Shown: piece by piece, positions 1 to 63,624 of the stretch
Layout: each line of letters opens with the position of its first letter
Position numbering within the stretch: position 1 is the stretch's first letter
IMG/VR virus record: IMGVR_UViG_3300001589_000008
Coordinates: 1-63,624 of that record
Length of the DNA stretch: 63,624 nt
Source: a virus
Strand: one strand, 5' to 3'
The notes under the pieces: model-generated
Seen by the model: the letters and a program-made list of their open reading frames with translations, nothing else
The model's database searches: none
Told to the model about the DNA's origin: nothing
Made by a program: the position numbers and the translations under genes

Positions 1-520
1 GCCCGCCTCGAGCATTCATTAAGTGTTCGTAAATTGCTGTTGGATATGCTCCAGGAGCACTTGGCTGAGCCACAACGTCCACTGTAATAATTTCAAAATC
101 CGATACATCACCGGAGTCTGTAACTTCACCAGAGCCCCTACTGGAAACACCAAGTTTTACTCCGCTATTAAGCATTGTTTCTACTAGTTTTCCCATAGGA
201 GTTGGTAATATTTTTAGTTTACCATAACCGTTAGCATCTTCCATCCACATTTCTGTGATCATGTGTGATACACGGTCTAGGTTAATATTAAGGCCTTCTG
301 GATGATCTACTTCCCCGAGTACACTGTATCCTCCTGTAACTTGATCGTTAAGAGTTTTGACAGCCCTACCAATTTCATTGACAGGATACACACGCTGATT
401 AGCATTGCGTACTCCGCCTTGGATGCAAATACCTTTCATAAAAAGGTCCTTGCCATCATTAGCAGTTTCTACGACGATCTTCGCCTGGTCGAATGTCAAG
501 TTCTCACGTAAGTTTAACAT
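1..520 (-). CDS. 21: Prohead core protease, gp21-like (3' end cut by window edge)
   Basis: Serine protease that matures T4-type proheads by cutting scaffold, core and capsid proteins after the scaffold has assembled. I translated about 173 N-terminal residues from the reverse strand; the C-terminus lies outside the window. Seen: a His in GEVDHPEG (about H73) and a Ser in GVSSRGSG (about S126/127), matching the His/Ser pair of the gp21 and herpes-assemblin type of prohead protease, followed by TVDVVAQPSAPGA, a typical conserved block. The ATG at 520 follows an AAGGA ribosome site and lies 10 nt after the stop of the acidic core protein gene, so the two are co-transcribed. In T4 the order is 20, 67, 68, 21, 22, 23; the layout here agrees. 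The major capsid gene would be expected off the left edge. Confidence 0.85.
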   Translation of the reverse strand, partial: MLNLRENLTFDQAKIVVETANDGKDLFMKGICIQGGVRNANQRVYPVNEIGRAVKTLNDQVTGGYSVLGEVDHPEGLNINLDRVSHMITEMWMEDANGYGKLKILPTPMGKLVETMLNSGVKLGVSSRGSGEVTDSGDVSDFEIITVDVVAQPSAPGAYPTAIYEHLMNARGG

Positions 521-530
521 CTAGTCTTCC

Positions 531-1553
531 TTATTTGCCGACAATTGATTTTTTATTGTCTGCTGTATCGCCTGCGCCTTTTTTCTCAGCACCGTGGCCT
601 TTTGACATTGGTTTCATTGCTTTCCCTGCTTTACCGCCTGGAACGTTTATGTTGCCCATGTTGTCTTCCTTAGGACTATTACCAGCTAAACCGCCAGCTG
701 TCCCACCTGGACCAGCTTCGCCACCTGCAACTATATTTGCTGAGGTACCGTCACCCATTTTGTTAGCGCCTGCTACTGTACTTTTTGCATTCGCGCCGTT
801 ATCGCCGCCAATTTTTTGTGCATCTAGTCCACCACCACTTACTTTTTCAACATACTCACGCATTTGTTCTGCTTCTGATTTATTAGCTTCGTCAACATCT
901 TCATCTGATGCTTCATCAACTTCTTCGTCAGTTGCTTCTTCCATGCCAAGATTGACACTCTCTTCTTCTGGAGCGTCTTCTTCTTCCTCGTCGTCACCGC
1001 CTTCGGAATCTTTATCGTCATCCTTTGAGTCCATGGAGTCTCCGCCCATTTCTGCATCAAATGCCGCTTTTAGTTTTTCTACTTCGTCTTGCAAATCACT
1101 AATGTCATCAGCCATGTCATCTGGTGAACCTGGCTCACCTTCGTCATCCATGCCCATTGGATCTTCTTCGCCTTTATCAGCGCCAATATCCATTGCCATG
1201 TCATCGCCTTGATCCATATCCATTGGATCTGCTTCAACTTCAAATTCGTCTAAATCAAAGTTTTCATCTAAGTCTTCATCTGACTCATCTACTTCTTCGT
1301 CTTTAGCTTCGTCGACTTCTTCATCATTTGATTCGTCTACTTCTTCGTCAGTTGCTTCATCTACTTCTTCATCTGTAGCTTCATCAACTTCTTCGTCAGT
1401 TGCTTCATCAACTTCGAGTTCGTCTTCTAATACTTTTTCGTAAATTTCTCTGGACTTTTCAACAACTATTTCGTGAAATAATTCTTCCGCGCCAGTACGG
1501 TCTTCGTTAACTAACTTTTCGAGCATTTCCTCGAACTTGTTACGATCTGCCAT
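531..1553 (-). CDS. Acidic prohead core/scaffold protein (gp68/gp22-like)
   Basis: Probable internal scaffold of the prohead. The first 45 residues (FEEMLEKLVNEDR, then AEELFHEIVVEKSREIYE) resemble the conserved N-terminus of prohead core proteins in marine T4-like phages. After that comes an extremely acidic region built on an eight-residue repeat, EVDEATDE, about six times in a row at residues 45-95, with two or three more copies near residues 205-225. The rest is Gly/Asn/Ala-rich and ends in a basic tail (KPMSKGHGAEKK). It lies between the MptE-like gene and gp21, has an AGGAGA ribosome site 7 nt before ATG, and is probably a gp21 substrate. A TAAATAC late-promoter variant sits about 50 nt upstream on the minus strand (near 1603). 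The separate gp22 and gp67/68 roles of T4 may be merged here; that is inference. Confidence 0.7.
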   Translation of the reverse strand: MADRNKFEEMLEKLVNEDRTGAEELFHEIVVEKSREIYEKVLEDELEVDEATDEEVDEATDEEVDEATDEEVDESNDEEVDEAKDEEVDESDEDLDENFDLDEFEVEADPMDMDQGDDMAMDIGADKGEEDPMGMDDEGEPGSPDDMADDISDLQDEVEKLKAAFDAEMGGDSMDSKDDDKDSEGGDDEEEEDAPEEESVNLGMEEATDEEVDEASDEDVDEANKSEAEQMREYVEKVSGGGLDAQKIGGDNGANAKSTVAGANKMGDGTSANIVAGGEAGPGGTAGGLAGNSPKEDNMGNINVPGGKAGKAMKPMSKGHGAEKKGAGDTADNKKSIVGK

Positions 1554-1643
1554 TTTCTTTCTCCTAATGAAATGTTATGTTACCTAAGGTTAGGCTGTCA
1601 GTTGTATTTACTCAATGTACGAAATATGGGTGTATAATAGGCT

Positions 1644-1660
1644 CAAAATGAGTCATTTTG
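1644..1660. repeat. Inverted repeat over a stop codon
   Basis: CAAAATGA, one base, TCATTTTG: a perfect 8-bp inverted repeat spanning the stop codon of the MptE-like gene in the 99-nt gap before the core protein gene. No T-run follows on either strand, so a classic intrinsic terminator is not supported. It could be an attenuator or an mRNA-stabilising hairpin. Confidence 0.4.
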
Positions 1661-2261
1661 AAATATAAGCAGAGATATTAAAGGATTTAGCAAAATCTCC
1701 AATGGCAATATGACTTAAATTAGCAAAATTTGCAAATGGTTCTGGTATGTAAGAATCCTTATTCTCTAACACTCTTATATATCTCTTTTGAGGAGATTTC
1801 TGGATTACACTACAAGTTTGACGTAACCAATTGCCATAATATGTTGCTCCGTCGTCCTCTCTTTTATAGTTTGCTGTACTTGAATATATATTATTCACCC
1901 TTTTATGTTCAGGTCCTATGCCTCTATAATCAAATCCCAATATGTATATTACAGAATGGTCGTGTATTGCCGCAAGATGTAATGCTGTTGGACCACTACT
2001 CCATCCCATACTCGGATCAAAGTAATTAAAACTTGTATAAGGTTCAAATGCTTTATTGTAATTTGTCCATACTTGGTTAGTATGATGATATCTACTCATA
2101 TTAATTTCATGGATCATTTTAATATCCACAGCAACTAAGTAGTCAACAGTAGTTTCTCTATATACTGCATTACATGCATATAAAGTTCCGTATTTTTTTA
2201 ATGGGTCTATTGGGATAGATTGACGACTAGTGCCATTACCTAGTACAAAAGCTATACTCAA
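1653..2261 (-). CDS. MptE/DUF115-like putative nucleotide-binding protein
   Basis: A 202-residue protein of unknown role placed inside the head-assembly genes. Visible motifs: an N-terminal Rossmann-like strand and loop FVLGNGTSR, then DYLVAVD, then SSGPTALHLAA, then IYILGFDYRG. This order is like the MptE/DUF115 and sialyltransferase-related folds, which bind nucleotides or nucleotide sugars. I recall similar proteins in marine T4-like genomes, annotated as hypothetical. The start is TTG at 2261, 8 nt after a GGAG that overlaps the end of the previous gene, indicating translational coupling. Whether it decorates the capsid or is simply carried there cannot be told from sequence. The family call is moderate and any function is speculative. 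Confidence 0.5.
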   Translation of the reverse strand: MSIAFVLGNGTSRQSIPIDPLKKYGTLYACNAVYRETTVDYLVAVDIKMIHEINMSRYHHTNQVWTNYNKAFEPYTSFNYFDPSMGWSSGPTALHLAAIHDHSVIYILGFDYRGIGPEHKRVNNIYSSTANYKREDDGATYYGNWLRQTCSVIQKSPQKRYIRVLENKDSYIPEPFANFANLSHIAIGDFAKSFNISAYISK

Positions 2262-2264
2262 TTA

Positions 2265-2513
2265 TCATACTCCACCGGCCTCTGCATCAGCCTTTATGCC
2301 ATACATTTGTCTAACAAACAAGAGTTCTTTCTCTTGCTCTTCTGTATGTAGCTCTGCGGCTTTTCTTGCACGGTTTATCTGGCGAAGTGTTAACTTAGTT
2401 TTACGTGTATCATCTAGATCTACCGGAGATTGATCTAGCTCAGGCTCATAACGTTTGTCATCCACTGGTTCTAAAGTTTCTTTATCAAAATAAAATAGTT
2501 CACGTAGTATCAT
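2265..2513 (-). CDS. Small conserved protein in the gp67 position
   Basis: 82 residues, charged and helical, starting MILRELFYFD and carrying TRKTKLTLRQINRARKAAE then EEQEKELLFVRQMYG. It sits directly downstream of gp20, where T4 has the prohead core gene 67, and I recall close equivalents in cyanomyophages. No catalytic motif is visible; a small core or portal-associated assembly protein is plausible. There is no ribosome site before the ATG, and a perfect TATAAATA late motif ends only 5 nt upstream, so the message from that promoter could be leaderless or nearly so. Confidence 0.6.
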   Translation of the reverse strand: MILRELFYFDKETLEPVDDKRYEPELDQSPVDLDDTRKTKLTLRQINRARKAAELHTEEQEKELLFVRQMYGIKADAEAGGV

Positions 2514-2518
2514 AGTAG

Positions 2519-2526
2519 TATTTATA
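2519..2526 (-). promoter_or_regulatory. T4-type late promoter motif TATAAATA
   Basis: On the minus strand the sequence reads TATAAATACTACT, close to the T4 late consensus recognised by gp55-RNA polymerase. It overlaps the stop codon of gp20 and lies just before the ATG of the 82-aa gene. Chance overlap of a stop codon and ATAAATA is possible. Confidence 0.5.
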
Positions 2527-4267
2527 CAGTTACGTCAGTATTACCTTCAGCTCCCGCATCTCCTCCAGTTGGTAGTTCTGCACCAGCATCAGCTGTACCT
2601 CCTTCGATAGGACCCTCAGCATCAGGTGCTTCGTCTTCCATGCCGCCAATATCTCCAGCAATTCCTGCACCGCTAATACCAGCGCCTCTCATTTCGCCTT
2701 CTGCATCAGCTGGCATTGGATCTAAAGTTTCATCGTTTTCTTCACGCCATAAACGTTCATTTTCTGCAACTTCTTCTGCCGACATTCCTAAAAATCTTTT
2801 CATCGCAAATCTATTTGAAATATATGGTATAGCAACCATCTGTGTAAATGTTGGAATACGTGCATTATCAATTTCAGATTGTCTATAACTTGCAAAGTTT
2901 TGTGGTGGTTGGAATCTTAAATCAAACATTGCTGTATCAATATTAATTCCTTTTTCTAATACATAACGTTTAAATTCTTGATTTAGTTCCTCTACAACTA
3001 AATTTTGTAATCTTTCGCAATACGTATTAAATCTTAATTCTTGTATATATGCTGTTCCTACTCTTCCGTCGTTGTATTGTGCGGCTGAATCATCTGCACC
3101 AGTAGGTAGATAGCTTGAAGGAATACGCAACCCACGAACCAACTTGTTAGTAAAGTATCTAAGGTCATCAATTTCTCCTAGGTTAGTACCACCAGGTAAT
3201 GTTTCTACCTTAGATCCACGACCTTCAGCAGTTTGTGGAAAGAAATAATCTTCATTAATTGATAAAGGATTGTAACTACTGTCTATAACATTAGTGCCTC
3301 CGCCTGTACTACTTGGGATCCTGCGTTGGTGGATCTCAGTTTTTACACGCTCAACAAATTGCATCGCTAAGTGCGATGGCATATTGCCGACATCTACATA
3401 GAACACCCTGCGTTCTGGAGCACGTTGTACCCTGTAGATGATAATAGCATCCTCTAGTAATTCTTTTTGTTTATATACTTTAAATATAGTTTCTAATAAA
3501 CTATTACCAAACGGATAATTTTGATCTAGTCCTTCACTTAAACTTAAATGTACAATATTATCTGCATCAACCGAAATTTCTCCGTCTTCAGTACTAAATC
3601 GTGATCCTGATTGTTGTGGAGCATTTCCTACCATACCTCTAACACCACCAGCTGGTTGATAGTTTCCACCACCGCCGTTTATATTTCCACTTGTTACATG
3701 TGGAGTAGTAGCAACCATATCCTTAAAGTTTAAATTAAAGTTTTTAATAACATATTGCTCTGGAGTTTTTCCTTCGCTTTCGTTTACAATAATTCTGTTA
3801 ACATTTGCACCGTCTACATGGAATAGTTTTTTAGTTTCTGGATCTCTAATAAAAAATTGATCACCATACTTAAAACAGTTCCTTAGTATTCTAAACATAC
3901 GTGTTTCAAATTTGTTTAACTTACACCATTGCTGTAGATATTGCTGTATGATAGTAGTTTCTGTATTTGTAGATTTCTTTTTGAAGTCTATAGTAAATGG
4001 GGTTCTATTCTGTGAATTTTGCTGTGAACAGAATTCTGCTAAGATATCAAGAGCCGCATTAACTTCTGAATCCATATCCATAGTGTTATACTGCCCATAA
4101 CGTTCAACTCTATTTGGGCTACCTACATAAACATCAGGTAAGTATGAACTATAATTAGTTCTTGCTGGACCTGGATTTCCGCCACCTCTTCCGCCACCTA
4201 ACGGCGAGTAGCTTCCTCCCATGTTATCACCTGTTTGAACAGGTGTAAAATATTTCTTCCAACTCAT
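2522..4267 (-). CDS. 20: Portal vertex protein, gp20
   Basis: Forms the dodecameric portal through which DNA is packaged and to which the neck attaches. At 581 residues it is close to T4 gp20 (524) and to marine homologues. Typical blocks are visible: MDSEVNAALDILAEF near residue 65, LQQWCKLNKFETRMFRILRNC near 110, the RAPERRVFYVDVGNMP block near 285, and the TLPGGTNLGEIDDLRYF and GLRIPSSYLP blocks near 360-395. The C-terminus (residues 510-581) is a Gly/Ala/Asp-rich tail. The ATG at 4267 has AGGA 8 nt upstream that overlaps the tape-measure stop codon, so it is translated in an operon with that gene. An internal Gly-rich loop around residues 195-225 interrupts the usual sequence. Confidence 0.93.
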   Translation of the reverse strand: MSWKKYFTPVQTGDNMGGSYSPLGGGRGGGNPGPARTNYSSYLPDVYVGSPNRVERYGQYNTMDMDSEVNAALDILAEFCSQQNSQNRTPFTIDFKKKSTNTETTIIQQYLQQWCKLNKFETRMFRILRNCFKYGDQFFIRDPETKKLFHVDGANVNRIIVNESEGKTPEQYVIKNFNLNFKDMVATTPHVTSGNINGGGGNYQPAGGVRGMVGNAPQQSGSRFSTEDGEISVDADNIVHLSLSEGLDQNYPFGNSLLETIFKVYKQKELLEDAIIIYRVQRAPERRVFYVDVGNMPSHLAMQFVERVKTEIHQRRIPSSTGGGTNVIDSSYNPLSINEDYFFPQTAEGRGSKVETLPGGTNLGEIDDLRYFTNKLVRGLRIPSSYLPTGADDSAAQYNDGRVGTAYIQELRFNTYCERLQNLVVEELNQEFKRYVLEKGINIDTAMFDLRFQPPQNFASYRQSEIDNARIPTFTQMVAIPYISNRFAMKRFLGMSAEEVAENERLWREENDETLDPMPADAEGEMRGAGISGAGIAGDIGGMEDEAPDAEGPIEGGTADAGAELPTGGDAGAEGNTDVTV

Positions 4268-4276
4268 ATAATTTTC

Positions 4277-6793
4277 CTAATTATAGTCACCACTTAAACT
4301 TCTGTAACCTTGTTTGTTTATAACATTACCTAAACGTAGTACTTCTAAGATACTTGCATTAGTAGTATTTAACATCGTAAGCTGATCTGAGCTACCCGAT
4401 CCGGACCCGCTACCTCCCGGTAATTTAGTATTACCAGCATTATCGCCTTTATAAAAAGGTAACCAACTATTATCTTTAGTCAATTCATCATTAATTTTTC
4501 CAAGAGCATCGCCCAACCGTTCCATTTGCTTTGCGTATTCTTTTAACCCACTAGCATCTAAATCATCACCAAACTTTGATAAACCTTCTAATGCAGTACC
4601 ACTTAGTTTTACATTGTCAATAGCTGTTGCATCAATACCTTTAAATTTATTTAAACCTTCAACAATTTTATCAAAAGGTGAATCAGCACCAAAGAAACTA
4701 GTAATACTATCTAGTACCCCACCAGCAGTAAGTGATATTAGTGCAGGTCCTAGTAATCCAAGTGATGTAGAAATTTCTGCAAAGTTTGCCGCGCCTTTCA
4801 TGTTAGCCATTTTTTCAACACCTGCGGCAATCTTTTCAACACCGTCTCCGGCCAATGAAATACCTTTTCCTGCAAGTGTTATTGCGGCGCCAGTACCAAT
4901 AAGCATAGCTGTAAATACTGCGGCACCAATTGCTACTGGTCCGTTTGCAAACATTTTTAATATTGTAGTAAATGCTTTAAATCCTAGATATACAACACCA
5001 CCAGCCGCAAGCATTGCACCTAATCCAGCTAGTCCAGCGCCTATTGTTGCTCCTGCAATCATTTTAAGTATGTCACCAAGTGCTGTAAAGCCGTTATCGG
5101 CAGCCATATCTGCACCATTTCCACCACCACCTGGTGGTCCTTCTTGTTTTACAGCCTTTTTACCAAATATAGCATCCATAGCCATTTGTTTTAATCCACT
5201 AAGTGCTGAACTAATATGAGGTTTCATTAGTTCTCCTAGTTTTGATAATCCTTTTGACAAATATACTCCTATGGTTTCCATAAGATTACCTTTTTCAAAT
5301 GCTGTAACAAGTCCTTTTAGGTGTTTGGAAAATGTATCAACATACCCTTGTACAACAACCATATCAAATCCACTTAGTGCATCTCCAACTGATACTAAAG
5401 CATCTTCAACTGTAGCAAACACTCCTGATTTTATTAATGCATCTGTTATCTTATTCTTAAGTTTTTGAATTTCTGTACTAAACGCTGTTAGTTTATCTCT
5501 TCTATCTTTAGCCGCCTTTTCTTCTTTTTTTCTAGCGGCTTCTGCTTCTTTATCAGCTGCCGTCATCTTTTTCACACTTAAATCAACGGCTGTGCCAATA
5601 GTATTAAGTTTTTCTGCAAGCTCGTTACCTTGCTTAGCCGAAACAGCCAAGTTCTTCTTAACTGCATCTGGCATAGCGTTGTACGCTACTTGAGCATCAG
5701 ACATTGCCTTATCAAATGCTTCTTGTGAAATTGTGCCTTTTTTCAGTTGTTCAACCATAGTACCTAGTTCAGGATTTAATTTTAATAAGGCCTTACCCAT
5801 CATAGTTGTTGGAACACCGTTAGTGACTACCATATCAGCAAGAGCATCACCAATCTCTTTATTTTTAGCAGTATAAAATGCTACAGTATTTCTTACTGCT
5901 TCTTCTTGTTTTCCTAATGTTTTTACATATGCTTCAAAGTTTACGTCTGCAGATCTAGCATCCATTTGATCAGCAAGTTCTCTTCTTGACTTACCTGTTA
6001 ACTTAGACAGTCTATCAAGTTCTAGTACGTATGCTCTAGCACCGTCAGTTTGTTGCTTTGAAGTCATTTGTTGAAATCTAGCACCTCTAGCCTGAATCTT
6101 CATGTAGTCGGCGGTAAACTCGCCCACTTCAGACATTGTTAATCCTAAGCTAGTAAATTGAGACGAATTTTTTGCTAGGGTAGCTTGTAGTTTACCAAAT
6201 TGTCTTACACCGGCGCCGCCGTTCATATTTAAACTTGCAAACACTTCTGAACTATTCATAACAATGCTTTTAAAGCTATCCATATCCATAGCAGTTGAGG
6301 CCGCAATTTTTCTAAATTCTTGTAAGCCTCCACCTACATCAACACCTACTGCTGACAACTCTCTAAAGTCTTCAATTTGATTATCTATTGTAGATACTAA
6401 TAACTGTCCAATAGACGCTAATGGTCCACCAAAAATAGGTATTGCACTAGCCGCACCTGCAATGTGACTAGTAAAGTCACTAATCTTAGTTCCACCAGTT
6501 AATAACTCCCCAGCTAACCCTTTAGCCGCACCAAATACTTGGCCAATACCTCGAGATAATGCATTACCTGCATTATCAGCTGACTCTTCTAATTCGTCTA
6601 ATTCTTTAGATGTTTTTCCAGTTTGTTTAGCTAGGTCTAATAGAGAGTCTTTAGCACCTCCGGCACCTCCGGCTCCTCCTCCACCACCGCCGCCCTGTTG
6701 CATAGCTTTAAGTAGCTGTTTTAAAGTTGCTTCGGTGGCCGCGTTCTCGAGGTTTACTTCCTCTTGACCAATAGTACCTGTAACTTCTGCCAT
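4277..6793 (-). CDS. Putative tail tape-measure protein (gp29-like role)
   Basis: 838 residues, predicted to set tail length inside the tube and perhaps to act during DNA ejection. Visible features: a Gly-run linker (residues 35-47), long Ala/Lys/Glu-rich helical stretches, a strongly basic coiled-coil-like segment (AADKEAEAARKKEEKAAKDRR, about 405-425), and hydrophobic Gly/Ala-rich segments near 580-640, typical of tape measures. The C-terminus has a Gly/Ser linker. T4 gp29 is 590 residues, so this one is longer. It is first in a minus-strand operon with gp20 and diverges from gp26, consistent with a tape measure beside its assembly chaperones. The call rests on composition, size and context, not on a diagnostic motif. 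Confidence 0.6.
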   Translation of the reverse strand: MAEVTGTIGQEEVNLENAATEATLKQLLKAMQQGGGGGGGAGGAGGAKDSLLDLAKQTGKTSKELDELEESADNAGNALSRGIGQVFGAAKGLAGELLTGGTKISDFTSHIAGAASAIPIFGGPLASIGQLLVSTIDNQIEDFRELSAVGVDVGGGLQEFRKIAASTAMDMDSFKSIVMNSSEVFASLNMNGGAGVRQFGKLQATLAKNSSQFTSLGLTMSEVGEFTADYMKIQARGARFQQMTSKQQTDGARAYVLELDRLSKLTGKSRRELADQMDARSADVNFEAYVKTLGKQEEAVRNTVAFYTAKNKEIGDALADMVVTNGVPTTMMGKALLKLNPELGTMVEQLKKGTISQEAFDKAMSDAQVAYNAMPDAVKKNLAVSAKQGNELAEKLNTIGTAVDLSVKKMTAADKEAEAARKKEEKAAKDRRDKLTAFSTEIQKLKNKITDALIKSGVFATVEDALVSVGDALSGFDMVVVQGYVDTFSKHLKGLVTAFEKGNLMETIGVYLSKGLSKLGELMKPHISSALSGLKQMAMDAIFGKKAVKQEGPPGGGGNGADMAADNGFTALGDILKMIAGATIGAGLAGLGAMLAAGGVVYLGFKAFTTILKMFANGPVAIGAAVFTAMLIGTGAAITLAGKGISLAGDGVEKIAAGVEKMANMKGAANFAEISTSLGLLGPALISLTAGGVLDSITSFFGADSPFDKIVEGLNKFKGIDATAIDNVKLSGTALEGLSKFGDDLDASGLKEYAKQMERLGDALGKINDELTKDNSWLPFYKGDNAGNTKLPGGSGSGSGSSDQLTMLNTTNASILEVLRLGNVINKQGYRSLSGDYN

Positions 6794-6819
6794 AAATTAT
6801 CAATCCTATTAAGTACGCA

Positions 6820-6827
6820 CATAAATA
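6820..6827 (+). promoter_or_regulatory. Late promoter motif CATAAATA for gp26
   Basis: NATAAATA match 44 nt upstream of the gp26 ATG, in the 77-nt divergent gap. It lies upstream of the opposing motif at 6852-6859, so the two transcripts would overlap by a few tens of bases. Confidence 0.55.
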
Positions 6828-6851
6828 TAAAAGATACATACTTGTATAATG

Positions 6852-6859
6852 TATTTATA
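6852..6859 (-). promoter_or_regulatory. Late promoter motif TATAAATA for the tape measure operon
   Basis: The minus strand reads GTATAAATAC, about 59 nt before the start of the 838-aa gene. It is a perfect match to the T4 late -10 consensus, facing the opposite way to the motif at 6820. Confidence 0.6.
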
Positions 6860-6870
6860 CGGAGAAAAAC

Positions 6871-7764
6871 ATGATTGAAAATAATGCGCCGGGCGTAACA
6901 CAAATAACTGCTACAGGTGCTAACCCTTTAAAGAAATACTTTAGACAACCTAAATTATATATTACGTTGCCTAGCAAAGGTAGTTGGTATCCGTCAGGAT
7001 CAATTGCAATGTCTGAAAATAACGAACTACCAGTGTTTCCAATGACAGCTAAAGATGAATTAACTTTAAAAACACCAGATGCACTACTTAACGGAGCGGC
7101 AACTGTTGAAATTATACAAAGTTGTATTCCAAATATTAAAGATGCGTGGTTAATGCCTAGTATTGATGTTGATGCATGTTTAATTGCAATACGTATTGCA
7201 TCTTATGGTGAGCAAATGGATCTTACAATTACACCACCAGGCACTAACGAAGAAAAAGTATTTGGTTTAGATCTTAGACAGCTATTAGAAACTATGGGTC
7301 AATTTAATTTTGTTGAAGATGTTCCAATGAAATCTAAAGATTTTCAAGTCAAAGTTAGACCTGTAACTTACAAAGAATTTACAGCCGCATCGTTGTCTAC
7401 GTTTGAAGAACAAAGAATGTTTACTATTGTTAATGATGCTGAAATGCAACAAGAAGAAAAACTTGAAAAGTTTGGACAAACTTTTACTAAACTTAGAGAT
7501 CTTACAGTTGGTATTATTACTGATAGTATTGTATCAATTACTGTTGAAGATAATGTAGTAACTGATAGATCACATATTACTGACTTCATTAGTAATTCTG
7601 ATAAAGAAGTATTTAAAGATATTACAGATCATATTGAAATACAAAAAGAAAACTTTGCTGTTAAACCAATGACAGTTAATTCAGACCCGGAGCAAATTGC
7701 TAATGGCGCACCAGAGACTTACGAAGTGCCCATTGTATTTGATCAAGCAAGTTTTTTCGGATAA
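6871..7764 (+). CDS. 26: Baseplate hub/assembly protein, gp26-like (zero-frame product)
   Basis: 297 residues. The start of the conserved domain (LYITLPSKGSWYPSGS, PVFPMTAKDEL, TPDALLNGAATVEIIQSCIP, residues 30-100) is the hallmark of the T4 gp26 family (Pfam T4_baseplate type). In T4 gp26 and gp51 are needed to build the baseplate hub around the tape measure. The ATG has GGAG 7 nt upstream. It is longer than T4 gp26 (208 aa), with an acidic helical C-terminal half. The last codons (agt ttt ttc gga taa) form a slippery heptamer followed by a hairpin, so a fraction of ribosomes may shift to -1 and add 76 residues from the next frame. Position beside the tape-measure gene supports an assembly-chaperone role. 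Confidence 0.85.
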   Translation: MIENNAPGVTQITATGANPLKKYFRQPKLYITLPSKGSWYPSGSIAMSENNELPVFPMTAKDELTLKTPDALLNGAATVEIIQSCIPNIKDAWLMPSIDVDACLIAIRIASYGEQMDLTITPPGTNEEKVFGLDLRQLLETMGQFNFVEDVPMKSKDFQVKVRPVTYKEFTAASLSTFEEQRMFTIVNDAEMQQEEKLEKFGQTFTKLRDLTVGIITDSIVSITVEDNVVTDRSHITDFISNSDKEVFKDITDHIEIQKENFAVKPMTVNSDPEQIANGAPETYEVPIVFDQASFFG

Positions 7765-7988
7765 GGATCATCAACTGGTCAATTGACGAGATCCTAAGAG
7801 AAGTAGATGACCTAAAAGGACAAGCAAAAGAATTCCGGCATTCAATCTTAAAATTGATGTGGTATATGCGAGGTAGTATTAGTATGGACGAGGCATTTAT
7901 GCTTAGTCACGAAGATCGAAGTCTTATCAATGACATTGTTAAAGAAAATTACGAAGATACTAAAAAGTCCGGATTACCGTTAATTTAA
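7743..7988 (+). CDS. -1 frame extension of gp26, gp51-position ORF
   Basis: An open frame between a TGA at 7740-7742 and a TAA at 7986-7988, encoding after the slip site about 76 residues: RIRIINWSIDEILREV, then KEFRHSILKLMWYMRGSIS, then MDEAFMLSHEDRSLINDIV, ending KSGLPLI. It looks like a real helical protein but has no good start: ATA/ATC/ATT codons near the beginning, and the first TTG/ATG (7854/7857) removes the first third. Frameshifting from gp26 explains this and would give a fusion of about 372 residues. In T4 gene 51, a hub-assembly factor, directly follows gene 26, so this may be its counterpart. It meets the next minus-strand gene tail to tail, their stop codons overlapping. Confidence 0.65.
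   Translation, partial: SSKFFRIRIINWSIDEILREVDDLKGQAKEFRHSILKLMWYMRGSISMDEAFMLSHEDRSLINDIVKENYEDTKKSGLPLI
7752..7795 (+). promoter_or_regulatory. Probable programmed -1 ribosomal frameshift signal
   Basis: A heptamer T TTT TTC at 7752-7758 is in the correct phase of gp26 (X XXY YYZ). It is followed by a 5-nt spacer and an inverted repeat, AGGATC at 7764-7769 with GATCCT at 7790-7795; a 10-nt palindrome (GTCAATTGAC) lies in the loop. Slipping by -1 leads straight into the open frame that ends at 7988. All parts are seen in the sequence; use in the cell is inferred by analogy with lambda G/GT-type tail assembly chaperones. Confidence 0.65.
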
Positions 7989-10534
7989 ACATCCATTAGT
8001 GGTGCTGGTGGTACCGGAGCTGGAGGTGGTCCTCCAGGAGGTATTGTTGAAGCAGTTACTTTAGTTGCTCCTGGCACCTTTGGCGCTCCTACTGGTGGTT
8101 TCTTAGTTCCTAATAGCATTGCTTTTACTTCTGCCGCAACACCAGCTTTTTTAATTTCATCTGCAAGGCTTGTTAACATCTTTTCACTAGCCTTTATGTT
8201 GTCCATACCGCCACTGTAATTTGCTTTTGATTTTTCATCAGGTGATACTTTTCCATCTTTATTGACGTCTGCATCATCAAATCCGTCACCATCTGCATCC
8301 TTTGGAGCATCTCCTGCTTGTGCATCATCTTTTGGTATTGGATCGCCTGTGTTATCGTCCTTGCCGTCACCATCTGCATCTACCGGTTTGTCCGCTGTAG
8401 GCTCGGGTGCTTTTGTCTTTGGATCTAGTTCAACTTTATTAGATTGACCAATTGATACAATTTGTTCGTCAGCTAATCCATTATCACTAAGTATGTTCAT
8501 TACAGCTCCAGTATCAGTTGGACTACCAGCGCCTTTCCATGCTTTCATTAATTTTTCTTTTGTTACTTTATTAGCAAGTTGCTTACCTGCGTCTTTAACA
8601 CCTGCTACAGTTTTACCTATACCTTTTTGAGCCGCGGCTCCTACAGCATCAACACCTTTGTTTACAGTTTTAAGTAGACTACTTCCTGCACCCATTGCGG
8701 CTTTGCCAATTTTACTACCAATTGAGTTTGGATTGTCTAAAGGTAACTCACCTTGTTTAGGTGGTGCTTCTGCAATAAACTGCTCAAATAAATGTGTGTA
8801 TGCTTCTTCGTAGTCTATAGACTCAGTATTTTTAACACCTTGTCCGCCTTTAAGATCTAATTCTCCTTGTTCAGGTTTTCCTTTTATAACTTCCGCAGTT
8901 GCCAGGGCACTACCTATAGCTACTGCCGCTGTAGCTTGAGCAATTTTCTGTAATGTAGTATCAAGATCTGTTGTCATGCTTCCTGATGTATTAGGATTTA
9001 GAACATCTCCCCATATTGTATCTTTAAGCTCACCATCAGGTAAATTTTCTAAAATTTGCTCTAATTCTTTTGTCATAGAATTTGGCATCATTACTGCTTT
9101 TTCAAGTTTATATACAATATTACCATCAGCATCTACACCTTCAATGCTTACTTGAGCAGTTCCACCATATACCGTTCCGTCATCTAAAGTTTTAGTTACG
9201 TTTGATTTAAACACCTCTCCAACTTTTACATTCTCAGGAACACCATCTGCTTGTAAATCATCTCCAACTTGTATTGAATTTTCTGCTGACATATTAACGC
9301 CTAAATATTCATCTTGGGCAATAGCTCTATCTAAACCTTGCAACCTTTGTATTTCATCAATATTCTCTTGTGTTAAGCCTGCATCAAGTAATTTTTCTGT
9401 ATTAGCTGTTACCCATTCATTGTCAGGATAGTCTGCAGAATTTATTCCATTAGCATTTAATTGCTCTGCGTCTATCTTTGCAACAACTTCTGTTTCAAGC
9501 TCGCCAGTACCTACACCGTCGGCATCCTTAACTTCAGAGCCATATTTTCTTATCTCTGTATCGGTACCTTTGATATCAAATTCTGATTGAACTTGGTCAA
9601 TAGCTCCTTTTAAATTTTCAGCATCTGGTGCAAGCTCAAGTATCTTAGCATCTAGTTTTGCTAATTGATCAGTAGCTAACTTACTAGCGTCAGCATCAAG
9701 GTCGCTTTTTATAATTTCTGCTAAAGCACCTCTTGTTTGTACAAGGTCTTTAGCTGATTCTGCATCAAGGTCAGTAATACTTGTTGCGTCCATTGCACTA
9801 AGTCCATCAACATCAATTTCACCTGAAGCACTATTAATAAGTGTTTGTGTAACATCACCTGGTAATAAGTCTTTAATAGCACCGCCTAGTGCGCCTGCAA
9901 CAGCACCAATTGCCGCTCCCTTAACGCCTTTACCAACTGCTGTAGAAAGTTTATCACCTTTCATAGTATTGTTAGCCATCTTAATAAAGAAACCAATTGC
10001 CGCACCACTAAGTATTCCGCCACTTGCAAATGCAAGCAATGATGTCATTGCACCAATAATAAATGCACTCTTAGCAGGACTTTCTTTTGCAAAGTCTCCC
10101 CAAGATTCAATTCCCTTAAGAACTTTTTGACCTACTGGATTACCTTGTAGTTGTTTCTTTAATTGTAATTTAAGTTTTTCAAACTGTGCATCAAAGTTTT
10201 TAATTGGTCCGCTGTTTTGTGCTTGTGTTGCTAACTTGTTAAGTGTATCAGTTATCTTTGCAGTTTGTTTAGCAATACTGCCGCCTGCTTTACCTAATAC
10301 AGTTTTATTATTACCGCCGGCAGCCGCACTTGCTTCTGCAGATGTAAAGATAGCATCAATTTGCTTAGGAGTAAGTTCAGCTTCTAAAAGTTTACTATAA
10401 CTTTCCATTAATGGCCAAAGAGTTTTCTCCCAAGTACCAATATGTATACGCTGTGCTTCAGTAAGCACATTCCAACTTTCATTTAGAATAGTTTGTGATT
10501 TTAAATTATAATTTGTAATTTCTGTAACTTGCAT
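7985..10534 (-). CDS. Large putative virion-internal protein with glycine zipper and Ca-binding-type repeats
   Basis: 849 residues, family not identified with certainty; similar long proteins of unknown function occur in marine T4-like phages. Seen in order: a helical N-terminus (1-60) with two (L/I)xE-A motifs (LTE-A at 24-27, LLE-A at 49-52) of the kind cut by gp21-type proteases; a hydrophobic Gly/Ala-zipper segment (about 156-225) able to insert in membranes; an acidic Asp/Ala-rich middle; a third site, IAE-AP, near 585; Asp-rich DADGDG loops like EF-hand or thrombospondin-3 repeats near 716-775; and a Pro-rich end. It is coupled to the upstream gene by TAATG. A protein packaged in the head and ejected with DNA would fit; a tail component is the alternative. 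Confidence 0.5.
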   Translation of the reverse strand: MQVTEITNYNLKSQTILNESWNVLTEAQRIHIGTWEKTLWPLMESYSKLLEAELTPKQIDAIFTSAEASAAAGGNNKTVLGKAGGSIAKQTAKITDTLNKLATQAQNSGPIKNFDAQFEKLKLQLKKQLQGNPVGQKVLKGIESWGDFAKESPAKSAFIIGAMTSLLAFASGGILSGAAIGFFIKMANNTMKGDKLSTAVGKGVKGAAIGAVAGALGGAIKDLLPGDVTQTLINSASGEIDVDGLSAMDATSITDLDAESAKDLVQTRGALAEIIKSDLDADASKLATDQLAKLDAKILELAPDAENLKGAIDQVQSEFDIKGTDTEIRKYGSEVKDADGVGTGELETEVVAKIDAEQLNANGINSADYPDNEWVTANTEKLLDAGLTQENIDEIQRLQGLDRAIAQDEYLGVNMSAENSIQVGDDLQADGVPENVKVGEVFKSNVTKTLDDGTVYGGTAQVSIEGVDADGNIVYKLEKAVMMPNSMTKELEQILENLPDGELKDTIWGDVLNPNTSGSMTTDLDTTLQKIAQATAAVAIGSALATAEVIKGKPEQGELDLKGGQGVKNTESIDYEEAYTHLFEQFIAEAPPKQGELPLDNPNSIGSKIGKAAMGAGSSLLKTVNKGVDAVGAAAQKGIGKTVAGVKDAGKQLANKVTKEKLMKAWKGAGSPTDTGAVMNILSDNGLADEQIVSIGQSNKVELDPKTKAPEPTADKPVDADGDGKDDNTGDPIPKDDAQAGDAPKDADGDGFDDADVNKDGKVSPDEKSKANYSGGMDNIKASEKMLTSLADEIKKAGVAAEVKAMLLGTKKPPVGAPKVPGATKVTASTIPPGGPPPAPVPPAPLMDV

Positions 10535-11151
10535 TATAACATTCCCGCTAGTGATTTCTTTTGAGCATCATTCAATTTATCAATTTTAGCCTGCAATTCA
10601 GCAGTTATTTTGCCTGGTTTTCCACCTGCATTGGCTTTTGTACCAGGTGCATTAGTTGTAGTACCACTTTTTGATCCACCACCTACACCTGAATTACCAG
10701 TTTTAGCTTGCATCTTATCTAATATACCGCCACCACCTGCAGGAGCTCCGCCACCACCTGGTGGAACTGGTTTGCCATCTTTGCCTTTAGGTGCTGCCGC
10801 CGCGTTACCGCCTGTAAGTTTATTACGTGCGGCCTGTTTCAATACATCCATAATTGTTTTCTTAGGAAGTATACCATCAGGTAACGCCATACCGCCAGCT
10901 GATAGATTATTCTGTTTCATAAACTGTGCAAAGTCTTGAGCAGTCATGTTTTTATCATTTTTGCCGTTAATGCCTTGCCATTTCTTAAGAGTCTTATATA
11001 ATGTATTAGCTTCTTTGCCCATTTCAGCACTACCAGCCATACGTTCAGCACCAGGTAGCTTTCCAACTAAGCCTTTAACAGCATTACCAATACCACTTGT
11101 AGGTGCTTCAGCAATTTTTTTATCTTCATTTACTATATCATAAACATTCAT
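10534..11151 (-). CDS. Small low-complexity putative internal/core protein
   Basis: 205 residues of unknown family. The N-terminus is MNVYDIVNEDKKIAE followed by APTSG; I-A-E then A matches the T4 gp21 cleavage consensus (L/I)xE-(A/G), so 15 residues may be removed at maturation. The middle holds a possible helical domain (LYKTLKKWQGINGKND, residues about 50-115); the C-terminal half is a Gly/Pro/Ala-rich linker (115-180) ending in a Lys-rich helix (LQAKIDKLNDAQKK). Strong ribosome site (AAGGA, 7 nt). Its TAATG overlap with the 849-aa gene, and the IAEAP motif they share, suggest the two act together in the virion. A TAAATAC late-promoter variant lies about 25 nt upstream. Confidence 0.5.
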   Translation of the reverse strand: MNVYDIVNEDKKIAEAPTSGIGNAVKGLVGKLPGAERMAGSAEMGKEANTLYKTLKKWQGINGKNDKNMTAQDFAQFMKQNNLSAGGMALPDGILPKKTIMDVLKQAARNKLTGGNAAAAPKGKDGKPVPPGGGGAPAGGGGILDKMQAKTGNSGVGGGSKSGTTTNAPGTKANAGGKPGKITAELQAKIDKLNDAQKKSLAGML

Positions 11152-11645
11152 GAGTAATCCTTAAACATTATTAATTGTATTTAGTGTATTAACTTCGTTA
11201 ATACAAGTTTTCGTTAACACTCAAACTACTTACACTTCGTTTTGATTAAAACAGTTAATATATGAGAAGTAATTAAAGCATTATTACGTAGTAATAATGT
11301 AAATTGCTTCATGTAGATTGTTTCAGTCAGACGGAACCTGTTTACGGTCCCATCTAATCTTGACTTCATGTGAGTTCGTCACAGCCGAGACTTGGAAGTA
11401 GGTAATTGTTTATACACTTAGTTCAATGGGCTCTGACCTTACCCAACCTACGTCGACATCGCTTACGCTACCTCTCGCTTCGTTCCTTTTGCTAAAGAGT
11501 TTTTATGAACTGTGTTGTGTTTTTTGACTGGCAACATCCAATCTACGTCAATCCTGCGCCTTACTACCAGACGTGACTCAACGTGTTACGTGTGTTCCTA
11601 TACGGATACGTTTTACACAGCGGTATATTAACCGGCCCGCTAACC
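11152..11645. other. Gene-free, hairpin-rich intergenic region
   Basis: About 490 nt without a credible ORF. Part of it (about 11325-11640) is visibly richer in G+C than the coding DNA. Hairpins seen: TGTATTAAC/GTTAATACA at 11185-11205 (9 bp, 3-nt loop); GTTTT/AAAAC at 11239-11252; a long one at about 11266-11310, with a perfect 9-bp arm CATTATTAC/GTAATAATG around GTA and an outer arm GAAGTAATT/AATTGCTTC that contains one G-U pair if plus-strand RNA is read; TGTGA/TCACA at 11369-11383; ACGT/ACGT at 11581-11591. I could not fold it into a tRNA or a known RNA. Options are a structured non-coding RNA, a replication origin, or a regulatory leader between early and late minus-strand genes. Confidence 0.5.
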
Positions 11646-12077
11646 TTAAGTGTTGCTTAATTTGCCTAAATGTTCTTTTAGTATTTGAGATCCGCCAACT
11701 CTAACATTGATAATACCATTATAGTATTCGTCAGTTTCGAGTACTCTGCGTTCAAACTGCTCACGTGCCTCTAAGTAACTTGCAATGCCTCTACTTGGAC
11801 AAATATGTATAATATCTCTAGTAAAGTTTTCTTCGCCTAAATTTTTAACGTCTTCGTTAAGTCTATCACTAGATCCCCAATAGTCTTTCCAGTCACTTTC
11901 TTTAGTTCCACGTCTTTTATTTTTTTTGCCTTTTAATGGTGGCTTAGTTGTCTTAAATTTTGCTAGTTTCTTGCCTACGTACTTCATGCCATTAGTCTTA
12001 TTTGTTATCAAGTAAACAAATGCTTCACATCCTTCTGGTAGTGCTTCAATTTTCTTTCCTTGATAAGTCCAATGCAT
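11646..12077 (-). CDS. GIY-YIG-like putative endonuclease
   Basis: 143 residues. FVYLITNKTNGMKYVGKK (residues about 20-38) is a GIY-YIG-type core (YLI, then YVG), and the later DYWGSSDRLNEDV, ENFTRDII and ASYLEAREQFERRVL blocks follow the pattern of short GIY-YIG proteins from T4-like phages, often called Seg-like. The strand carries a Lys/Arg-rich loop (KPPLKGKKNKRRGTKE) suited to DNA binding. No separate DNA-recognition domain is attached, so a homing function is unproven; a recombination or repair nuclease is equally possible, since it is last in the gp47-gp46 operon. The ribosome site before ATG at 12077 is weak. Confidence 0.65.
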   Translation of the reverse strand: MHWTYQGKKIEALPEGCEAFVYLITNKTNGMKYVGKKLAKFKTTKPPLKGKKNKRRGTKESDWKDYWGSSDRLNEDVKNLGEENFTRDIIHICPSRGIASYLEAREQFERRVLETDEYYNGIINVRVGGSQILKEHLGKLSNT

Positions 12078-12090
12078 ACGGTACTTATTT

Positions 12091-12294
12091 TTAATCGCCT
12101 TTATTTGCCTCTTTTTTGGCTTTATGCTTCAAATGTATTTCGTCGCTTCTAAGTTTAGCATACTTTCTTATCTCACGCAACCATTTTCTGCTTTCTGCAT
12201 GTGTTCTATGAGAGTTTCTTGCTTCAAAGTTTTCATTTGCTTTGAAATATGACAAATATGATTGGACTAATGCGTCATGCGGATCCTCATTCAT
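12091..12294 (-). CDS. Small conserved protein in the gp46/47 operon
   Basis: 67 residues, highly charged and helical: residues 5-30 are acidic or neutral, then NSHRTHAESRKWLREIRKYAK and a Lys-rich tail. I recognise it only as a conserved hypothetical protein of marine T4-like phages. Its ATG overlaps the stop of gp46 (ATGA), so its translation is coupled to the recombination nuclease, and it may assist that complex or bind nucleic acid through its basic end; this is inference from context. It is read before the GIY-YIG gene. Confidence 0.6.
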   Translation of the reverse strand: MNEDPHDALVQSYLSYFKANENFEARNSHRTHAESRKWLREIRKYAKLRSDEIHLKHKAKKEANKGD

Positions 12295-14063
12295 TCCAAA
12301 ATCTCAATGTCGTTTTCGTAGCTAGTAAATCCGTTCTCTTTAATAACTTTCATTACATTATTAACTCTTCCAATAAGTTCGTCTTTGTGCGATATGAGAT
12401 AAACGTTCTTATCTCCTTCTCTTCCCATCTTTTTTAGAACAGCTAACGAATTTTCTACCCCAGCTGTGTCCATTCCACTATCAATGAGCTCGTCAATAAA
12501 CAATAAATTTATCTTTTGATATAAACTTTCCCAAACATCACGGAAAGAAAAGCTCATACCAAGTATAAGTCTATTACGTTCGCCTCTACTTAAATTATCA
12601 AAGTCTAAATCTTGTCCTAACTGAGTAATCTCAACGTTTAAGTCATTCTGAAACACTACTTGGTGTGGCAATCCTAACTTATCAAGATAATATGTAAGCC
12701 TGTTGTTGAGATACATTAGGTTTTGGTCAATAATTTTCTTTCGAATAAAGCTATCCTTATTTGTAAGTAGCTTTAATAGAAAATCTTGGTGATCCTTAAA
12801 TTCAGTTAGGCTATTTACAACACTCCAATTAACTTCTTGCATAGCACTATTATTTAATTCATCAATTTGTGTTTGATAGGGATCAGTATCCTGCTCTTTA
12901 TTAGTTAGTGCTTGTTTTAAACTATCAACATTCTGTCTATGCTCGTATGCTTCTTTAGCATTATCATAAAACGTGGTAGGTTTGCCATTAATATCACCTA
13001 TATTATCCAATGCTGACATAACTTCGGTTACTTTACTTGAAATCTCTAACTGATATGTAACTGCATCGTCCATTTCTTTGTTTTTACGTTCTACAATTTC
13101 TGTTTTTTTGTCTCCTTGTAGCTCTTGTCCACAAGTATAACACTTAGCATCCTGTAAATCTGCGATATCTTTAGATGCCTTCTCAATACTTTTGTCAGCA
13201 CGTATTAGTGCAGGCTCTAATGTGCTTAATTCTTTTTTAAGAGCCAAAATAGCTTTATTATGTTCAGTCCAATTAGAGAGTTGTTCATGTGAATCAAGTT
13301 CGACGTCGATATCTAAGTGTTCTAACTCATCAATACTTAATTGTAACTTTTTTACGTCTTGACCTTTCTTAGATAGCCATGCACGTTGCGTTTTTTGTAA
13401 ACTTCCAACAGTTGCACTAATTTTTTCGTTTGCAGACTGTATAGCATTAATTTTTAATGTCTCTTCTTGAATTGCATCTTTTGTTTGACGTGTTTGCTCT
13501 TTAAGTGCATCTGCTTTTTCACTTAGAATAGTGATACCTAATAACTGTTCAATAATAGCACGTTGGTCATTTTGCCGCATACTTAAAAACGGCTCAGTGT
13601 AGGTGTTTAGTGCAAGAATATGCTTAAACATATCGTGACTCATATCAAGTAAGTCGTTAATATATTCTTGTGTCTTACGTGAATCGCCTTGGGACTCGTC
13701 TGTCATTTCTTGTTCTTGGTTATCAACATAGAACTTTAATATATTAGGACTACGTCCCCGTTCAATACGGTAGTCTACATTGTTTTTTCCAAAGTGTAAT
13801 GTTACTAACATGCCTTTGCTGTTAGTTTTATTGATTAAGTTATTACGTTTGATATTTGTAAGTGCAGTTCCGTATAATGCATAACTTAATGCGTTAATAA
13901 TAGTAGTTTTACCAGTACCGTTACGTGAACCAGTATCATCGCCACCTTGATCTAAGTTTTCTCCTAACACAAGTGTTAAGTTCTCTTTATCAAAGTCGAC
14001 TGCTTGGGTCTGATTGCCCACACTCATAAAGTTCTTTACAGTTAAATCTTTAATTTGTATCAT
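12291..14063 (-). CDS. 46: Recombination nuclease ATPase subunit, gp46 (Rad50/SbcC-like)
   Basis: ATPase of the gp46-gp47 exonuclease that resects DNA ends for recombination-dependent replication and degrades host DNA. 590 residues (T4 gp46: 560). Walker A is GSRNGTGKTT near residue 45, preceded by an Asp/Gly-rich insertion that is usual in the marine homologues; two coiled-coil arms flank a zinc-hook CYTCGQ near 308; the ABC signature LSRGERNRL is near 489 and Walker B LLFIDELIDSGMD near 518; ISHKDE supplies the H-loop. It overlaps gp47 by ATGA, giving equal synthesis of the two subunits. Complete and apparently functional. Confidence 0.95.
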   Translation of the reverse strand: MIQIKDLTVKNFMSVGNQTQAVDFDKENLTLVLGENLDQGGDDTGSRNGTGKTTIINALSYALYGTALTNIKRNNLINKTNSKGMLVTLHFGKNNVDYRIERGRSPNILKFYVDNQEQEMTDESQGDSRKTQEYINDLLDMSHDMFKHILALNTYTEPFLSMRQNDQRAIIEQLLGITILSEKADALKEQTRQTKDAIQEETLKINAIQSANEKISATVGSLQKTQRAWLSKKGQDVKKLQLSIDELEHLDIDVELDSHEQLSNWTEHNKAILALKKELSTLEPALIRADKSIEKASKDIADLQDAKCYTCGQELQGDKKTEIVERKNKEMDDAVTYQLEISSKVTEVMSALDNIGDINGKPTTFYDNAKEAYEHRQNVDSLKQALTNKEQDTDPYQTQIDELNNSAMQEVNWSVVNSLTEFKDHQDFLLKLLTNKDSFIRKKIIDQNLMYLNNRLTYYLDKLGLPHQVVFQNDLNVEITQLGQDLDFDNLSRGERNRLILGMSFSFRDVWESLYQKINLLFIDELIDSGMDTAGVENSLAVLKKMGREGDKNVYLISHKDELIGRVNNVMKVIKENGFTSYENDIEILE

Positions 14064-15070
14064 AGTTCGTTATAAATGTCCATTAGCATCTTCTTATTGA
14101 AGTTGTCTGAGTCAATTGCCGCAATCTCGCCAGCAACAATTTGATCGACACTTTCAAATTGTTGTATATCCAGTTCAGTATTAATCTCTTCTAGGTGTTT
14201 TTGTGGGATTAAACTAATTTCTCTACATTTATATTGATTAATAAATGTTTCTTTTACAAAACTAGCTTCTTCAAAGCTAATTGGTAAGTCTAAGTTAACT
14301 CTTAGATACATATTAGCTTTAATAAGAGTAGCTTGTTCGTCAATTAACTGACTTAGTTTGATAGTCCGATACTTTGGGCATTCTTCCCAATCAATATACA
14401 TCGGCTCAACATTATTTTCTCTATCAAGCACCATCATTCCTCGAGCATCATCCCATGCGTCAGCATAATTGTGTGGAAATGCATTACCAATGTAATGTAC
14501 CTTACCTTGTTTTTGACGTTTATGAAAGTGTCCACTAAAAACATACTCTTGGTGTTCAAAATGTTCAGCTTTAAGTTCACCGTGGTCTGGCATCTGTACC
14601 ATAGCATTCATATAAAAGCTAGGAAGCTCAAAATGACCAAACAAATACTTAGACTTAATTGATTTAATCTTCTTCCACTCGTCTCCTACTAGCCAAGGAA
14701 CAAGTGCAACATCATCTTGTACGAATATTTCATCTATTACAGTAATTCCAGGAATATGTCTAGCAAACTCAGTTGATTTTACATCACGCTTGTCTTTGTA
14801 GTATAGGTCGTGATTACCTGCAAACATATAAAAGCTATCAAATGCTTTTCCTAGTTTCTCCAAGCAACGAATACCTGCATCCATTGTAGTAAGATTTAGA
14901 CTATTTCTATTATGATTCCAGTCGCCACAGAATATACCTGTTTCACAACCATTATTTTTTGCAGTTTCAATAAACCAATCAACAAAATCTTCGCAATCTT
15001 GATTGTGTATTTTGCTATTACCTTTTAACCCCAAATGGATATCAGTAAACACCGCCGCCTTTTTAAACAA
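14060..15070 (-). CDS. 47: Recombination nuclease subunit, gp47 (Mre11/SbcD-like)
   Basis: Metallophosphoesterase partner of gp46. Motifs in order: FTDIHLG, CGDWNHNR, FAGNHDLYY, a FGHFE block and SGHFHKR, the five metal-binding blocks of the Mre11 family. About 336 residues with the start chosen here (T4: 339). An upstream TTG at 15097 would give nine more residues, but the sigma70 -10 at 15103-15108 would put the transcript start at about that codon; TTG at 15070 has GAGG 8 nt before it and begins right at the first conserved strand, so I prefer it. First gene of the gp47-gp46-67aa-GIY-YIG operon. Confidence 0.93.
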   Translation of the reverse strand: MFKKAAVFTDIHLGLKGNSKIHNQDCEDFVDWFIETAKNNGCETGIFCGDWNHNRNSLNLTTMDAGIRCLEKLGKAFDSFYMFAGNHDLYYKDKRDVKSTEFARHIPGITVIDEIFVQDDVALVPWLVGDEWKKIKSIKSKYLFGHFELPSFYMNAMVQMPDHGELKAEHFEHQEYVFSGHFHKRQKQGKVHYIGNAFPHNYADAWDDARGMMVLDRENNVEPMYIDWEECPKYRTIKLSQLIDEQATLIKANMYLRVNLDLPISFEEASFVKETFINQYKCREISLIPQKHLEEINTELDIQQFESVDQIVAGEIAAIDSDNFNKKMLMDIYNEL

Positions 15071-15102
15071 ATTTAGATCCTCTATGATATGCTTCAACTA
15101 AT

Positions 15103-15131
15103 ATTATACAACAAAAAGATAGTAAAGTCAA
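15103..15131 (-). promoter_or_regulatory. Near-consensus sigma70 promoter for gp47/gp46
   Basis: Minus strand: TTGACT (15131-15126), 17-nt spacer, TATAAT (15108-15103). Five of six and six of six consensus bases at ideal spacing, typical of a host-RNA-polymerase early promoter. It lies in the 39-nt gap after gp55. Confidence 0.8.
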
Positions 15132-15135
15132 TGAC

Positions 15136-15972
15136 TTATTTGGCTTTTGAATTTATTTCAGCTTCTCTCTTTTGTTCAGCTTCCCACATACCTTGGTTCT
15201 GCCTTGTGAAACTAGGATTCATATCGTTCATTTCTAAAATATCGTCTCTAATATTTTGATTTCTTTTTTCGATGTTAATTACTCGCACAAAACTGTTAGT
15301 TACAGCCGCAGTATAGTATGCAAAGGGATTTTGTGACTTAGATTCATCAAATTGTAGTCCAATTTGTGCTAATTGTAGTATAGCTTGTCCCCGCATTTCA
15401 TCGTTATATGTATATCCACGTACATTACCACGTGTAGCGTAACGATCGCATAATTTCATCCACATTAGTGCAAGTTTATTAGTTGCTTTTCCTGCTGTTT
15501 TGTCAAAATACCCATTTTCCATACCACCTTGCCAGTGACTTTTTCCTATTAACATAAGTTCGCCTTTATCATCAAATTTATAATGTTGGAATGGGGGGAA
15601 ATTAAGTTTTGTTTTTGTGTCAGCTACTGTTTTAGGGTTCTTTTTTCGACCGGGTTCTTCAGGTATATGTTCGAATGTCATAATCCTAAATACTAATTCT
15701 TCTTTAGTCATACTTTTGTAAGGAACTTCACATTCTGCTTGTTTAACTTTCTCGCCGTTTAATTTTCTACGTTCAAATTCAGCCGAACTTAGCTTCTTTG
15801 CTTTGTTTCTTTTTGCTTCTGCAATAGTCCTAATATTTATTTTGTTAATATCTGTTAAGATGATGTCATAATCTGCATAACTTTCTTCTGTATAGCTACA
15901 AAATGTGCTCTTAGATTTATGTATTTCTTTTAAAATATCTTTGTTGTTTAAGTAATTTATTCTTCTAGCCAT
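15136..15972 (-). CDS. 55: Late-transcription sigma factor, gp55
   Basis: Phage sigma factor that directs RNA polymerase to the TATAAATA-type late promoters seen elsewhere in the window. 278 residues; T4 gp55 is 185, and marine homologues are longer at the N-terminus. The core (WMKLCDRYATRGNVRGYTYN, DEMRGQAILQLAQIGLQFDESKSQNPFAYYTAAVTNSFVRVINIEKRNQNIRDD read as blocks, residues about 165-250) has the sigma region 2-like pattern, with the aromatic-rich AYYTAAVTNSF segment. The N-terminal 100 residues are basic. It has its own early promoter and diverges from the baseplate block that it would activate. Confidence 0.9.
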   Translation of the reverse strand: MARRINYLNNKDILKEIHKSKSTFCSYTEESYADYDIILTDINKINIRTIAEAKRNKAKKLSSAEFERRKLNGEKVKQAECEVPYKSMTKEELVFRIMTFEHIPEEPGRKKNPKTVADTKTKLNFPPFQHYKFDDKGELMLIGKSHWQGGMENGYFDKTAGKATNKLALMWMKLCDRYATRGNVRGYTYNDEMRGQAILQLAQIGLQFDESKSQNPFAYYTAAVTNSFVRVINIEKRNQNIRDDILEMNDMNPSFTRQNQGMWEAEQKREAEINSKAK

Positions 15973-16001
15973 AATTGCTCCAGTTATAAGACGTTACATA
16001 T

Positions 16002-16030
16002 ATTATAATATACATACATTAAAAAGTCAA
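16002..16030 (-). promoter_or_regulatory. Near-consensus sigma70 promoter for gp55
   Basis: Minus strand: TTGACT (16030-16025), 17-nt spacer, TATAAT (16007-16002), about 30 nt before the gp55 start. Same layout as the gp47 promoter. On the plus strand the same gap carries a weak late-like CTAAATAATA near 16031 and a GGAG for the next gene. Confidence 0.8.
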
Positions 16031-16057
16031 CTAAATAATACTATAGAAGGAGAAGTT

Positions 16058-16912
16058 ATGGCTAACAACCCGTTCGCAAGTTTACAAAAGACTTTTGGTA
16101 GTGCTATTAATATAGTTAATACAGTTAAAAAAACTGTAGATACTGTACAAGCATTTGCAGATAATCCGTTAGGATTTATGAAAGGCATACGTAGTTTAAA
16201 TTTACCTACAGATGCAATGCCAACATTTAAATCACGTACAGGAGCAACAGTTAAGACTCCTAGAGGTGAAAATGACTGGCGTGTTAGATTAAGTATTCCT
16301 CCTATAATGCAAGGAATGCCTAAAGATTTATTGAATCCATTAGTGCGTACAAACAACAGTATGGTGTTTCCGTTTACCCCTAGTATAATATTCTCCCACT
16401 CAGCAAGCTACAATGCATTGCAACCTACACATAGTAATTATCCGTTTTATAACTATCAAAGCTCAGCTGTGGACGCTATTACAATAGCAGGAGATTTTTT
16501 TGTTGAAAATGGTGAAGATGCAAAATATTGGATAGCCGCAGTAACTTATTTGCGTACAGTAACAAAAATGTTCTATGGAAATGGAGCGAATGTTGGTAAT
16601 CCTCCCCCAATTATAAAACTTAACGGATACGGAGAGTTTGTATTCAACGATGTTCCGTGTGTAGTAACTTCGTTTAATATCGACTTACCACAAGATGTAG
16701 ATTATATTAAAGCAACAATGAGTGCCGGAACACAACAATTTGCAGACGACTTTGCATCTGAGCCTAGCGGAGAAAGTGGACCTGCAACATGGGTACCGTC
16801 ACAGAGTTTAATTTCTGTAACAGTACAACCAATTTATAGTAGAGCAACACAATCAGAATTTAATCTAAATGATTTTGTTAGTGGTGACTTAATAACTAGA
16901 GGAATTATCTAA
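16058..16912 (+). CDS. Baseplate tail-tube protein (gp48/gp54-like)
   Basis: 284 residues, predicted to sit on the baseplate hub and start tail-tube assembly. The N-terminal 60 residues are helical; DWRVRLSIPPIM near 75, FPFTPSIIFSHSASY near 105, YPFYNYQSSAVDAITIAGDFFVE near 130 and the C-terminal SLISVTVQPIYSR are the blocks I associate with the gp48/gp54 tube-initiator family of T4-like phages. T4 gp48 is 364 and gp54 is 320 residues, and I cannot decide between them. It starts the plus-strand structural block with a GGAG ribosome site, and its stop overlaps gp53 (TAATG). Confidence 0.65.
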   Translation: MANNPFASLQKTFGSAINIVNTVKKTVDTVQAFADNPLGFMKGIRSLNLPTDAMPTFKSRTGATVKTPRGENDWRVRLSIPPIMQGMPKDLLNPLVRTNNSMVFPFTPSIIFSHSASYNALQPTHSNYPFYNYQSSAVDAITIAGDFFVENGEDAKYWIAAVTYLRTVTKMFYGNGANVGNPPPIIKLNGYGEFVFNDVPCVVTSFNIDLPQDVDYIKATMSAGTQQFADDFASEPSGESGPATWVPSQSLISVTVQPIYSRATQSEFNLNDFVSGDLITRGII

Positions 16913-17214
16913 TGGCATCATATGGAAACACTAGTCCTTGGAAGAATACTAAAGTTGTAGACCGAAGATATCTAAGTCATTTTGAGATAAGACCGGTTCC
17001 TGCAGAATCTGATGATGTACTTTATACAATTGAAACACAATATACACATAGACCTGATCTATTATCGTATGATTTATATGGAACTCCGAAACTTTGGTGG
17101 GTATTTGCACAAAGAAATATGGACTCTATTAAAGATCCAGTATACGATATCGAAGCCGGATTAGAAATTTACTTACCTAAAGGGCCTGCGTTAAAACAGA
17201 TGCTAGGAATTTAA
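16912..17214 (+). CDS. 53: Baseplate wedge protein, gp53
   Basis: Wedge subunit that joins neighbouring wedges round the hub. 100 residues, shorter than T4 gp53 (196) but of the usual marine size. The core YTIETQYTHRPDLLSYDLYG, then TPKLWWVFAQRNMD and DPVYDIEAGLEIYLPK is the conserved gp53 domain. Coupled to the previous gene by TAATG. Confidence 0.88.
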   Translation: MASYGNTSPWKNTKVVDRRYLSHFEIRPVPAESDDVLYTIETQYTHRPDLLSYDLYGTPKLWWVFAQRNMDSIKDPVYDIEAGLEIYLPKGPALKQMLGI

Positions 17215-17217
17215 TTT

Positions 17218-20200
17218 ATGCCACCAAATTTTAATTCATTAAAAAACAATATATCTAAAAAAGTAGATTCTATAAAAGAACTTGTTCCTGATATTGCAGG
17301 ACAAATAGAAGCAGATTATAAAAAATTTACAAACGAGCTCGATGGCTTTGCAAATGGAGCAGTTAGTAGTCTTTTATCAGATCTTGGACTATCAGACGGC
17401 AGTGCTATTTCTAAAGTAACAGACAGAATTACAAGTGCAACTGCTAACAGTAGAACTTATAGTAACAACTTTGATTCAAAACCAGGAAGTATAGGAACTA
17501 AGATTAAACCTGGAGAATTAGTTCCAGGAAAAAGTCCAGGTCCTTGGCCTAATGAACTTGAGGGGTTTGCTAGTATGAATTCTATAATAACTCTTTCGGT
17601 ACTTAGTAAAGATGAAGTTTCTGATCCAGACGGAACTTACAGAACTACTGGAATACGTCCTGAATCAATAATTTGTCGAAGCGGGGGATCGGGCAACAAA
17701 AAAGTTAAAACAACATACGAAAAAGTATTAGGAAAATCTTTAGAGTTTTTTATAGATAATCTTAGTATGAGTTCTCTTGTTACAGCGGCAGATGGCAACA
17801 CTAATGTAAACATCTTAACATGGACTATTACTGAGCCGTATAGTATGGGATTATTCCTCCAGTCTTTAAAATCAGCCTCGCACGAAGGCGGCTGGGCAAA
17901 CTATCTTGAGTGTACTTTTATGATTACTATTGAGTTTATAGGAACAGACGAAGACGGTAATATGGGAGTTGCTCCTTTTAGTAGAAGACACATTCCAATT
18001 ATGATTACAGAGGCAACATTTAATGTTACTGGTGCAGGATCTGAATATGAAGTTAAAGCTCTAGTAAGTAATGAAAGAGGATTTCAAGATAGTGTACAGA
18101 CTATGAAAACTGATATGAATATTACAGGAAGAACTGTAAGAGAAATATTACAATCAGGCGGCCAAAGTCTAACAACAATATTAAACACTAGACAAAAAGA
18201 TAAAGAAGATAAAAACCAAATAAATGTAGGCGATCAATATGTTATTATATTTCCTGAAGATAGAACCAGCGCCTCAGGCAAGCCTCAAACTACTACTAAA
18301 AAAAGAACTCCTATGGCCACATCTCAATACGGCGGTGATTACGGAGAATTTGATACATCAGGACGTATATCTAAACGAGAGCTTACTGAAATATATAGAT
18401 CTATTACCGGTGATGCAGACGGCGAAGTTCCTTTAAACTATGACGAATATGTTAATAGTATTACAGGCAGAGTGTCTGCTTCTTCGGAGGTAGGTAAAGC
18501 ATTTAGAGAATATGCAAATAGTGATTTTGCAACTAATGTAATTGGAATGAGCCCAGTTATTAATAATACTGTTGAAACAGGACAATCTCCAATGGGGCAG
18601 CCAAAATTCTCTCAAGAAATGCAAGACAGTTATCCTATTTTTGCTAGAGGATCGTCACAACTTCAAACTAGCGGCAGTAATAGAATGTTTAAATTTAGTG
18701 CCGGAACAAAGATAGTAGATATTATTGAAGAAGTATTAATAGTAAGCACATACGGCCAGTCACTTGCAAAACAATTACAAGATATTAAAGATCCTACTGG
18801 AATGGTTACTTGGTATAAAGTTGAAGCTGATGTATATCCGGTAGGAGACAACACTGAAGTTGCTAGAACAGGTACTTCAGCAAATATATATGTTTATAGA
18901 GTTATACCATATAAAGTACATTCTAGTATATTTTCTAATCCAGCTACACCGTCAGTTGGACTAGACAAATTAAAGCAAGAAGTATCAAAAGAGTATAACT
19001 ATATCTACACTGGTAAAAATAAAGATATTATAGACTTTGAAATTATATACGATTTTCAGTTTATTAAAACATACAGTGCAGATTCTGGATCAAGTAGTGC
19101 CGCTCAAAGAAAAGGAATGGCAAATCAATCAGTTGCAGGTAATCCAGACATATCAATGAAAACAGGAGACGGACTTTCTTTCTCTGATGACACTGCTTTT
19201 ATTCCACCTGAAGGTTTGCCAAATCAAGTAGAAAGTATTAATGCAATAGCAAAATCTAGAGGCGGTAGTGAGATATCTAATTCAGACATCTCGGTTACTA
19301 GAATGTTTAATGACAGTTTAAACTCGGCTGATGGTTCTGACATGATTAACGTACAAATGAATATATTAGGTGATCCATTTTACCTAAGTGATAACGGACA
19401 TGGAAATTATCATGCAGGTGATACTTCATTTACTGGAATGACAGCAGATGGGACTGCTAATTATAGTAATAGTAACATATACATTAATGTACTTTTTAGG
19501 ACACCAGTTGATATTAATACAGATGCTGGCGATTATATATTTCCAGAAGATTTATTATTAGTAGAATCGTTTAGTGGTATCTTCTCAGTGCAAGAAGTTG
19601 AGCATAAATTTGAAGGAAACAAATTTACACAAGATCTAAAGCTATTAAGAATGCCAAATCAACAAAATACTAATAGTACTGCAAGTACAGCGGCTCTAGT
19701 AAAAGCCGAAGCTGTTGAAAGTTTAAATGAATTGGCACTTAAAGCACAAACACTAGCAAACAATGCAATACAAGAGACAAACTTCCCTAATAACATAATA
19801 GCATATCAAGACGAGTTATCAGAATTACTTCCGGTAATACAAGAACTCGGAACCATTGCTGAACAAGCAATTGGATCGTTAAATAGTGATGCACTAGCTA
19901 CGTTTGGAAGAGTTGGCAAGTTAGCTAAACAATTAGAAGCTTCAATGGGAGATTTTGATCTAGCACAGGTTGGCAATAATTTCCAAAGTATTGTAACTAA
20001 TCTTGAAGGATTTACAGGAGTTAAATTGGACCAAATTTTAACAAGTACACTTCCTGCCTTACCAGACTTGTCAGCCTTAGGTTCAAGTGTAGGATCAATA
20101 AGTGCCGCGGCACAAAATTCTTTTGCAATAGGAACAGAAGAAATAGATGCATTGAACAGTAATTTAAAAAACAAAATTGGAGGTGCAACATCTGCATTAT

Positions 20201-20295
20201 CAAATCTTCCAGCAGTAAATCTTCCAAAAGTAGATCTTGGAGGGGCTAGAATTATTAAGAATAAGATAACCGGGTCGTGGGAGCAATTTAACTAA
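17218..20295 (+). CDS. Large baseplate hub structural protein (gp27-position)
   Basis: 1,025 residues. It sits between gp53 and gp5, where a hub protein that holds the gp5 spike is expected (T4 gp27 is 391 residues). Residues 105-300 carry the conserved tract (PNELEGFASMNSIITLSVLS, ESIICRSGG, LEFFIDNLSMSSLV, EPYSMGLFLQSL, FMITIEFIGTDEDG, RRHIPIMITEATFNVT), which looks like a beta-rich hub domain. A second beta-rich part spans about 480-830, including PYKVHSSIFSNP and a DFEIIYDFQF block. The last 200 residues are helical and Ala/Leu/Ser-rich. Its stop overlaps the gp5 start (TAATG), implying equal production of hub and spike. The gp27 assignment is by position and general character, not by a diagnostic motif. 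Confidence 0.6.
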   Translation: MPPNFNSLKNNISKKVDSIKELVPDIAGQIEADYKKFTNELDGFANGAVSSLLSDLGLSDGSAISKVTDRITSATANSRTYSNNFDSKPGSIGTKIKPGELVPGKSPGPWPNELEGFASMNSIITLSVLSKDEVSDPDGTYRTTGIRPESIICRSGGSGNKKVKTTYEKVLGKSLEFFIDNLSMSSLVTAADGNTNVNILTWTITEPYSMGLFLQSLKSASHEGGWANYLECTFMITIEFIGTDEDGNMGVAPFSRRHIPIMITEATFNVTGAGSEYEVKALVSNERGFQDSVQTMKTDMNITGRTVREILQSGGQSLTTILNTRQKDKEDKNQINVGDQYVIIFPEDRTSASGKPQTTTKKRTPMATSQYGGDYGEFDTSGRISKRELTEIYRSITGDADGEVPLNYDEYVNSITGRVSASSEVGKAFREYANSDFATNVIGMSPVINNTVETGQSPMGQPKFSQEMQDSYPIFARGSSQLQTSGSNRMFKFSAGTKIVDIIEEVLIVSTYGQSLAKQLQDIKDPTGMVTWYKVEADVYPVGDNTEVARTGTSANIYVYRVIPYKVHSSIFSNPATPSVGLDKLKQEVSKEYNYIYTGKNKDIIDFEIIYDFQFIKTYSADSGSSSAAQRKGMANQSVAGNPDISMKTGDGLSFSDDTAFIPPEGLPNQVESINAIAKSRGGSEISNSDISVTRMFNDSLNSADGSDMINVQMNILGDPFYLSDNGHGNYHAGDTSFTGMTADGTANYSNSNIYINVLFRTPVDINTDAGDYIFPEDLLLVESFSGIFSVQEVEHKFEGNKFTQDLKLLRMPNQQNTNSTASTAALVKAEAVESLNELALKAQTLANNAIQETNFPNNIIAYQDELSELLPVIQELGTIAEQAIGSLNSDALATFGRVGKLAKQLEASMGDFDLAQVGNNFQSIVTNLEGFTGVKLDQILTSTLPALPDLSALGSSVGSISAAAQNSFAIGTEEIDALNSNLKNKIGGATSALSNLPAVNLPKVDLGGARIIKNKITGSWEQFN

Positions 20296-23039
20296 TGGTT
20301 GCTAAGAGAGCTAAAAATTATATTAACAAAAGTTCTACTGGACCGTTTGAGGCTATTGTAGTTAATCACCTTGATCCTCATTACATGGGAACTTTACAAG
20401 TTGAATTATTAAAACAAACAGCTTCAGGTAACCAGCCTGAGCGTACAGGACAAATGGTTGAAGCAAGATATCTAAGTCCATTTTACGGAGTAACGCCATT
20501 AGGTGCAAATTCAAACAATGAAGGATATAAAAATTCTCAAAAGTCATACGGGTTTTGGGGAGTTCCTCCGGATGTTGGAACTACTGTATTAGTAATACTT
20601 GTAGAAGAAAACTTATCTAAAGCATTTTGGATAGGGTGTATACAAGAAGAAAATATGAACTTTATGCTTCCTGGATATGCTGGTACAGATAATCTATCAG
20701 ATTTTGGTAGTAGAGCTCCTGCTACTGAATATAATAAAAGATTAAATTCTGTAAAACTTAAAGATGCTACAAAGTATAGAAAACCAGTACACGGAGATTT
20801 AGCAAGAGGATTAATACAGCAAGGATTACTTAAAGATGATATTAGAGGAATAACAACTTCAAGTGCAAGAAGAGAAGTTCCTAGTGCAGTATTTGGTATT
20901 AGTACAGGTGGCCCTCTTGACAAGAGACAAAATGCACCTAAAGATGGATTAGGTCCGTTTGGCGCTAAAGCTAGTATGCATACTCATAGACTAGGTGGCT
21001 CGTCTTTTGTTATGGATGACGGAGATGACAAGTTTTTAAGAAAAGGCAAAGCTGAAGATTCGCCAATGGAGTATGCAAGTCTTGAGGCAGCTGAAACAGG
21101 AGGAGATCCTACATTACCTGCTAACGAATTATTAAGACTAAGAACTCGTACAGGCCACCAATTATTAATGCATAATACAGAAGATTTAATTTATATAGGA
21201 AATGCAAAAGGTACTGCCTGGATTGAGCTTACATCAAACGGTAAAATTGATATTTACGCCGCAGATAGTATTAGTGTACATACACAAAATGATTTAAATT
21301 TTACAGCAGATAGGGATATCAATTTTGTTGCTGGTAAAAATATGAATATGGTTGTAGGTAAAGATATTAAAGCTACAACAGGATCTAACATGAACTTTGT
21401 AGCAGGATCAAATGCATTATGGAATGTAGGTGATGCTTATGAAGTAGCGGCTGGTGAGAATATTGCCCAACATGCTGAAGGAAATGCAACTTATTCTTCT
21501 ACAGAAAATTCAAATTTCCTATCAGCTTCTAACATATTCATTGGATCAGCAGGAGCAGATGTGAATATAGATGCGTTTAAAAACTTTAATTTAAATGCAG
21601 ATAAAGAAGGACATATACATTTAGGTACAGATTTACACGTTGAAACTAAGGGCGAAATAGATATAAAGTCTAAGGGTGAAATGGCAGTAGAAAGTACTGC
21701 TAGTATGAGGATTCATAGTAAAAATACATTAGATATATTAGGGGCTGAAGCAACAAAATTTTCGTCAACTACAAGTATTGATATGAATGGTGGAACTGCA
21801 ATTAAAGTAACAGCAGGACAAATAGATTTAAATTCAGATGGTGCTATTGCTTCGCTGGCGGCGGCGGCTGAAGCAGAAGTAGCAGTAGTTCCTATTGCAC
21901 CAACACCAACTACTCCTGAACCTCCTGCATTAGCAGATCAAGCGGCTCGTGTGCCACAACATGAACCTTGGTACGAACATGAACATTTAAATCCAGTACT
22001 ATATACACCAGAAAAAACTATAGCTAATACACACCAAGAGCAAACATATGTTCCACGTATTTCCGATACTTTTGCAAAACAAATTGGAGTGCCTGTTTTT
22101 GGAAAGCCAACTCCAAAAATTGTACCAAAAACTAATGATGCTGGCGATGTTGGAGTTAGTACAAGCGGAACATATTATACTCCGGGTACTGCAAAGAACG
22201 AATACGGTGCTAAGTATGGAGAATTTGACACAGTTGATAGAAGAAAAACAGGAACTAGAAATTCAACAGGCGCACCTATTACAGGTGATAAGCGTGAAAG
22301 AGGTAGAATATTAGCGTCACGTATGCGAGCCGCAGGATTTACAGACGACGAAACATTACTATCAATTATTGCAGTATGTAATACTGAAAGTAATTTACTT
22401 CCAGCAGAAGAAGCAAGTTATGGTAATAATACTAATAGCTATATTAGAAGTATATTTAAAACAGCAACTAGAGGGGTTAGTGAGGGTGCTTTAACTTCAG
22501 CAAAATCTACAAAAACTTCTTTCTTTGAATTAGTATACGGTAATAATAATAAAAAAGGTCTAGAGTTAGGTAACCAATTTGATGGTGATGGCGGAAACTA
22601 TATTGGTAGGGGAATTATACAGCTAACTGGTAGAGATAATTATGAAAGATTTGGTAAAAAAGCAGGACTTATAGACGAAGCATTAAAAGACGGTCCTCCA
22701 GGATCCGGTATAGGTGCAGAAACAAACAAAAATCCTTTCGGTGTTACAATTTTAGATAATCCAGATACATTAAAAAGTGACTATGTAACTAGTTGTGATA
22801 TTGCCGCACAATTTCTTTTGGAAAGATATAAACCTAATAGAGGTAAAGGTATACTAGGTGATTTAAGATTAGCTATTAATCCAGGAGGGTATGACCATGC
22901 ATATCCTAAAGATTTAGCATTTCGTAGACAACTTGATAACTCCTGGTTAGAAGAGCCTCAAGCTGAACAAACTGCTAATATTAATAAAAATGTTCAAGAT
23001 GCAGGCGGTACCCAAGAACGACAAAAAGGACCATTTTAA
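20295..23039 (+). CDS. 5: Baseplate hub spike and lysozyme, gp5-like with C-terminal GH19 domain
   Basis: Cell-puncturing spike. Residues about 15-125 form an OB-fold-like domain (FEAIVVNHLDPHYMGTLQVE, then GFWGVPPDVGTTVLVILVEE, then AFWIGCI). Residues about 310-510 are short repeats (FTADRDINFVAGKNMNMVVG and similar; IDIKSKGEMAVES) of the triple beta-helix type of gp5C and VgrG spikes. A Pro-rich linker follows (525-600). Residues about 668-885 are a lysozyme of the GH19 chitinase type: a Glu-containing NTESN near 695 and GRGIIQLTGRDNYERFG near 774, the GH19 signature. T4 gp5 instead has a GH24 lysozyme inserted between OB and helix. 914 residues versus 575 in T4. Overlaps the next hydrolase by TAATG. 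Confidence 0.88.
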   Translation: MVAKRAKNYINKSSTGPFEAIVVNHLDPHYMGTLQVELLKQTASGNQPERTGQMVEARYLSPFYGVTPLGANSNNEGYKNSQKSYGFWGVPPDVGTTVLVILVEENLSKAFWIGCIQEENMNFMLPGYAGTDNLSDFGSRAPATEYNKRLNSVKLKDATKYRKPVHGDLARGLIQQGLLKDDIRGITTSSARREVPSAVFGISTGGPLDKRQNAPKDGLGPFGAKASMHTHRLGGSSFVMDDGDDKFLRKGKAEDSPMEYASLEAAETGGDPTLPANELLRLRTRTGHQLLMHNTEDLIYIGNAKGTAWIELTSNGKIDIYAADSISVHTQNDLNFTADRDINFVAGKNMNMVVGKDIKATTGSNMNFVAGSNALWNVGDAYEVAAGENIAQHAEGNATYSSTENSNFLSASNIFIGSAGADVNIDAFKNFNLNADKEGHIHLGTDLHVETKGEIDIKSKGEMAVESTASMRIHSKNTLDILGAEATKFSSTTSIDMNGGTAIKVTAGQIDLNSDGAIASLAAAAEAEVAVVPIAPTPTTPEPPALADQAARVPQHEPWYEHEHLNPVLYTPEKTIANTHQEQTYVPRISDTFAKQIGVPVFGKPTPKIVPKTNDAGDVGVSTSGTYYTPGTAKNEYGAKYGEFDTVDRRKTGTRNSTGAPITGDKRERGRILASRMRAAGFTDDETLLSIIAVCNTESNLLPAEEASYGNNTNSYIRSIFKTATRGVSEGALTSAKSTKTSFFELVYGNNNKKGLELGNQFDGDGGNYIGRGIIQLTGRDNYERFGKKAGLIDEALKDGPPGSGIGAETNKNPFGVTILDNPDTLKSDYVTSCDIAAQFLLERYKPNRGKGILGDLRLAINPGGYDHAYPKDLAFRRQLDNSWLEEPQAEQTANINKNVQDAGGTQERQKGPF

Positions 23040-23806
23040 TGTGTAATGTTTTTATACCAGAAGTAAAGGTAGTAAGGCCAAGAGCAATATCTGATCTTAC
23101 ATATCAAGCTACAGATCTAGAAACAGGTAGATTTAATTATACAGGAGCAGAAGCAAATTTAGAAGGCGATTATCCTCAATCTATAGGAGGTGTAAATTCA
23201 AATAAAGGATCTCCTATAGCTTATGCAGATGTTGGACCAGTTCCTTCAGGTCCTGGATATGCTAAACTTAAAGCAATATTAGAAAATTCTATTATTGGAG
23301 ATTGGAAGGAAAGAGGCAATCCAGGAAATCCCAATATTTTAGCAACTTATGAAGTATGCGGATTATCATATCAAAGCGATGGAAGTTCTATGGCAAATGC
23401 TTGGTGTGCGGCATTTGTAAGTTGGGCATTAAAAACTTCCGGCATTGAGAGCTTGCGTTCAATGGGTAGCCAAACATATAGAACATATGGATCTGAAGTT
23501 GATTGGAGAACGCTTGACAAAATTCGTTATTTAGATATAGTAGTTTTTAAATCAAGAAAGCGTTCAGGCGGACATATTGGGTTTGTAGTAGGTGCAGATC
23601 CTAAAACAAATAAACTTAAGGTACTTGGCGGAAATCAAGGAAACGATGTTAAGGTATCAACATATAGTGTTTCAAATACAAGCCAATATGTTGTAAATGT
23701 TAAAAGAAACTGGGATATACCGACAGAATTTGATAAACCGTTATTTGGCGCAAACAAACTTGCTGTTAATGCAACCTCAACAGGTACAGAAAGTACAACA
23801 ACCTAA
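23039..23806 (+). CDS. Putative peptidoglycan hydrolase (TIGR02594/CHAP-like)
   Basis: 255 residues with a cysteine peptidase fold of the NlpC/CHAP type: Cys in AWCAAFVSWALKTSG (C123), His in GGHIGFVVG (H179) and Asn in VLGGNQGNDV (N199) give a Cys-His-Asn triad in the order of the TIGR02594 family. It would cut peptide bonds or the amide link in peptidoglycan, complementing the glycosidase of gp5. The first 80 residues have no recognised domain and may dock it to the baseplate; MCNVF at the start is not a lipobox. Translationally coupled to gp5, so it is probably a virion enzyme used at entry. A lysis role is less likely as no holin is near. Confidence 0.75.
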   Translation: MCNVFIPEVKVVRPRAISDLTYQATDLETGRFNYTGAEANLEGDYPQSIGGVNSNKGSPIAYADVGPVPSGPGYAKLKAILENSIIGDWKERGNPGNPNILATYEVCGLSYQSDGSSMANAWCAAFVSWALKTSGIESLRSMGSQTYRTYGSEVDWRTLDKIRYLDIVVFKSRKRSGGHIGFVVGADPKTNKLKVLGGNQGNDVKVSTYSVSNTSQYVVNVKRNWDIPTEFDKPLFGANKLAVNATSTGTESTTT

Positions 23807-23821
23807 GTAGGTAAATACGTT

Positions 23822-24271
23822 ATGAGCACATTAGAAAAAGATATTTTTGAAAGAATAAAGGTTACAGGATCAAAGTCACCTAATTTATCAACTTCAACAT
23901 CTAAAGCATATAGAGGTCTAAGTTCAGTAAACCCTGAAAATAGTTCAACTACATTATATGATCTTGCATTAATTAAACAGGACTTAATTAATTACTTTCA
24001 TATTAGGCAAGGTGAAAAATTAGAGAATCCTGAATTTGGAACAATTATTTGGGAAGTACTTTTTGAACCGATGACAGATCAATTAAGAAGTGCAGTAGCA
24101 AAAAATGTTACTGAAATTGTAAACTATGATCCACGTACACAAGTGAACCAAGTTACAGTTGACTCTTTTGAAACTGGAATTCAAATAGAAATTGATCTTA
24201 CATATCTTCCTTATAATATATCAGAATCTATGCGTTTAACATTTGATGAAGCTAATGGTTTGATATCGTAA
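23822..24271 (+). CDS. 25: Baseplate wedge protein, gp25
   Basis: 149 residues (T4: 132). The gp25/GPW lysozyme-like fold family is shown by LALIKQDLINYFHIRQGEKLENPEFGT in pieces (residues 45-75) and DQLRSAVAKNVTEIVNYDPR (residues 85-105). It forms the core bundle of each wedge with gp6 and gp53 and nucleates the sheath. Despite the family name no catalytic role is expected. A GTAAATACG motif precedes the ATG closely, too near to be a confident promoter. Confidence 0.92.
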   Translation: MSTLEKDIFERIKVTGSKSPNLSTSTSKAYRGLSSVNPENSSTTLYDLALIKQDLINYFHIRQGEKLENPEFGTIIWEVLFEPMTDQLRSAVAKNVTEIVNYDPRTQVNQVTVDSFETGIQIEIDLTYLPYNISESMRLTFDEANGLIS

Positions 24272-24295
24272 TAAACTACGCAGTTATCCTAAACC

Positions 24296-24303
24296 AATAA
24301 ATA
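24296..24303 (+). promoter_or_regulatory. Late promoter motif AATAAATA before gp6
   Basis: NATAAATA match 25 nt upstream of the gp6 ATG, followed by AGGAAGG as ribosome site, in the 56-nt gap after gp25. Confidence 0.55.
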
Positions 24304-24327
24304 CATACGAGTGAAGGAAGGTAATAT

Positions 24328-27300
24328 ATGTCAACAACAGATAGACAAAATAGGTTATTAGTAGCAGAAGATTGGAAGCGAGTTTATCAAAGTTTTCGTA
24401 ATGCTGATTTTCAAAGTTACGACTTTGATAACCTAAGACGAACAATGATATCATATCTTAGGACTAATTATCCTGAAGATTTTAATGATTATATTGAATC
24501 TAGTGAATACCTTTCTTTAATTGATTTAATTGCGTTTTTAGGACAAAATATTTCCTTCCGTATTGACTTAAATGCAAGAGAAAACTTTTTAGAATTAGCA
24601 GAGCGTAGAGAATCAGTTCTCCGTTTGGCACGGTTACTTTCTTACAATCCAAAGCGAAATCAAGCCGCACAAGGTTTACTTAAAGTTACTAGTATATCTA
24701 CATCAGAGGAAGTTGTAGATAGTAATAATTTTAATTTAGCTAATCAAGAAATACAATGGAATGATCCTACTAATACTGATTGGTACGAACAGTTTATTAA
24801 AATAATGAATTCAGCACTACCTGTTAATGGAACATTTGGAAGACCTTTAAAAAAAGAAACAGTCGACGGAGTACCACATCAGCAGTATAGATTTAATGCA
24901 GTTAACACAGATATTCCAAAGTATGGATTTAATAAAACAGTACAAGGATCTAGTTTAGATTTCGAAGTTGTTTCTACAGATATAAATGCAGATTTAAAAA
25001 GTGTTGAAGAAGAAATTCCGTTAACTGCAAATAGTTTTGCATATCTATTCAAAGATGATGGCAAAGGACCGTCAAGTAGTAATACAGGATTCTTTTGTAT
25101 GTTCAAACAAGGATCACTTGACAGTGGTCAATTTGTTGTTAATAATCCAACAACAAATCAAATAATAGATATTGATGCAACTAATATTAATAATGATGAT
25201 GTATGGTTATATAAATTAGATTCAACAGGACAAGAGTCAGAGTATTGGACTAAAGTTGAAGCTGTTGAAGGAAACAATGTTATCTATAATAGTATTAGTA
25301 AAAAAATTAGAACAATTTATAGTGTGCTTACTAGAGTAAGCGATAGAGTAAGTTTAGTATTTTCCGATGGAACATTTGGAGAACTACCAAAAGGTGTATT
25401 TAAGGTTTTTTATAGAACTAGTAATAACCAAAGATATGTAATTAAGCCACAAGACCTGACAGGAATACAGGTAAGGGTACCTTATTTAAGTAGAGCAAAT
25501 GTTATTGAAACTCTTACACTTAACTTAGAATTAAAATATACAATAGCTAATAGTAGTACAAGTGAATCAAACGAAAGTATTAAACGTAACGCCCCTTCAA
25601 CTTATTATACACAAAATAGAATGATAACAGGTGAAGATTATAATGTTGCTCCGTTAGGAGTAAGTCAAGATATTATTAAAGTAAAAGCGGTTAATAGATT
25701 TGCAAGTGGAATTAGTAGATATTACGATTTATTAGATGCTACTGGAAAGTACAGCAGTACTAATTTGTTTGCTAATGACGGAATTGTATATAAAGAAGAA
25801 TTAGTTAAAAAAGATAGTTTTTCATATACTACCCAAACAGATATTGAAAGTGCTATTACAAATAAAGTAGAACCAATTTTAAAAGATAGAAGAGTTTTAA
25901 ATTATTACCTTACTAATTTTACAAAAATTATTACATCAGATTTAAAAGCAGAATGGGTACAAGTTACTACAGACACTAATAGAGGAACGGGATATTTTAT
26001 AGACGAAACTGATGCAAAATATAAAGTTGGTTCTTTTACAGCTAACAATCTTAGATTAATTGAAGCAGGCTCATTACTTAAATTTGAAGCACCTACAGGG
26101 TTTCATTTTATGGTTGGAGATAAAACTACACTAATGGCAGGGTCACCTAATCATCCAGGATCTTTATCTTACAAATGGGTAAAAGTAACTAGCGTAAACG
26201 GTGACGGTACTACAAATACTACCACTGGGTTAGGACCTATCGTACTAAACGATAGCATTCCTTCAAATGCATTACTCACTGAAGTTAGACCTAAACTTAG
26301 TACAAAAATACTTGATTCTGTTAAGACACAAATTATTGACCAAGCATTTGCAAATAACACGTTTGGACTACGATACGATGTATCTACTAGACAGTGGAGA
26401 ATTATTACAGAAGTAAATCTTAATACTACTAATGCATTTAGCACAGGTAAAACTGGAGATGTTAGTAGCCAAAATCTAGATGCAAGTTGGCTACTATGGT
26501 TTAAGACTGATGGTGAAAAATATGATATTACATATCGTGCATTGCGTTACGTTTTTGAAAGCGATACTGAGATTAAATTTTATTATGATAGTAGTGATAA
26601 GATTTATGATAATAAAACAGGAAAAATTATTAAAGATAAAATTGAAGTTCTAAGTATTAATACTCAGCCGGGGTCAACTACACCGTTTACAACAGATTAT
26701 AATTGGGAAATTACAAAAGAGTATAGAGATGTGGATGGCTATGTTGATACTAAAAAAATAGAGGTTGGATTTTTTGACGAAGATGATGACGGAGTAGTAG
26801 ATAATCCAAACTCGTTTATTGATATTGTAGCAGAAACAGTTGCACCAACTACAAAATATATTTTTCAAAAACTATATACTACAACCGACGGAGTAGAAGA
26901 TTTTAAATATGTAACAACTAGTGTTGAAAATATTACTGTTTTAACATCTGAATCAGCAATGGGGGCATATAGTTCTTATGATGCTAATGAAGTATTTTAT
27001 TACATTGATACAGGGTTATTTAAGCAGTTATCAGCAAATAAACTTATACTAACACAAATATCAACTTATAAAGCATTCTTAGGAAGACCAAATTTAAAAT
27101 TTAGATATGTGCATGCCGCAGATAATAATAAAAGGATTGATCCTAGTAGCACAAATTTAATAGACACTTACTTACTAACTAGATTGTATGATATTACTTA
27201 TAGACAGTGGCTTAATGGAGATGTTACTACACAGCCGCTACCACCTAGTAGTGACCAGCTATACAGAAGTTACGGTGTTGAACTAGATAAGATTAAGTCT

Positions 27301-27906
27301 ATAAGTGATGAAGTAATCTATCATCCGGTAAAATATAAAATACTTTTTGGTGAATCAGCGGAGACTAGTTTGCAAGCAACTTTTAAAATAGTAAAAAATA
27401 CAGAAACAGTTACAAATGATAACGAAATTAAATCAAATGTAATAAATGCAATGAATGAATATTTTAGTTTAGAAAATTGGGAGTTTGGAGAATCTTTTTA
27501 CTTCTCAGAACTATCAACATATATAATGAATCAAAATGCACCTAATATTAGCTCTATAGTAATTGTTCCAAACGAAGACACTCAAGCATTTGGTTCATTA
27601 TATGAGATTAAAGCAGAGTCAGATGAAATTTTTATAAGTGGTGCAACCGTTTCAGATGTAACTATAATAGATAGTATTACAGCAACTAGGTTAAAAGCAT
27701 CAGGAACTGTTATAACAGCAAGTACAGAAACAGCAAATACCGGAATACAAAGTTCTAGCACATCATACAATTCCTCAATTAACTCTGGAAGCTCAAGCAG
27801 TTCAAGCAGTTCAAGCAGTTCAAGCAGTTCAAGCAGTTCGGGTAGCTCAGGTAGCTCAGGTAGCTCGGGTAGCTCGGGTAGCTCAGGCGGAGGGTATGGC
27901 TACTAA
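24328..27906 (+). CDS. 6: Baseplate wedge protein, gp6-like, enlarged, with Ser/Gly tail
   Basis: 1,192 residues against 660 in T4. The N-terminus (SYDFDNLRRTMISYLRTNYPEDFND split over residues 32-60, SLIDLIAFLGQNISFRIDLNARENFLELAERRESVLRLARLLSYNPKR read as blocks over 65-115) is the classic gp6/baseplate J-like start. The conserved centre has RTIYSVLTRVSDRVSLVFSDG and FRTSNNQRYVI-type strands near 335-375, and NAPSTYYTQNRMITGEDYNV near 420. Extra beta-rich domains fill about 530-900. The C-terminal core contains SAETSLQATFKIVKN near 1,010 and MNEYFSLENWEFGESFYFSEL near 1,045. The last 45 residues are almost only Ser and Gly, encoded by a 9-bp tandem repeat. Its stop overlaps the giant gene by TAATG. 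Confidence 0.88.
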   Translation: MSTTDRQNRLLVAEDWKRVYQSFRNADFQSYDFDNLRRTMISYLRTNYPEDFNDYIESSEYLSLIDLIAFLGQNISFRIDLNARENFLELAERRESVLRLARLLSYNPKRNQAAQGLLKVTSISTSEEVVDSNNFNLANQEIQWNDPTNTDWYEQFIKIMNSALPVNGTFGRPLKKETVDGVPHQQYRFNAVNTDIPKYGFNKTVQGSSLDFEVVSTDINADLKSVEEEIPLTANSFAYLFKDDGKGPSSSNTGFFCMFKQGSLDSGQFVVNNPTTNQIIDIDATNINNDDVWLYKLDSTGQESEYWTKVEAVEGNNVIYNSISKKIRTIYSVLTRVSDRVSLVFSDGTFGELPKGVFKVFYRTSNNQRYVIKPQDLTGIQVRVPYLSRANVIETLTLNLELKYTIANSSTSESNESIKRNAPSTYYTQNRMITGEDYNVAPLGVSQDIIKVKAVNRFASGISRYYDLLDATGKYSSTNLFANDGIVYKEELVKKDSFSYTTQTDIESAITNKVEPILKDRRVLNYYLTNFTKIITSDLKAEWVQVTTDTNRGTGYFIDETDAKYKVGSFTANNLRLIEAGSLLKFEAPTGFHFMVGDKTTLMAGSPNHPGSLSYKWVKVTSVNGDGTTNTTTGLGPIVLNDSIPSNALLTEVRPKLSTKILDSVKTQIIDQAFANNTFGLRYDVSTRQWRIITEVNLNTTNAFSTGKTGDVSSQNLDASWLLWFKTDGEKYDITYRALRYVFESDTEIKFYYDSSDKIYDNKTGKIIKDKIEVLSINTQPGSTTPFTTDYNWEITKEYRDVDGYVDTKKIEVGFFDEDDDGVVDNPNSFIDIVAETVAPTTKYIFQKLYTTTDGVEDFKYVTTSVENITVLTSESAMGAYSSYDANEVFYYIDTGLFKQLSANKLILTQISTYKAFLGRPNLKFRYVHAADNNKRIDPSSTNLIDTYLLTRLYDITYRQWLNGDVTTQPLPPSSDQLYRSYGVELDKIKSISDEVIYHPVKYKILFGESAETSLQATFKIVKNTETVTNDNEIKSNVINAMNEYFSLENWEFGESFYFSELSTYIMNQNAPNISSIVIVPNEDTQAFGSLYEIKAESDEIFISGATVSDVTIIDSITATRLKASGTVITASTETANTGIQSSSTSYNSSINSGSSSSSSSSSSSSSSSSSGSSGSSGSSGSSGSSGGGYGY
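27790..27888 (+). repeat. 9-bp tandem repeats encoding the Ser/Gly tail of gp6
   Basis: TTCAAGCAG occurs about five times in a row, followed by about five copies of AGCTCAGGT/AGCTCGGGT. They encode a poly-Ser run then (Ser-Gly-Ser) units. The reading frame tolerates any whole number of units, so length variation between relatives by slippage is expected. Confidence 0.85.
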
Positions 27907-30900
27907 TGGCGTACGATGATCAAAAAGACTATCCACTTCCATTTAATGGAAAACCAGGTAAAAGAAGAACGTCAGAATTATTACCAAAATATTTCCGATC
28001 AGACACAAATGAAAAGTTTTTAGGATCTACAATTGATCAAATTACTTCTCCGGGAACAGCTAAAAAATTAAACGGATATTTTGGTAGAAAGACAGCACCT
28101 GCATATAGTCCTAGCGATAATTACTTAGGTGATGTAACTACTACTAGAACTAATTACCAATTAGAACCTGCATTAGTTTCTAAGGATTTATTAAATAACG
28201 TTTCATTTTATAAAGACTATAACGATTTTAGAAATCAGCTTGATATATTAGGAGGTACTACTTCTAACGAAAGTTTATTTAATAGCCAAGAATATTATGC
28301 ATGGGACTCGGGTGTAGACTGGGATAAACTTACTAACTTCCGTGAATACTATTGGCTACCAAGCGGACCAGCACCAATTTCAATTTTTGGACAGTCTGAT
28401 GAAGTGACAAGTACATATACTGTAAATAGTATTGACAATGCTGGTAATAAAGGTTATGCATTCAACGGCAACCTAGCACAGAATCCTACATTAGAATTAT
28501 ATAGAGGCCAAACTTATATATTTGATGTAAGCACACCAGGTCTTCCGTTTACAATTAGAACTTCAAGATTGATCGAAAGCGATAATGAATATTCAACTGG
28601 TATTACTAATTCTGGTGTTGATAATGGTGTAGTTACATTTACTGTTCCTATTAATGCACCTGACAGACTATACTATGTAGCAGAAACCGATGTTAACACA
28701 GGCGGAACATTTAGAATTGCTGAAATTGAATCAAATACATCTATTGATGTTGCGACTGATATACTAGGTAAAAAAACATATACCTCAGCAAATGGTACCG
28801 AATTAATGAATGGTATGAAGCTAAATTTTACAGGTACAGTTACTCCTGAAAAATATGCAACAGGATCTTGGTATGTTGAAGGTGTTGGCGATAAAATTAT
28901 ATTAATAAAAAATACTGATTTAGTAATACCTCAAACATATTCAGCAGATGTAGAAGTATTATTTGATGCAAATAATTTTGATAACTTGCCATACGGCACT
29001 GCTAGTTCATATGCCGCTACTAAAGATTATGTTGTTATTAATAGAAGTTCTCCTGATAAAAATGCTTGGACTAGAAATAATAGATGGTTTCATAAATCAG
29101 TTCTTGAAAAAACAGCATCACTTAACGGGCAGATATTCAATATCGATCAAAGTGCAAGAGCAAAACGTCCTATTATTGAATTTAATGCAGGAATAAAATT
29201 ACATCAATTTGGTACAGAAGCAAAGGCCGAAAATGTAGATCTAATTGATACTTTTACTACTGATGTATTTTCTACTATAAATGGTAGAGAAGGATATAAC
29301 ATTGATGGTGTTGATGTTACTAATAATATGCGTATTTTGTTTACAGCTGATCCAGACTTACTTGTAAAAGATAGAATTTATAAAGTTAAAATGATCAAAC
29401 ATAATTCAACTGTATCACAGATTGCATTAGTTGAAGAAACTGATACGTTACCAATTACTAATCAAGTTGCATTAATTACTAAAGGAACTAATGCCGGTAA
29501 GCAATATTACTACGATGGAACTACTTGGAAAGTTGCTCAGCTTAAAACAAAAATAAACCAACAACCATTATTTGAATTATTTGATAACAACGGAATTAGC
29601 TTTACTGATTCTACAACATATCCAGTAAGCAATTTTGCAGGTAATAAAATTTTTAGCTATAAAGTAGGGACAGGAAAGAACGATGTTGAATTAGGGTTTC
29701 CAATTACTTATAGAGCTTTAGAAAACGTTGGTGATATAACTTTTGATTTTAATCTAGTAACTGATAGTTTTAGTTATCAGGTTAATAACACTCCGTTATT
29801 AAAAAATAGTGATGTAGGATTTTATAGAATATATACAGACATTGATAGTTTTACTTATTGCAACGGATGGAAAAAAGCAAGTACAAATACGATTTCAAAA
29901 GTTATTAGACAGTATGATGTTATTACAGCCCAAACAGATTTTAATATTGATGTATATAATAACAGTAGTACACTAACAGATTTAAAATGTGCAGTTCAAG
30001 TTAATAATAAATGGAGATTTGATTATACACTTGTAGATGTCGATGGATTTAAGACGGTTAGATTTTCAAAAGCAATTCCTGCAAATAGTAGTGTGATAAT
30101 TAAGACTAATAGTGATACAGTTAAAAATGCTAACGGATATTACGAATTTCCACACTCAATGGAAAAGAATCCAGAAAATGAAAATCTTAGTACTTTTACT
30201 TTAGGAGAAGTTAACGATCATGTTAATACTATGATTGAAGACTTACCGGGATTTGTAGGAATGTTTCCGGGACCAAGTAATCTTGCAAACCTAGGTAATA
30301 TATCTTCATATGGTAGAAAATTTTTACAATATGCAGGGTCTCCTAACACTACTGTATATCATGCTACTGATAAAGATGCAAACGTAATTAAGGCAATTGA
30401 CTATGCTAGAAAAGAGTATAGAAAATTTAAAAGATCCTTTATACAGATTGCTGATACATTAGGTTATGATGGACCTATAAAACAACATGTTGATTTAATA
30501 TTAAAAGAAGTTAGTAAAAATAAAATAAACACAGACCCTTACTATTTTAGTGATATGATCCCCTCAGAAGGATTTAAACGTTTAGAGTTTTCTGTATATG
30601 ATACAGAAAATAACTTCTTTTCTTTAAGTAAGGCACATAGTTTAAGTTCTTTATCTTCAGAGGCAGTATTAATATATAAAAATGGTATTCAATTAATACA
30701 TAATAAAGATTACACATTTAATACAGACGGATTTGCTGTTATAACAGCAACAAAAGCCAAAGATGATTTAATTGAAATATATGAATACGAAAATACAGAC
30801 GGTAGTTATATTCCACCAACTCCTAGTAAGTTAGGATTATATCCTACATATTATCCAGAGATAATTGATGATAGCACTTATCAAACTACTACTAGAGTAA

Positions 30901-33900
30901 TACAAGGTCATGACGGTAGTAAAACAATAGCATATATGGATTATAGAGATCAGTTATTACTAGAATTAGAAAAAAGAATATTTAATAATATTAAAGCAAC
31001 ATATGATACTACAAGATTAGATATACATGACTATATTCCTAGTATAAGAAGAGATACAAAGTTTAGTAAAGTACAGATTGACTCGGCAATGATGCGTGAC
31101 TTTGTACAATGGACAGAAAGTTTAGGGGGTGTTGATTACACCAGTAGTAGTAGTTTTTATGATAGATCTAATAGTTTTACATGGAATTATACAGGCATGT
31201 CAACCCGAGATAATAAAAACTTACCAGGATTTTGGAGAGCTGTTTATAAAAATGCGTATGATACAGATAGACCTCATACACATCCTTGGGAGATGCTAGG
31301 CTTTACAATAATGCCCACTTGGTGGGAGTCTGTATATGGATCAGCACCATATACAAGCGACAATTTAGTTCTATGGGAAGATTTACAAGAAGGCAGAGTT
31401 AAATCACCAGGAGTACCAATAGAAATTATTAAGAAGTATAAGAGGAAAGATCTACTTAAAAATATTCCTGTTAATGAAAGTGGACAACTTTTAAGTCCGC
31501 AAGAAGCTGGATATAGTTCAGGTTATGTATCACCTAATATTTCATCAAGTTTTAAATTTGGAGACGAAGCTCCGACAGAAACTGCTTGGAGAAGAAGTGG
31601 TGAATATCCGTTTAGTTTAATTAAGTCTTGGGTACTAAATCAACCTCATAAAGTAATGGGATTAGGATTTGACACATCTAGAATGATAAAGTCGTTATCA
31701 AATCAGTGGATATACAAAACATCAGGTACAGCATTATCGTCAAAAAGCCTAGTTTATCCTACATTAATAACAGATACAACAGAAACACATACATCAGGAT
31801 TAATTAACTATATTGTTGACTACCTAAACGGCGAAGCAACAACAAATTTTGAAACATATAAAGAAAGTTTTAAATTAATTAAAAATCAGTTAGGTATTAA
31901 ATTAGGATCTTTTACTGATAAAGATAAGTTAAAATTTATATTAGATAGTAGAACTCCTTTTAATAAAGGAAATGTATTTCTTCCAGCAGAAAATTATAAT
32001 ATTTTTCTTAATAAAAGTTCTCCGTTGTCAGTAGCATCTTATAGCGGTGTAATGATTGAAAAAGCTACAAAAGGATTTATAGTTAGAGGATATGATACTA
32101 CAAATCCAACATTTACATATAACGAGCCACAACAAACTATAAGCGACCCAAATATTAATGTTGGTGGTATATCAGAATCGTTTTTAGAGTGGGCATCAGG
32201 ACAAAGGTACTTAGTAGGTACTAATGTTAGAGATAGTAATAAATTCTATAGAGTCAAACAGAATCACACTAGTACTACTTCATTTGATGCTAATAATTTC
32301 CAGTCGTTAGTTGAACTTCCTACTACTGGCGGTGTTACCGCAGTATATAGAAAGTCTTTTGATAATAAAGGAACTGTTGTTCCTTATGGTACACTACTTG
32401 AAAGTATTCAGGATGTTGTTGACTTCTTACTTGGTTACGGAAAATACTTAGAGTCTGTAGGATTTAAGTTTGATTACTATAATAAAGAATTACAAATTGT
32501 TGAAGACTGGAAACTAAGTACAAAAGAATTTTTATATTTTACAACACAGAACTGGGCAGCCGGAACAGTATTATCAGTTAGTCCTTCCGCTACAAAGTTA
32601 GAATTTAATTCAAAGTATTCAGTTATTGATAATTTGTATGATAGCTTTTATGATTACAGCATTTTAAATGCTAGTGGAGAAAAAATAACTGAAGAATTAA
32701 CAAGGCTTAATAGAGATTCAGGAAATTTTGTTGTACAACTTAAAAATACTGCTGATGGATTGTATCACATAGTTCTTCCAACAGTACAACTTGAACATGT
32801 TATAGTTTTAGATAATAGCTCAGTATTTAAAGATGTAATATATAGTCCTGCTACAGGTTATAGGCAAGAAAGAATTAAAGTACTTGGATATGTTGCCGCA
32901 GGTTGGGACGGTAGTTTAAATATTCCTGGATTTATATTTGATTCTGCTATAATACTAAACTGGACACAATGGACTGACTTCTCTATAGGCGATATAGTTA
33001 AGTACAAAGAATTTTATTATACTGCTAATAGTGATGTACCTGGCGCAGAAATATTTGATCCGTTAAAATGGGCACGTCTAGAACAAAAGCCTAATCCAAA
33101 GTTAATGCCAAACTTTGATTATAAAATTAATCAGTTTGCTGATTTCTACGATCTTGATTCAGATAATTTTGATGCTGATCAACAAAAAATGGCACAACAT
33201 CTAATTGGTTATCAAAAAAGGCAGTATCTAGAAAATATTATTAACGATGAAGTAAGTCAATACAAATTTTATCAGGGGATGATAGCGGATAAGGGTACAA
33301 GGAATGCGATTGATAAGTTATTTGATAGTTTAGCAAGTGCTGATAAAGATAGCGTTGACTTTTTTGAAGAGTGGGCAATTAAGTCAGCACAATATGGTGC
33401 AAGTGACGGGTTTGAAGAAATTGAATACCAATTAGACGAATCTAAATTTAGACTAGAACCTCAGCCTATTGAATTGGTAAGTGTATTACCAACAGCATCA
33501 ACTGATTTGACATATAGAATTCCGCATTATGATGTATTTTTAAAGCCAAAAGATTATGAAACAAATAGACTTCCAACAAAATTTTTGAATGATGAATATG
33601 TAAAAACAGTAGGATATGTTACCGGCGAAGACGTTAACAGAGCAGTTTCGACCCCTGCAGGAATAATGAGATTTGCTACTAGCGATTTAGACAAGGGATC
33701 ATACGTCTGGGTAGCAACAGATGATCTAACATGGGATGTGCTAAAACATATTGATAGCAATATAATAGTTCAATCAATAACACAGGAAGCTCAAACTATT
33801 ACACTTAACTGTGATAGGACAGTTAATCTTGCTATTAATGATATTATAGGTCTTTACAATATAGATCAAATTGTAGGCACTGATACAACAGCAACAACAG

Positions 33901-36900
33901 TAGAAGCATTTTATACTATTACTGATGTTTTTAATAATAAGATTGAATTAACATCAGAACTTGCTGATTGGGAAAAATTATCATCACTTACTAACCTAAA
34001 TGGAATTATAACAAAGTTTGCAACACAAAGAGTTACTACATTATCTGAAGCTAATAATCTTAGCACTAAAGATTTACAATCAAAAGAAGTTATTTGGGTT
34101 GATGACGATGATACAGGTAAATGGAAAGTTATTAAAAATTCTCCTGTGTATTCTCAAGCCCAAACACTTAAAAGTAGTCTTGCTTTAGATAGTACCCAAC
34201 ATAATTTTGGACATAGTATTGCCGTAAACGAATCTAATACATTATTAGCTGTTGGTATTCCTGATAAAGGAAACGGAGAAGTACATATTTACAAACGTTC
34301 TAGTGATGCAAATAATTTAATATTTGATCAAACAATTAGTGCTCCTTCAACCTATGTTGATACGTATGATGGAAGCACAGAAATTACATCACAAAAGTTT
34401 GGTGAAAGCCTTTCGTTTAGTCCAGACGGAAAATATTTAATTATTGGATCTCCGCATGCAAGTAATGTAAAGACAGCATTTAAAGGAGAATATGTTGAGG
34501 GTAGTAATTATAATAAAAATGATATAATAAAATATGGTCCTAACTTGTTTAAAGCAATAGCAGTTATTGACGGTGCAGTTGGGTCTATTCCGTATACTAC
34601 TTTTGATTCGTATGCTGATATAGTAACAGACACTGATAGTTCGTTGCTTAACTTACTACAAACAGGCAACTATAAACTTAATAGTAAAGCAAATACAACA
34701 CACTTATTAGTTAGAGCTCCTAAACAAGCATATGAAGGCTCTCAGGCAGGAGACAGTATTGTACTAAACTGGAATAATTACAGTAGCATAAACATTCAAG
34801 GAAGTAACGTTAGTGTTGAACCGTTTGATGGAGAATTCCCACAGATAACAGGTACATTTTTAAGTGCTACTCATCCTATTGTACATAAAGTTGAAAATGT
34901 TTTACATATTGCAACGTTCCAAAACTTACCAGGTGTAGGACAAACGGTAAACAGTGCAGTTGCAAGTGGTACAGTAGCTTATGTTGGCGATGCAGACGGA
35001 TCGGCGATAGTTTATGTTAAAGATGTTAATGGAACATTTGCATCAACCGGACAGTTATTCATAGAAGATATTACTGTAGGAGATTATACAGAAGACTATG
35101 TAAATCCTTCAAGCAATGTTGGTGGATATTGGATGATAACAACACCTGCATACGAAACATCAGCAGATAGTTCAAACATATTTGTAGATCCAGGACATAG
35201 TTTAATATATGTAGATGTTATTAAGCAAGGTTCTGCTAGAACACCAAACTATTATTTTAATATTCAAGATAATATACAAGCTATTGGAACAAAAACTAGT
35301 TTAAATGATCAGATATCATTTATTGAAAGTTTTACATATGAAGGCGATCCTGGAGAAGTTTTTGCAGTACAACCTTCAAATCAGTGGGCAATAAGAGTTC
35401 CTAAAGCATTTTCAGATACAAAGACTACAGGTGATGACTTCTATCTTAAGGTTGATAATCAAAGCGGCCAAGTTGATTTAACAAGTACAGCATTTACATT
35501 TGATATACTTAATAAGCAACATACTATTGCTGATGTATGGGACGGATATATCGACTTTGTATTTGATAACTTTAGTACACTTAATCAGTTACCATTTGAA
35601 CCTGCAATTGGTAGTATAGTTAGAGATTCATCATCGGGTGCTACTGCTGAGGTTGTGTTTTATAAAAGACAGTTTAACGATGTAAGGATTTACGTAAAAA
35701 ATGTTACAGGAACATGGAGCTTAGGTGATGACTGGAGTCAAACTACTGATATTATTAGACAGGGCTCACCAGATAGAACTATGGGAGAAGTTAAAGCTGT
35801 ATCCTTAGGTACATCTGTTGTTGGTAAAATATTTATTATTACAGAAGCAACAAACTTTGCTAACGTTGCAACAACAGAACTAGTAGACAAAGAATATTGG
35901 ATCTATAATGAAATTACGTTACAGGGTATCGCTAGGGGTGCTAACATTCCTTCTAGTAATAATAATGACTGGGGACAAGTTAATAACTTAGTTGCAAGCA
36001 ATACTTCTAATGCTACAGGAAGTGGACTAACACAAGAAGGTATGATCTCTGTTTATTCAATAAGCGAAGTTAATCAATTTGAACATAACAATTCCTACGT
36101 TATTCCAGAAAGAGAAAATTTTAAAAAGTTTGGCGATGAATTACAAATAACACAAACTGGTGTCGGAGTTAATATTTTGTATAGAGTTGCTATTGCTTCA
36201 AATGGTAATAATACAGAGTCTAATCCAGGTAGTATACATTTTATAAAACACGGACGTGAAAATACTATAGGAGACACCTTTGTAGATTACGATTGGCAGT
36301 TAGATATTAATCCGTTGTTTAGAGGCGAGTTTAATATATCTACTTTTTATAAAATAAATGAAATAGTAGTATACAATAAAGAGTTATATAGTGCAAAGCA
36401 AAATATCGCTAGCGGATCAGTATTTACTATAGCAAATTGGACTAAGCTATCCAGTACTACTACGCATGTTGGGTATATACCAAGTACTCCGGAACAATTA
36501 GTTATAGGAGAAGGGATTTATACACCACAAGGCGGAATTAGAGACTTTGCTAGAAAGTTTGATCAGGATAAATTAGGACAAGTACTAATTACTAGTACCA
36601 AAATCCAAGGTAATGACAGTACAGGATCTAGAGCAGTAAACGTTTATCGACAGGTTAACGGACAATTTACTATATCTCAGACTATTACTGCACCGTATAC
36701 TGATGTAAGTACTGATACACTTACTGGATACGGCGATGCAATATCAATTAGTGCAGACGGCACTTTGATTGCTATAGGAGAGCCTTATAATAGTTCAGTT
36801 GCAAGTACTCAAGGTAAAGTTTATATCTATAAGCAAACAGCAGGAACATTTGCATTATCTCAAACGCTAACTAGCCACAATAATGAAGTCGCTGAACAGT

Positions 36901-39900
36901 TTGGTACTGCTTTAGGATTTGATGGAAATGTTTTAGCTATTACATCTTTACAAGGTAATATCGATAAACCAACAACATACGACTCAGACACTACTTACTT
37001 TGATAATAAATTTACTAAGTTTAAAACAGTAATGATGGATAGTGGAGTCATTTACACTTACGAAAGAATTAACGAAACGTTAGTATACGCTGAAGAATTT
37101 ATGTTTGATGATTCAGATTCTATGATGTTTGGTAAAAATATATTAGTAAGCAATAATCATGTTTATGCTAGTATGCCTCATATGACAGATTATAATACGT
37201 ACCAAGGTATGGTAGTTGATTATAGAAAACTTCTTGGTACTACTGCATGGGTTACACATAGAAGTCCACTTGATCAGGTTGACTTATCTAATATTAAAGG
37301 TGCATTTATATATAATACAAAAACTAATACACTTGTTTCTGATATTGATTTAATTGATCCTGTACAAGGAAAAATTCCAGGACCGGCAGAACAAGAATTA
37401 AGTTTTAAAACATATTATGATCCTGCATCCTATAATATAGGAGATGCAAGTGTTGTAGTAGACACATATGGCGGATGGACAAGCGATACAGTTGGTAAAT
37501 TATGGTGGGATCTAAGTGCAGTAAAGTATTACAATTATTATCAAAATGATATAACATATCAAACTAATTTTTGGTCAGAAGTATTTCCAGGAACAGATAT
37601 AGCAATATGGGAATGGGTTGAGTCAGATGTACTTCCAAGTGAATGGGACACTTTAGCAGATACTGAGGAAGGTATAGCACAAGGAATAAGTGGATTATCA
37701 AAATATGGTGATACCGCTTATAGTCAGCAATTAGTTTGGGATAAGATTTCTAATTCAACATCAACAAAATATTATTTTTGGACATTGAATAAGAAAACTA
37801 CACCAAATGTAGATTTTAGAAATTTAAGTGCAAGTGCTGTACAACAACTTATTAAAGATCCTGCAGGTTCGGGATATAAATTTGCCGCACTTATGTCTAA
37901 AGATAGACTTGCATTATATAATGTAGCACCTTTAATGGAAGATAAGAATATAGCTTTAAATATACGCTATTGGACAACTACTAATAAAAATCAAAATATA
38001 CATAATGAATATCAAATGATTGCACAAGGTGTTGCAAATAGTAAACCGAATAGAGATATTGAACGTAAGTGGTTTGATAGTTTAATTGGATATGATGTTA
38101 AAGACAGGTTAGTACCTGATCCTGCATTAAGTGTTAAATTAAAATACGGAATACAGGATAGACCTAGACAAGGATTGTTTATAAACAAAGCAGAAGCGTT
38201 AAAGCAAGTTATTGAAAGAGCTAATGATGTACTAAAAAAGAATATAATCGTTGACGAGTTTGATATTAGTAACTTAGTTAAAAGTGATCCAGCACCAAGT
38301 ACTAGTACACAACTATATGATGTAGTAGCTGATACAATGGAAGATGTAGCATTTGTCGGAATAGGAAATAAAAAGACTCCTACACTAACACCTACAGTGA
38401 TAGACGGCTCAATAACTCAAATATTAATAACAGATGCCGGCAGAGGTTATATAGATTCTACCTACACTAGTGGTACTAGAAAAGGTCCAAAAATTACAGT
38501 TACTGGCATAGGTGAAGATGCACAAATAGAATGCACACTAAACGAACTTGGACAAATTGCTACAGTAAATATTCTTAATGCAGGTACTGGATACGATGCA
38601 AATACTATACTTACGGTTAGACCTTTCTCAGCACTAGTTAGTTCAGACTCAAATGTATCTAATAAATGGAGCATATATGAGCTTATAGGAACTAAGTGGG
38701 TAAGGAGTGTAAGTCAGAGATATGATACAAATCTTTATTGGAATTATGTAGACTGGTATGCTCCTGGATATAATAGTTTTACACAAGTTTCAGATTTAAT
38801 TTCAGCAAGTTATTTGCTATCAGGATTAAACAATAATGTAGGAGATATAGTAAAGATTTCAAATATCGGATCAGGTGGATGGTTATTATTAGAAAAAATT
38901 AATAATACAGTTACAGACGACTATACAGTAAATTATAAAACAGTGGGTAAGCAAGATGCGACTATTATGTTTACTGAGACATTATATAACGTAGGAAAAA
39001 GTAAAGTAGGATTCGATAGTAATAATTACGATACCGTATTTTTTGATGCACAGCCTGTAACTGAATCTAGAATAATTTTAGAAACGTTAAGAGATAAGAT
39101 CTTTGTTGACAATCTAGAAGTTGAATATAATAAATTATTCTTATCAAGTATTAGATATGCATTTAGCGAACAACCAAATATTGATTGGGCATTTAAATCA
39201 AGTTTTGTTAAAGCACAGCATAATTTAGGAGAGTTAGCACAAAAGGTTACATTTAAAAATGATAACTTAGAAAGTTATCAAACATACATTAATGAAGTTA
39301 AGCCTTATAAGACAAAAGTTAGAGAATATGTAAGTTCATATGAAAAAGTAGATCCAACTAATACTACAGTATCAGACTTTGATTTACCTCCTAAGTATAG
39401 TTTAGAAACAACAAGAATCGAAGCATCAACAGCTAAGGTAGCTAATGAAGTAATTTTTGGACAACGTGATGTAACATCCTATCCAGATAAACATTGGTTT
39501 GAAAACGTAGGATATGAAATTAAGAGTGTTGAAATTGGGCATACAGGAACTTTATACAACCTGCCACCGGTAATTAAATTTGAGGGTAACAGCGGCTCAG
39601 GTGCAACAGCAAAGGCTTATCTAAATAACGGAAAATTAAGTAAAATTGAAGTACTAACTTCTGGTAAAGGTTATCTAAGTGCTCCTACAGTTATACTTGA
39701 TGGCGGATTAAGTGATACAGGAACGATTGGTAGAGCAACCGCTATTCTAGGAAACGGTACAGCTAGAGGTACTACAGTTAAATTTAAGTTTGATAGAGTT
39801 AGCGGAAATTATCATATTACCACACTTGCTACAACAGAGACATTCACAGGAACCGGAACTCAATTTAGATACAATTTAAAATGGCCAATGGATAGAAAAA

Positions 39901-42701
39901 ATACAAATACAACAATAGTTGTAACAGGTATTGAGTTACTAAGAAGTGAATATACATTTACAAATATTAAAGACGTTACTAAAGGATATGACAGAGAAAT
40001 TGGTCAAATTAATTTTACTACGCCGCCTAAAGCAGGAGCGGCAATAACTGTTACATATAGTAAAGATGCAAACTTACTAGATGCACAGGATAGAATTAAT
40101 TTACTTTATAATCCTACTACGGGTATGATAGGTAAAGATATTTCGCAGTTAATGGAAGGTATTGATTACGGCGGAGTTGAAATTAAGAGTTTTGGGTTTG
40201 AAGGTAGTGCAGGTTGGGATACTGATCCGTTCTTTACAGAAACATTTGACACTTATGATAATACATATGAAGATATAATATTCCAATTAGACGGGTCAAC
40301 ATCAACACTAACATGGTCACCGGCTTTACAAACGGGAGTTACTTATAACGTTTATAAAAATAATGTAAGAATTGATGATCCTTATTATAATGATTCAAGT
40401 GAAGCAACAAATCCAAATGCTAAGATGCTTAGTATTACAGGTGCAGGTCAAACTGAATTAAATTTACAAGATTTAGGAATTATTGCAAATAATGATGATA
40501 CGTTTATAATAAGAAAAACAACTAGTGACGGTAGTTTTAAACCTGATGTTACATCTTATGATACACTACTTGATGGCGGCACCACTTTATATGATACAGC
40601 TAGGGGTATAGCGGCTTCTGAAATAGTAGTAGATGGTGACCTGTTTGTTACACCGACTACTAGCAAAGGTCCGGAAGAGTTAGTTACTGGGCAAATATTA
40701 GATACTATGGATTTAAAAGTAGTACATCGTGCAGTTGATGGCGGTAGTACAATTTATAGTGATGTATATTTTACTGATGGTACTAAAGATACATTTAGTT
40801 TAGGAGGACATCCTAATTCAGCTGATGCAGTATTTGTAAGACTTGATAATACTAAAGTTTCACCAAGTTCATATACTATAAATTATACAACTAATACTGT
40901 TACATTTACAACAGCGCCTGTAACAGGAAAACTACTGAATATAATAGTTTTGGGAGAAGCAGGACAGAAGATCCTGGATATTAATAAGTTTACAGGTGAT
41001 GGAAGTTCAGTAGAGTTTATTACTAATGTAGAATGGCAAGCTAATATGACAAACTTTGTTAATATTAACGGAGTTGCACAGTCAGTCACTATTTTCTCCG
41101 CAGGCGATAGTTATGGAGTTGATAAAGGCTATGCAGGTATTAGATTTAACACAGCACCTGCACTAGATGCAGTTATTGATTATGGATTATTTTATGCAAC
41201 AGGAACAAATTTCAGTCAAGTTGCATCGCAAACATTTACAGCAGATGGAAGTACAAAAACTTATACGTTGGCTACAGCACCAATAGGAAGCACACCTGTT
41301 GCAAATCAAACAATAGTTAAAGTTAACGGAGTTATATTAAATTCAGGATATAGTGATAGACACATTATAACAAGCTCTTTGCAATATCAATTACAAAACT
41401 GGCAATTAGGACTTAACACCATTAGAGGTGAAGATATTGAAGTTTATTTAGATGGCATTAAGTTGGTAAGGAACATTCAATATAAATGGGATTCATCTAG
41501 TAATATAGTTAACATGGTACCTAGTGTATCAACAGCAGGACAAGTACTTGATATATTTTTAGTAGTAGACGGCGAATATGCATTTGGGTATGTAGGTATC
41601 GAAGCAGGACCAGATAGTTCAACTAAGTTTATCTCAACTCCCGGAGTAATCTATTTTGATAATGCTCCAGCTCTTGATGCAACAGTTGAAGTAATTACAT
41701 TTAGTAATCACGATATCCAAGATATAGAGCGTATTAAGTATAATGTTATTACTAGAACTTCAATATCAGAAGGTACAGTAGATTTCCAAGAATATACACT
41801 ATTAACTAACGGATTTGTGAAGTTACGTAAACCAGTTAATAATTCAAAATATGTATGGGTAGTATTAAATGGAGTACAGCTAACATCAGTAATAGATTAT
41901 TATGTTACTGAAGATAAAAACCATATTAAAATAACAAAACCAATTAGTGTTAATGATACAGTTGAGTTAATACATTTTACGGCTCCTCCAACATTACAAA
42001 AGTTTGGATTTAGACAGTTTAAAGATATGTTAAACCGAACTCACTATAAGCGTATGGACGATTCGAATAAGTATATGTTAGCACAGGCTCTTAACTGGTC
42101 AGATCTAAAAATACATTTATTAGATGCAAGTCAATTGCCAACGCCTAACAAAACGTCAAAAATACCAGGAGTAGTGTTTATTGATGGAGAAAGAATTGAA
42201 TACTTTGTGAAACAAAATAATACTTTAAGACAAATACGTAGAGGAACGTTAGGTACAGGAGTTAAAACAACCTATCCAGCAGGATCCTCAGTAACAGAAC
42301 AGAGTATTGGACAAAATATTCCTTATATGGATGAAACACTTACACAAGTACTTACAGCAGACGGAACATCAACTGCTTACGAACTAGACTTTATACCAAA
42401 AAGTATAAATGAATTTGAAGTATTTGTTGCAGGTAAGCGTATGAGGAAGAACGCTATATCAATCTTTAATCCGGCTACTGACTTAGACAGTCCGGAAGGT
42501 GATGCAACTAGTGTGGCAGAGTTTAGTATAGATGGTACTACTAGTACTTTAACACTTACTACTGCTCCGTTAGAGAATCAGAAGATTATTATAGTGCGTA
42601 AAAAAGGTAAACTCTGGACAGATCCTGGAACTAGCCTAAGTAGACAAGAAAATGACATTGCGAGGTTTATTAGAACGAAAGTAACCGAGCTAGTCAAATA
42701 A
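27906..42701 (+). CDS. Giant baseplate/tail structural protein (gp7-position), 4,931 residues
   Basis: One uninterrupted frame of 14.8 kb, about a quarter of the window. It directly follows gp6, where T4 has gp7 (1,032 aa), and no separate gp8-gp11 is seen; it may combine wedge and adhesin roles. Seen: conserved-looking N-terminus (LLPKYFRSD near 25; EYYAWDSGVDWDKLTNFREYY near 125); beta-sandwich-like YIFDVSTPGLPF near 205; W...Y..G..V......Y motifs like chitin-binding CBM5/12 modules near 1430, 1690, 2195 and 2807; FG-GAP-like repeats near 2100, 2160, 2725, 2880, 2940, 2985 and 3065; two GYxxxPxV repeats (3500-3580, 3870-3940); a YKRMDDSNKYMLAQAL block near 4715; and repeated (F/L)TADGSxxxY strands to the end. 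No protease or enzyme motif was recognised. Confidence 0.8.
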   Translation: MAYDDQKDYPLPFNGKPGKRRTSELLPKYFRSDTNEKFLGSTIDQITSPGTAKKLNGYFGRKTAPAYSPSDNYLGDVTTTRTNYQLEPALVSKDLLNNVSFYKDYNDFRNQLDILGGTTSNESLFNSQEYYAWDSGVDWDKLTNFREYYWLPSGPAPISIFGQSDEVTSTYTVNSIDNAGNKGYAFNGNLAQNPTLELYRGQTYIFDVSTPGLPFTIRTSRLIESDNEYSTGITNSGVDNGVVTFTVPINAPDRLYYVAETDVNTGGTFRIAEIESNTSIDVATDILGKKTYTSANGTELMNGMKLNFTGTVTPEKYATGSWYVEGVGDKIILIKNTDLVIPQTYSADVEVLFDANNFDNLPYGTASSYAATKDYVVINRSSPDKNAWTRNNRWFHKSVLEKTASLNGQIFNIDQSARAKRPIIEFNAGIKLHQFGTEAKAENVDLIDTFTTDVFSTINGREGYNIDGVDVTNNMRILFTADPDLLVKDRIYKVKMIKHNSTVSQIALVEETDTLPITNQVALITKGTNAGKQYYYDGTTWKVAQLKTKINQQPLFELFDNNGISFTDSTTYPVSNFAGNKIFSYKVGTGKNDVELGFPITYRALENVGDITFDFNLVTDSFSYQVNNTPLLKNSDVGFYRIYTDIDSFTYCNGWKKASTNTISKVIRQYDVITAQTDFNIDVYNNSSTLTDLKCAVQVNNKWRFDYTLVDVDGFKTVRFSKAIPANSSVIIKTNSDTVKNANGYYEFPHSMEKNPENENLSTFTLGEVNDHVNTMIEDLPGFVGMFPGPSNLANLGNISSYGRKFLQYAGSPNTTVYHATDKDANVIKAIDYARKEYRKFKRSFIQIADTLGYDGPIKQHVDLILKEVSKNKINTDPYYFSDMIPSEGFKRLEFSVYDTENNFFSLSKAHSLSSLSSEAVLIYKNGIQLIHNKDYTFNTDGFAVITATKAKDDLIEIYEYENTDGSYIPPTPSKLGLYPTYYPEIIDDSTYQTTTRVIQGHDGSKTIAYMDYRDQLLLELEKRIFNNIKATYDTTRLDIHDYIPSIRRDTKFSKVQIDSAMMRDFVQWTESLGGVDYTSSSSFYDRSNSFTWNYTGMSTRDNKNLPGFWRAVYKNAYDTDRPHTHPWEMLGFTIMPTWWESVYGSAPYTSDNLVLWEDLQEGRVKSPGVPIEIIKKYKRKDLLKNIPVNESGQLLSPQEAGYSSGYVSPNISSSFKFGDEAPTETAWRRSGEYPFSLIKSWVLNQPHKVMGLGFDTSRMIKSLSNQWIYKTSGTALSSKSLVYPTLITDTTETHTSGLINYIVDYLNGEATTNFETYKESFKLIKNQLGIKLGSFTDKDKLKFILDSRTPFNKGNVFLPAENYNIFLNKSSPLSVASYSGVMIEKATKGFIVRGYDTTNPTFTYNEPQQTISDPNINVGGISESFLEWASGQRYLVGTNVRDSNKFYRVKQNHTSTTSFDANNFQSLVELPTTGGVTAVYRKSFDNKGTVVPYGTLLESIQDVVDFLLGYGKYLESVGFKFDYYNKELQIVEDWKLSTKEFLYFTTQNWAAGTVLSVSPSATKLEFNSKYSVIDNLYDSFYDYSILNASGEKITEELTRLNRDSGNFVVQLKNTADGLYHIVLPTVQLEHVIVLDNSSVFKDVIYSPATGYRQERIKVLGYVAAGWDGSLNIPGFIFDSAIILNWTQWTDFSIGDIVKYKEFYYTANSDVPGAEIFDPLKWARLEQKPNPKLMPNFDYKINQFADFYDLDSDNFDADQQKMAQHLIGYQKRQYLENIINDEVSQYKFYQGMIADKGTRNAIDKLFDSLASADKDSVDFFEEWAIKSAQYGASDGFEEIEYQLDESKFRLEPQPIELVSVLPTASTDLTYRIPHYDVFLKPKDYETNRLPTKFLNDEYVKTVGYVTGEDVNRAVSTPAGIMRFATSDLDKGSYVWVATDDLTWDVLKHIDSNIIVQSITQEAQTITLNCDRTVNLAINDIIGLYNIDQIVGTDTTATTVEAFYTITDVFNNKIELTSELADWEKLSSLTNLNGIITKFATQRVTTLSEANNLSTKDLQSKEVIWVDDDDTGKWKVIKNSPVYSQAQTLKSSLALDSTQHNFGHSIAVNESNTLLAVGIPDKGNGEVHIYKRSSDANNLIFDQTISAPSTYVDTYDGSTEITSQKFGESLSFSPDGKYLIIGSPHASNVKTAFKGEYVEGSNYNKNDIIKYGPNLFKAIAVIDGAVGSIPYTTFDSYADIVTDTDSSLLNLLQTGNYKLNSKANTTHLLVRAPKQAYEGSQAGDSIVLNWNNYSSINIQGSNVSVEPFDGEFPQITGTFLSATHPIVHKVENVLHIATFQNLPGVGQTVNSAVASGTVAYVGDADGSAIVYVKDVNGTFASTGQLFIEDITVGDYTEDYVNPSSNVGGYWMITTPAYETSADSSNIFVDPGHSLIYVDVIKQGSARTPNYYFNIQDNIQAIGTKTSLNDQISFIESFTYEGDPGEVFAVQPSNQWAIRVPKAFSDTKTTGDDFYLKVDNQSGQVDLTSTAFTFDILNKQHTIADVWDGYIDFVFDNFSTLNQLPFEPAIGSIVRDSSSGATAEVVFYKRQFNDVRIYVKNVTGTWSLGDDWSQTTDIIRQGSPDRTMGEVKAVSLGTSVVGKIFIITEATNFANVATTELVDKEYWIYNEITLQGIARGANIPSSNNNDWGQVNNLVASNTSNATGSGLTQEGMISVYSISEVNQFEHNNSYVIPERENFKKFGDELQITQTGVGVNILYRVAIASNGNNTESNPGSIHFIKHGRENTIGDTFVDYDWQLDINPLFRGEFNISTFYKINEIVVYNKELYSAKQNIASGSVFTIANWTKLSSTTTHVGYIPSTPEQLVIGEGIYTPQGGIRDFARKFDQDKLGQVLITSTKIQGNDSTGSRAVNVYRQVNGQFTISQTITAPYTDVSTDTLTGYGDAISISADGTLIAIGEPYNSSVASTQGKVYIYKQTAGTFALSQTLTSHNNEVAEQFGTALGFDGNVLAITSLQGNIDKPTTYDSDTTYFDNKFTKFKTVMMDSGVIYTYERINETLVYAEEFMFDDSDSMMFGKNILVSNNHVYASMPHMTDYNTYQGMVVDYRKLLGTTAWVTHRSPLDQVDLSNIKGAFIYNTKTNTLVSDIDLIDPVQGKIPGPAEQELSFKTYYDPASYNIGDASVVVDTYGGWTSDTVGKLWWDLSAVKYYNYYQNDITYQTNFWSEVFPGTDIAIWEWVESDVLPSEWDTLADTEEGIAQGISGLSKYGDTAYSQQLVWDKISNSTSTKYYFWTLNKKTTPNVDFRNLSASAVQQLIKDPAGSGYKFAALMSKDRLALYNVAPLMEDKNIALNIRYWTTTNKNQNIHNEYQMIAQGVANSKPNRDIERKWFDSLIGYDVKDRLVPDPALSVKLKYGIQDRPRQGLFINKAEALKQVIERANDVLKKNIIVDEFDISNLVKSDPAPSTSTQLYDVVADTMEDVAFVGIGNKKTPTLTPTVIDGSITQILITDAGRGYIDSTYTSGTRKGPKITVTGIGEDAQIECTLNELGQIATVNILNAGTGYDANTILTVRPFSALVSSDSNVSNKWSIYELIGTKWVRSVSQRYDTNLYWNYVDWYAPGYNSFTQVSDLISASYLLSGLNNNVGDIVKISNIGSGGWLLLEKINNTVTDDYTVNYKTVGKQDATIMFTETLYNVGKSKVGFDSNNYDTVFFDAQPVTESRIILETLRDKIFVDNLEVEYNKLFLSSIRYAFSEQPNIDWAFKSSFVKAQHNLGELAQKVTFKNDNLESYQTYINEVKPYKTKVREYVSSYEKVDPTNTTVSDFDLPPKYSLETTRIEASTAKVANEVIFGQRDVTSYPDKHWFENVGYEIKSVEIGHTGTLYNLPPVIKFEGNSGSGATAKAYLNNGKLSKIEVLTSGKGYLSAPTVILDGGLSDTGTIGRATAILGNGTARGTTVKFKFDRVSGNYHITTLATTETFTGTGTQFRYNLKWPMDRKNTNTTIVVTGIELLRSEYTFTNIKDVTKGYDREIGQINFTTPPKAGAAITVTYSKDANLLDAQDRINLLYNPTTGMIGKDISQLMEGIDYGGVEIKSFGFEGSAGWDTDPFFTETFDTYDNTYEDIIFQLDGSTSTLTWSPALQTGVTYNVYKNNVRIDDPYYNDSSEATNPNAKMLSITGAGQTELNLQDLGIIANNDDTFIIRKTTSDGSFKPDVTSYDTLLDGGTTLYDTARGIAASEIVVDGDLFVTPTTSKGPEELVTGQILDTMDLKVVHRAVDGGSTIYSDVYFTDGTKDTFSLGGHPNSADAVFVRLDNTKVSPSSYTINYTTNTVTFTTAPVTGKLLNIIVLGEAGQKILDINKFTGDGSSVEFITNVEWQANMTNFVNINGVAQSVTIFSAGDSYGVDKGYAGIRFNTAPALDAVIDYGLFYATGTNFSQVASQTFTADGSTKTYTLATAPIGSTPVANQTIVKVNGVILNSGYSDRHIITSSLQYQLQNWQLGLNTIRGEDIEVYLDGIKLVRNIQYKWDSSSNIVNMVPSVSTAGQVLDIFLVVDGEYAFGYVGIEAGPDSSTKFISTPGVIYFDNAPALDATVEVITFSNHDIQDIERIKYNVITRTSISEGTVDFQEYTLLTNGFVKLRKPVNNSKYVWVVLNGVQLTSVIDYYVTEDKNHIKITKPISVNDTVELIHFTAPPTLQKFGFRQFKDMLNRTHYKRMDDSNKYMLAQALNWSDLKIHLLDASQLPTPNKTSKIPGVVFIDGERIEYFVKQNNTLRQIRRGTLGTGVKTTYPAGSSVTEQSIGQNIPYMDETLTQVLTADGTSTAYELDFIPKSINEFEVFVAGKRMRKNAISIFNPATDLDSPEGDATSVAEFSIDGTTSTLTLTTAPLENQKIIIVRKKGKLWTDPGTSLSRQENDIARFIRTKVTELVK

Positions 42702-42704
42702 ATA
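42697..42704 (+). promoter_or_regulatory. Late promoter motif AATAAATA
   Basis: NATAAATA match overlapping the stop codon of the giant gene, 22 nt before the ATG of the next gene. It would let fibre genes be transcribed separately from the 14.8-kb message. Confidence 0.5.
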
Positions 42705-42725
42705 CACATAGCAGTGAGAAACAAA

Positions 42726-43331
42726 ATGACAGATAAATTAAATGATAAATCAGGAGTAGCAATAACAGGGCATATTAAGATATTTGACCCTAGCAATGGC
42801 GAAATTTATATTGATAAGCGTAATGCTATTCATTATGAAAATATGAGCATTGCACTTGCTGAAAGTTTAGCTAACGCAGGTAAAGGCCCCATTTACGAAA
42901 TGAGCTTTGGTAATGGAGGTACTAGTGTAGATCCTACAGGTATTATTACATATTTAACGCCCAATAGTACTGGAACAAATGCCAGCTTATATAACCAAAC
43001 TTTTACTAAGGTTGTTGATGATCTAAGCACAAACAATACTGACCCTGTTAGAAATAAACTAGAAACAAGGCACGTAAGTGGTACTAATTATACCGATATT
43101 GTTGTAACATGCTTATTAGATTATGGCGAACCTGCAGGCCAAGACGCATTTGATACTGCTACAGATGCAACTAGCACATATGTATTTGACGAGTTAGGAT
43201 TAAAAAGCTATGATCCAGGAGGAACAGGTAAACTAATTACTCATGTAATTTTCCATCCAGTACAAAAATCTTTGAATAGACTCATACAAATAGATTATAC
43301 TGTGCGTGTACAGAGTTTGTCAGGAGCGTAA
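42726..43331 (+). CDS. Putative tail/baseplate connector protein
   Basis: 201 residues from ATG at 42726; an in-frame GTG 12 nt earlier is possible, but the ATG has a GAGA-type site before it and begins MTDKLNDKSG. Beta-rich with blocks GHIKIFDPSNGEIYIDKRNAIHYENM and ALAESLANAG at residues 13-50 (read in pieces), GPIYEMSFGNGG near 57 and VIFHPVQKSLNRLIQIDYTVRV at the C-terminus. I recall similar proteins at this position in other marine T4-like phages, annotated only as structural. Placement between the giant protein and the fibres suggests an adaptor. Confidence 0.55.
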   Translation: MTDKLNDKSGVAITGHIKIFDPSNGEIYIDKRNAIHYENMSIALAESLANAGKGPIYEMSFGNGGTSVDPTGIITYLTPNSTGTNASLYNQTFTKVVDDLSTNNTDPVRNKLETRHVSGTNYTDIVVTCLLDYGEPAGQDAFDTATDATSTYVFDELGLKSYDPGGTGKLITHVIFHPVQKSLNRLIQIDYTVRVQSLSGA

Positions 43332-43334
43332 TAA

Positions 43335-45380
43335 ATGCCATATACTATTAATTTTACAGATGTATCAAATAAAGGAAGCATTACTGTTGAGGATAATACC
43401 TTAAATGTCCAAACTAGTTTAAGTTTTCCAGGAAGAAGTACTACAGCGTATGGTACTGCAATTAACGAAAACTTTTTACACTTATTAGAAAATTTTGCAA
43501 AGAATTCTGCTCCAAGTAACCCTATTGAAGGACAAATTTGGTACGATAATACTCCTGGTAGTGAACAATTAAAAGTATACGATGCAACAAACTGGGTAGC
43601 ATCGGGTGGTTTAAAGAAAGCATTAACACAGCCTGAGGCATCAAGTAGTGTTGTTGGTGATCTGTGGGTTGATACTGATAATCAACAATTATATTTATTT
43701 ACTGGATCAGGATGGGTACTAATAGGTCCTGAGTTTTCAGGAGGGCTTACAACAGGTGCTCAACCAGTTGAAATTGTAGGTCAAGATAATATTACATATA
43801 ATACAGTACAAGTAGAAGTTTCGGCAAAACCAGTAGCAATTATTTCAGCAGATAGTTTTACTCCTAAAGCAACTATTAACGGGTTTACTACTATAAGTCC
43901 GGGTATTAATTTAAGTACTACTAATATTACAGGAGATGGTGCTCCTAAATTTGTAGGACCATCAACAGTTGCAGAAAATTTACTAGTAGGAACCACAAAT
44001 GTTGCGGCAGTAAACTTTTTAAGAGGCGATGCAGTAAGTACAACAAATCATCAAATTAAGATTAAAAATGATTCAGGACTATTATTAGGAACAGGTAACC
44101 AACTTGCTATTGAAGTTGAGGGCGAAGCAGGTGTTATTACACATAACACTAGTGGAAGTAATATCGATATCAGAGTTAATAATGCTGGTACAACACAAAC
44201 AGCAATGCGTATTGATTCAACAACTAATATTGGTATAAGCAACACAGCTCCAAGTGAAAAGTTAGACGTAACAGGTAATATTAAATTAAGCGGAAACTTA
44301 TTTGTAGATGGAACAACATCTAGTACAAATTTTGGTAACGGTGCTTTAGTAGTTGCAGGCGGCGCAGGAATTGCAGGAAATTTAAATGTAGGCGGATCAT
44401 TTGATATTGACGGAATTTTAACTACCCAAAATATAGCACCAGACTCACCAAACGTGAGGAATATTGGTAACTCAGCTAACAAATACTTAGGAATATATGC
44501 AACTACGTTTAATGGTAATTTATTAGGAAATGTAACTGGTACAGTTAGTGGTAGAGCAGGTAGTGCAGATAAATTAGCAAGTAGTACAAACTTTCAAATA
44601 ACAGGAGAAGTAGTAGCTAACCAATTAGTATTTGATGGTCAAACAGGCGGAAGCACAAAAGTATTTACAACGTCAGTTTCAAACGCATTTATTAGTAATA
44701 AAACAAGTACACCAAATACAGTTAGAGAAGACGAATTCTTATTAAACAGAACAACTGGAACAACTGGCCTTTATAGGGTAAGTAGAGGTGCTCTATTAGC
44801 AAGTGTACCAACTAATCCACCAGGTGTCATAATGCCATATACTGGTAGAACAGTTCCAGATACAGCAAAGTATCCAGGATGGTTATTATGTGACGGTAGT
44901 GAAATACTTCAATCACAATGGCCGGACTTATTTGTATTAATTGGGTTTGATTACAAACAAGCAAATTTATTAAGTGACGGCGGAGTTCTAAAATTTGCAT
45001 TACCTGACTTAAGAGGTAGAGGACCAATTGGTTTAGATAATATGGGCGGTAGTGCCGCTGGAAGAGTTACAGGACTAAAAGGTTCTGAAATTGGTAATAC
45101 AGGTGGTACTGAGAATGTAACTATAGGACTTAATAATTTACCTGAACATGAACATGATTTAGTTGTTGAAGGAACGCAATTTTATGCAATTTTAGATGCG
45201 GCAAAAGGTGCAGAGTCGCCTGCTTCGTCTATTGTTTTTGATGCTCCAACAGGATCAGGGCAAGGGCAAGCTGTTTCTACAAGTGGTGGAGTTTCAGGTA
45301 CAACAGGACAAGCATTAGATACAATGAATCCTTTTATGTCCGTTAATTATATTATCTATGCTGGTGAGGAAGTAACATGA
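43335..45380 (+). CDS. Tail fibre with phage tail-collar domain (gp12-like)
   Basis: 681 residues. The N-terminal module (residues 1-140: YGTAINENFLHLLENFAKN, IEGQIWYDN, GDLWVDTDNQQLYLF) recurs in the next two genes and should be the attachment end. The middle (200-430) contains shaft-like beta repeats with a KLDVTGNIKLSG unit. The C-terminal part holds a tail-collar domain (Pfam PF07484 type): GVIMPYTGRTVP, YPGWLLCDGSEI, FALPDLRGRGPIG and LPEHEHD, the last resembling the His-rich metal-binding segment of T4 gp12. Probably a short fibre that binds the host surface. Stop and next start overlap (ATGA). Confidence 0.8.
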   Translation: MPYTINFTDVSNKGSITVEDNTLNVQTSLSFPGRSTTAYGTAINENFLHLLENFAKNSAPSNPIEGQIWYDNTPGSEQLKVYDATNWVASGGLKKALTQPEASSSVVGDLWVDTDNQQLYLFTGSGWVLIGPEFSGGLTTGAQPVEIVGQDNITYNTVQVEVSAKPVAIISADSFTPKATINGFTTISPGINLSTTNITGDGAPKFVGPSTVAENLLVGTTNVAAVNFLRGDAVSTTNHQIKIKNDSGLLLGTGNQLAIEVEGEAGVITHNTSGSNIDIRVNNAGTTQTAMRIDSTTNIGISNTAPSEKLDVTGNIKLSGNLFVDGTTSSTNFGNGALVVAGGAGIAGNLNVGGSFDIDGILTTQNIAPDSPNVRNIGNSANKYLGIYATTFNGNLLGNVTGTVSGRAGSADKLASSTNFQITGEVVANQLVFDGQTGGSTKVFTTSVSNAFISNKTSTPNTVREDEFLLNRTTGTTGLYRVSRGALLASVPTNPPGVIMPYTGRTVPDTAKYPGWLLCDGSEILQSQWPDLFVLIGFDYKQANLLSDGGVLKFALPDLRGRGPIGLDNMGGSAAGRVTGLKGSEIGNTGGTENVTIGLNNLPEHEHDLVVEGTQFYAILDAAKGAESPASSIVFDAPTGSGQGQAVSTSGGVSGTTGQALDTMNPFMSVNYIIYAGEEVT

Positions 45381-47191
45381 GTTATAAATTAAACAAAACA
45401 GACGGAACATTGCTTGTAGATTTGATAGATGGGTCAATTGATACAGCTACAACGTCACTTACATTAGTAGGAAGAAACTACTCAGGATTTGGAGAATTTT
45501 TAAACGAAAATTATATAAAGCTATTAGAAAGTTTTTCAAATTCAACAAGTCCGTTAAATCCTATACAAGGACAAGTGTGGTGGGATACATCAGATGCTAG
45601 ATTAAAAGTTTATAATGGAACACAATTTAAGGCAGTTGGAGGACCATTTGTACAATCTTCACAACCTACAATGGTTGCTGGAGATTTATGGATTAATAAT
45701 AATACTGACCAAATGTACTTTTTTGATGGAGCAGATAATCCGGTATTAGCAGGACCGTTATATTCGTCTATTCAAGGTAAGTCAGGTTTTGAGATAGTTT
45801 CTAGACTAGATGTTCAAAGTAGAACTAGAACATGTGCTGATTTATATATTGGTGGCACACTAATGGCAATTATGAGTAATATTACATTTACTCCTGGTAC
45901 TGCTATTCCTGGATTTACAGGAGATGTTAAAAAAGGTATTAACGTAATTGATACAAACTCTGCAACAGGATTTACATTGCAGGGGGTAGCAGACAAAGCA
46001 TTAAATTTAATTAAAGCAGATGGCACATCAGTTAGTGCAGATAGCTTTTTATCAGCAGTTGCAGATGGAACAACAACTGGGGCGTTACAAGTATTAAATT
46101 CAAACGGTATAACAGTTGGAGCAAATGCTAACCAAATTATGAAAGTTGTCGGTAACAGTTTTGTTACAGAAAATGCTAGAATTGATGATGATTACATTAT
46201 TAAAGTTACAAGCTCTGCGGCTGGCTCACAGGTTATTGATGCGTTACATATTGATGCATCAACTAAGCGTATTGGTATATTCCAAGATACTCCGTTGCAT
46301 ACATTAGACGTTACTGGCGATATGCGTGTAACTGGCAATTTAATTGTTGAAGGTGCCAGTGCAAGCATTGATGTTTCAACACTAAGAGTAGAGGATAAAC
46401 AAATAGAACTTGCTATCACGAATGATAGTACATTATTAAACGATTCTGGTGTAAACGATGCAGGAATAGTGGTTAGAGTTACAGGTAATGACAAAAAGTT
46501 TACATGGATAAATGCAAATAAAGCCTGGACATCATCTGAGCATATTGATATTCCAACAGGAAAAGCGTATAAACTTAATGGTGCTGACTTATTATCAGCA
46601 ACAACATTAGCTAATACGGTAACTACTGCAACTGGTTTAACTACTATTGGTACATTGGGTGCATTACAAGTTGACAACTTAAATATTAATGCGGCAACAA
46701 TTACAACTTCAGCACTAGGACTAACAATTAATAGTGCTGATACTATTACTATTGGTAATAGTAAAAAAATTACAGGAGTAGGCGCTCCTACAGCTAACGC
46801 AGATGTTACAAATAAATTATATGTCGACCAGCAAATTGCCGGCGCGGCTATTTCCTTTAGCATGGATATTACAGGACTAAATGATTCTCAAATTGCATTA
46901 GTTATTAATGATCTAGTTCCAGCATCAGGTGTGTCTAACGGAACTACAGCTAGAATACACTGTACAACACTTGGAGGTGCATCAGTAACAGGTATTGATA
47001 TAACAGCAGTATTGACTAAATCCTTTATTGCTGTTGATGCTAATGGAACACAAAATCAGTCAGTATTACAAGATATTGGATTTACCAACGCAACTGGTTC
47101 AGTATCTGTTAGTGTATCAAGAAGTTTGAAACAGTTTATCACATCAAGCGGAAGCTGGACATTTGATCAAAACCTAAGTAGTAGCGTGTAA
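45377..47191 (+). CDS. Tail fibre paralogue 2
   Basis: 604 residues. Residues 1-135 repeat the attachment module (YSGFGEFLNENYIKLLESFSN, IQGQVWWDTSD, GDLWINNNTDQMYFF). A shaft-like region follows, including TPLHTLDVTGDMRVTGNL near 305, a unit also found in the preceding fibre, then SADTITIGNSKKITGVGAP and TNKLYVDQQI near 455-480. The C-terminus (480-604) is a small beta domain ending FITSSGSWTFDQ, and differs from those of its neighbours. It has no collar domain. Receptor binding by the variable end is inferred. Confidence 0.65.
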   Translation: MSYKLNKTDGTLLVDLIDGSIDTATTSLTLVGRNYSGFGEFLNENYIKLLESFSNSTSPLNPIQGQVWWDTSDARLKVYNGTQFKAVGGPFVQSSQPTMVAGDLWINNNTDQMYFFDGADNPVLAGPLYSSIQGKSGFEIVSRLDVQSRTRTCADLYIGGTLMAIMSNITFTPGTAIPGFTGDVKKGINVIDTNSATGFTLQGVADKALNLIKADGTSVSADSFLSAVADGTTTGALQVLNSNGITVGANANQIMKVVGNSFVTENARIDDDYIIKVTSSAAGSQVIDALHIDASTKRIGIFQDTPLHTLDVTGDMRVTGNLIVEGASASIDVSTLRVEDKQIELAITNDSTLLNDSGVNDAGIVVRVTGNDKKFTWINANKAWTSSEHIDIPTGKAYKLNGADLLSATTLANTVTTATGLTTIGTLGALQVDNLNINAATITTSALGLTINSADTITIGNSKKITGVGAPTANADVTNKLYVDQQIAGAAISFSMDITGLNDSQIALVINDLVPASGVSNGTTARIHCTTLGGASVTGIDITAVLTKSFIAVDANGTQNQSVLQDIGFTNATGSVSVSVSRSLKQFITSSGSWTFDQNLSSSV

Positions 47192-47192
47192 C

Positions 47193-47200
47193 GATAAATA
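47193..47200 (+). promoter_or_regulatory. Late promoter motif GATAAATA
   Basis: NATAAATA match in the 35-nt gap before the third fibre gene, with a GAGG ribosome site between it and the ATG. Confidence 0.5.
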
Positions 47201-47226
47201 TATAAACATAACGAGGTACAAAACAT

Positions 47227-48696
47227 ATGGCATACACAATTAATAGATACAGCGGCGCAACATTAGCTACAGTGCAAGATGGTACAGTTGATGCAACTTC
47301 CGATTTGCGGTTTGTTGGTAAAAACTATGCTGGATATGGTGAAATACAAAACGAGAACTTTTTATTCTTATTAGAAAACTTTAGTGGAACATCACAACCG
47401 CCTAAAGCTGTTTCAGGACAAGTATGGTATGATAGTGCAGTACAAAAATTAAAGTTTTATAACGGTACTAGATTTAAAAATACAGGTGGCGCAGAAGTTT
47501 CAGCAACACAGCCAACTAGTTTAACTTCAGGTGATTTTTGGTGGGACAGCGGAAACAATCAATTATATGCATTTGACGGTACGTCATTTATCTTAGTAGG
47601 ACCTCAAAGTACAGGTAGTGGTGTTACACAGATGAGAAGTAGAACAGTTAAAGATACTACTTCAATAAATAGAAGTGTTATTGCCGCAACAATTAATGAT
47701 GAAGTTGTATATATTATTAGTAGTATTGCATTTACTATTGATAGTACAGATCCTTCAAATGCTATTACAGGATTTGACGTAGTTAAACAAGGCCTTACTA
47801 TGATTAATACTATTGCATCAACTAATGGTGTAACAAGTAGCGATCATGTTTATTGGGGAACAGCATCTAATGCATTAAGATTAGGCGGAAATTTAGCAAG
47901 TGATTACTTACTAAGTTCAGCAGGAGCATTTACTGATGTTGTACGTTTTGCTGATGCAGGACTTTCAGTAGGTGATAGTAATGACTTAGTTATTAAAATT
48001 GAGAATGGTAACGACGGCGTAATATCAAACCAAGTTGGTACTAATAGTATTATTAAAATAAAAGCGGCAAATGCGGCAGGGGCTGAAATACATTCTGCAA
48101 CATTTACAGCATTAGGCATGACACCTGCAAGTACAAATACATTTAATATTGGTGCATCCGGCAATGTATGGGCAAACGTTTATGCAACATCATTCCAAGG
48201 TAATGCAACTAGTGCAAGTTCATTAAAATTAAGTGGTTCTGTTTACGCACCTGATGCAAGTGCTACAGCTAACACAGCCGCATTAAGAGATGCATCAGGT
48301 AACTTAACAGCAAATTTATTCCAAGGTATTGCAACTCAAGCACGGTATGCTGACTTAGCAGAAATGTACACTACTGCTGAAGAGCATGTAGTAGGTACAA
48401 TTATGGCAGTTGGTGGAGAAGCAGAAACAAGACCAGCCAAAGTTAGTGATCATGTAATAGGTGTTATATCAGCTGAACCGGCATATTTAATGAATTCAGC
48501 ACTTGACGGCCAGGCAGTAGCACTTAAAGGGCGTGTTCCTGTAAGAGTAAGCGGTGTTGTATCAAAAGGACAAGCAATTTATGCTTGGCAAGATGGTATA
48601 GGATCAACTATTGCAAGTAGCGGACTAGTTGGTATTGCATTAGAGTCTAGTACGGAAGAAGAAGAAAAATTGATTGAGTGTGTACTAAAGGTATAA
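47227..48696 (+). CDS. Tail fibre paralogue 3 with conserved C-terminal knob
   Basis: 489 residues. N-terminal attachment module again (YAGYGEIQNENFLFLLENFSG, VSGQVWYDS, GDFWWDSGNNQLYAF, residues 1-125). The last 120 residues (ARYADLAEMYTTAEEHVVGT, HVIGVISAEPAYLMNS, VALKGRVPVRVSG) match a C-terminal domain common on fibres of marine T4-like phages, similar in type to self-assembling or auto-processing fibre ends. Whether it is cleaved cannot be seen. Own late promoter just upstream. Confidence 0.7.
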   Translation: MAYTINRYSGATLATVQDGTVDATSDLRFVGKNYAGYGEIQNENFLFLLENFSGTSQPPKAVSGQVWYDSAVQKLKFYNGTRFKNTGGAEVSATQPTSLTSGDFWWDSGNNQLYAFDGTSFILVGPQSTGSGVTQMRSRTVKDTTSINRSVIAATINDEVVYIISSIAFTIDSTDPSNAITGFDVVKQGLTMINTIASTNGVTSSDHVYWGTASNALRLGGNLASDYLLSSAGAFTDVVRFADAGLSVGDSNDLVIKIENGNDGVISNQVGTNSIIKIKAANAAGAEIHSATFTALGMTPASTNTFNIGASGNVWANVYATSFQGNATSASSLKLSGSVYAPDASATANTAALRDASGNLTANLFQGIATQARYADLAEMYTTAEEHVVGTIMAVGGEAETRPAKVSDHVIGVISAEPAYLMNSALDGQAVALKGRVPVRVSGVVSKGQAIYAWQDGIGSTIASSGLVGIALESSTEEEEKLIECVLKV

Positions 48697-48699
48697 ATA
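48692..48699 (+). promoter_or_regulatory. Late promoter motif TATAAATA
   Basis: Perfect T4 late consensus overlapping the stop codon of fibre 3, 30 nt before the next ATG; an AAGGAAA ribosome site lies between. Confidence 0.6.
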
Positions 48700-48728
48700 G
48701 TTATATACGTAGTTTTAAGGAAAAGTAA

Positions 48729-49625
48729 ATGGCAGTAGGCGATATAATTACAGCGGCAAGGTTTAATAATGCCCAGGCAAGAGTTGCGGCAATTATGGGT
48801 ACTGGGTCCACTACTGAAGGGTACGGTCAAACATTAAATAGTTCACAAGTTAACACATCTTTAACAATTACAGCCGCTCATCTTAACAATTTATACACAG
48901 ATATTGTTGCAGGAAGAATACATCAAACAGGAGGAACACCCAACAGTGTTTCTCAAGTAGTTATAGGTGATACTATTGCAGATGAAACAAGTGATAATCC
49001 GGATGGTATACTTAAAGGTTTTGCTGATTTTGAAGGATTAATAACTACATTTGAAGCAGATCCAGCAAGATTTTCGTTGTCTGCAGGACAATCAACTAGC
49101 GGCACAGGAATTACTAGTACTAGGACTGCACAATGGAACACAGATGTTACTCATCTTGTAAGAGTTGACTTTACAAGTGCTGATGCACGTAGACATTATT
49201 TTAATAGTGGCGGATCAATTAAATTTGAAGCATCATTATCAGGTCAAAGCGGCGCAAAATCAAACGACTGGGCAAGTATGTTAAGTAACATGGGTACTAT
49301 TGCAATGAATCATACTGCAACTAGTACAACTGGTACAGGTACAACTAGTGCAATAGGTAATTTTGACTTAACAGGAACAAATCAAACGTTATTTAGGAAA
49401 CCAGGAAGCGGTGTTTATAGTGCAAACGACTATTTTGTTCTTGCAAAAGCAAACTCTACAACACAGCTAGAGTTTACGATACTATTCCAAGAAGAAGACT
49501 CAGGAAATCCAAACTTTGACGAACTAGTTAATGGTACATTAACTAGTACAGTTAAGTTTACTCGTGCAAGTGGGATATATGTATCAGTTGATGCACCAAG
49601 TTTTGTAACTGTATCTTCACTTTAA
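48729..49625 (+). CDS. Putative structural protein of the tail/fibre block
   Basis: 298 residues, Thr/Ser/Gly-rich and beta-strand-like. MAVGDIITAARFNNAQARVAAIMG at the start, in pieces, and ITAAHLNNLYTDIVAGRIHQTG near 47-70 are blocks I recall from structural proteins of marine phages. Central VTHLVRVDFTSADARRHYFNSGG and ASLSGQSGAKSNDW (residues 140-180), and a C-terminal NPNFDELVNGTLTSTVKF segment are consistent with a virion surface protein. It is the last gene of the late block; a different promoter type starts 4 nt after its stop. Exact role unknown. Confidence 0.55.
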   Translation: MAVGDIITAARFNNAQARVAAIMGTGSTTEGYGQTLNSSQVNTSLTITAAHLNNLYTDIVAGRIHQTGGTPNSVSQVVIGDTIADETSDNPDGILKGFADFEGLITTFEADPARFSLSAGQSTSGTGITSTRTAQWNTDVTHLVRVDFTSADARRHYFNSGGSIKFEASLSGQSGAKSNDWASMLSNMGTIAMNHTATSTTGTGTTSAIGNFDLTGTNQTLFRKPGSGVYSANDYFVLAKANSTTQLEFTILFQEEDSGNPNFDELVNGTLTSTVKFTRASGIYVSVDAPSFVTVSSL

Positions 49626-49628
49626 CCA

Positions 49629-49657
49629 TTGACAATCCTTAAAATTTAGTATATACT
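49629..49657 (+). promoter_or_regulatory. Near-perfect sigma70 promoter of the accessory operon
   Basis: TTGACA (49629-49634), 17-nt spacer, TATACT (49652-49657): six of six and five of six consensus bases. The likely start point is about 49664, 22 nt before the first ATG, with GAGGAG as ribosome site. It marks a switch from late, gp55-dependent to host-polymerase (early) control at the border of the structural block and the radical SAM genes. Confidence 0.85.
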
Positions 49658-49685
49658 ATATGTATAGATATCTTGAGGAGTAACC

Positions 49686-50021
49686 ATGGACGAACGACTA
49701 GCCAAAGCGTTAGATGTTAGCAAAGCGTTAGAAACACATCAAAATCAGAAGAACATATTACACAAACAATACAAAGATAACTTAATTTACTACTTTGATG
49801 GACATAAGATTAGTGTAGATCTTTCATTAATTAATTATTGTTCTAGTAAAAAAACACCAACAGTTGTAATTGATGACAATAAAACTCCGATGCTTATTGA
49901 TGATGTAGAGGATTTTACTAAAAAAATAACAGCAATGTATGATACTGCATCTCGTAAATATCTTATGGAGTTTAAAAAGATTAAATCGAAAAGGTCAGTA
50001 GAGGAACTAATTGATTTATGA
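49686..50021 (+). CDS. Conserved small protein, first gene of the accessory operon
   Basis: 111 residues, helical at both ends: ALDVSKALETHQNQKNILHKQY at the N-terminus (pieces over 7-32), a short strand part (LIYYFDGHKISVDLSLINY, TPTVVIDDNKTPMLID), then a C-terminal helix with KYLMEFKKIKSKRS. I recall similar small proteins in cyanomyophages without known function. No cysteine cluster, signal peptide or leader-peptide cleavage motif. Its stop overlaps the next start (ATGA). It could be a regulator or adaptor for the operon; nothing in the sequence decides. Confidence 0.6.
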   Translation: MDERLAKALDVSKALETHQNQKNILHKQYKDNLIYYFDGHKISVDLSLINYCSSKKTPTVVIDDNKTPMLIDDVEDFTKKITAMYDTASRKYLMEFKKIKSKRSVEELIDL

Positions 50022-50866
50022 CACAAGGCGTACTGTTATTTGCATATAATTCTAAAAATATGGATTATACAAAGCAAGCTATATATTGTGCAAAACTTAT
50101 TAAAAAATACCTTAATAAAGAAGTTGCACTAGTAACTGATAACGAAGAATATATTCAACGTCAGTATCCTTTCTATGAAAAATATATTGATCATGTCATT
50201 ACTACTGGACATGAAGATAATGTACAAGAAAGAGTTTACAACGATGGGCTGTATCATAGTGACAGACAGCGTTGGTATAATACTAATAGAAGTTCGTGCT
50301 ATGACTTAACGCCCTTTGACGAAACCATTGTGATAGATACAGATGTATTATTATTTAATGATGAATTAAATAGATGCTTTGGATCTACTGAAGACTTTTT
50401 AATATCAAAAGACTATAATTTTGTTGATATGAAACGTGACTACTCAGAATTTGATAAAGTTTCAGATACAACGTGTGATATGTTTTGGGCAACAGCATTT
50501 TATTTTAAAAAAACAGCATTTACCAATACATTCTTTGATCTCATTGAACATATAAAAGAAAACTGGCACTTTTATAGATTAGTTTATGAAATTTCCGAAA
50601 TTAAATTTAGAAACGATTATGCATTTAGCATTGCTGTACATATATTACGTGGAATGAAAGATGCTACATGGCCACAGTGTGTTCCTGCAAGTATTTGGAT
50701 TACTGTAGATACAGATATATTACATTCTATAAATAAAACTAAGTTAACTCTGCTACTACATAAAGAATACGACTATCAAGCAGGAACAATTAGTAATGCT
50801 AATGTACATGTAATGAATAAATTTTCGTTAGAACGATGTATCGATAAGGTTTTTGCAGATGAGTAA
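50018..50866 (+). CDS. GT-A-like putative glycosyltransferase 1
   Basis: 282 residues. The N-terminal half has a nucleotide-sugar transferase pattern: GVLLFAYNSKNMDYTKQA (strand and helix), VALVTDN near 36, RWYNTNRSSCYDLTPF near 85-100, then IVIDTDVLLFND with a DxD metal site at 107-109. The C-terminal half has an acceptor-side look (FWATAFYFKK near 150, NDYAFSIAVHI near 200), like GT8-type and related enzymes. It is similar in plan to the next gene. Substrate unknown. Overlaps both neighbours, so it belongs to one transcript with the radical SAM genes. Confidence 0.6.
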   Translation: MTQGVLLFAYNSKNMDYTKQAIYCAKLIKKYLNKEVALVTDNEEYIQRQYPFYEKYIDHVITTGHEDNVQERVYNDGLYHSDRQRWYNTNRSSCYDLTPFDETIVIDTDVLLFNDELNRCFGSTEDFLISKDYNFVDMKRDYSEFDKVSDTTCDMFWATAFYFKKTAFTNTFFDLIEHIKENWHFYRLVYEISEIKFRNDYAFSIAVHILRGMKDATWPQCVPASIWITVDTDILHSINKTKLTLLLHKEYDYQAGTISNANVHVMNKFSLERCIDKVFADE

Positions 50867-51698
50867 TGGTGTATGCTTATTAGCACAGAACAATAGTAAT
50901 ACTAATTATGTTAGGCAAGCATATGCACTAGCATTAAGTATTATAGCTAAGTCTCCTAAACAAAAAGTGAGTCTTATTACTAATGATACGGTAAGCGATA
51001 AGCACAAAAAGATTTTTGATCAAATTATTTCTATTCCTTGGGACGATAGTGCAATTAAAAGTGATTGGAAAATAGAAAATAGATGGAAGGTATATCATGC
51101 TACTCCGTATAAGCATACAATAGTATTTGATGTAGACATGTTAGTTCTTGAAGACTTAGATATCTACTGGAATCAAATACAAAAAAATAATGTAGATCAT
51201 GATATTTTATTTACTACCCAAGTAATTAATTATCGAAACGAAATTATTACTAATAGGTATTATAGGAAAACTTTTGATGCCAATGATTTACCTGATGTGT
51301 ATTCAGGTATGTATTATTTTAAAAAATGTGAATCAACTAAGAACTTTTTTGGATTATTAAAAACTGTTATGTGGAATTGGGGAGATTTTTATAAAATTAG
51401 TTTACAAAAAATTCCACAAGAGTGGTGTAGCTTTGATGTCTGTACTGCTATAACTGCAAAGCTATTAAATAGAGCCTATACTATTGGTGACAACAATAAT
51501 ATACTTGAGTTTACTCATATGAAAACAAGATTACAAAATGTTGATATTGGCAATAAATGGACGGATAGTTTATTTGTAGATTTTAATACAGATCTTAACT
51601 TAATAGTTGGCGGAATTAAACAATCAGGAGTATTTCATTATGTTGAAGATGAGTTTTTAACAGACGAGATAATTAGTATACTAGAGGAAGCAGTATGA
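50859..51698 (+). CDS. GT-A-like putative glycosyltransferase 2
   Basis: 279 residues from ATG at 50859 (AAGG 9 nt upstream; a TTG at 50853 is less likely). Plan as in the previous gene: GVCLLAQNNSNTNYVRQAYALA, read in pieces over residues 4-25, VSLITND near 37, RWKVYHATPYKHTIVFDVDMLVLED with a DxD at 91-93, and VYSGMYYFKK near 147. The two are probably divergent tandem duplicates. Several Trp/Cys residues in WCSFDVCTAITAKLL near 205. Likely transfers a sugar from a nucleotide donor; acceptor unknown. Confidence 0.6.
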   Translation: MSNGVCLLAQNNSNTNYVRQAYALALSIIAKSPKQKVSLITNDTVSDKHKKIFDQIISIPWDDSAIKSDWKIENRWKVYHATPYKHTIVFDVDMLVLEDLDIYWNQIQKNNVDHDILFTTQVINYRNEIITNRYYRKTFDANDLPDVYSGMYYFKKCESTKNFFGLLKTVMWNWGDFYKISLQKIPQEWCSFDVCTAITAKLLNRAYTIGDNNNILEFTHMKTRLQNVDIGNKWTDSLFVDFNTDLNLIVGGIKQSGVFHYVEDEFLTDEIISILEEAV

Positions 51699-52321
51699 GT
51701 TATTATGCATATTATAACGAAAAATGTGAAGTAACACAAGTTACTAATGAAAATGATCCCAATTCATTAGACGAGTACATTATACTTGACGAAGAAATGT
51801 TTCTTGCCTTTGCTGAACAGAAGTTTAACTATGTTGATTATGCAGTAATTGGAGGTAGACTGTTAGAAAAAGAATCAATAGCTTTGGAAAAGTATACAGA
51901 TTCAAGAATACCTATGACACTAACTGATAAAATAATTGAAAACTGTATGGTAGTAACACAGGATAAAGAAAGTAAAACTTGGTACGCACAAGCATATTTT
52001 GGAATGGATCCAATTAATAATTTACTTATGTTAAATAAAGACGTAATAGAAAAAAAGGTTTATACATTTTATATTGTAGCTAAAGACAACAGATTTATTT
52101 TATTAGACACTCTTACAGTGCCGGCTAAAGACATACTAACTAAAAAAGAAAGTTGGAAGCAACGAGGTATTAGAATCAAAGATCAAAAAGATATAGAAGT
52201 TTTTACATCGCCGGCATACACCATTGCAGATTTTGACACAACAGTAGTAACACAAGATGTTAGATTACTGTGTCGTAGAGATTTCTTAACATACCATCAT
52301 AAAGTAGGAGAACTAGTATGA
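51695..52321 (+). CDS. Unknown protein of the accessory operon
   Basis: 208 residues, mixed alpha/beta, acidic at the N-terminus (NENDPNSLDEYIILDEEMFLAF split over 19-41), with MTLTDKIIENCMVVTQD near 75, YTFYIVAKDNRFILLDTLTVPAK near 122-145 and a C-terminal VVTQDVRLLCRRDFLTYHHKVG. I recognise no family, no metal site and no membrane segment. Overlaps both neighbours by 4 nt, hence coupled to the glycosyltransferases; a scaffold or substrate-binding role would fit but is a guess. Confidence 0.5.
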   Translation: MSYYAYYNEKCEVTQVTNENDPNSLDEYIILDEEMFLAFAEQKFNYVDYAVIGGRLLEKESIALEKYTDSRIPMTLTDKIIENCMVVTQDKESKTWYAQAYFGMDPINNLLMLNKDVIEKKVYTFYIVAKDNRFILLDTLTVPAKDILTKKESWKQRGIRIKDQKDIEVFTSPAYTIADFDTTVVTQDVRLLCRRDFLTYHHKVGELV

Positions 52322-53235
52322 AAATTATAGACTATGATATCATTTATTTAAGTTATGATGAACCAAATGCAGAAAAGAATTATGCAGACCTATTAAGCAA
52401 AGTGCCCTGGGCAAAACGTGTGCATGGTGTAGAAGGATCAGACGCCGCACATAAAGCATGTGCTAACCTAAGTGAAACAGATAGGTTTATTACAGTTGAT
52501 GGTGATAATATTATTAAGCCAGAATTTTTAAATCAAGTGTTAAACTTTGATGAACATGCAGATTTAGAACACAGTGTAATTAGTTGGTGTGGCCGTAATA
52601 TCATTAATGGACTTATGTACGGCAATGGCGGCTTAAAGTGTTGGCCTAAGCAATATGTGTTAGATATGAAAACACATGAAAATGCCGATCCTAATAATCC
52701 TAATGCACAAGTTGACTTTTGCTGGGACTTACAATATATACAGCAAAACAGTTGGTATAGTGATGTATATAATAATGAAACTCCGCATCAAGCATGGAGA
52801 GCTGGATTTAGAGAAGGTGTAAAGATGGCACTTGATCAAGGAGTAAAGCCAACTAAAGAAGCATTTTTACAGGGCCATTGGAAGAACTTACATAGATTGT
52901 GGGTATGGTTAATGATAGGATCTGATATAGAAAACGGCAAATGGGCAATCTATGGTGCTCGCGAAGGCTTGTACAAAACAATGTGTACTGATTGGGACTT
53001 TGTAAATGTAAGAGACTTTGAATACCTTAATAATATGTGGGAAGAAGTTGAACCAAAGGTATCAATGGATGGACTACAGGAATCTATCGAGGAATACGGT
53101 AGTAAACTTATTAATGAACTAGAAGTTCCTATTGCAAGAGTTCCTTTAGACGCAGAACAAAGTAAGTTTTTTAAAACAGTTTATCAAAATCCAAGTAGAA
53201 ATGCACAACAACAGTTTGTAATTGATCCTGAATGA
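52318..53235 (+). CDS. GT2-like putative glycosyltransferase (paralogue of 61702-62382)
   Basis: 305 residues. YDIIYLSYDEPNAEKNYADLL at the N-terminus (residues 6-26, split), WAKRVHGVEGSDAAHKACA near 31-49, RFITVDGDNIIKPEFL with a DGD metal-type site at 61-63, and GLMYGNGGLKCWPK near 98 form a GT-A fold pattern. The same four blocks occur in the 226-residue gene at 61702. The C-terminal third, with WAIYGAREGLYKTMC near 213 and a helical end, has no counterpart outside that family. I recall homologues in marine phages labelled hypothetical or glycosyltransferase. It immediately precedes the first radical SAM gene (ATGA overlap). Confidence 0.6.
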   Translation: MKIIDYDIIYLSYDEPNAEKNYADLLSKVPWAKRVHGVEGSDAAHKACANLSETDRFITVDGDNIIKPEFLNQVLNFDEHADLEHSVISWCGRNIINGLMYGNGGLKCWPKQYVLDMKTHENADPNNPNAQVDFCWDLQYIQQNSWYSDVYNNETPHQAWRAGFREGVKMALDQGVKPTKEAFLQGHWKNLHRLWVWLMIGSDIENGKWAIYGAREGLYKTMCTDWDFVNVRDFEYLNNMWEEVEPKVSMDGLQESIEEYGSKLINELEVPIARVPLDAEQSKFFKTVYQNPSRNAQQQFVIDPE

Positions 53236-54602
53236 GTAATGAAGCACGTATTGAAGAATTAAAACTAAAACGGGATTTAATTAATTCTGTTAGTTGTAGC
53301 TTCTGTACGGCTAAATGGCTACAAACAACTCTTTTGTTGCAAAATGGGTACAATCATAGTTGCCACCATCCGGCACCGCATAAAATTCCACTAGAAGAAA
53401 TACAAGTAGATCCTGCGGCATTACATAATAGTAAGTTTAAAAAACAACAACGTGCTATGATGCTTAACGGAGAACGTCCTAAAGAATGCGACTATTGTTG
53501 GAAGATTGAGGATTTAGACAAAGAATATTTTTCGGATAGGCATTATAAAACATCTGATTACTGGGCCTGGGATAGATTTGAGGACATTGCTGGAAGTAAT
53601 CCAGATGATAATATCTACCCAAGTTACTTAGAAGTTAGCTTTAGCAATGCGTGTAACTTTGCATGTGCGTATTGTTCTCCTGAAATTAGTAGTAAGTGGA
53701 TGGAGGATATAAAACAAAATGGAGAATATCCAAACGGTATGCATAACTTAGATTATTTAAAGCAAACAGGAAAATTTCCTTATAAACAAAGTGAAGATAA
53801 TCCTTATGTAACTGCATTTTGGAAATGGTTTCCTGATGCACTTCCTCATCTTAAAGTATTACGAATTACAGGTGGCGAACCAACTATGTCAAAAGACACT
53901 TGGAAGTTACTTGAGTATATAAACACTAATCCTCAGCCTCAGTTAGAAATTGCTGTTAATACAAATCTTAATGTTCCTGCAAAACTAATAGATAAGCTAG
54001 TATACTATTGTAACGAACTTCAAGGTAAGTTAAAAAAACTAGACATATACACAAGTGCAGAAGCAGTAGGAGATCAAAATGATTATGTAAGAGATGGCAT
54101 GAATTATAGATCTTGGTATGCTAACGTAAATCGTATATTATATGAAACTAACAGTACCGTAGCAATGATGACAACAGTTAATATTTTAAGTTTACCTAGT
54201 TTTAGTAAGTTTATAGCAGATGTAATGGAACTTAGAACACATTATAATTTAAATTTTGAATACAATAGAATACCTCTTAGTATAAACTATCTTAGATGGC
54301 CTCATCATTTGCAAACTACGTTATTAGATACAGAACAAAGGACATCCTATGCAGATGAAATCGAAACCACCTGCAAATCCTGGCTTAAATACTATAGTAA
54401 AGAAAAATATGCAAGGATGTACTTAGAAGAATTCGACCAGATAAAAAGATTATGTAATTACTTAAGAAGCACTAAGTCAGCTGTAGAATACAGAAAAGAT
54501 TTTTGTGAATATATAGTAGCATATGATAAACGCCGTGGTAAAAATTTTAAAAATACTTTTCCTGAGTACGCAACATTATTAGAGGATTGGCATGCCAGCT
54601 AA
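53232..54602 (+). CDS. Radical SAM enzyme 1 (CHHP subclass)
   Basis: 456 residues. The radical SAM site is CNFACAYC (C141, C145, C148), binding a 4Fe-4S cluster that cleaves S-adenosylmethionine; LRITGGEPTMSKDTW is the GGEP SAM-binding motif, and IYTSAEAVGDQNDYVRDG follows the core beta-6 pattern. Before the core lies a cysteine module: SFCTAKW (C25), SCHHPAPH (C44 H45 H46), LEEIQVD, MMLNGERPKECDYCWKIE (C86, C89). This order, with small-scale PxC..C, is like a SPASM/twitch auxiliary-cluster domain but is N-terminal. The C-terminus ends in a YDKRRGKNFKNTFPE motif shared with enzyme 2. Such enzymes commonly modify peptides, proteins or sugars; target unknown. Confidence 0.85.
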   Translation: MSNEARIEELKLKRDLINSVSCSFCTAKWLQTTLLLQNGYNHSCHHPAPHKIPLEEIQVDPAALHNSKFKKQQRAMMLNGERPKECDYCWKIEDLDKEYFSDRHYKTSDYWAWDRFEDIAGSNPDDNIYPSYLEVSFSNACNFACAYCSPEISSKWMEDIKQNGEYPNGMHNLDYLKQTGKFPYKQSEDNPYVTAFWKWFPDALPHLKVLRITGGEPTMSKDTWKLLEYINTNPQPQLEIAVNTNLNVPAKLIDKLVYYCNELQGKLKKLDIYTSAEAVGDQNDYVRDGMNYRSWYANVNRILYETNSTVAMMTTVNILSLPSFSKFIADVMELRTHYNLNFEYNRIPLSINYLRWPHHLQTTLLDTEQRTSYADEIETTCKSWLKYYSKEKYARMYLEEFDQIKRLCNYLRSTKSAVEYRKDFCEYIVAYDKRRGKNFKNTFPEYATLLEDWHAS

Positions 54603-56037
54603 ACAAGACGAAACGTTACTGCAATATAGGCAACGTATAATAGATCCTAAAAGTGCAAGTTTTTGCGGAGCAAAATGGTTTAATGCAACGACTTGGCTAG
54701 GTAGCGGTACGACAGCTAGTTGCCACCACCCGCCGGCACATCAGATTCCTTTGGAAGAAGTAGAAGAAAATTATACAGCTATTCATAATACTAAGCATAA
54801 AAAAGAAATGCGTAGGCAAATGTTAGTAGGCGAACGTCCAGCAGAGTGCGAGTACTGTTGGAAAATGGAAGATATGAAAAAGAACGCAGTAAGCGATCGA
54901 ACTTTTAAAACTATCATCTATACAGATGAAGAATTGCAAGCCGCATATGATGCTGACTGGAATGAAAATGCTAATCTTAAAACATTTGAAATAGCATTTG
55001 ATAGAGTTTGCAATCTAGCATGTAGTTATTGTAATGCTAGTTTTAGTACTACATGGGCAAAAGATATTAATAAACACGGACCTTATGAAAATTTAGTTAG
55101 TGACGGTGCTGGTGCCTTTAAACATAATGGTGATTGGGCCGCTCCGTATGATAATGATGAAGATAATCCTTATATACAAGCATTTTGGAAATGGTGGGAC
55201 AACGGTCTTGCGGATAGCTTAGACGAGTTGCGTATTACAGGTGGAGAGCCGTTAATGAGCGGAAACACTTGGAAATTATTTGATTGGTATTCTAAACAAA
55301 AGTCTGATATGAGATTTGCTATTAACAGTAATTTAATTGCTAAAGATAAAATTATAGATAAGTTAATAGAAAAAGCACAAGGAATTAAAAAGTTTCATAT
55401 CTATACTAGTTGCGAAGCAGTTGGCGATCAAGCAGAGTATATTCGCGATGGATTAGACTATGATATGTGGTTGAATAATGTAACACGTATTTTAGATGAA
55501 ACTGAGGTAGAGCTACATTGTATGATGACTATTAACAGTTTGTGTTTGTTTAGTATCACAGAATTTCTAGATCAAATTTATACACTAAAGGAACGCACAG
55601 GAACAAAAACACCAACAGTTAGTTTAAACTTACTACGTTTTCCGAGTTTTCAAAGTCCATTAGCATTACCTGTACATCTAAAAGACTATTGTTATAATAA
55701 ATTAAACAATTGGTACAATACAAATAAGCATAAAAAGTTATGGCACGAACATGAGAAAGCAAGTATTGAAAGACTAATTGATTACTTAGTAACTGTAGAT
55801 GCTCCGCATAGACGCACAAGTAATCCTACCACACTATGGCGTGACTTTAAAACATTTTATGCACAGTACGATTTACGTCGACATAGAAGCTTAGATGTAT
55901 TTCCTAAAATACTTACTGATTGGGTAGATAGTATTCCTGATACAGATTCAAGTATTATGGAACTTGCAGAAAAAGAAGGTTGGATATTAAACCCTAATAA
56001 TAAGAATATTGATAAGGAACTAGCAACATATGACTGA
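54592..56037 (+). CDS. Radical SAM enzyme 2 (CHHP subclass)
   Basis: 481 residues and the closest relative of enzyme 1. N-terminal module: SASFCGAKWF (C25), SCHHPPAHQIPLEEV (C44, H45, H46), LVGERPAECEYCWKME (C86, C89). Radical SAM site CNLACSYC (C140, C144, C147), LRITGGEPLMSGNTW, and IYTSCEAVGDQAEYIRDG. C-terminal YDLRRHRSLDVFPK parallels enzyme 1, then about 45 extra residues. It overlaps enzyme 1 by 11 nt and enzyme 3 by 8 nt. The two CHHP enzymes probably arose by tandem duplication and may act on similar substrates or as a pair. Confidence 0.85.
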   Translation: MPAKQDETLLQYRQRIIDPKSASFCGAKWFNATTWLGSGTTASCHHPPAHQIPLEEVEENYTAIHNTKHKKEMRRQMLVGERPAECEYCWKMEDMKKNAVSDRTFKTIIYTDEELQAAYDADWNENANLKTFEIAFDRVCNLACSYCNASFSTTWAKDINKHGPYENLVSDGAGAFKHNGDWAAPYDNDEDNPYIQAFWKWWDNGLADSLDELRITGGEPLMSGNTWKLFDWYSKQKSDMRFAINSNLIAKDKIIDKLIEKAQGIKKFHIYTSCEAVGDQAEYIRDGLDYDMWLNNVTRILDETEVELHCMMTINSLCLFSITEFLDQIYTLKERTGTKTPTVSLNLLRFPSFQSPLALPVHLKDYCYNKLNNWYNTNKHKKLWHEHEKASIERLIDYLVTVDAPHRRTSNPTTLWRDFKTFYAQYDLRRHRSLDVFPKILTDWVDSIPDTDSSIMELAEKEGWILNPNNKNIDKELATYD

Positions 56038-57226
56038 TAAAATTTGTCTAGCACCTTGGACACACTTACATACATGGCCTAACAATGATGTTTATCCTTG
56101 TTGTTTAGCACCAATGGAAAATCCGGTAGGAAATCTTAAAAATCAAACATTAGAACAAGTTTGGAATTCTCAAGAATTAAAAGACATGAGACTAAGCATG
56201 TTAAAAGGCAACTTACCTTTAAAAACATGTAGTAAGTGTATTGAACTCGAAAGCCACGGACAAGATAGTCTTAGACATTTTTTTTCAACTAGGTTTCGAA
56301 AACATGCACATAGGCCCGCAGAAACAAATCCAGACGGTTCGTTAGATGATTTGTCTATTGTTTATTGGGATTTTAGATTTTCAAATATATGTAATATGCG
56401 TTGTAGATCTTGCGGACCTCAATTAAGCACTGGATGGTACGAAGATACAAAAAAATTATGGGGACACTTACCAGATGATGTGCCAGATCCTGGCAAAAAT
56501 AAGAATATGTGGGAGGAAATAGTTCCTTTGTTTGATATCGTTGAGGAAATATATTTTGCTGGCGGTGAACCGTTAATAATGGAAGAACATTATAGGATAT
56601 TAAATAAATTAGTTGATATGGGCAAAACTAATGTACGAATAAGATACAATACTAATTTTAGTCGTATGCAATATAAGAAAATGAATGTACTAGATGTTTG
56701 GTCAAAATTTGATAGTGTATCAGTAGGAGCAAGTTTAGATGCTCATAACAAAGCAGGAGAGTACATACGTAAGGGAACAATTTGGCCTGATATAGTAAAA
56801 AACAGACTAGCAATGATAGAGAAAGCACCTAATGCTGATTTTTTTATTACATGCACAGTAAGCGTACTAAACAGTTTTCGAATTATAAATTTTCACAAGT
56901 ATCTAGTTGAACAAGGATTAATTAGTCATCCTAGGCAGATGCATTTAAACTTTGTGCAAGATCCTAGCTATCTTAGAATACAAATTTTACCACAACATTT
57001 AAAAGACAAATTAACTATTGAATATCAAGAGTATGCTGAGGTATTGCGTAAACAAGATTGCAATCCTCTTGCAGATAATTTTATTGCATTAGTTGATTAT
57101 ATGAATTCAAGCGATCAAACTAACTTAATTTCTCAGTTTAAACTTAGACAACAGCAGGTTGATGTAGTGAGAAATGAAAATCTTATTGATGTTTTACCTG
57201 AATTAGCAGAGCTGTACAATGATTAG
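56030..57226 (+). CDS. Radical SAM enzyme 3 (CC subclass)
   Basis: 398 residues. N-terminal module: KICLAPWTHLHTWP (C6), VYPCCLAPM (C24, C25), GNLKNQTLEQVWNSQELKD, MLKGNLPLKTCSKCIELE (C67, C70); spacing and the GN.....LEQVWNS tract are like SPASM domains. Radical SAM site CNMRCRSC (C121, C125, C128), IYFAGGEPLIMEEHY near 180, and VGASLDAHNKAGEYIRKG near 230. The C-terminus has no cysteine cluster (a single C near 345). It is therefore a radical SAM enzyme with its auxiliary module placed first. Coupled on both sides by overlaps. Confidence 0.85.
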   Translation: MTDKICLAPWTHLHTWPNNDVYPCCLAPMENPVGNLKNQTLEQVWNSQELKDMRLSMLKGNLPLKTCSKCIELESHGQDSLRHFFSTRFRKHAHRPAETNPDGSLDDLSIVYWDFRFSNICNMRCRSCGPQLSTGWYEDTKKLWGHLPDDVPDPGKNKNMWEEIVPLFDIVEEIYFAGGEPLIMEEHYRILNKLVDMGKTNVRIRYNTNFSRMQYKKMNVLDVWSKFDSVSVGASLDAHNKAGEYIRKGTIWPDIVKNRLAMIEKAPNADFFITCTVSVLNSFRIINFHKYLVEQGLISHPRQMHLNFVQDPSYLRIQILPQHLKDKLTIEYQEYAEVLRKQDCNPLADNFIALVDYMNSSDQTNLISQFKLRQQQVDVVRNENLIDVLPELAELYND

Positions 57227-58520
57227 CGATAGCTTTTGTACAGCACCGTGGACACACACTTATGTTAGCCCCCAAGGCGAGCGTAGGTTATGTTGTGCTA
57301 GTAGAGAAGATGCGAGCTTTCAAAAGCAATACATCGATGCTGGCGATAAAGACAACACAGAATTCGATCCAATAACACTTGAAGAACATTGGAACAGCGA
57401 GTATATGAAAGATATTCGTAAGCGTATGTTAGCCGGCGAAAAACTAAGCCAGTGTGACGTGTGTAATAATCAAGTATTAAACTTGCATACATATAAAAAC
57501 TATTTTACTAATACACTATTTCCGCACAAGGTTAAAGACATAATAGAAAGTACAAGAGAAGACGGCTATACAACTATGCAACCAATTAGTTTTGATTACC
57601 GTATAAGCAATCTTTGTAATTTTAAATGTCGCATGTGTGGTGAACAACTGAGCTCAAGTTGGGAAACTGAAAAGATTAAACACAATGTAGTTAACTACGA
57701 ACGTGAAAAATGGATGCAACCAGACACACGAAAGAAGATTGCTACATTTCAAAAAGAAGTTCTCGAAACAGAACTACAAGAAGCAGTTGACAAAGGCATT
57801 GTAGAGGAGTTATACTGGGTAGGCGGCGAGCCACTTATGTATGATATACATTGGCGTATTATGCAACAGCTAGTAGATGAAAGCAAAAGTCGAGATGTAG
57901 TTGTTCGTTACAATACAAACCTTAGTAGGACACACTACAAAAACTACAAATTATATCACATGCTAGATAATTTTAAACGTGTAAACATTTGTGCTAGTAT
58001 AGACGGTGTAGGATTAGTAGGCGAGTATATTAGAACAGGTCTCAAATGGAACGAATGGTTACAAAACTTTAAAGACGGTATGTTTCTTGTAGACAAGTAC
58101 GGCGATGATGCAATGGTGTTTGATGTAACCCTAACTACTCCTGGATTGTTTGATTTAAAAAAAATGTTTGATGTGGTCACAGAACTAAACGTAAAAAGTT
58201 ACTTTAAAATTACATTTGCATTTGACCCTAGCGTACTAATGAGCCCTATGTGTTTGCCTAGAGCAGTATTAGATGAACAAATACATACGTTACTAGATCA
58301 TATTAAGCCTAGAGTAACACCCAAGACTCTTGTGTATCAAGAAACACTTGAAAATATGTTAGAACGTAAAACATTTGAAGAAGAATTTATTAATTATGCT
58401 GACGGTTGGAAACATGGTAAAAAGAATATACTATTCTTAGAAAGTATTAGAAAACAAGATGTTACATTTAGAGATACGCTAAGTGATGCAGGTAAGGAAT
58501 GGTGGGATAACATTGAGTAA
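57219..58520 (+). CDS. Radical SAM enzyme 4 (CC subclass)
   Basis: 433 residues. N-terminal module: SFCTAPWTHTYVSPQG (C7), RRLCCASRED (C25, C26), LEEHWNSEYMKDIRKRML, KLSQCDVCNNQ (C79, C82). Radical SAM site CNFKCRMC (C133, C137, C140), LYWVGGEPLMYDIHW near 205, ICASIDGVGLVGEYIRTG near 260. It has a longer insert between the modules and a 25-residue extra helix after the cluster motif compared with enzyme 3. Base use here seems slightly richer in G+C than its neighbours (for example 57440-57960), a weak hint of different origin. Confidence 0.85.
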   Translation: MISDSFCTAPWTHTYVSPQGERRLCCASREDASFQKQYIDAGDKDNTEFDPITLEEHWNSEYMKDIRKRMLAGEKLSQCDVCNNQVLNLHTYKNYFTNTLFPHKVKDIIESTREDGYTTMQPISFDYRISNLCNFKCRMCGEQLSSSWETEKIKHNVVNYEREKWMQPDTRKKIATFQKEVLETELQEAVDKGIVEELYWVGGEPLMYDIHWRIMQQLVDESKSRDVVVRYNTNLSRTHYKNYKLYHMLDNFKRVNICASIDGVGLVGEYIRTGLKWNEWLQNFKDGMFLVDKYGDDAMVFDVTLTTPGLFDLKKMFDVVTELNVKSYFKITFAFDPSVLMSPMCLPRAVLDEQIHTLLDHIKPRVTPKTLVYQETLENMLERKTFEEEFINYADGWKHGKKNILFLESIRKQDVTFRDTLSDAGKEWWDNIE

Positions 58521-59724
58521 AACATTTTGCCCCTTACCTTGGACACATTTAGCAACACATCCGCATGGTGCTGTTACACTTTGTTGTGAGAGTGATATGA
58601 CAAACCGTGCAAGCGATTCACAAAATGCAAATAAAGACTATCAAACATTTCATACTACAGAATACGACTTGAATAGAATTATGAATAGTGATTTATTTAA
58701 AGAAGTACGTATGCAAATGCTTAACGGAGAAGAGCCTAGTGTTTGTTCAAAGTGCTACAAATACGAAAGTATGGGCAACGGCAGTAAGCGTACTATAGAA
58801 TTAGAGAGACTTGATTATAGTTTAGAAGATGCTATTGTAGATACTAACTTTGATGGACATATTGATCATACAAATTTTGAATTTATTGAATTGCGGCTTG
58901 GAAATCATTGTAACTTAGCTTGTAGATCCTGTAACCCGTTTAGTAGTACAAAATGGATTAAAGATTGGGAGAAACTACATGGCGGAACACCAGTTAAACA
59001 AAATTTATTTAATTGGCCCTTAGACGAAAAGTTTTGGGATAGCCTTAAAAAACATTGTAAAAAAATAAAACATTTATACATTAACGGAGGAGAACCTCTA
59101 TTAATTGATAAGCACAAACATTTTTTACAATTTTTAGTCGACAATGGATATGCTGAAAATATAGAATTAACATATAGTACAAACAGTACTATAATTGATA
59201 AAAGTTATGTAGATATTTGGAGAGAATTTAAATATGTTGATTTCTTACTTAGTATAGACGATATACAAGAAAGAAACGAATATCTTAGATATCCTTCTAA
59301 CTGGGATAAAACAATTGAAGCATTAAAATGGTTTAGTAACTTATACAAGTATGAAGATCGAGGAGAGCATAGATTACGATCTAGAATAATGCAAACAGTA
59401 AGTATAATGAATATCTATTATGTAAAAGAAGCTCAAGACTTTTTTAAAAAACTTAATCTAAGAGTAGATCATAACTTTGTACATGATCCTAGACATTATA
59501 ATGCGGTAAATTTACCGCCTTATGCAAAACAAAAAGTATTAGATAAGTTGGTTAATACACCACTGCATAGTAGGTTTCAAAACTTCTTAAATATAGATAA
59601 TAACCCAAAGCACTTTAACGAATTTTTTGAAGTTAATAATAAGTTAGACAAAATAAGAAAAGAATCATTTGAAAATGTATTTGGAGAATGGAATGAAATA
59701 CTGAGATATAAAAATGATTATTAA
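58513..59724 (+). CDS. Radical SAM enzyme 5 (CC subclass)
   Basis: About 403 residues from TTG at 58513. An upstream ATG (58483) is in frame, but it would overlap enzyme 4 by 38 nt, and TTG gives MSKTFCPLPWTH, matching the starts of the paralogues (short leader then C.APW.H). Module: C6, C24-C25 (TLCCESDM), MQMLNGEEPSVCSKC (C78, C81). Radical SAM site CNLACRSC (C133, C137, C140), LYINGGEPLLIDKHK near 195, FLLSIDDIQERNEYLRYP near 250. The C-terminus (VDHNFVHDPRHYNAVNLPPYAK) resembles enzymes 3 and 6. Followed with an 11-nt overlap by an unknown gene. Confidence 0.83.
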   Translation: MSKTFCPLPWTHLATHPHGAVTLCCESDMTNRASDSQNANKDYQTFHTTEYDLNRIMNSDLFKEVRMQMLNGEEPSVCSKCYKYESMGNGSKRTIELERLDYSLEDAIVDTNFDGHIDHTNFEFIELRLGNHCNLACRSCNPFSSTKWIKDWEKLHGGTPVKQNLFNWPLDEKFWDSLKKHCKKIKHLYINGGEPLLIDKHKHFLQFLVDNGYAENIELTYSTNSTIIDKSYVDIWREFKYVDFLLSIDDIQERNEYLRYPSNWDKTIEALKWFSNLYKYEDRGEHRLRSRIMQTVSIMNIYYVKEAQDFFKKLNLRVDHNFVHDPRHYNAVNLPPYAKQKVLDKLVNTPLHSRFQNFLNIDNNPKHFNEFFEVNNKLDKIRKESFENVFGEWNEILRYKNDY

Positions 59725-60577
59725 AACAACAGAAACAGAACTTAAAATAAACATGTTAGATACAAATTTTGTTAGTAAATGGAAGGAGTATATGAATAGG
59801 ATTAATCAGCCTTCCTTTAATATGAATCAATGGTACTTCCAAGGCTGGAAGGAAGACTCAAATCGTATTAAAGCCAATATAAAATTAATCGAGGATGCTT
59901 TACAATATTGTGATAAAAATATTGATACATTTAATTTTGCACAGTCAAAGAAATCTTTAAAACGTTTTAAGAAAAATGCTTCTCAACATTATTTAAATTT
60001 AATACATAGACAGTTTACTACGCAGACTATAGACAATCATCTAACAGATGACGATGGTTTATTACTTAATCAAAGAGTGCATGATATTAACACAGGTGTA
60101 CACAAATTAGAAGTATTCTGTACACATCTTAATTTACCTCTAAGACAAAAATATAAAGGCAAGGTGATTGCAATAGTATTTACAAATGCAAATACCAAAC
60201 AAGGTGATTATGATACTAGTATATGGACAGAAAATCAAATACATAATTGTAATTTTGATCATACAAAAGAAGATACTAATCATAATGTATGGCTAAACGA
60301 AGATATCCTTGGAAAAGATTTAATAAGATGTTTTCTTGACGGTGATGATCCAAATAATAAGGATATAACAGGTAACACTTTTTTTACTCCTGGTATAATG
60401 ATAGATGTCAATAAGGTTTATCATAATGTTCTGATCAGTAAAGAATTTAACGAATGGCATAACAGATTGTGTCCTAATAAAACTTTGAATAGATGGCCTA
60501 TAGGAAATATTGACATAGGTAATACGTTATTGCCAACAAAAATCTCTGATGAAGTTTTGGAGTATTCTTTTGGATAA
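59714..60577 (+). CDS. Unknown protein between radical SAM enzymes 5 and 6
   Basis: 287 residues, no recognised family. Seen: an N-terminal part with FNMNQWYFQGWKEDSNR (near 35-51), helix-rich LNLIHRQFTTQTIDNHL near 95-110, VHDINTGVHKLEVFCTHL near 122-139, strand KVIAIVFTNAN near 150, and several His and Asp residues (HNCNFDHTKEDTNHN, near 182-196) that could bind metal. The LxxIHRxF pattern resembles unannotated proteins I recall from marine phages. Coupled to enzyme 5 upstream, and its end overlaps the start of enzyme 6. It could be a partner or another enzyme of the pathway. Confidence 0.5.
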   Translation: MIIKTTETELKINMLDTNFVSKWKEYMNRINQPSFNMNQWYFQGWKEDSNRIKANIKLIEDALQYCDKNIDTFNFAQSKKSLKRFKKNASQHYLNLIHRQFTTQTIDNHLTDDDGLLLNQRVHDINTGVHKLEVFCTHLNLPLRQKYKGKVIAIVFTNANTKQGDYDTSIWTENQIHNCNFDHTKEDTNHNVWLNEDILGKDLIRCFLDGDDPNNKDITGNTFFTPGIMIDVNKVYHNVLISKEFNEWHNRLCPNKTLNRWPIGNIDIGNTLLPTKISDEVLEYSFG

Positions 60578-61709
60578 TATTTGTTTACTTCCTTGGATAC
60601 ATTTAGAAGCTGAAGCAAACGGTAAAGCAAAACCGTGTTGTATATATAATTCTGCAGTCGGTAATTTTAACACACAGACACTTGATGAAATTTGGAATTC
60701 TATTAATATGCAAGAATTACGACAACAATTTCTAGCCGGAAAGACACCAATAGGATGTGCTGGATGTACATCAGTAGAACAAGCTGGAAATGAATCTAAG
60801 CGTATTACAGATAATAAAAGATTTGAGCATCATAAAAACAAACCTTATGAAGAATTACAGTTGCCGGTGTATATGGACTTAAAATTTGGAACTGTGTGTA
60901 ATTTAAAATGTAGAACATGTAGTACAGCAAGTAGCTTTAAGTGGGCAGAAGATGAAACAGAATTATTTGGACAGCCACTTAATAAAGATTTAAAAAGTTA
61001 TTGGATTTCAGATGAGAAGCCAATATGGAATGATTTAGAAAAGTTATTACCAACAGTAGAGTTTTTTGATTTTACAGGAGGAGAACCTTTACTAATAAAA
61101 AAACATTATGCACTACTACGCAAAGCAGTAGAATTGGGTTATGCTAAGAATATAAAAATACATTACAATACAAACGGTACTGTGATGCCACCTAAAGATA
61201 TGTTTGAAGTTTGGAAAGAATTCAAACATGTTGAAGTTATGTTTAGTATAGATGGAATATACGATAAGTTTGAATATATGCGTCATCCTGCTAAATGGGA
61301 TACATTTATACAAACATTAAACACATTTAAGGAAAAGGACTTTGCTAGTATTACATTATGCCATACTATTAGTGCATTTAATATTTACTATGTTGATGAA
61401 TTTTTAGAATGGGCACAAAGTCAAGGGTTTGTACAGCATGAAATCTACTTAAATTTACTACATTATCCAGATTATGAATCTATAAGCAATCTTAAAATAG
61501 AAGTTAAAGATAAAATTAAACAAAAATTAACAGGAAAAAATGTTGATAACATTGTAAATTTTATGTATACAAGTGATAAAGACTTAACAAACAAATTTTT
61601 AGACTTTGTAAAACGTGTAGATTTGATAAGAGGAGAAGAGTTTGCAAAAACCTTTGACGAATACAATAATATATGCTATAATATAGAGAAGTGGAATCAA
61701 CATGTATGA
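60570..61709 (+). CDS. Radical SAM enzyme 6 (CC subclass)
   Basis: About 379 residues from TTG at 60570, which has GGAG 8 nt upstream and overlaps the previous stop; the ATG at 60549 lacks a ribosome site. Start MDNICLLPWIH aligns with the paralogues. Module: C5, C23-C24 (KPCCIYNSAVGNF), LDEIWNSINMQELRQQFLAG, GCAGCTSVE (C63, C66). Radical SAM site CNLKCRTC (C110, C114, C117), FDFTGGEPLLIKKHY near 172, VMFSIDGIYDKFEYMRHP near 230. The shortest of the set, with a clear SPASM-like GNF....LDEIWNS tract. Confidence 0.85.
   Translation: MDNICLLPWIHLEAEANGKAKPCCIYNSAVGNFNTQTLDEIWNSINMQELRQQFLAGKTPIGCAGCTSVEQAGNESKRITDNKRFEHHKNKPYEELQLPVYMDLKFGTVCNLKCRTCSTASSFKWAEDETELFGQPLNKDLKSYWISDEKPIWNDLEKLLPTVEFFDFTGGEPLLIKKHYALLRKAVELGYAKNIKIHYNTNGTVMPPKDMFEVWKEFKHVEVMFSIDGIYDKFEYMRHPAKWDTFIQTLNTFKEKDFASITLCHTISAFNIYYVDEFLEWAQSQGFVQHEIYLNLLHYPDYESISNLKIEVKDKIKQKLTGKNVDNIVNFMYTSDKDLTNKFLDFVKRVDLIRGEEFAKTFDEYNNICYNIEKWNQHV
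61654..61682 (+). promoter_or_regulatory. Internal sigma70 promoter
   Basis: TTGACG (61654-61659), 17-nt spacer, TATAAT (61677-61682), inside the 3' end of radical SAM gene 6 and about 20 nt before the next ATG. Because it lies in coding sequence it may be chance, but the -35, spacing and -10 all agree with the other three sigma70 promoters in the window. Confidence 0.6.
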
Positions 61710-62382
61710 TATAATATTCATAAGTTATAACGAAGTAGAAGCAGAAAAAAACTGGAAACATTTAACTAATACATATTTTTGGGCTCAGCGTGTGCATGGT
61801 GTAAAAGGAATACATCAAGCTCATATACATGCGGCTAAACTAGCAAACACAGATATGTTTTGGATTGTAGATGCAGATGCACTTCTTATGGATGACTTTG
61901 ATTTTAGTTATGAGCCAGATAAGCACAACTTAAATACAGTACATGTCTGGAGAGCCAAAAATCCAGTCAATGATTTAGTTTACGGTAATGGAGGAGTAAA
62001 ATTATTTCCTAGGCAATTAACTATTGATATGGATACTAGCAAAGCTGATATGACAACTAGCATTACAAATAGATTTAAGGCTATGCCAGAAGTATCTAAT
62101 ATTGCAAAATTTAACACTGATCCGTTTAATACTTGGAAAAGTGCGTTTAGGGAATGTACTAAGTTAGCAAGCAAAGTAATAGAAAGGCAAAAAGATGACG
62201 AAACAGAAAAAAGACTTGACACATGGTGTACAAAAGGAGAAGAAAGAGAGTTCGGATCATTTTGCATACGAGGTGCTAGGCGCGGCCGTGACTTTGGCAT
62301 TGCTAACCGCAATAACGCTGATAATCTAAGATTAATTAATGACTTTGCCTGGCTAAAGGAGCAATTTGATGCAGACATTTGA
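61702..62382 (+). CDS. GT2-like putative glycosyltransferase (paralogue of 52318-53235)
   Basis: 226 residues. YDIIFISYNEVEAEKNWKHL, WAQRVHGVKGIHQAHIHAA, MFWIVDADALLMDDF (DAD metal-type site at 57-59) and DLVYGNGGVKLFPR follow, block for block, the 305-residue gene at 52318. The C-terminal part keeps RGARRGRDFGIANRNNADN, like the GAREG segment of that gene, but lacks its final 80 residues. Possible role: sugar transfer in the same pathway. Located right after radical SAM gene 6 (8-nt overlap) with its own promoter. Confidence 0.6.
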   Translation: MYDIIFISYNEVEAEKNWKHLTNTYFWAQRVHGVKGIHQAHIHAAKLANTDMFWIVDADALLMDDFDFSYEPDKHNLNTVHVWRAKNPVNDLVYGNGGVKLFPRQLTIDMDTSKADMTTSITNRFKAMPEVSNIAKFNTDPFNTWKSAFRECTKLASKVIERQKDDETEKRLDTWCTKGEEREFGSFCIRGARRGRDFGIANRNNADNLRLINDFAWLKEQFDADI

Positions 62383-63334
62383 ACTACTTGATAGATTTGA
62401 ATTACTATATCCTACTAACTCCAAGTTAGCTGATTTACGCAGATCCTATATTGATAAAGATTTAAGCAGTATTTTTAGACTGTTAGATGCTGACGAAGAG
62501 CTACGCAAAGCAATTATGGAAAAGAATTTGCATAGTATTTTTAGAATCGTAGATACGTTTAATACCGAAGAACTTAGAAAAGCAGTAATCGAAGATAACC
62601 TACATAGTATTTTTAGACTAGTAGAGGATGAAGATTTACGTAAATTAGTACTAGAAGACAATACATGGAAGTTATGGCCGGTGTTACATAGGTATACTGA
62701 TACACAGTTTATTGAAGCATTTAAAAACTTTTTTGTTAATGATACAACTATATGGGATGATTGCTTCAGCCGAGGACAATTACAAAGTAAGCTATGGCTA
62801 ATAGAAACACTAGAAGAAAACTGTACTGATATAGGTACAGTCTTTTTATGTGCCGGTTGGTATGCTACCCTTGCTACAATGTTATTTGAGAGTAACATTA
62901 AAGTAGATAAAGTTAGATCTTTTGACATTGATCCTAGTTGTCGTAGTATTGCTGAAACATTTAATAGACCCTGGGTAAAGGATAAATGGCAATTCAAATC
63001 TTGTACAAAAGATATAATGGATATTAATTATGAGTTTGAAAGCTACGAAGTATTTAGAGCAGACGGAACAGCATGTCCATTAGATGATACACCTGATACT
63101 ATTATAAACACAAGTTGCGAACATATTGATAACTTTACAGAATGGTATTCAAAAATACCCACTGGTAAATTAGTTATACTACAAAATAATAATTTCTTCG
63201 AAGTTGAAGAACATGTTAACTGTGTAAACGATTTAGATGATTTTGCAAGTCAAGCACCACTATCAAAAATATTATACGACGGTGAATTAGAGCTTCCTAA
63301 GTACAAAAGGTTTATGAGAATTGGATATAAGTAA
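62369..63334 (+). CDS. Rossmann-type putative methyltransferase with N-terminal repeats
   Basis: 321 residues from ATG at 62369 (AGGAG 8 nt upstream). Residues about 24-108 are four copies of a 20-27-residue helical unit (LRKAIMEKNLHSIFRIVD, LRKAVIEDNLHSIFRLVE, LRKLVLEDNTWKLWPVLH, and an earlier YIDKDLSSIFRLLD). Residues about 155-280 show a class I methyltransferase pattern: VFLCAGWYATLATMLF as motif I (the usual G.G.G is C-A-G-W-Y-A), VRSFDIDPSCRSIA as motif II, DTIINTSCEHI and TGKLVILQNNNFF later. SAM donor use is likely; the target is unknown. The repeats may be a protein-interaction or substrate-recognition part. The 3' end overlaps a small gene. Confidence 0.65.
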   Translation: MQTFELLDRFELLYPTNSKLADLRRSYIDKDLSSIFRLLDADEELRKAIMEKNLHSIFRIVDTFNTEELRKAVIEDNLHSIFRLVEDEDLRKLVLEDNTWKLWPVLHRYTDTQFIEAFKNFFVNDTTIWDDCFSRGQLQSKLWLIETLEENCTDIGTVFLCAGWYATLATMLFESNIKVDKVRSFDIDPSCRSIAETFNRPWVKDKWQFKSCTKDIMDINYEFESYEVFRADGTACPLDDTPDTIINTSCEHIDNFTEWYSKIPTGKLVILQNNNFFEVEEHVNCVNDLDDFASQAPLSKILYDGELELPKYKRFMRIGYK

Positions 63335-63548
63335 CTTGACATTAAGACAACTACAAACAGAAAGCGCCAGAGCTCTGAGTACAATGCAAGCTACAAATAA
63401 TAACATACATCAATTTAATAAACAAGCACATCATAATAGCCAGCATTGGTATGGGGCTGTTATAAACTGGTATGTAGAACAATATGGAGATTTACCTAGC
63501 AAGTGTAGTCCGGGTAAAGATATAAAATTGGTGTTAGATGATGTATAA
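63321..63548 (+). CDS. Small unknown protein (75 aa)
   Basis: 75 residues from TTG at 63321 (AAGG 10 nt upstream; TTG at 63336 is an alternative). Sequence is His/Asn/Gln-rich: MQATNNNIHQFNKQAHHNSQ near 22-41, then HWYGAVINWYVEQYGDLPSK and a single Cys (SKCSPGKD). No family recognised. It overlaps the methyltransferase and the last radical SAM gene. Its size and place would suit a substrate peptide or a small partner, but it has no obvious leader/core layout or Gly-Gly site. Confidence 0.45.
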   Translation: MDISNLTLRQLQTESARALSTMQATNNNIHQFNKQAHHNSQHWYGAVINWYVEQYGDLPSKCSPGKDIKLVLDDV

Positions 63549-63624
63549 TTATCAAGATATAAAAAGTATTCATTTAGAAGTAACACAAAACTGTCAGGCT
63601 AGTTGTCCTATGTGTGATCGTAAT
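63538..63624 (+). CDS. Radical SAM enzyme 7 (N-terminal fragment, cut by window edge)
   Basis: 29 codons are visible from the first of two adjacent ATGs (63538 or 63541): MMYNYQDIKSIHLEV then TQNCQASCPMCDRN. CQASCPMC is the radical SAM cluster motif, only about 19 residues from the start, so this enzyme lacks the N-terminal cysteine module of enzymes 1-6 and belongs to another subgroup. Any SPASM domain would be at its C-terminus, outside the window. Overlaps the previous gene. Confidence 0.75.
   Translation, partial: MMYNYQDIKSIHLEVTQNCQASCPMCDRN

Follow-up and report, generated by a model that had tools for sequence, protein, structure and literature searches.

A probable T4 gp26/gp51-family tail assembly chaperone gene with a putative programmed −1 frameshift in a jumbo marine phage

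Tail assembly in many phages depends on a gene read in two ways. In lambda G/GT, a −1 slip near the 3′ end of the gene yields a short isoform and a scarce long one, which work by their ratio, and this G–T frameshift has been called widespread ‘except T4’ (PMC5009743). One review counts both gp26 and gp51 of T4 among the hub assembly chaperones; of the two, gp51 is indispensable, has no known function and is missing from the final particle (PMC3004832). According to the papers that cite it (PMC10885494, PMC12846349), the study of Vladimirov, Gautam & Davidson 2022 identified the tail assembly chaperones of T4-like phages; in these citing papers, some such phages are described as using poly-T frameshifting and others as having a short gene plus a fused long gene. 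A link between genes 26 and 51 and frameshifting is thus already published for T4-like phages, and the locus described here is not new in kind. A related puzzle is that cyanophage gp51 has ∼20% of the usual length, its first ∼200 residues being missing, which was left unexplained (Sullivan et al. 2010; PMC3037559). Added here are the jumbo phages, a quantified conservation of site and stem, a Shine–Dalgarno (SD)-like element in cyanophages and a tree bearing on duplication.

The locus lies in a stretch of 63,624 nt (hereafter the window), which comes from a giant (jumbo) marine phage. Very probably it encodes a T4 gp26/gp51-family tail assembly chaperone in two isoforms, through −1 frameshifting, with the T4 pair derived from such a gene by duplication. 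Its features are as follows.

4277..6793, minus strand: divergent neighbour, tape-measure candidate of 838 aa (phrog_14121, RaK2 homologue)
6871..7764, plus strand: gp26-like gene, 0-frame product of 297 aa, putative short isoform (TAC-N-like; PF12322, phrog_150, AlphaFold/BFVD)
7752..7758, plus strand: slippery heptamer T TTT TTC, in phase and conserved across relatives
7759..7763, plus strand: 5-nt spacer, comprising the final sense codon of the 0 frame and the first letters of the TAA stop (7762–7764)
7764..7795, plus strand: putative stimulatory stem-loop, AGGATC (7764–7769) pairing with GATCCT (7790–7795) (covariation, MFE)
7758..7988, plus strand: −1 frame C-terminal extension of 76 aa plus stop; the predicted fusion has 372 aa (TAC-NC-like)

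The gp26-like ORF ends in AGT TTT TTC GGA TAA (7750–7764), which places the heptamer in the X XXY YYZ phase, one codon ahead of the stop. Codon-level reading of the window confirmed the in-phase heptamer, the 5-nt spacer and the AGGATC/GATCCT stem of the original prediction. From position 7758 the −1 frame stays open for 76 codons, up to a TAA at 7986–7988. Its earliest in-frame candidate starts are TTG 7854 and ATG 7857, i.e. codons 33 and 34, so that no start covers the whole tail. A chance occurrence of the heptamer was considered and rejected: the window has 21 copies of TTTTTTC, both strands counted, and only the one at 7752 combines the end of a long ORF (301 codons open before it and 3 up to the stop) with an extended −1 frame (76 codons). 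Decisive in this respect is its conservation in relatives.

The 0-frame protein belongs to PF12322, T4_baseplate (49.3 bits versus a cut-off of 24.5, E 6.7e-13), and to phrog_150, baseplate hub (E 1.9e-14). Its AlphaFold model (pLDDT 86) has T4-like baseplate hub assembly proteins as best BFVD matches, and the tail is modelled as helical (pLDDT 88). Foldseek comparison with the PDB gave no match at E<=0.001 for the gp26 model and no match for the tail model; sequence searches of the PDB returned nothing relevant, and a second structure comparison (VIA) gave generic helical matches only, with Z<8. The BFVD matches of the gp26 model also include fold matches to uncharacterised proteins of 500 aa in Erwinia phages vB_EamM_Special G and phiEaH2 and in Ralstonia phages RSF1 and RP12, which suggests, at the level of predicted structure, that these jumbo phages may have a gp26-like chaperone too.

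A scan with the single protein found only two relatives, and tblastn collected 61 phage records, all with <60% identity and mostly from jumbo phages, the named ones having genomes of 287–490 kb. Aligning the junction in relatives, the check put forward with the prediction, showed that the heptamer and both frames are kept. T TTT TTC together with a homologous −1 tail is present in 16 of 17 jumbo relatives (named phages and locus L001); XacN1, and likewise Stenotrophomonas phage CM1, have T TTT TTT. Among the IMG/VR loci, the heptamer stands one codon before the stop in all 80 of cyanophage type and occurs in the same phase in all 95 assessable loci of jumbo type; since some of these loci are the same phages as named records and all the sequences are related, such counts, and those of the stimulators below, are not numbers of independent events. 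KVP40, phiAS5 and PhiW-14 also have T TTT TTC, and variants are T TTT TTT in phiM7 and HTVC008M and T TTT TTG in Rhizobium phage RHph_Y68. In the latter (locus L126, ∼3180–3196), T TTT TTG encodes Phe-Leu and is followed by a −1 tail, so the site can vary while its phase is kept. The codon preceding Phe-Phe ends in T in every case, although the residue varies (Ser, Ala, Asn, Asp or Gly in cyanophages; Ser, Asn, His, Arg or Thr in jumbo types). The other Phe-Phe pairs of the same genes never use T TTT TTC (0/118; 0/79 and 0/39), as against 175/175 at the junction of the IMG/VR loci. Thus, constraint on the in-phase X XXY YYZ heptamer exceeds that on the protein. This pattern also bears on the idea that the −1 product arises from RNA polymerase slipping on the six-T run of the junction rather than from the ribosome. 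For productive transcriptional slippage, six T make a short run; in each of the 175 IMG/VR loci the run is broken by the C that ends the second Phe codon; and a conserved RNA stem at +5 nt suits ribosomal frameshifting. Polymerase slippage is hence extremely improbable.

The −1 frame is itself a coding frame. Median pN/pS of the tail in the window clade is 0.25 in the −1 frame versus 1.15 and 1.72 in the other two, and is 0.20 in cyanophages; on these ratios, purifying selection acts on the tail in the −1 frame and in no other. Homologous tails are present in all relatives. The prediction of a protein-like −1 frame lacking a usable start was therefore borne out, given the pN/pS of 0.25 and the absence of starts before codon 33. 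Neither Pfam nor PHROGs recognised a family for the window tail. The cyanophage tail matches gp51 in hhalign with a probability of 97%, and the window-type tails taken alone match the cyanophage and T4 gp51 tails weakly, with pooled probabilities of 37% and 5%, respectively (range for gp51, 0.7–5%). The complete window-type fusion aligns with the cyanophage fusion at 94.6% with FFR in register, and it is this alignment, together with position, that would relate the window tail to those of cyanophages and gp51.

The −1 ORF might instead be a small gene of its own (‘gp51’), with no frameshift and with translation reinitiated at, or coupled to, a start codon close to the gp26 stop. Existing annotations read it in that way: P-SSM2 (gp26 plus a short gp51), KVP40 (a small ORF noted as similar to the gp51 C-terminus), 121Q and others have separate ATG-started genes, and an ATG stands at tail codon 4 in 68 of 80 cyanophage-type loci. 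In Vibrio phage YC (Ackermannviridae; locus L127, 3150–3300), a gp26-like gene has no heptamer and the ATG of a small −1 ORF overlaps its stop. An ATG-started second gene with no slippery site is the pattern named beforehand as contrary to frameshifting; it is absent from the window clade and from cyanophages, and was seen only in this distant phage, which has apparently lost frameshifting, judging from its junction. Several facts oppose an independent gene elsewhere. Across the window clade and the cyanophages, start codons in the tail come and go and the heptamer stays constant; the window tail reaches its first ATG at codon 34, and that of relative L225 is free of ATG, GTG and TTG over its full length. 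The codon before Phe-Phe ends in T throughout, whatever its residue, the tail residues that precede the ATG are conserved, and in T4 gp51 the tail is fused in frame. An independent small gene is accordingly very unlikely.

A further sign of a programmed site is found downstream. Pairing in the AGGATC/GATCCT stem holds for 92.6% of cells over 61 distinct sequences, versus 24–52% in slid controls, and compensatory changes occur at three pairs in 17 cells (0/500 shuffles). The first paired base is most commonly at +5 in the window clade (35/76); a covarying stem thus stands within the 5–9 nt at which a downstream stimulatory structure is looked for at frameshift sites. When the 48 nt after the heptamer were compared with synonymous-codon shuffles of the same tail, the RNA was more stable than the shuffles in the window clade (mean z −1.97, 76 sequences) and in cyanophages (mean z −2.78), and RaK2-type relatives had no excess of structure in the same comparison (mean z −0.29). 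The cyanophage stem has 11 bp, stands at an identical 5-nt spacing and likewise covaries. RNAalifold over whole-group sequences gave little signal for cyanophages, and the named stems were counted directly in its place. Cyanophage loci (L041–L120) have in addition an SD-like GAGGG/GGAGG 10–14 nt upstream of the heptamer, ending 10 nt upstream, which resembles the internal SD stimulator of dnaX; GAG is present there in 72/80 loci versus 30% elsewhere and is kept beyond codon usage. Collectively, heptamer invariance, selection in the −1 frame, stem covariation and the start-free tail of L225 support, at sequence level, the programmed −1 frameshift first proposed, and with it a gene that would give a short and a long isoform as G/GT does.

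The relation to T4 follows from comparison of the two halves of the gene. T4 gp26 and gp51 both belong to PF12322 and are paralogs of each other. A cyanophage fusion profile aligns with T4 gp26 up to the junction only (column 240) and with T4-like gp51 across the junction to the C-terminus; gp26 corresponds to the short product and gp51 to the long product that runs through the junction. In T4-type gp26, Phe-Phe is retained but spelled TTC TTT or G TTT TTT, and the −1 frame closes at once. In a maximum likelihood tree, T4-type gp26 and gp51 form sister clades with moderate support (87/65), next to the frameshifting KVP40 and phiAS5 sequences, which fits a duplication of a frameshift gene, within Straboviridae. 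The anticipated link between the separate T4 genes and G/GT-type frameshifting is upheld by both profile alignments and tree. The −1 ORF had also been labelled as standing in the ‘gp51 position’. This suits cyanophages, where P-SSM2 has gp26 followed by a short gp51, and not T4, whose genes 26 and 51 point away from each other on opposite strands. The 2022 abstract of Vladimirov, Gautam and Davidson is said to name genes 26 and 51. For cyanophage gp51, the missing part would be gp26 itself, joined to the tail by the frameshift, which accounts for its truncated appearance.

The gene next to the gp26-like gene had been called the tape-measure gene. A divergent neighbour is indeed there, and its identity is that of a candidate: the 838-aa protein matches phrog_14121, a virion structural protein (E 6.5e-14), and its RaK2 homologue is annotated as similar to tail tape measure protein, from which a tape-measure role may be proposed. 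A divergent open frame of at least 300 aa occupies this position in 70 of 71 relatives; in Atu_ph07, such an adjacency is not seen. On the other side, an 849-aa ORF (7985–10534, minus strand) is convergent with the −1 tail, the stops overlapping by 4 nt. It has acidic repeats of DADGDGxDD type near its C-terminus, like calcium-binding loops, and no family above cut-off.

We infer that slipping occurs at this site and sets a ratio of two products. Most ribosomes would read the 0 frame to the stop at 7764 and make the 297-aa gp26-like protein. A minority, aided by the stem-loop 5 nt downstream, would move backwards by one base at T TTT TTC, where the codons TTT in the P site and TTC in the A site re-pair as TTT TTT, and would make the 372-aa fusion, helical tail of 76 aa included. 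If lambda G/GT is taken as a guide, the tape-measure protein may be coated by the short form, and the long form, which is the scarce one, may recruit tube subunits or couple the hub. In T4-type phages, gene 26 would supply the short form and gene 51 the long one, both coming from a duplicated frameshifting gene.

Frameshifting could be real and both products still be structural proteins of the baseplate hub rather than tail assembly chaperones. The family names say ‘baseplate hub’ (PF12322, phrog_150), and older genetics put gp26 in the T4 hub (reviewed in PMC3004832). The same review, however, treats gp26 and gp51 as chaperones of hub assembly, and gp51 as required and missing from the finished particle; a short and a long form are the design of the G/GT chaperones (PMC5009743), and T4-like tail assembly chaperone genes have been named by Vladimirov et al. 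2022, as cited in PMC10885494 and PMC12846349. A purely structural role is therefore unlikely, and the chaperone role probable.

It is tempting to go further and propose, as a reading that on balance seems the better one, that frameshifting is the ancestral route to the gp26/gp51 pair across the T4-like superfamily, jumbo phages included, with a heptamer that has scarcely changed and stimulators that differ. T4 gp51 would then be a duplicated, hard-wired long isoform, and hub ‘catalyst’ and tail chaperone a single activity. For jumbo phages and many uncultivated marine viruses, the locus provides a concrete annotation, one gene with two products, in which the small ‘hypothetical’ or ‘gp51’ ORF is to be joined with gp26. 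It also offers a natural comparison between frameshifting and gene duplication as means of setting the short:long chaperone ratio.

With lambda gpG/gpGT, the locus shares a −1 slip, here predicted, near the 3′ end of the gene that leads to short and long isoforms. The heptamer is another one, and the tape-measure candidate is encoded on the other strand and not downstream; the likeness is one of design. Likewise, the chaperone locus of Vandenendeviridae and Andersonviridae has a conserved poly-T −1 frameshift and short and long chaperones, with a GTTTTT motif; it is likened by design (PMC12846349). T4 gp26 and gp51 share PF12322 with the window protein, gp26 ending at the junction and gp51 running through it, but are two full genes, gp26 having no heptamer (TTC TTT) and a closed −1 frame. 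The systems of Vladimirov et al. 2022, as far as described by citing papers, have the same gp26-type short form, with a long form made by poly-T frameshift or from separate genes; the present set consists of jumbo phages and uncultivated marine relatives. Closest is the cyanophage/pelagiphage pair of gp26 and short ‘gp51’ (phrog_634): it has the same heptamer, a −1 tail and a stem 5 nt downstream, and differs from the window in that its tail is of 60 aa, its stem is longer and an SD-like element, GGAGGG, stands 10 nt upstream, which the window lacks.
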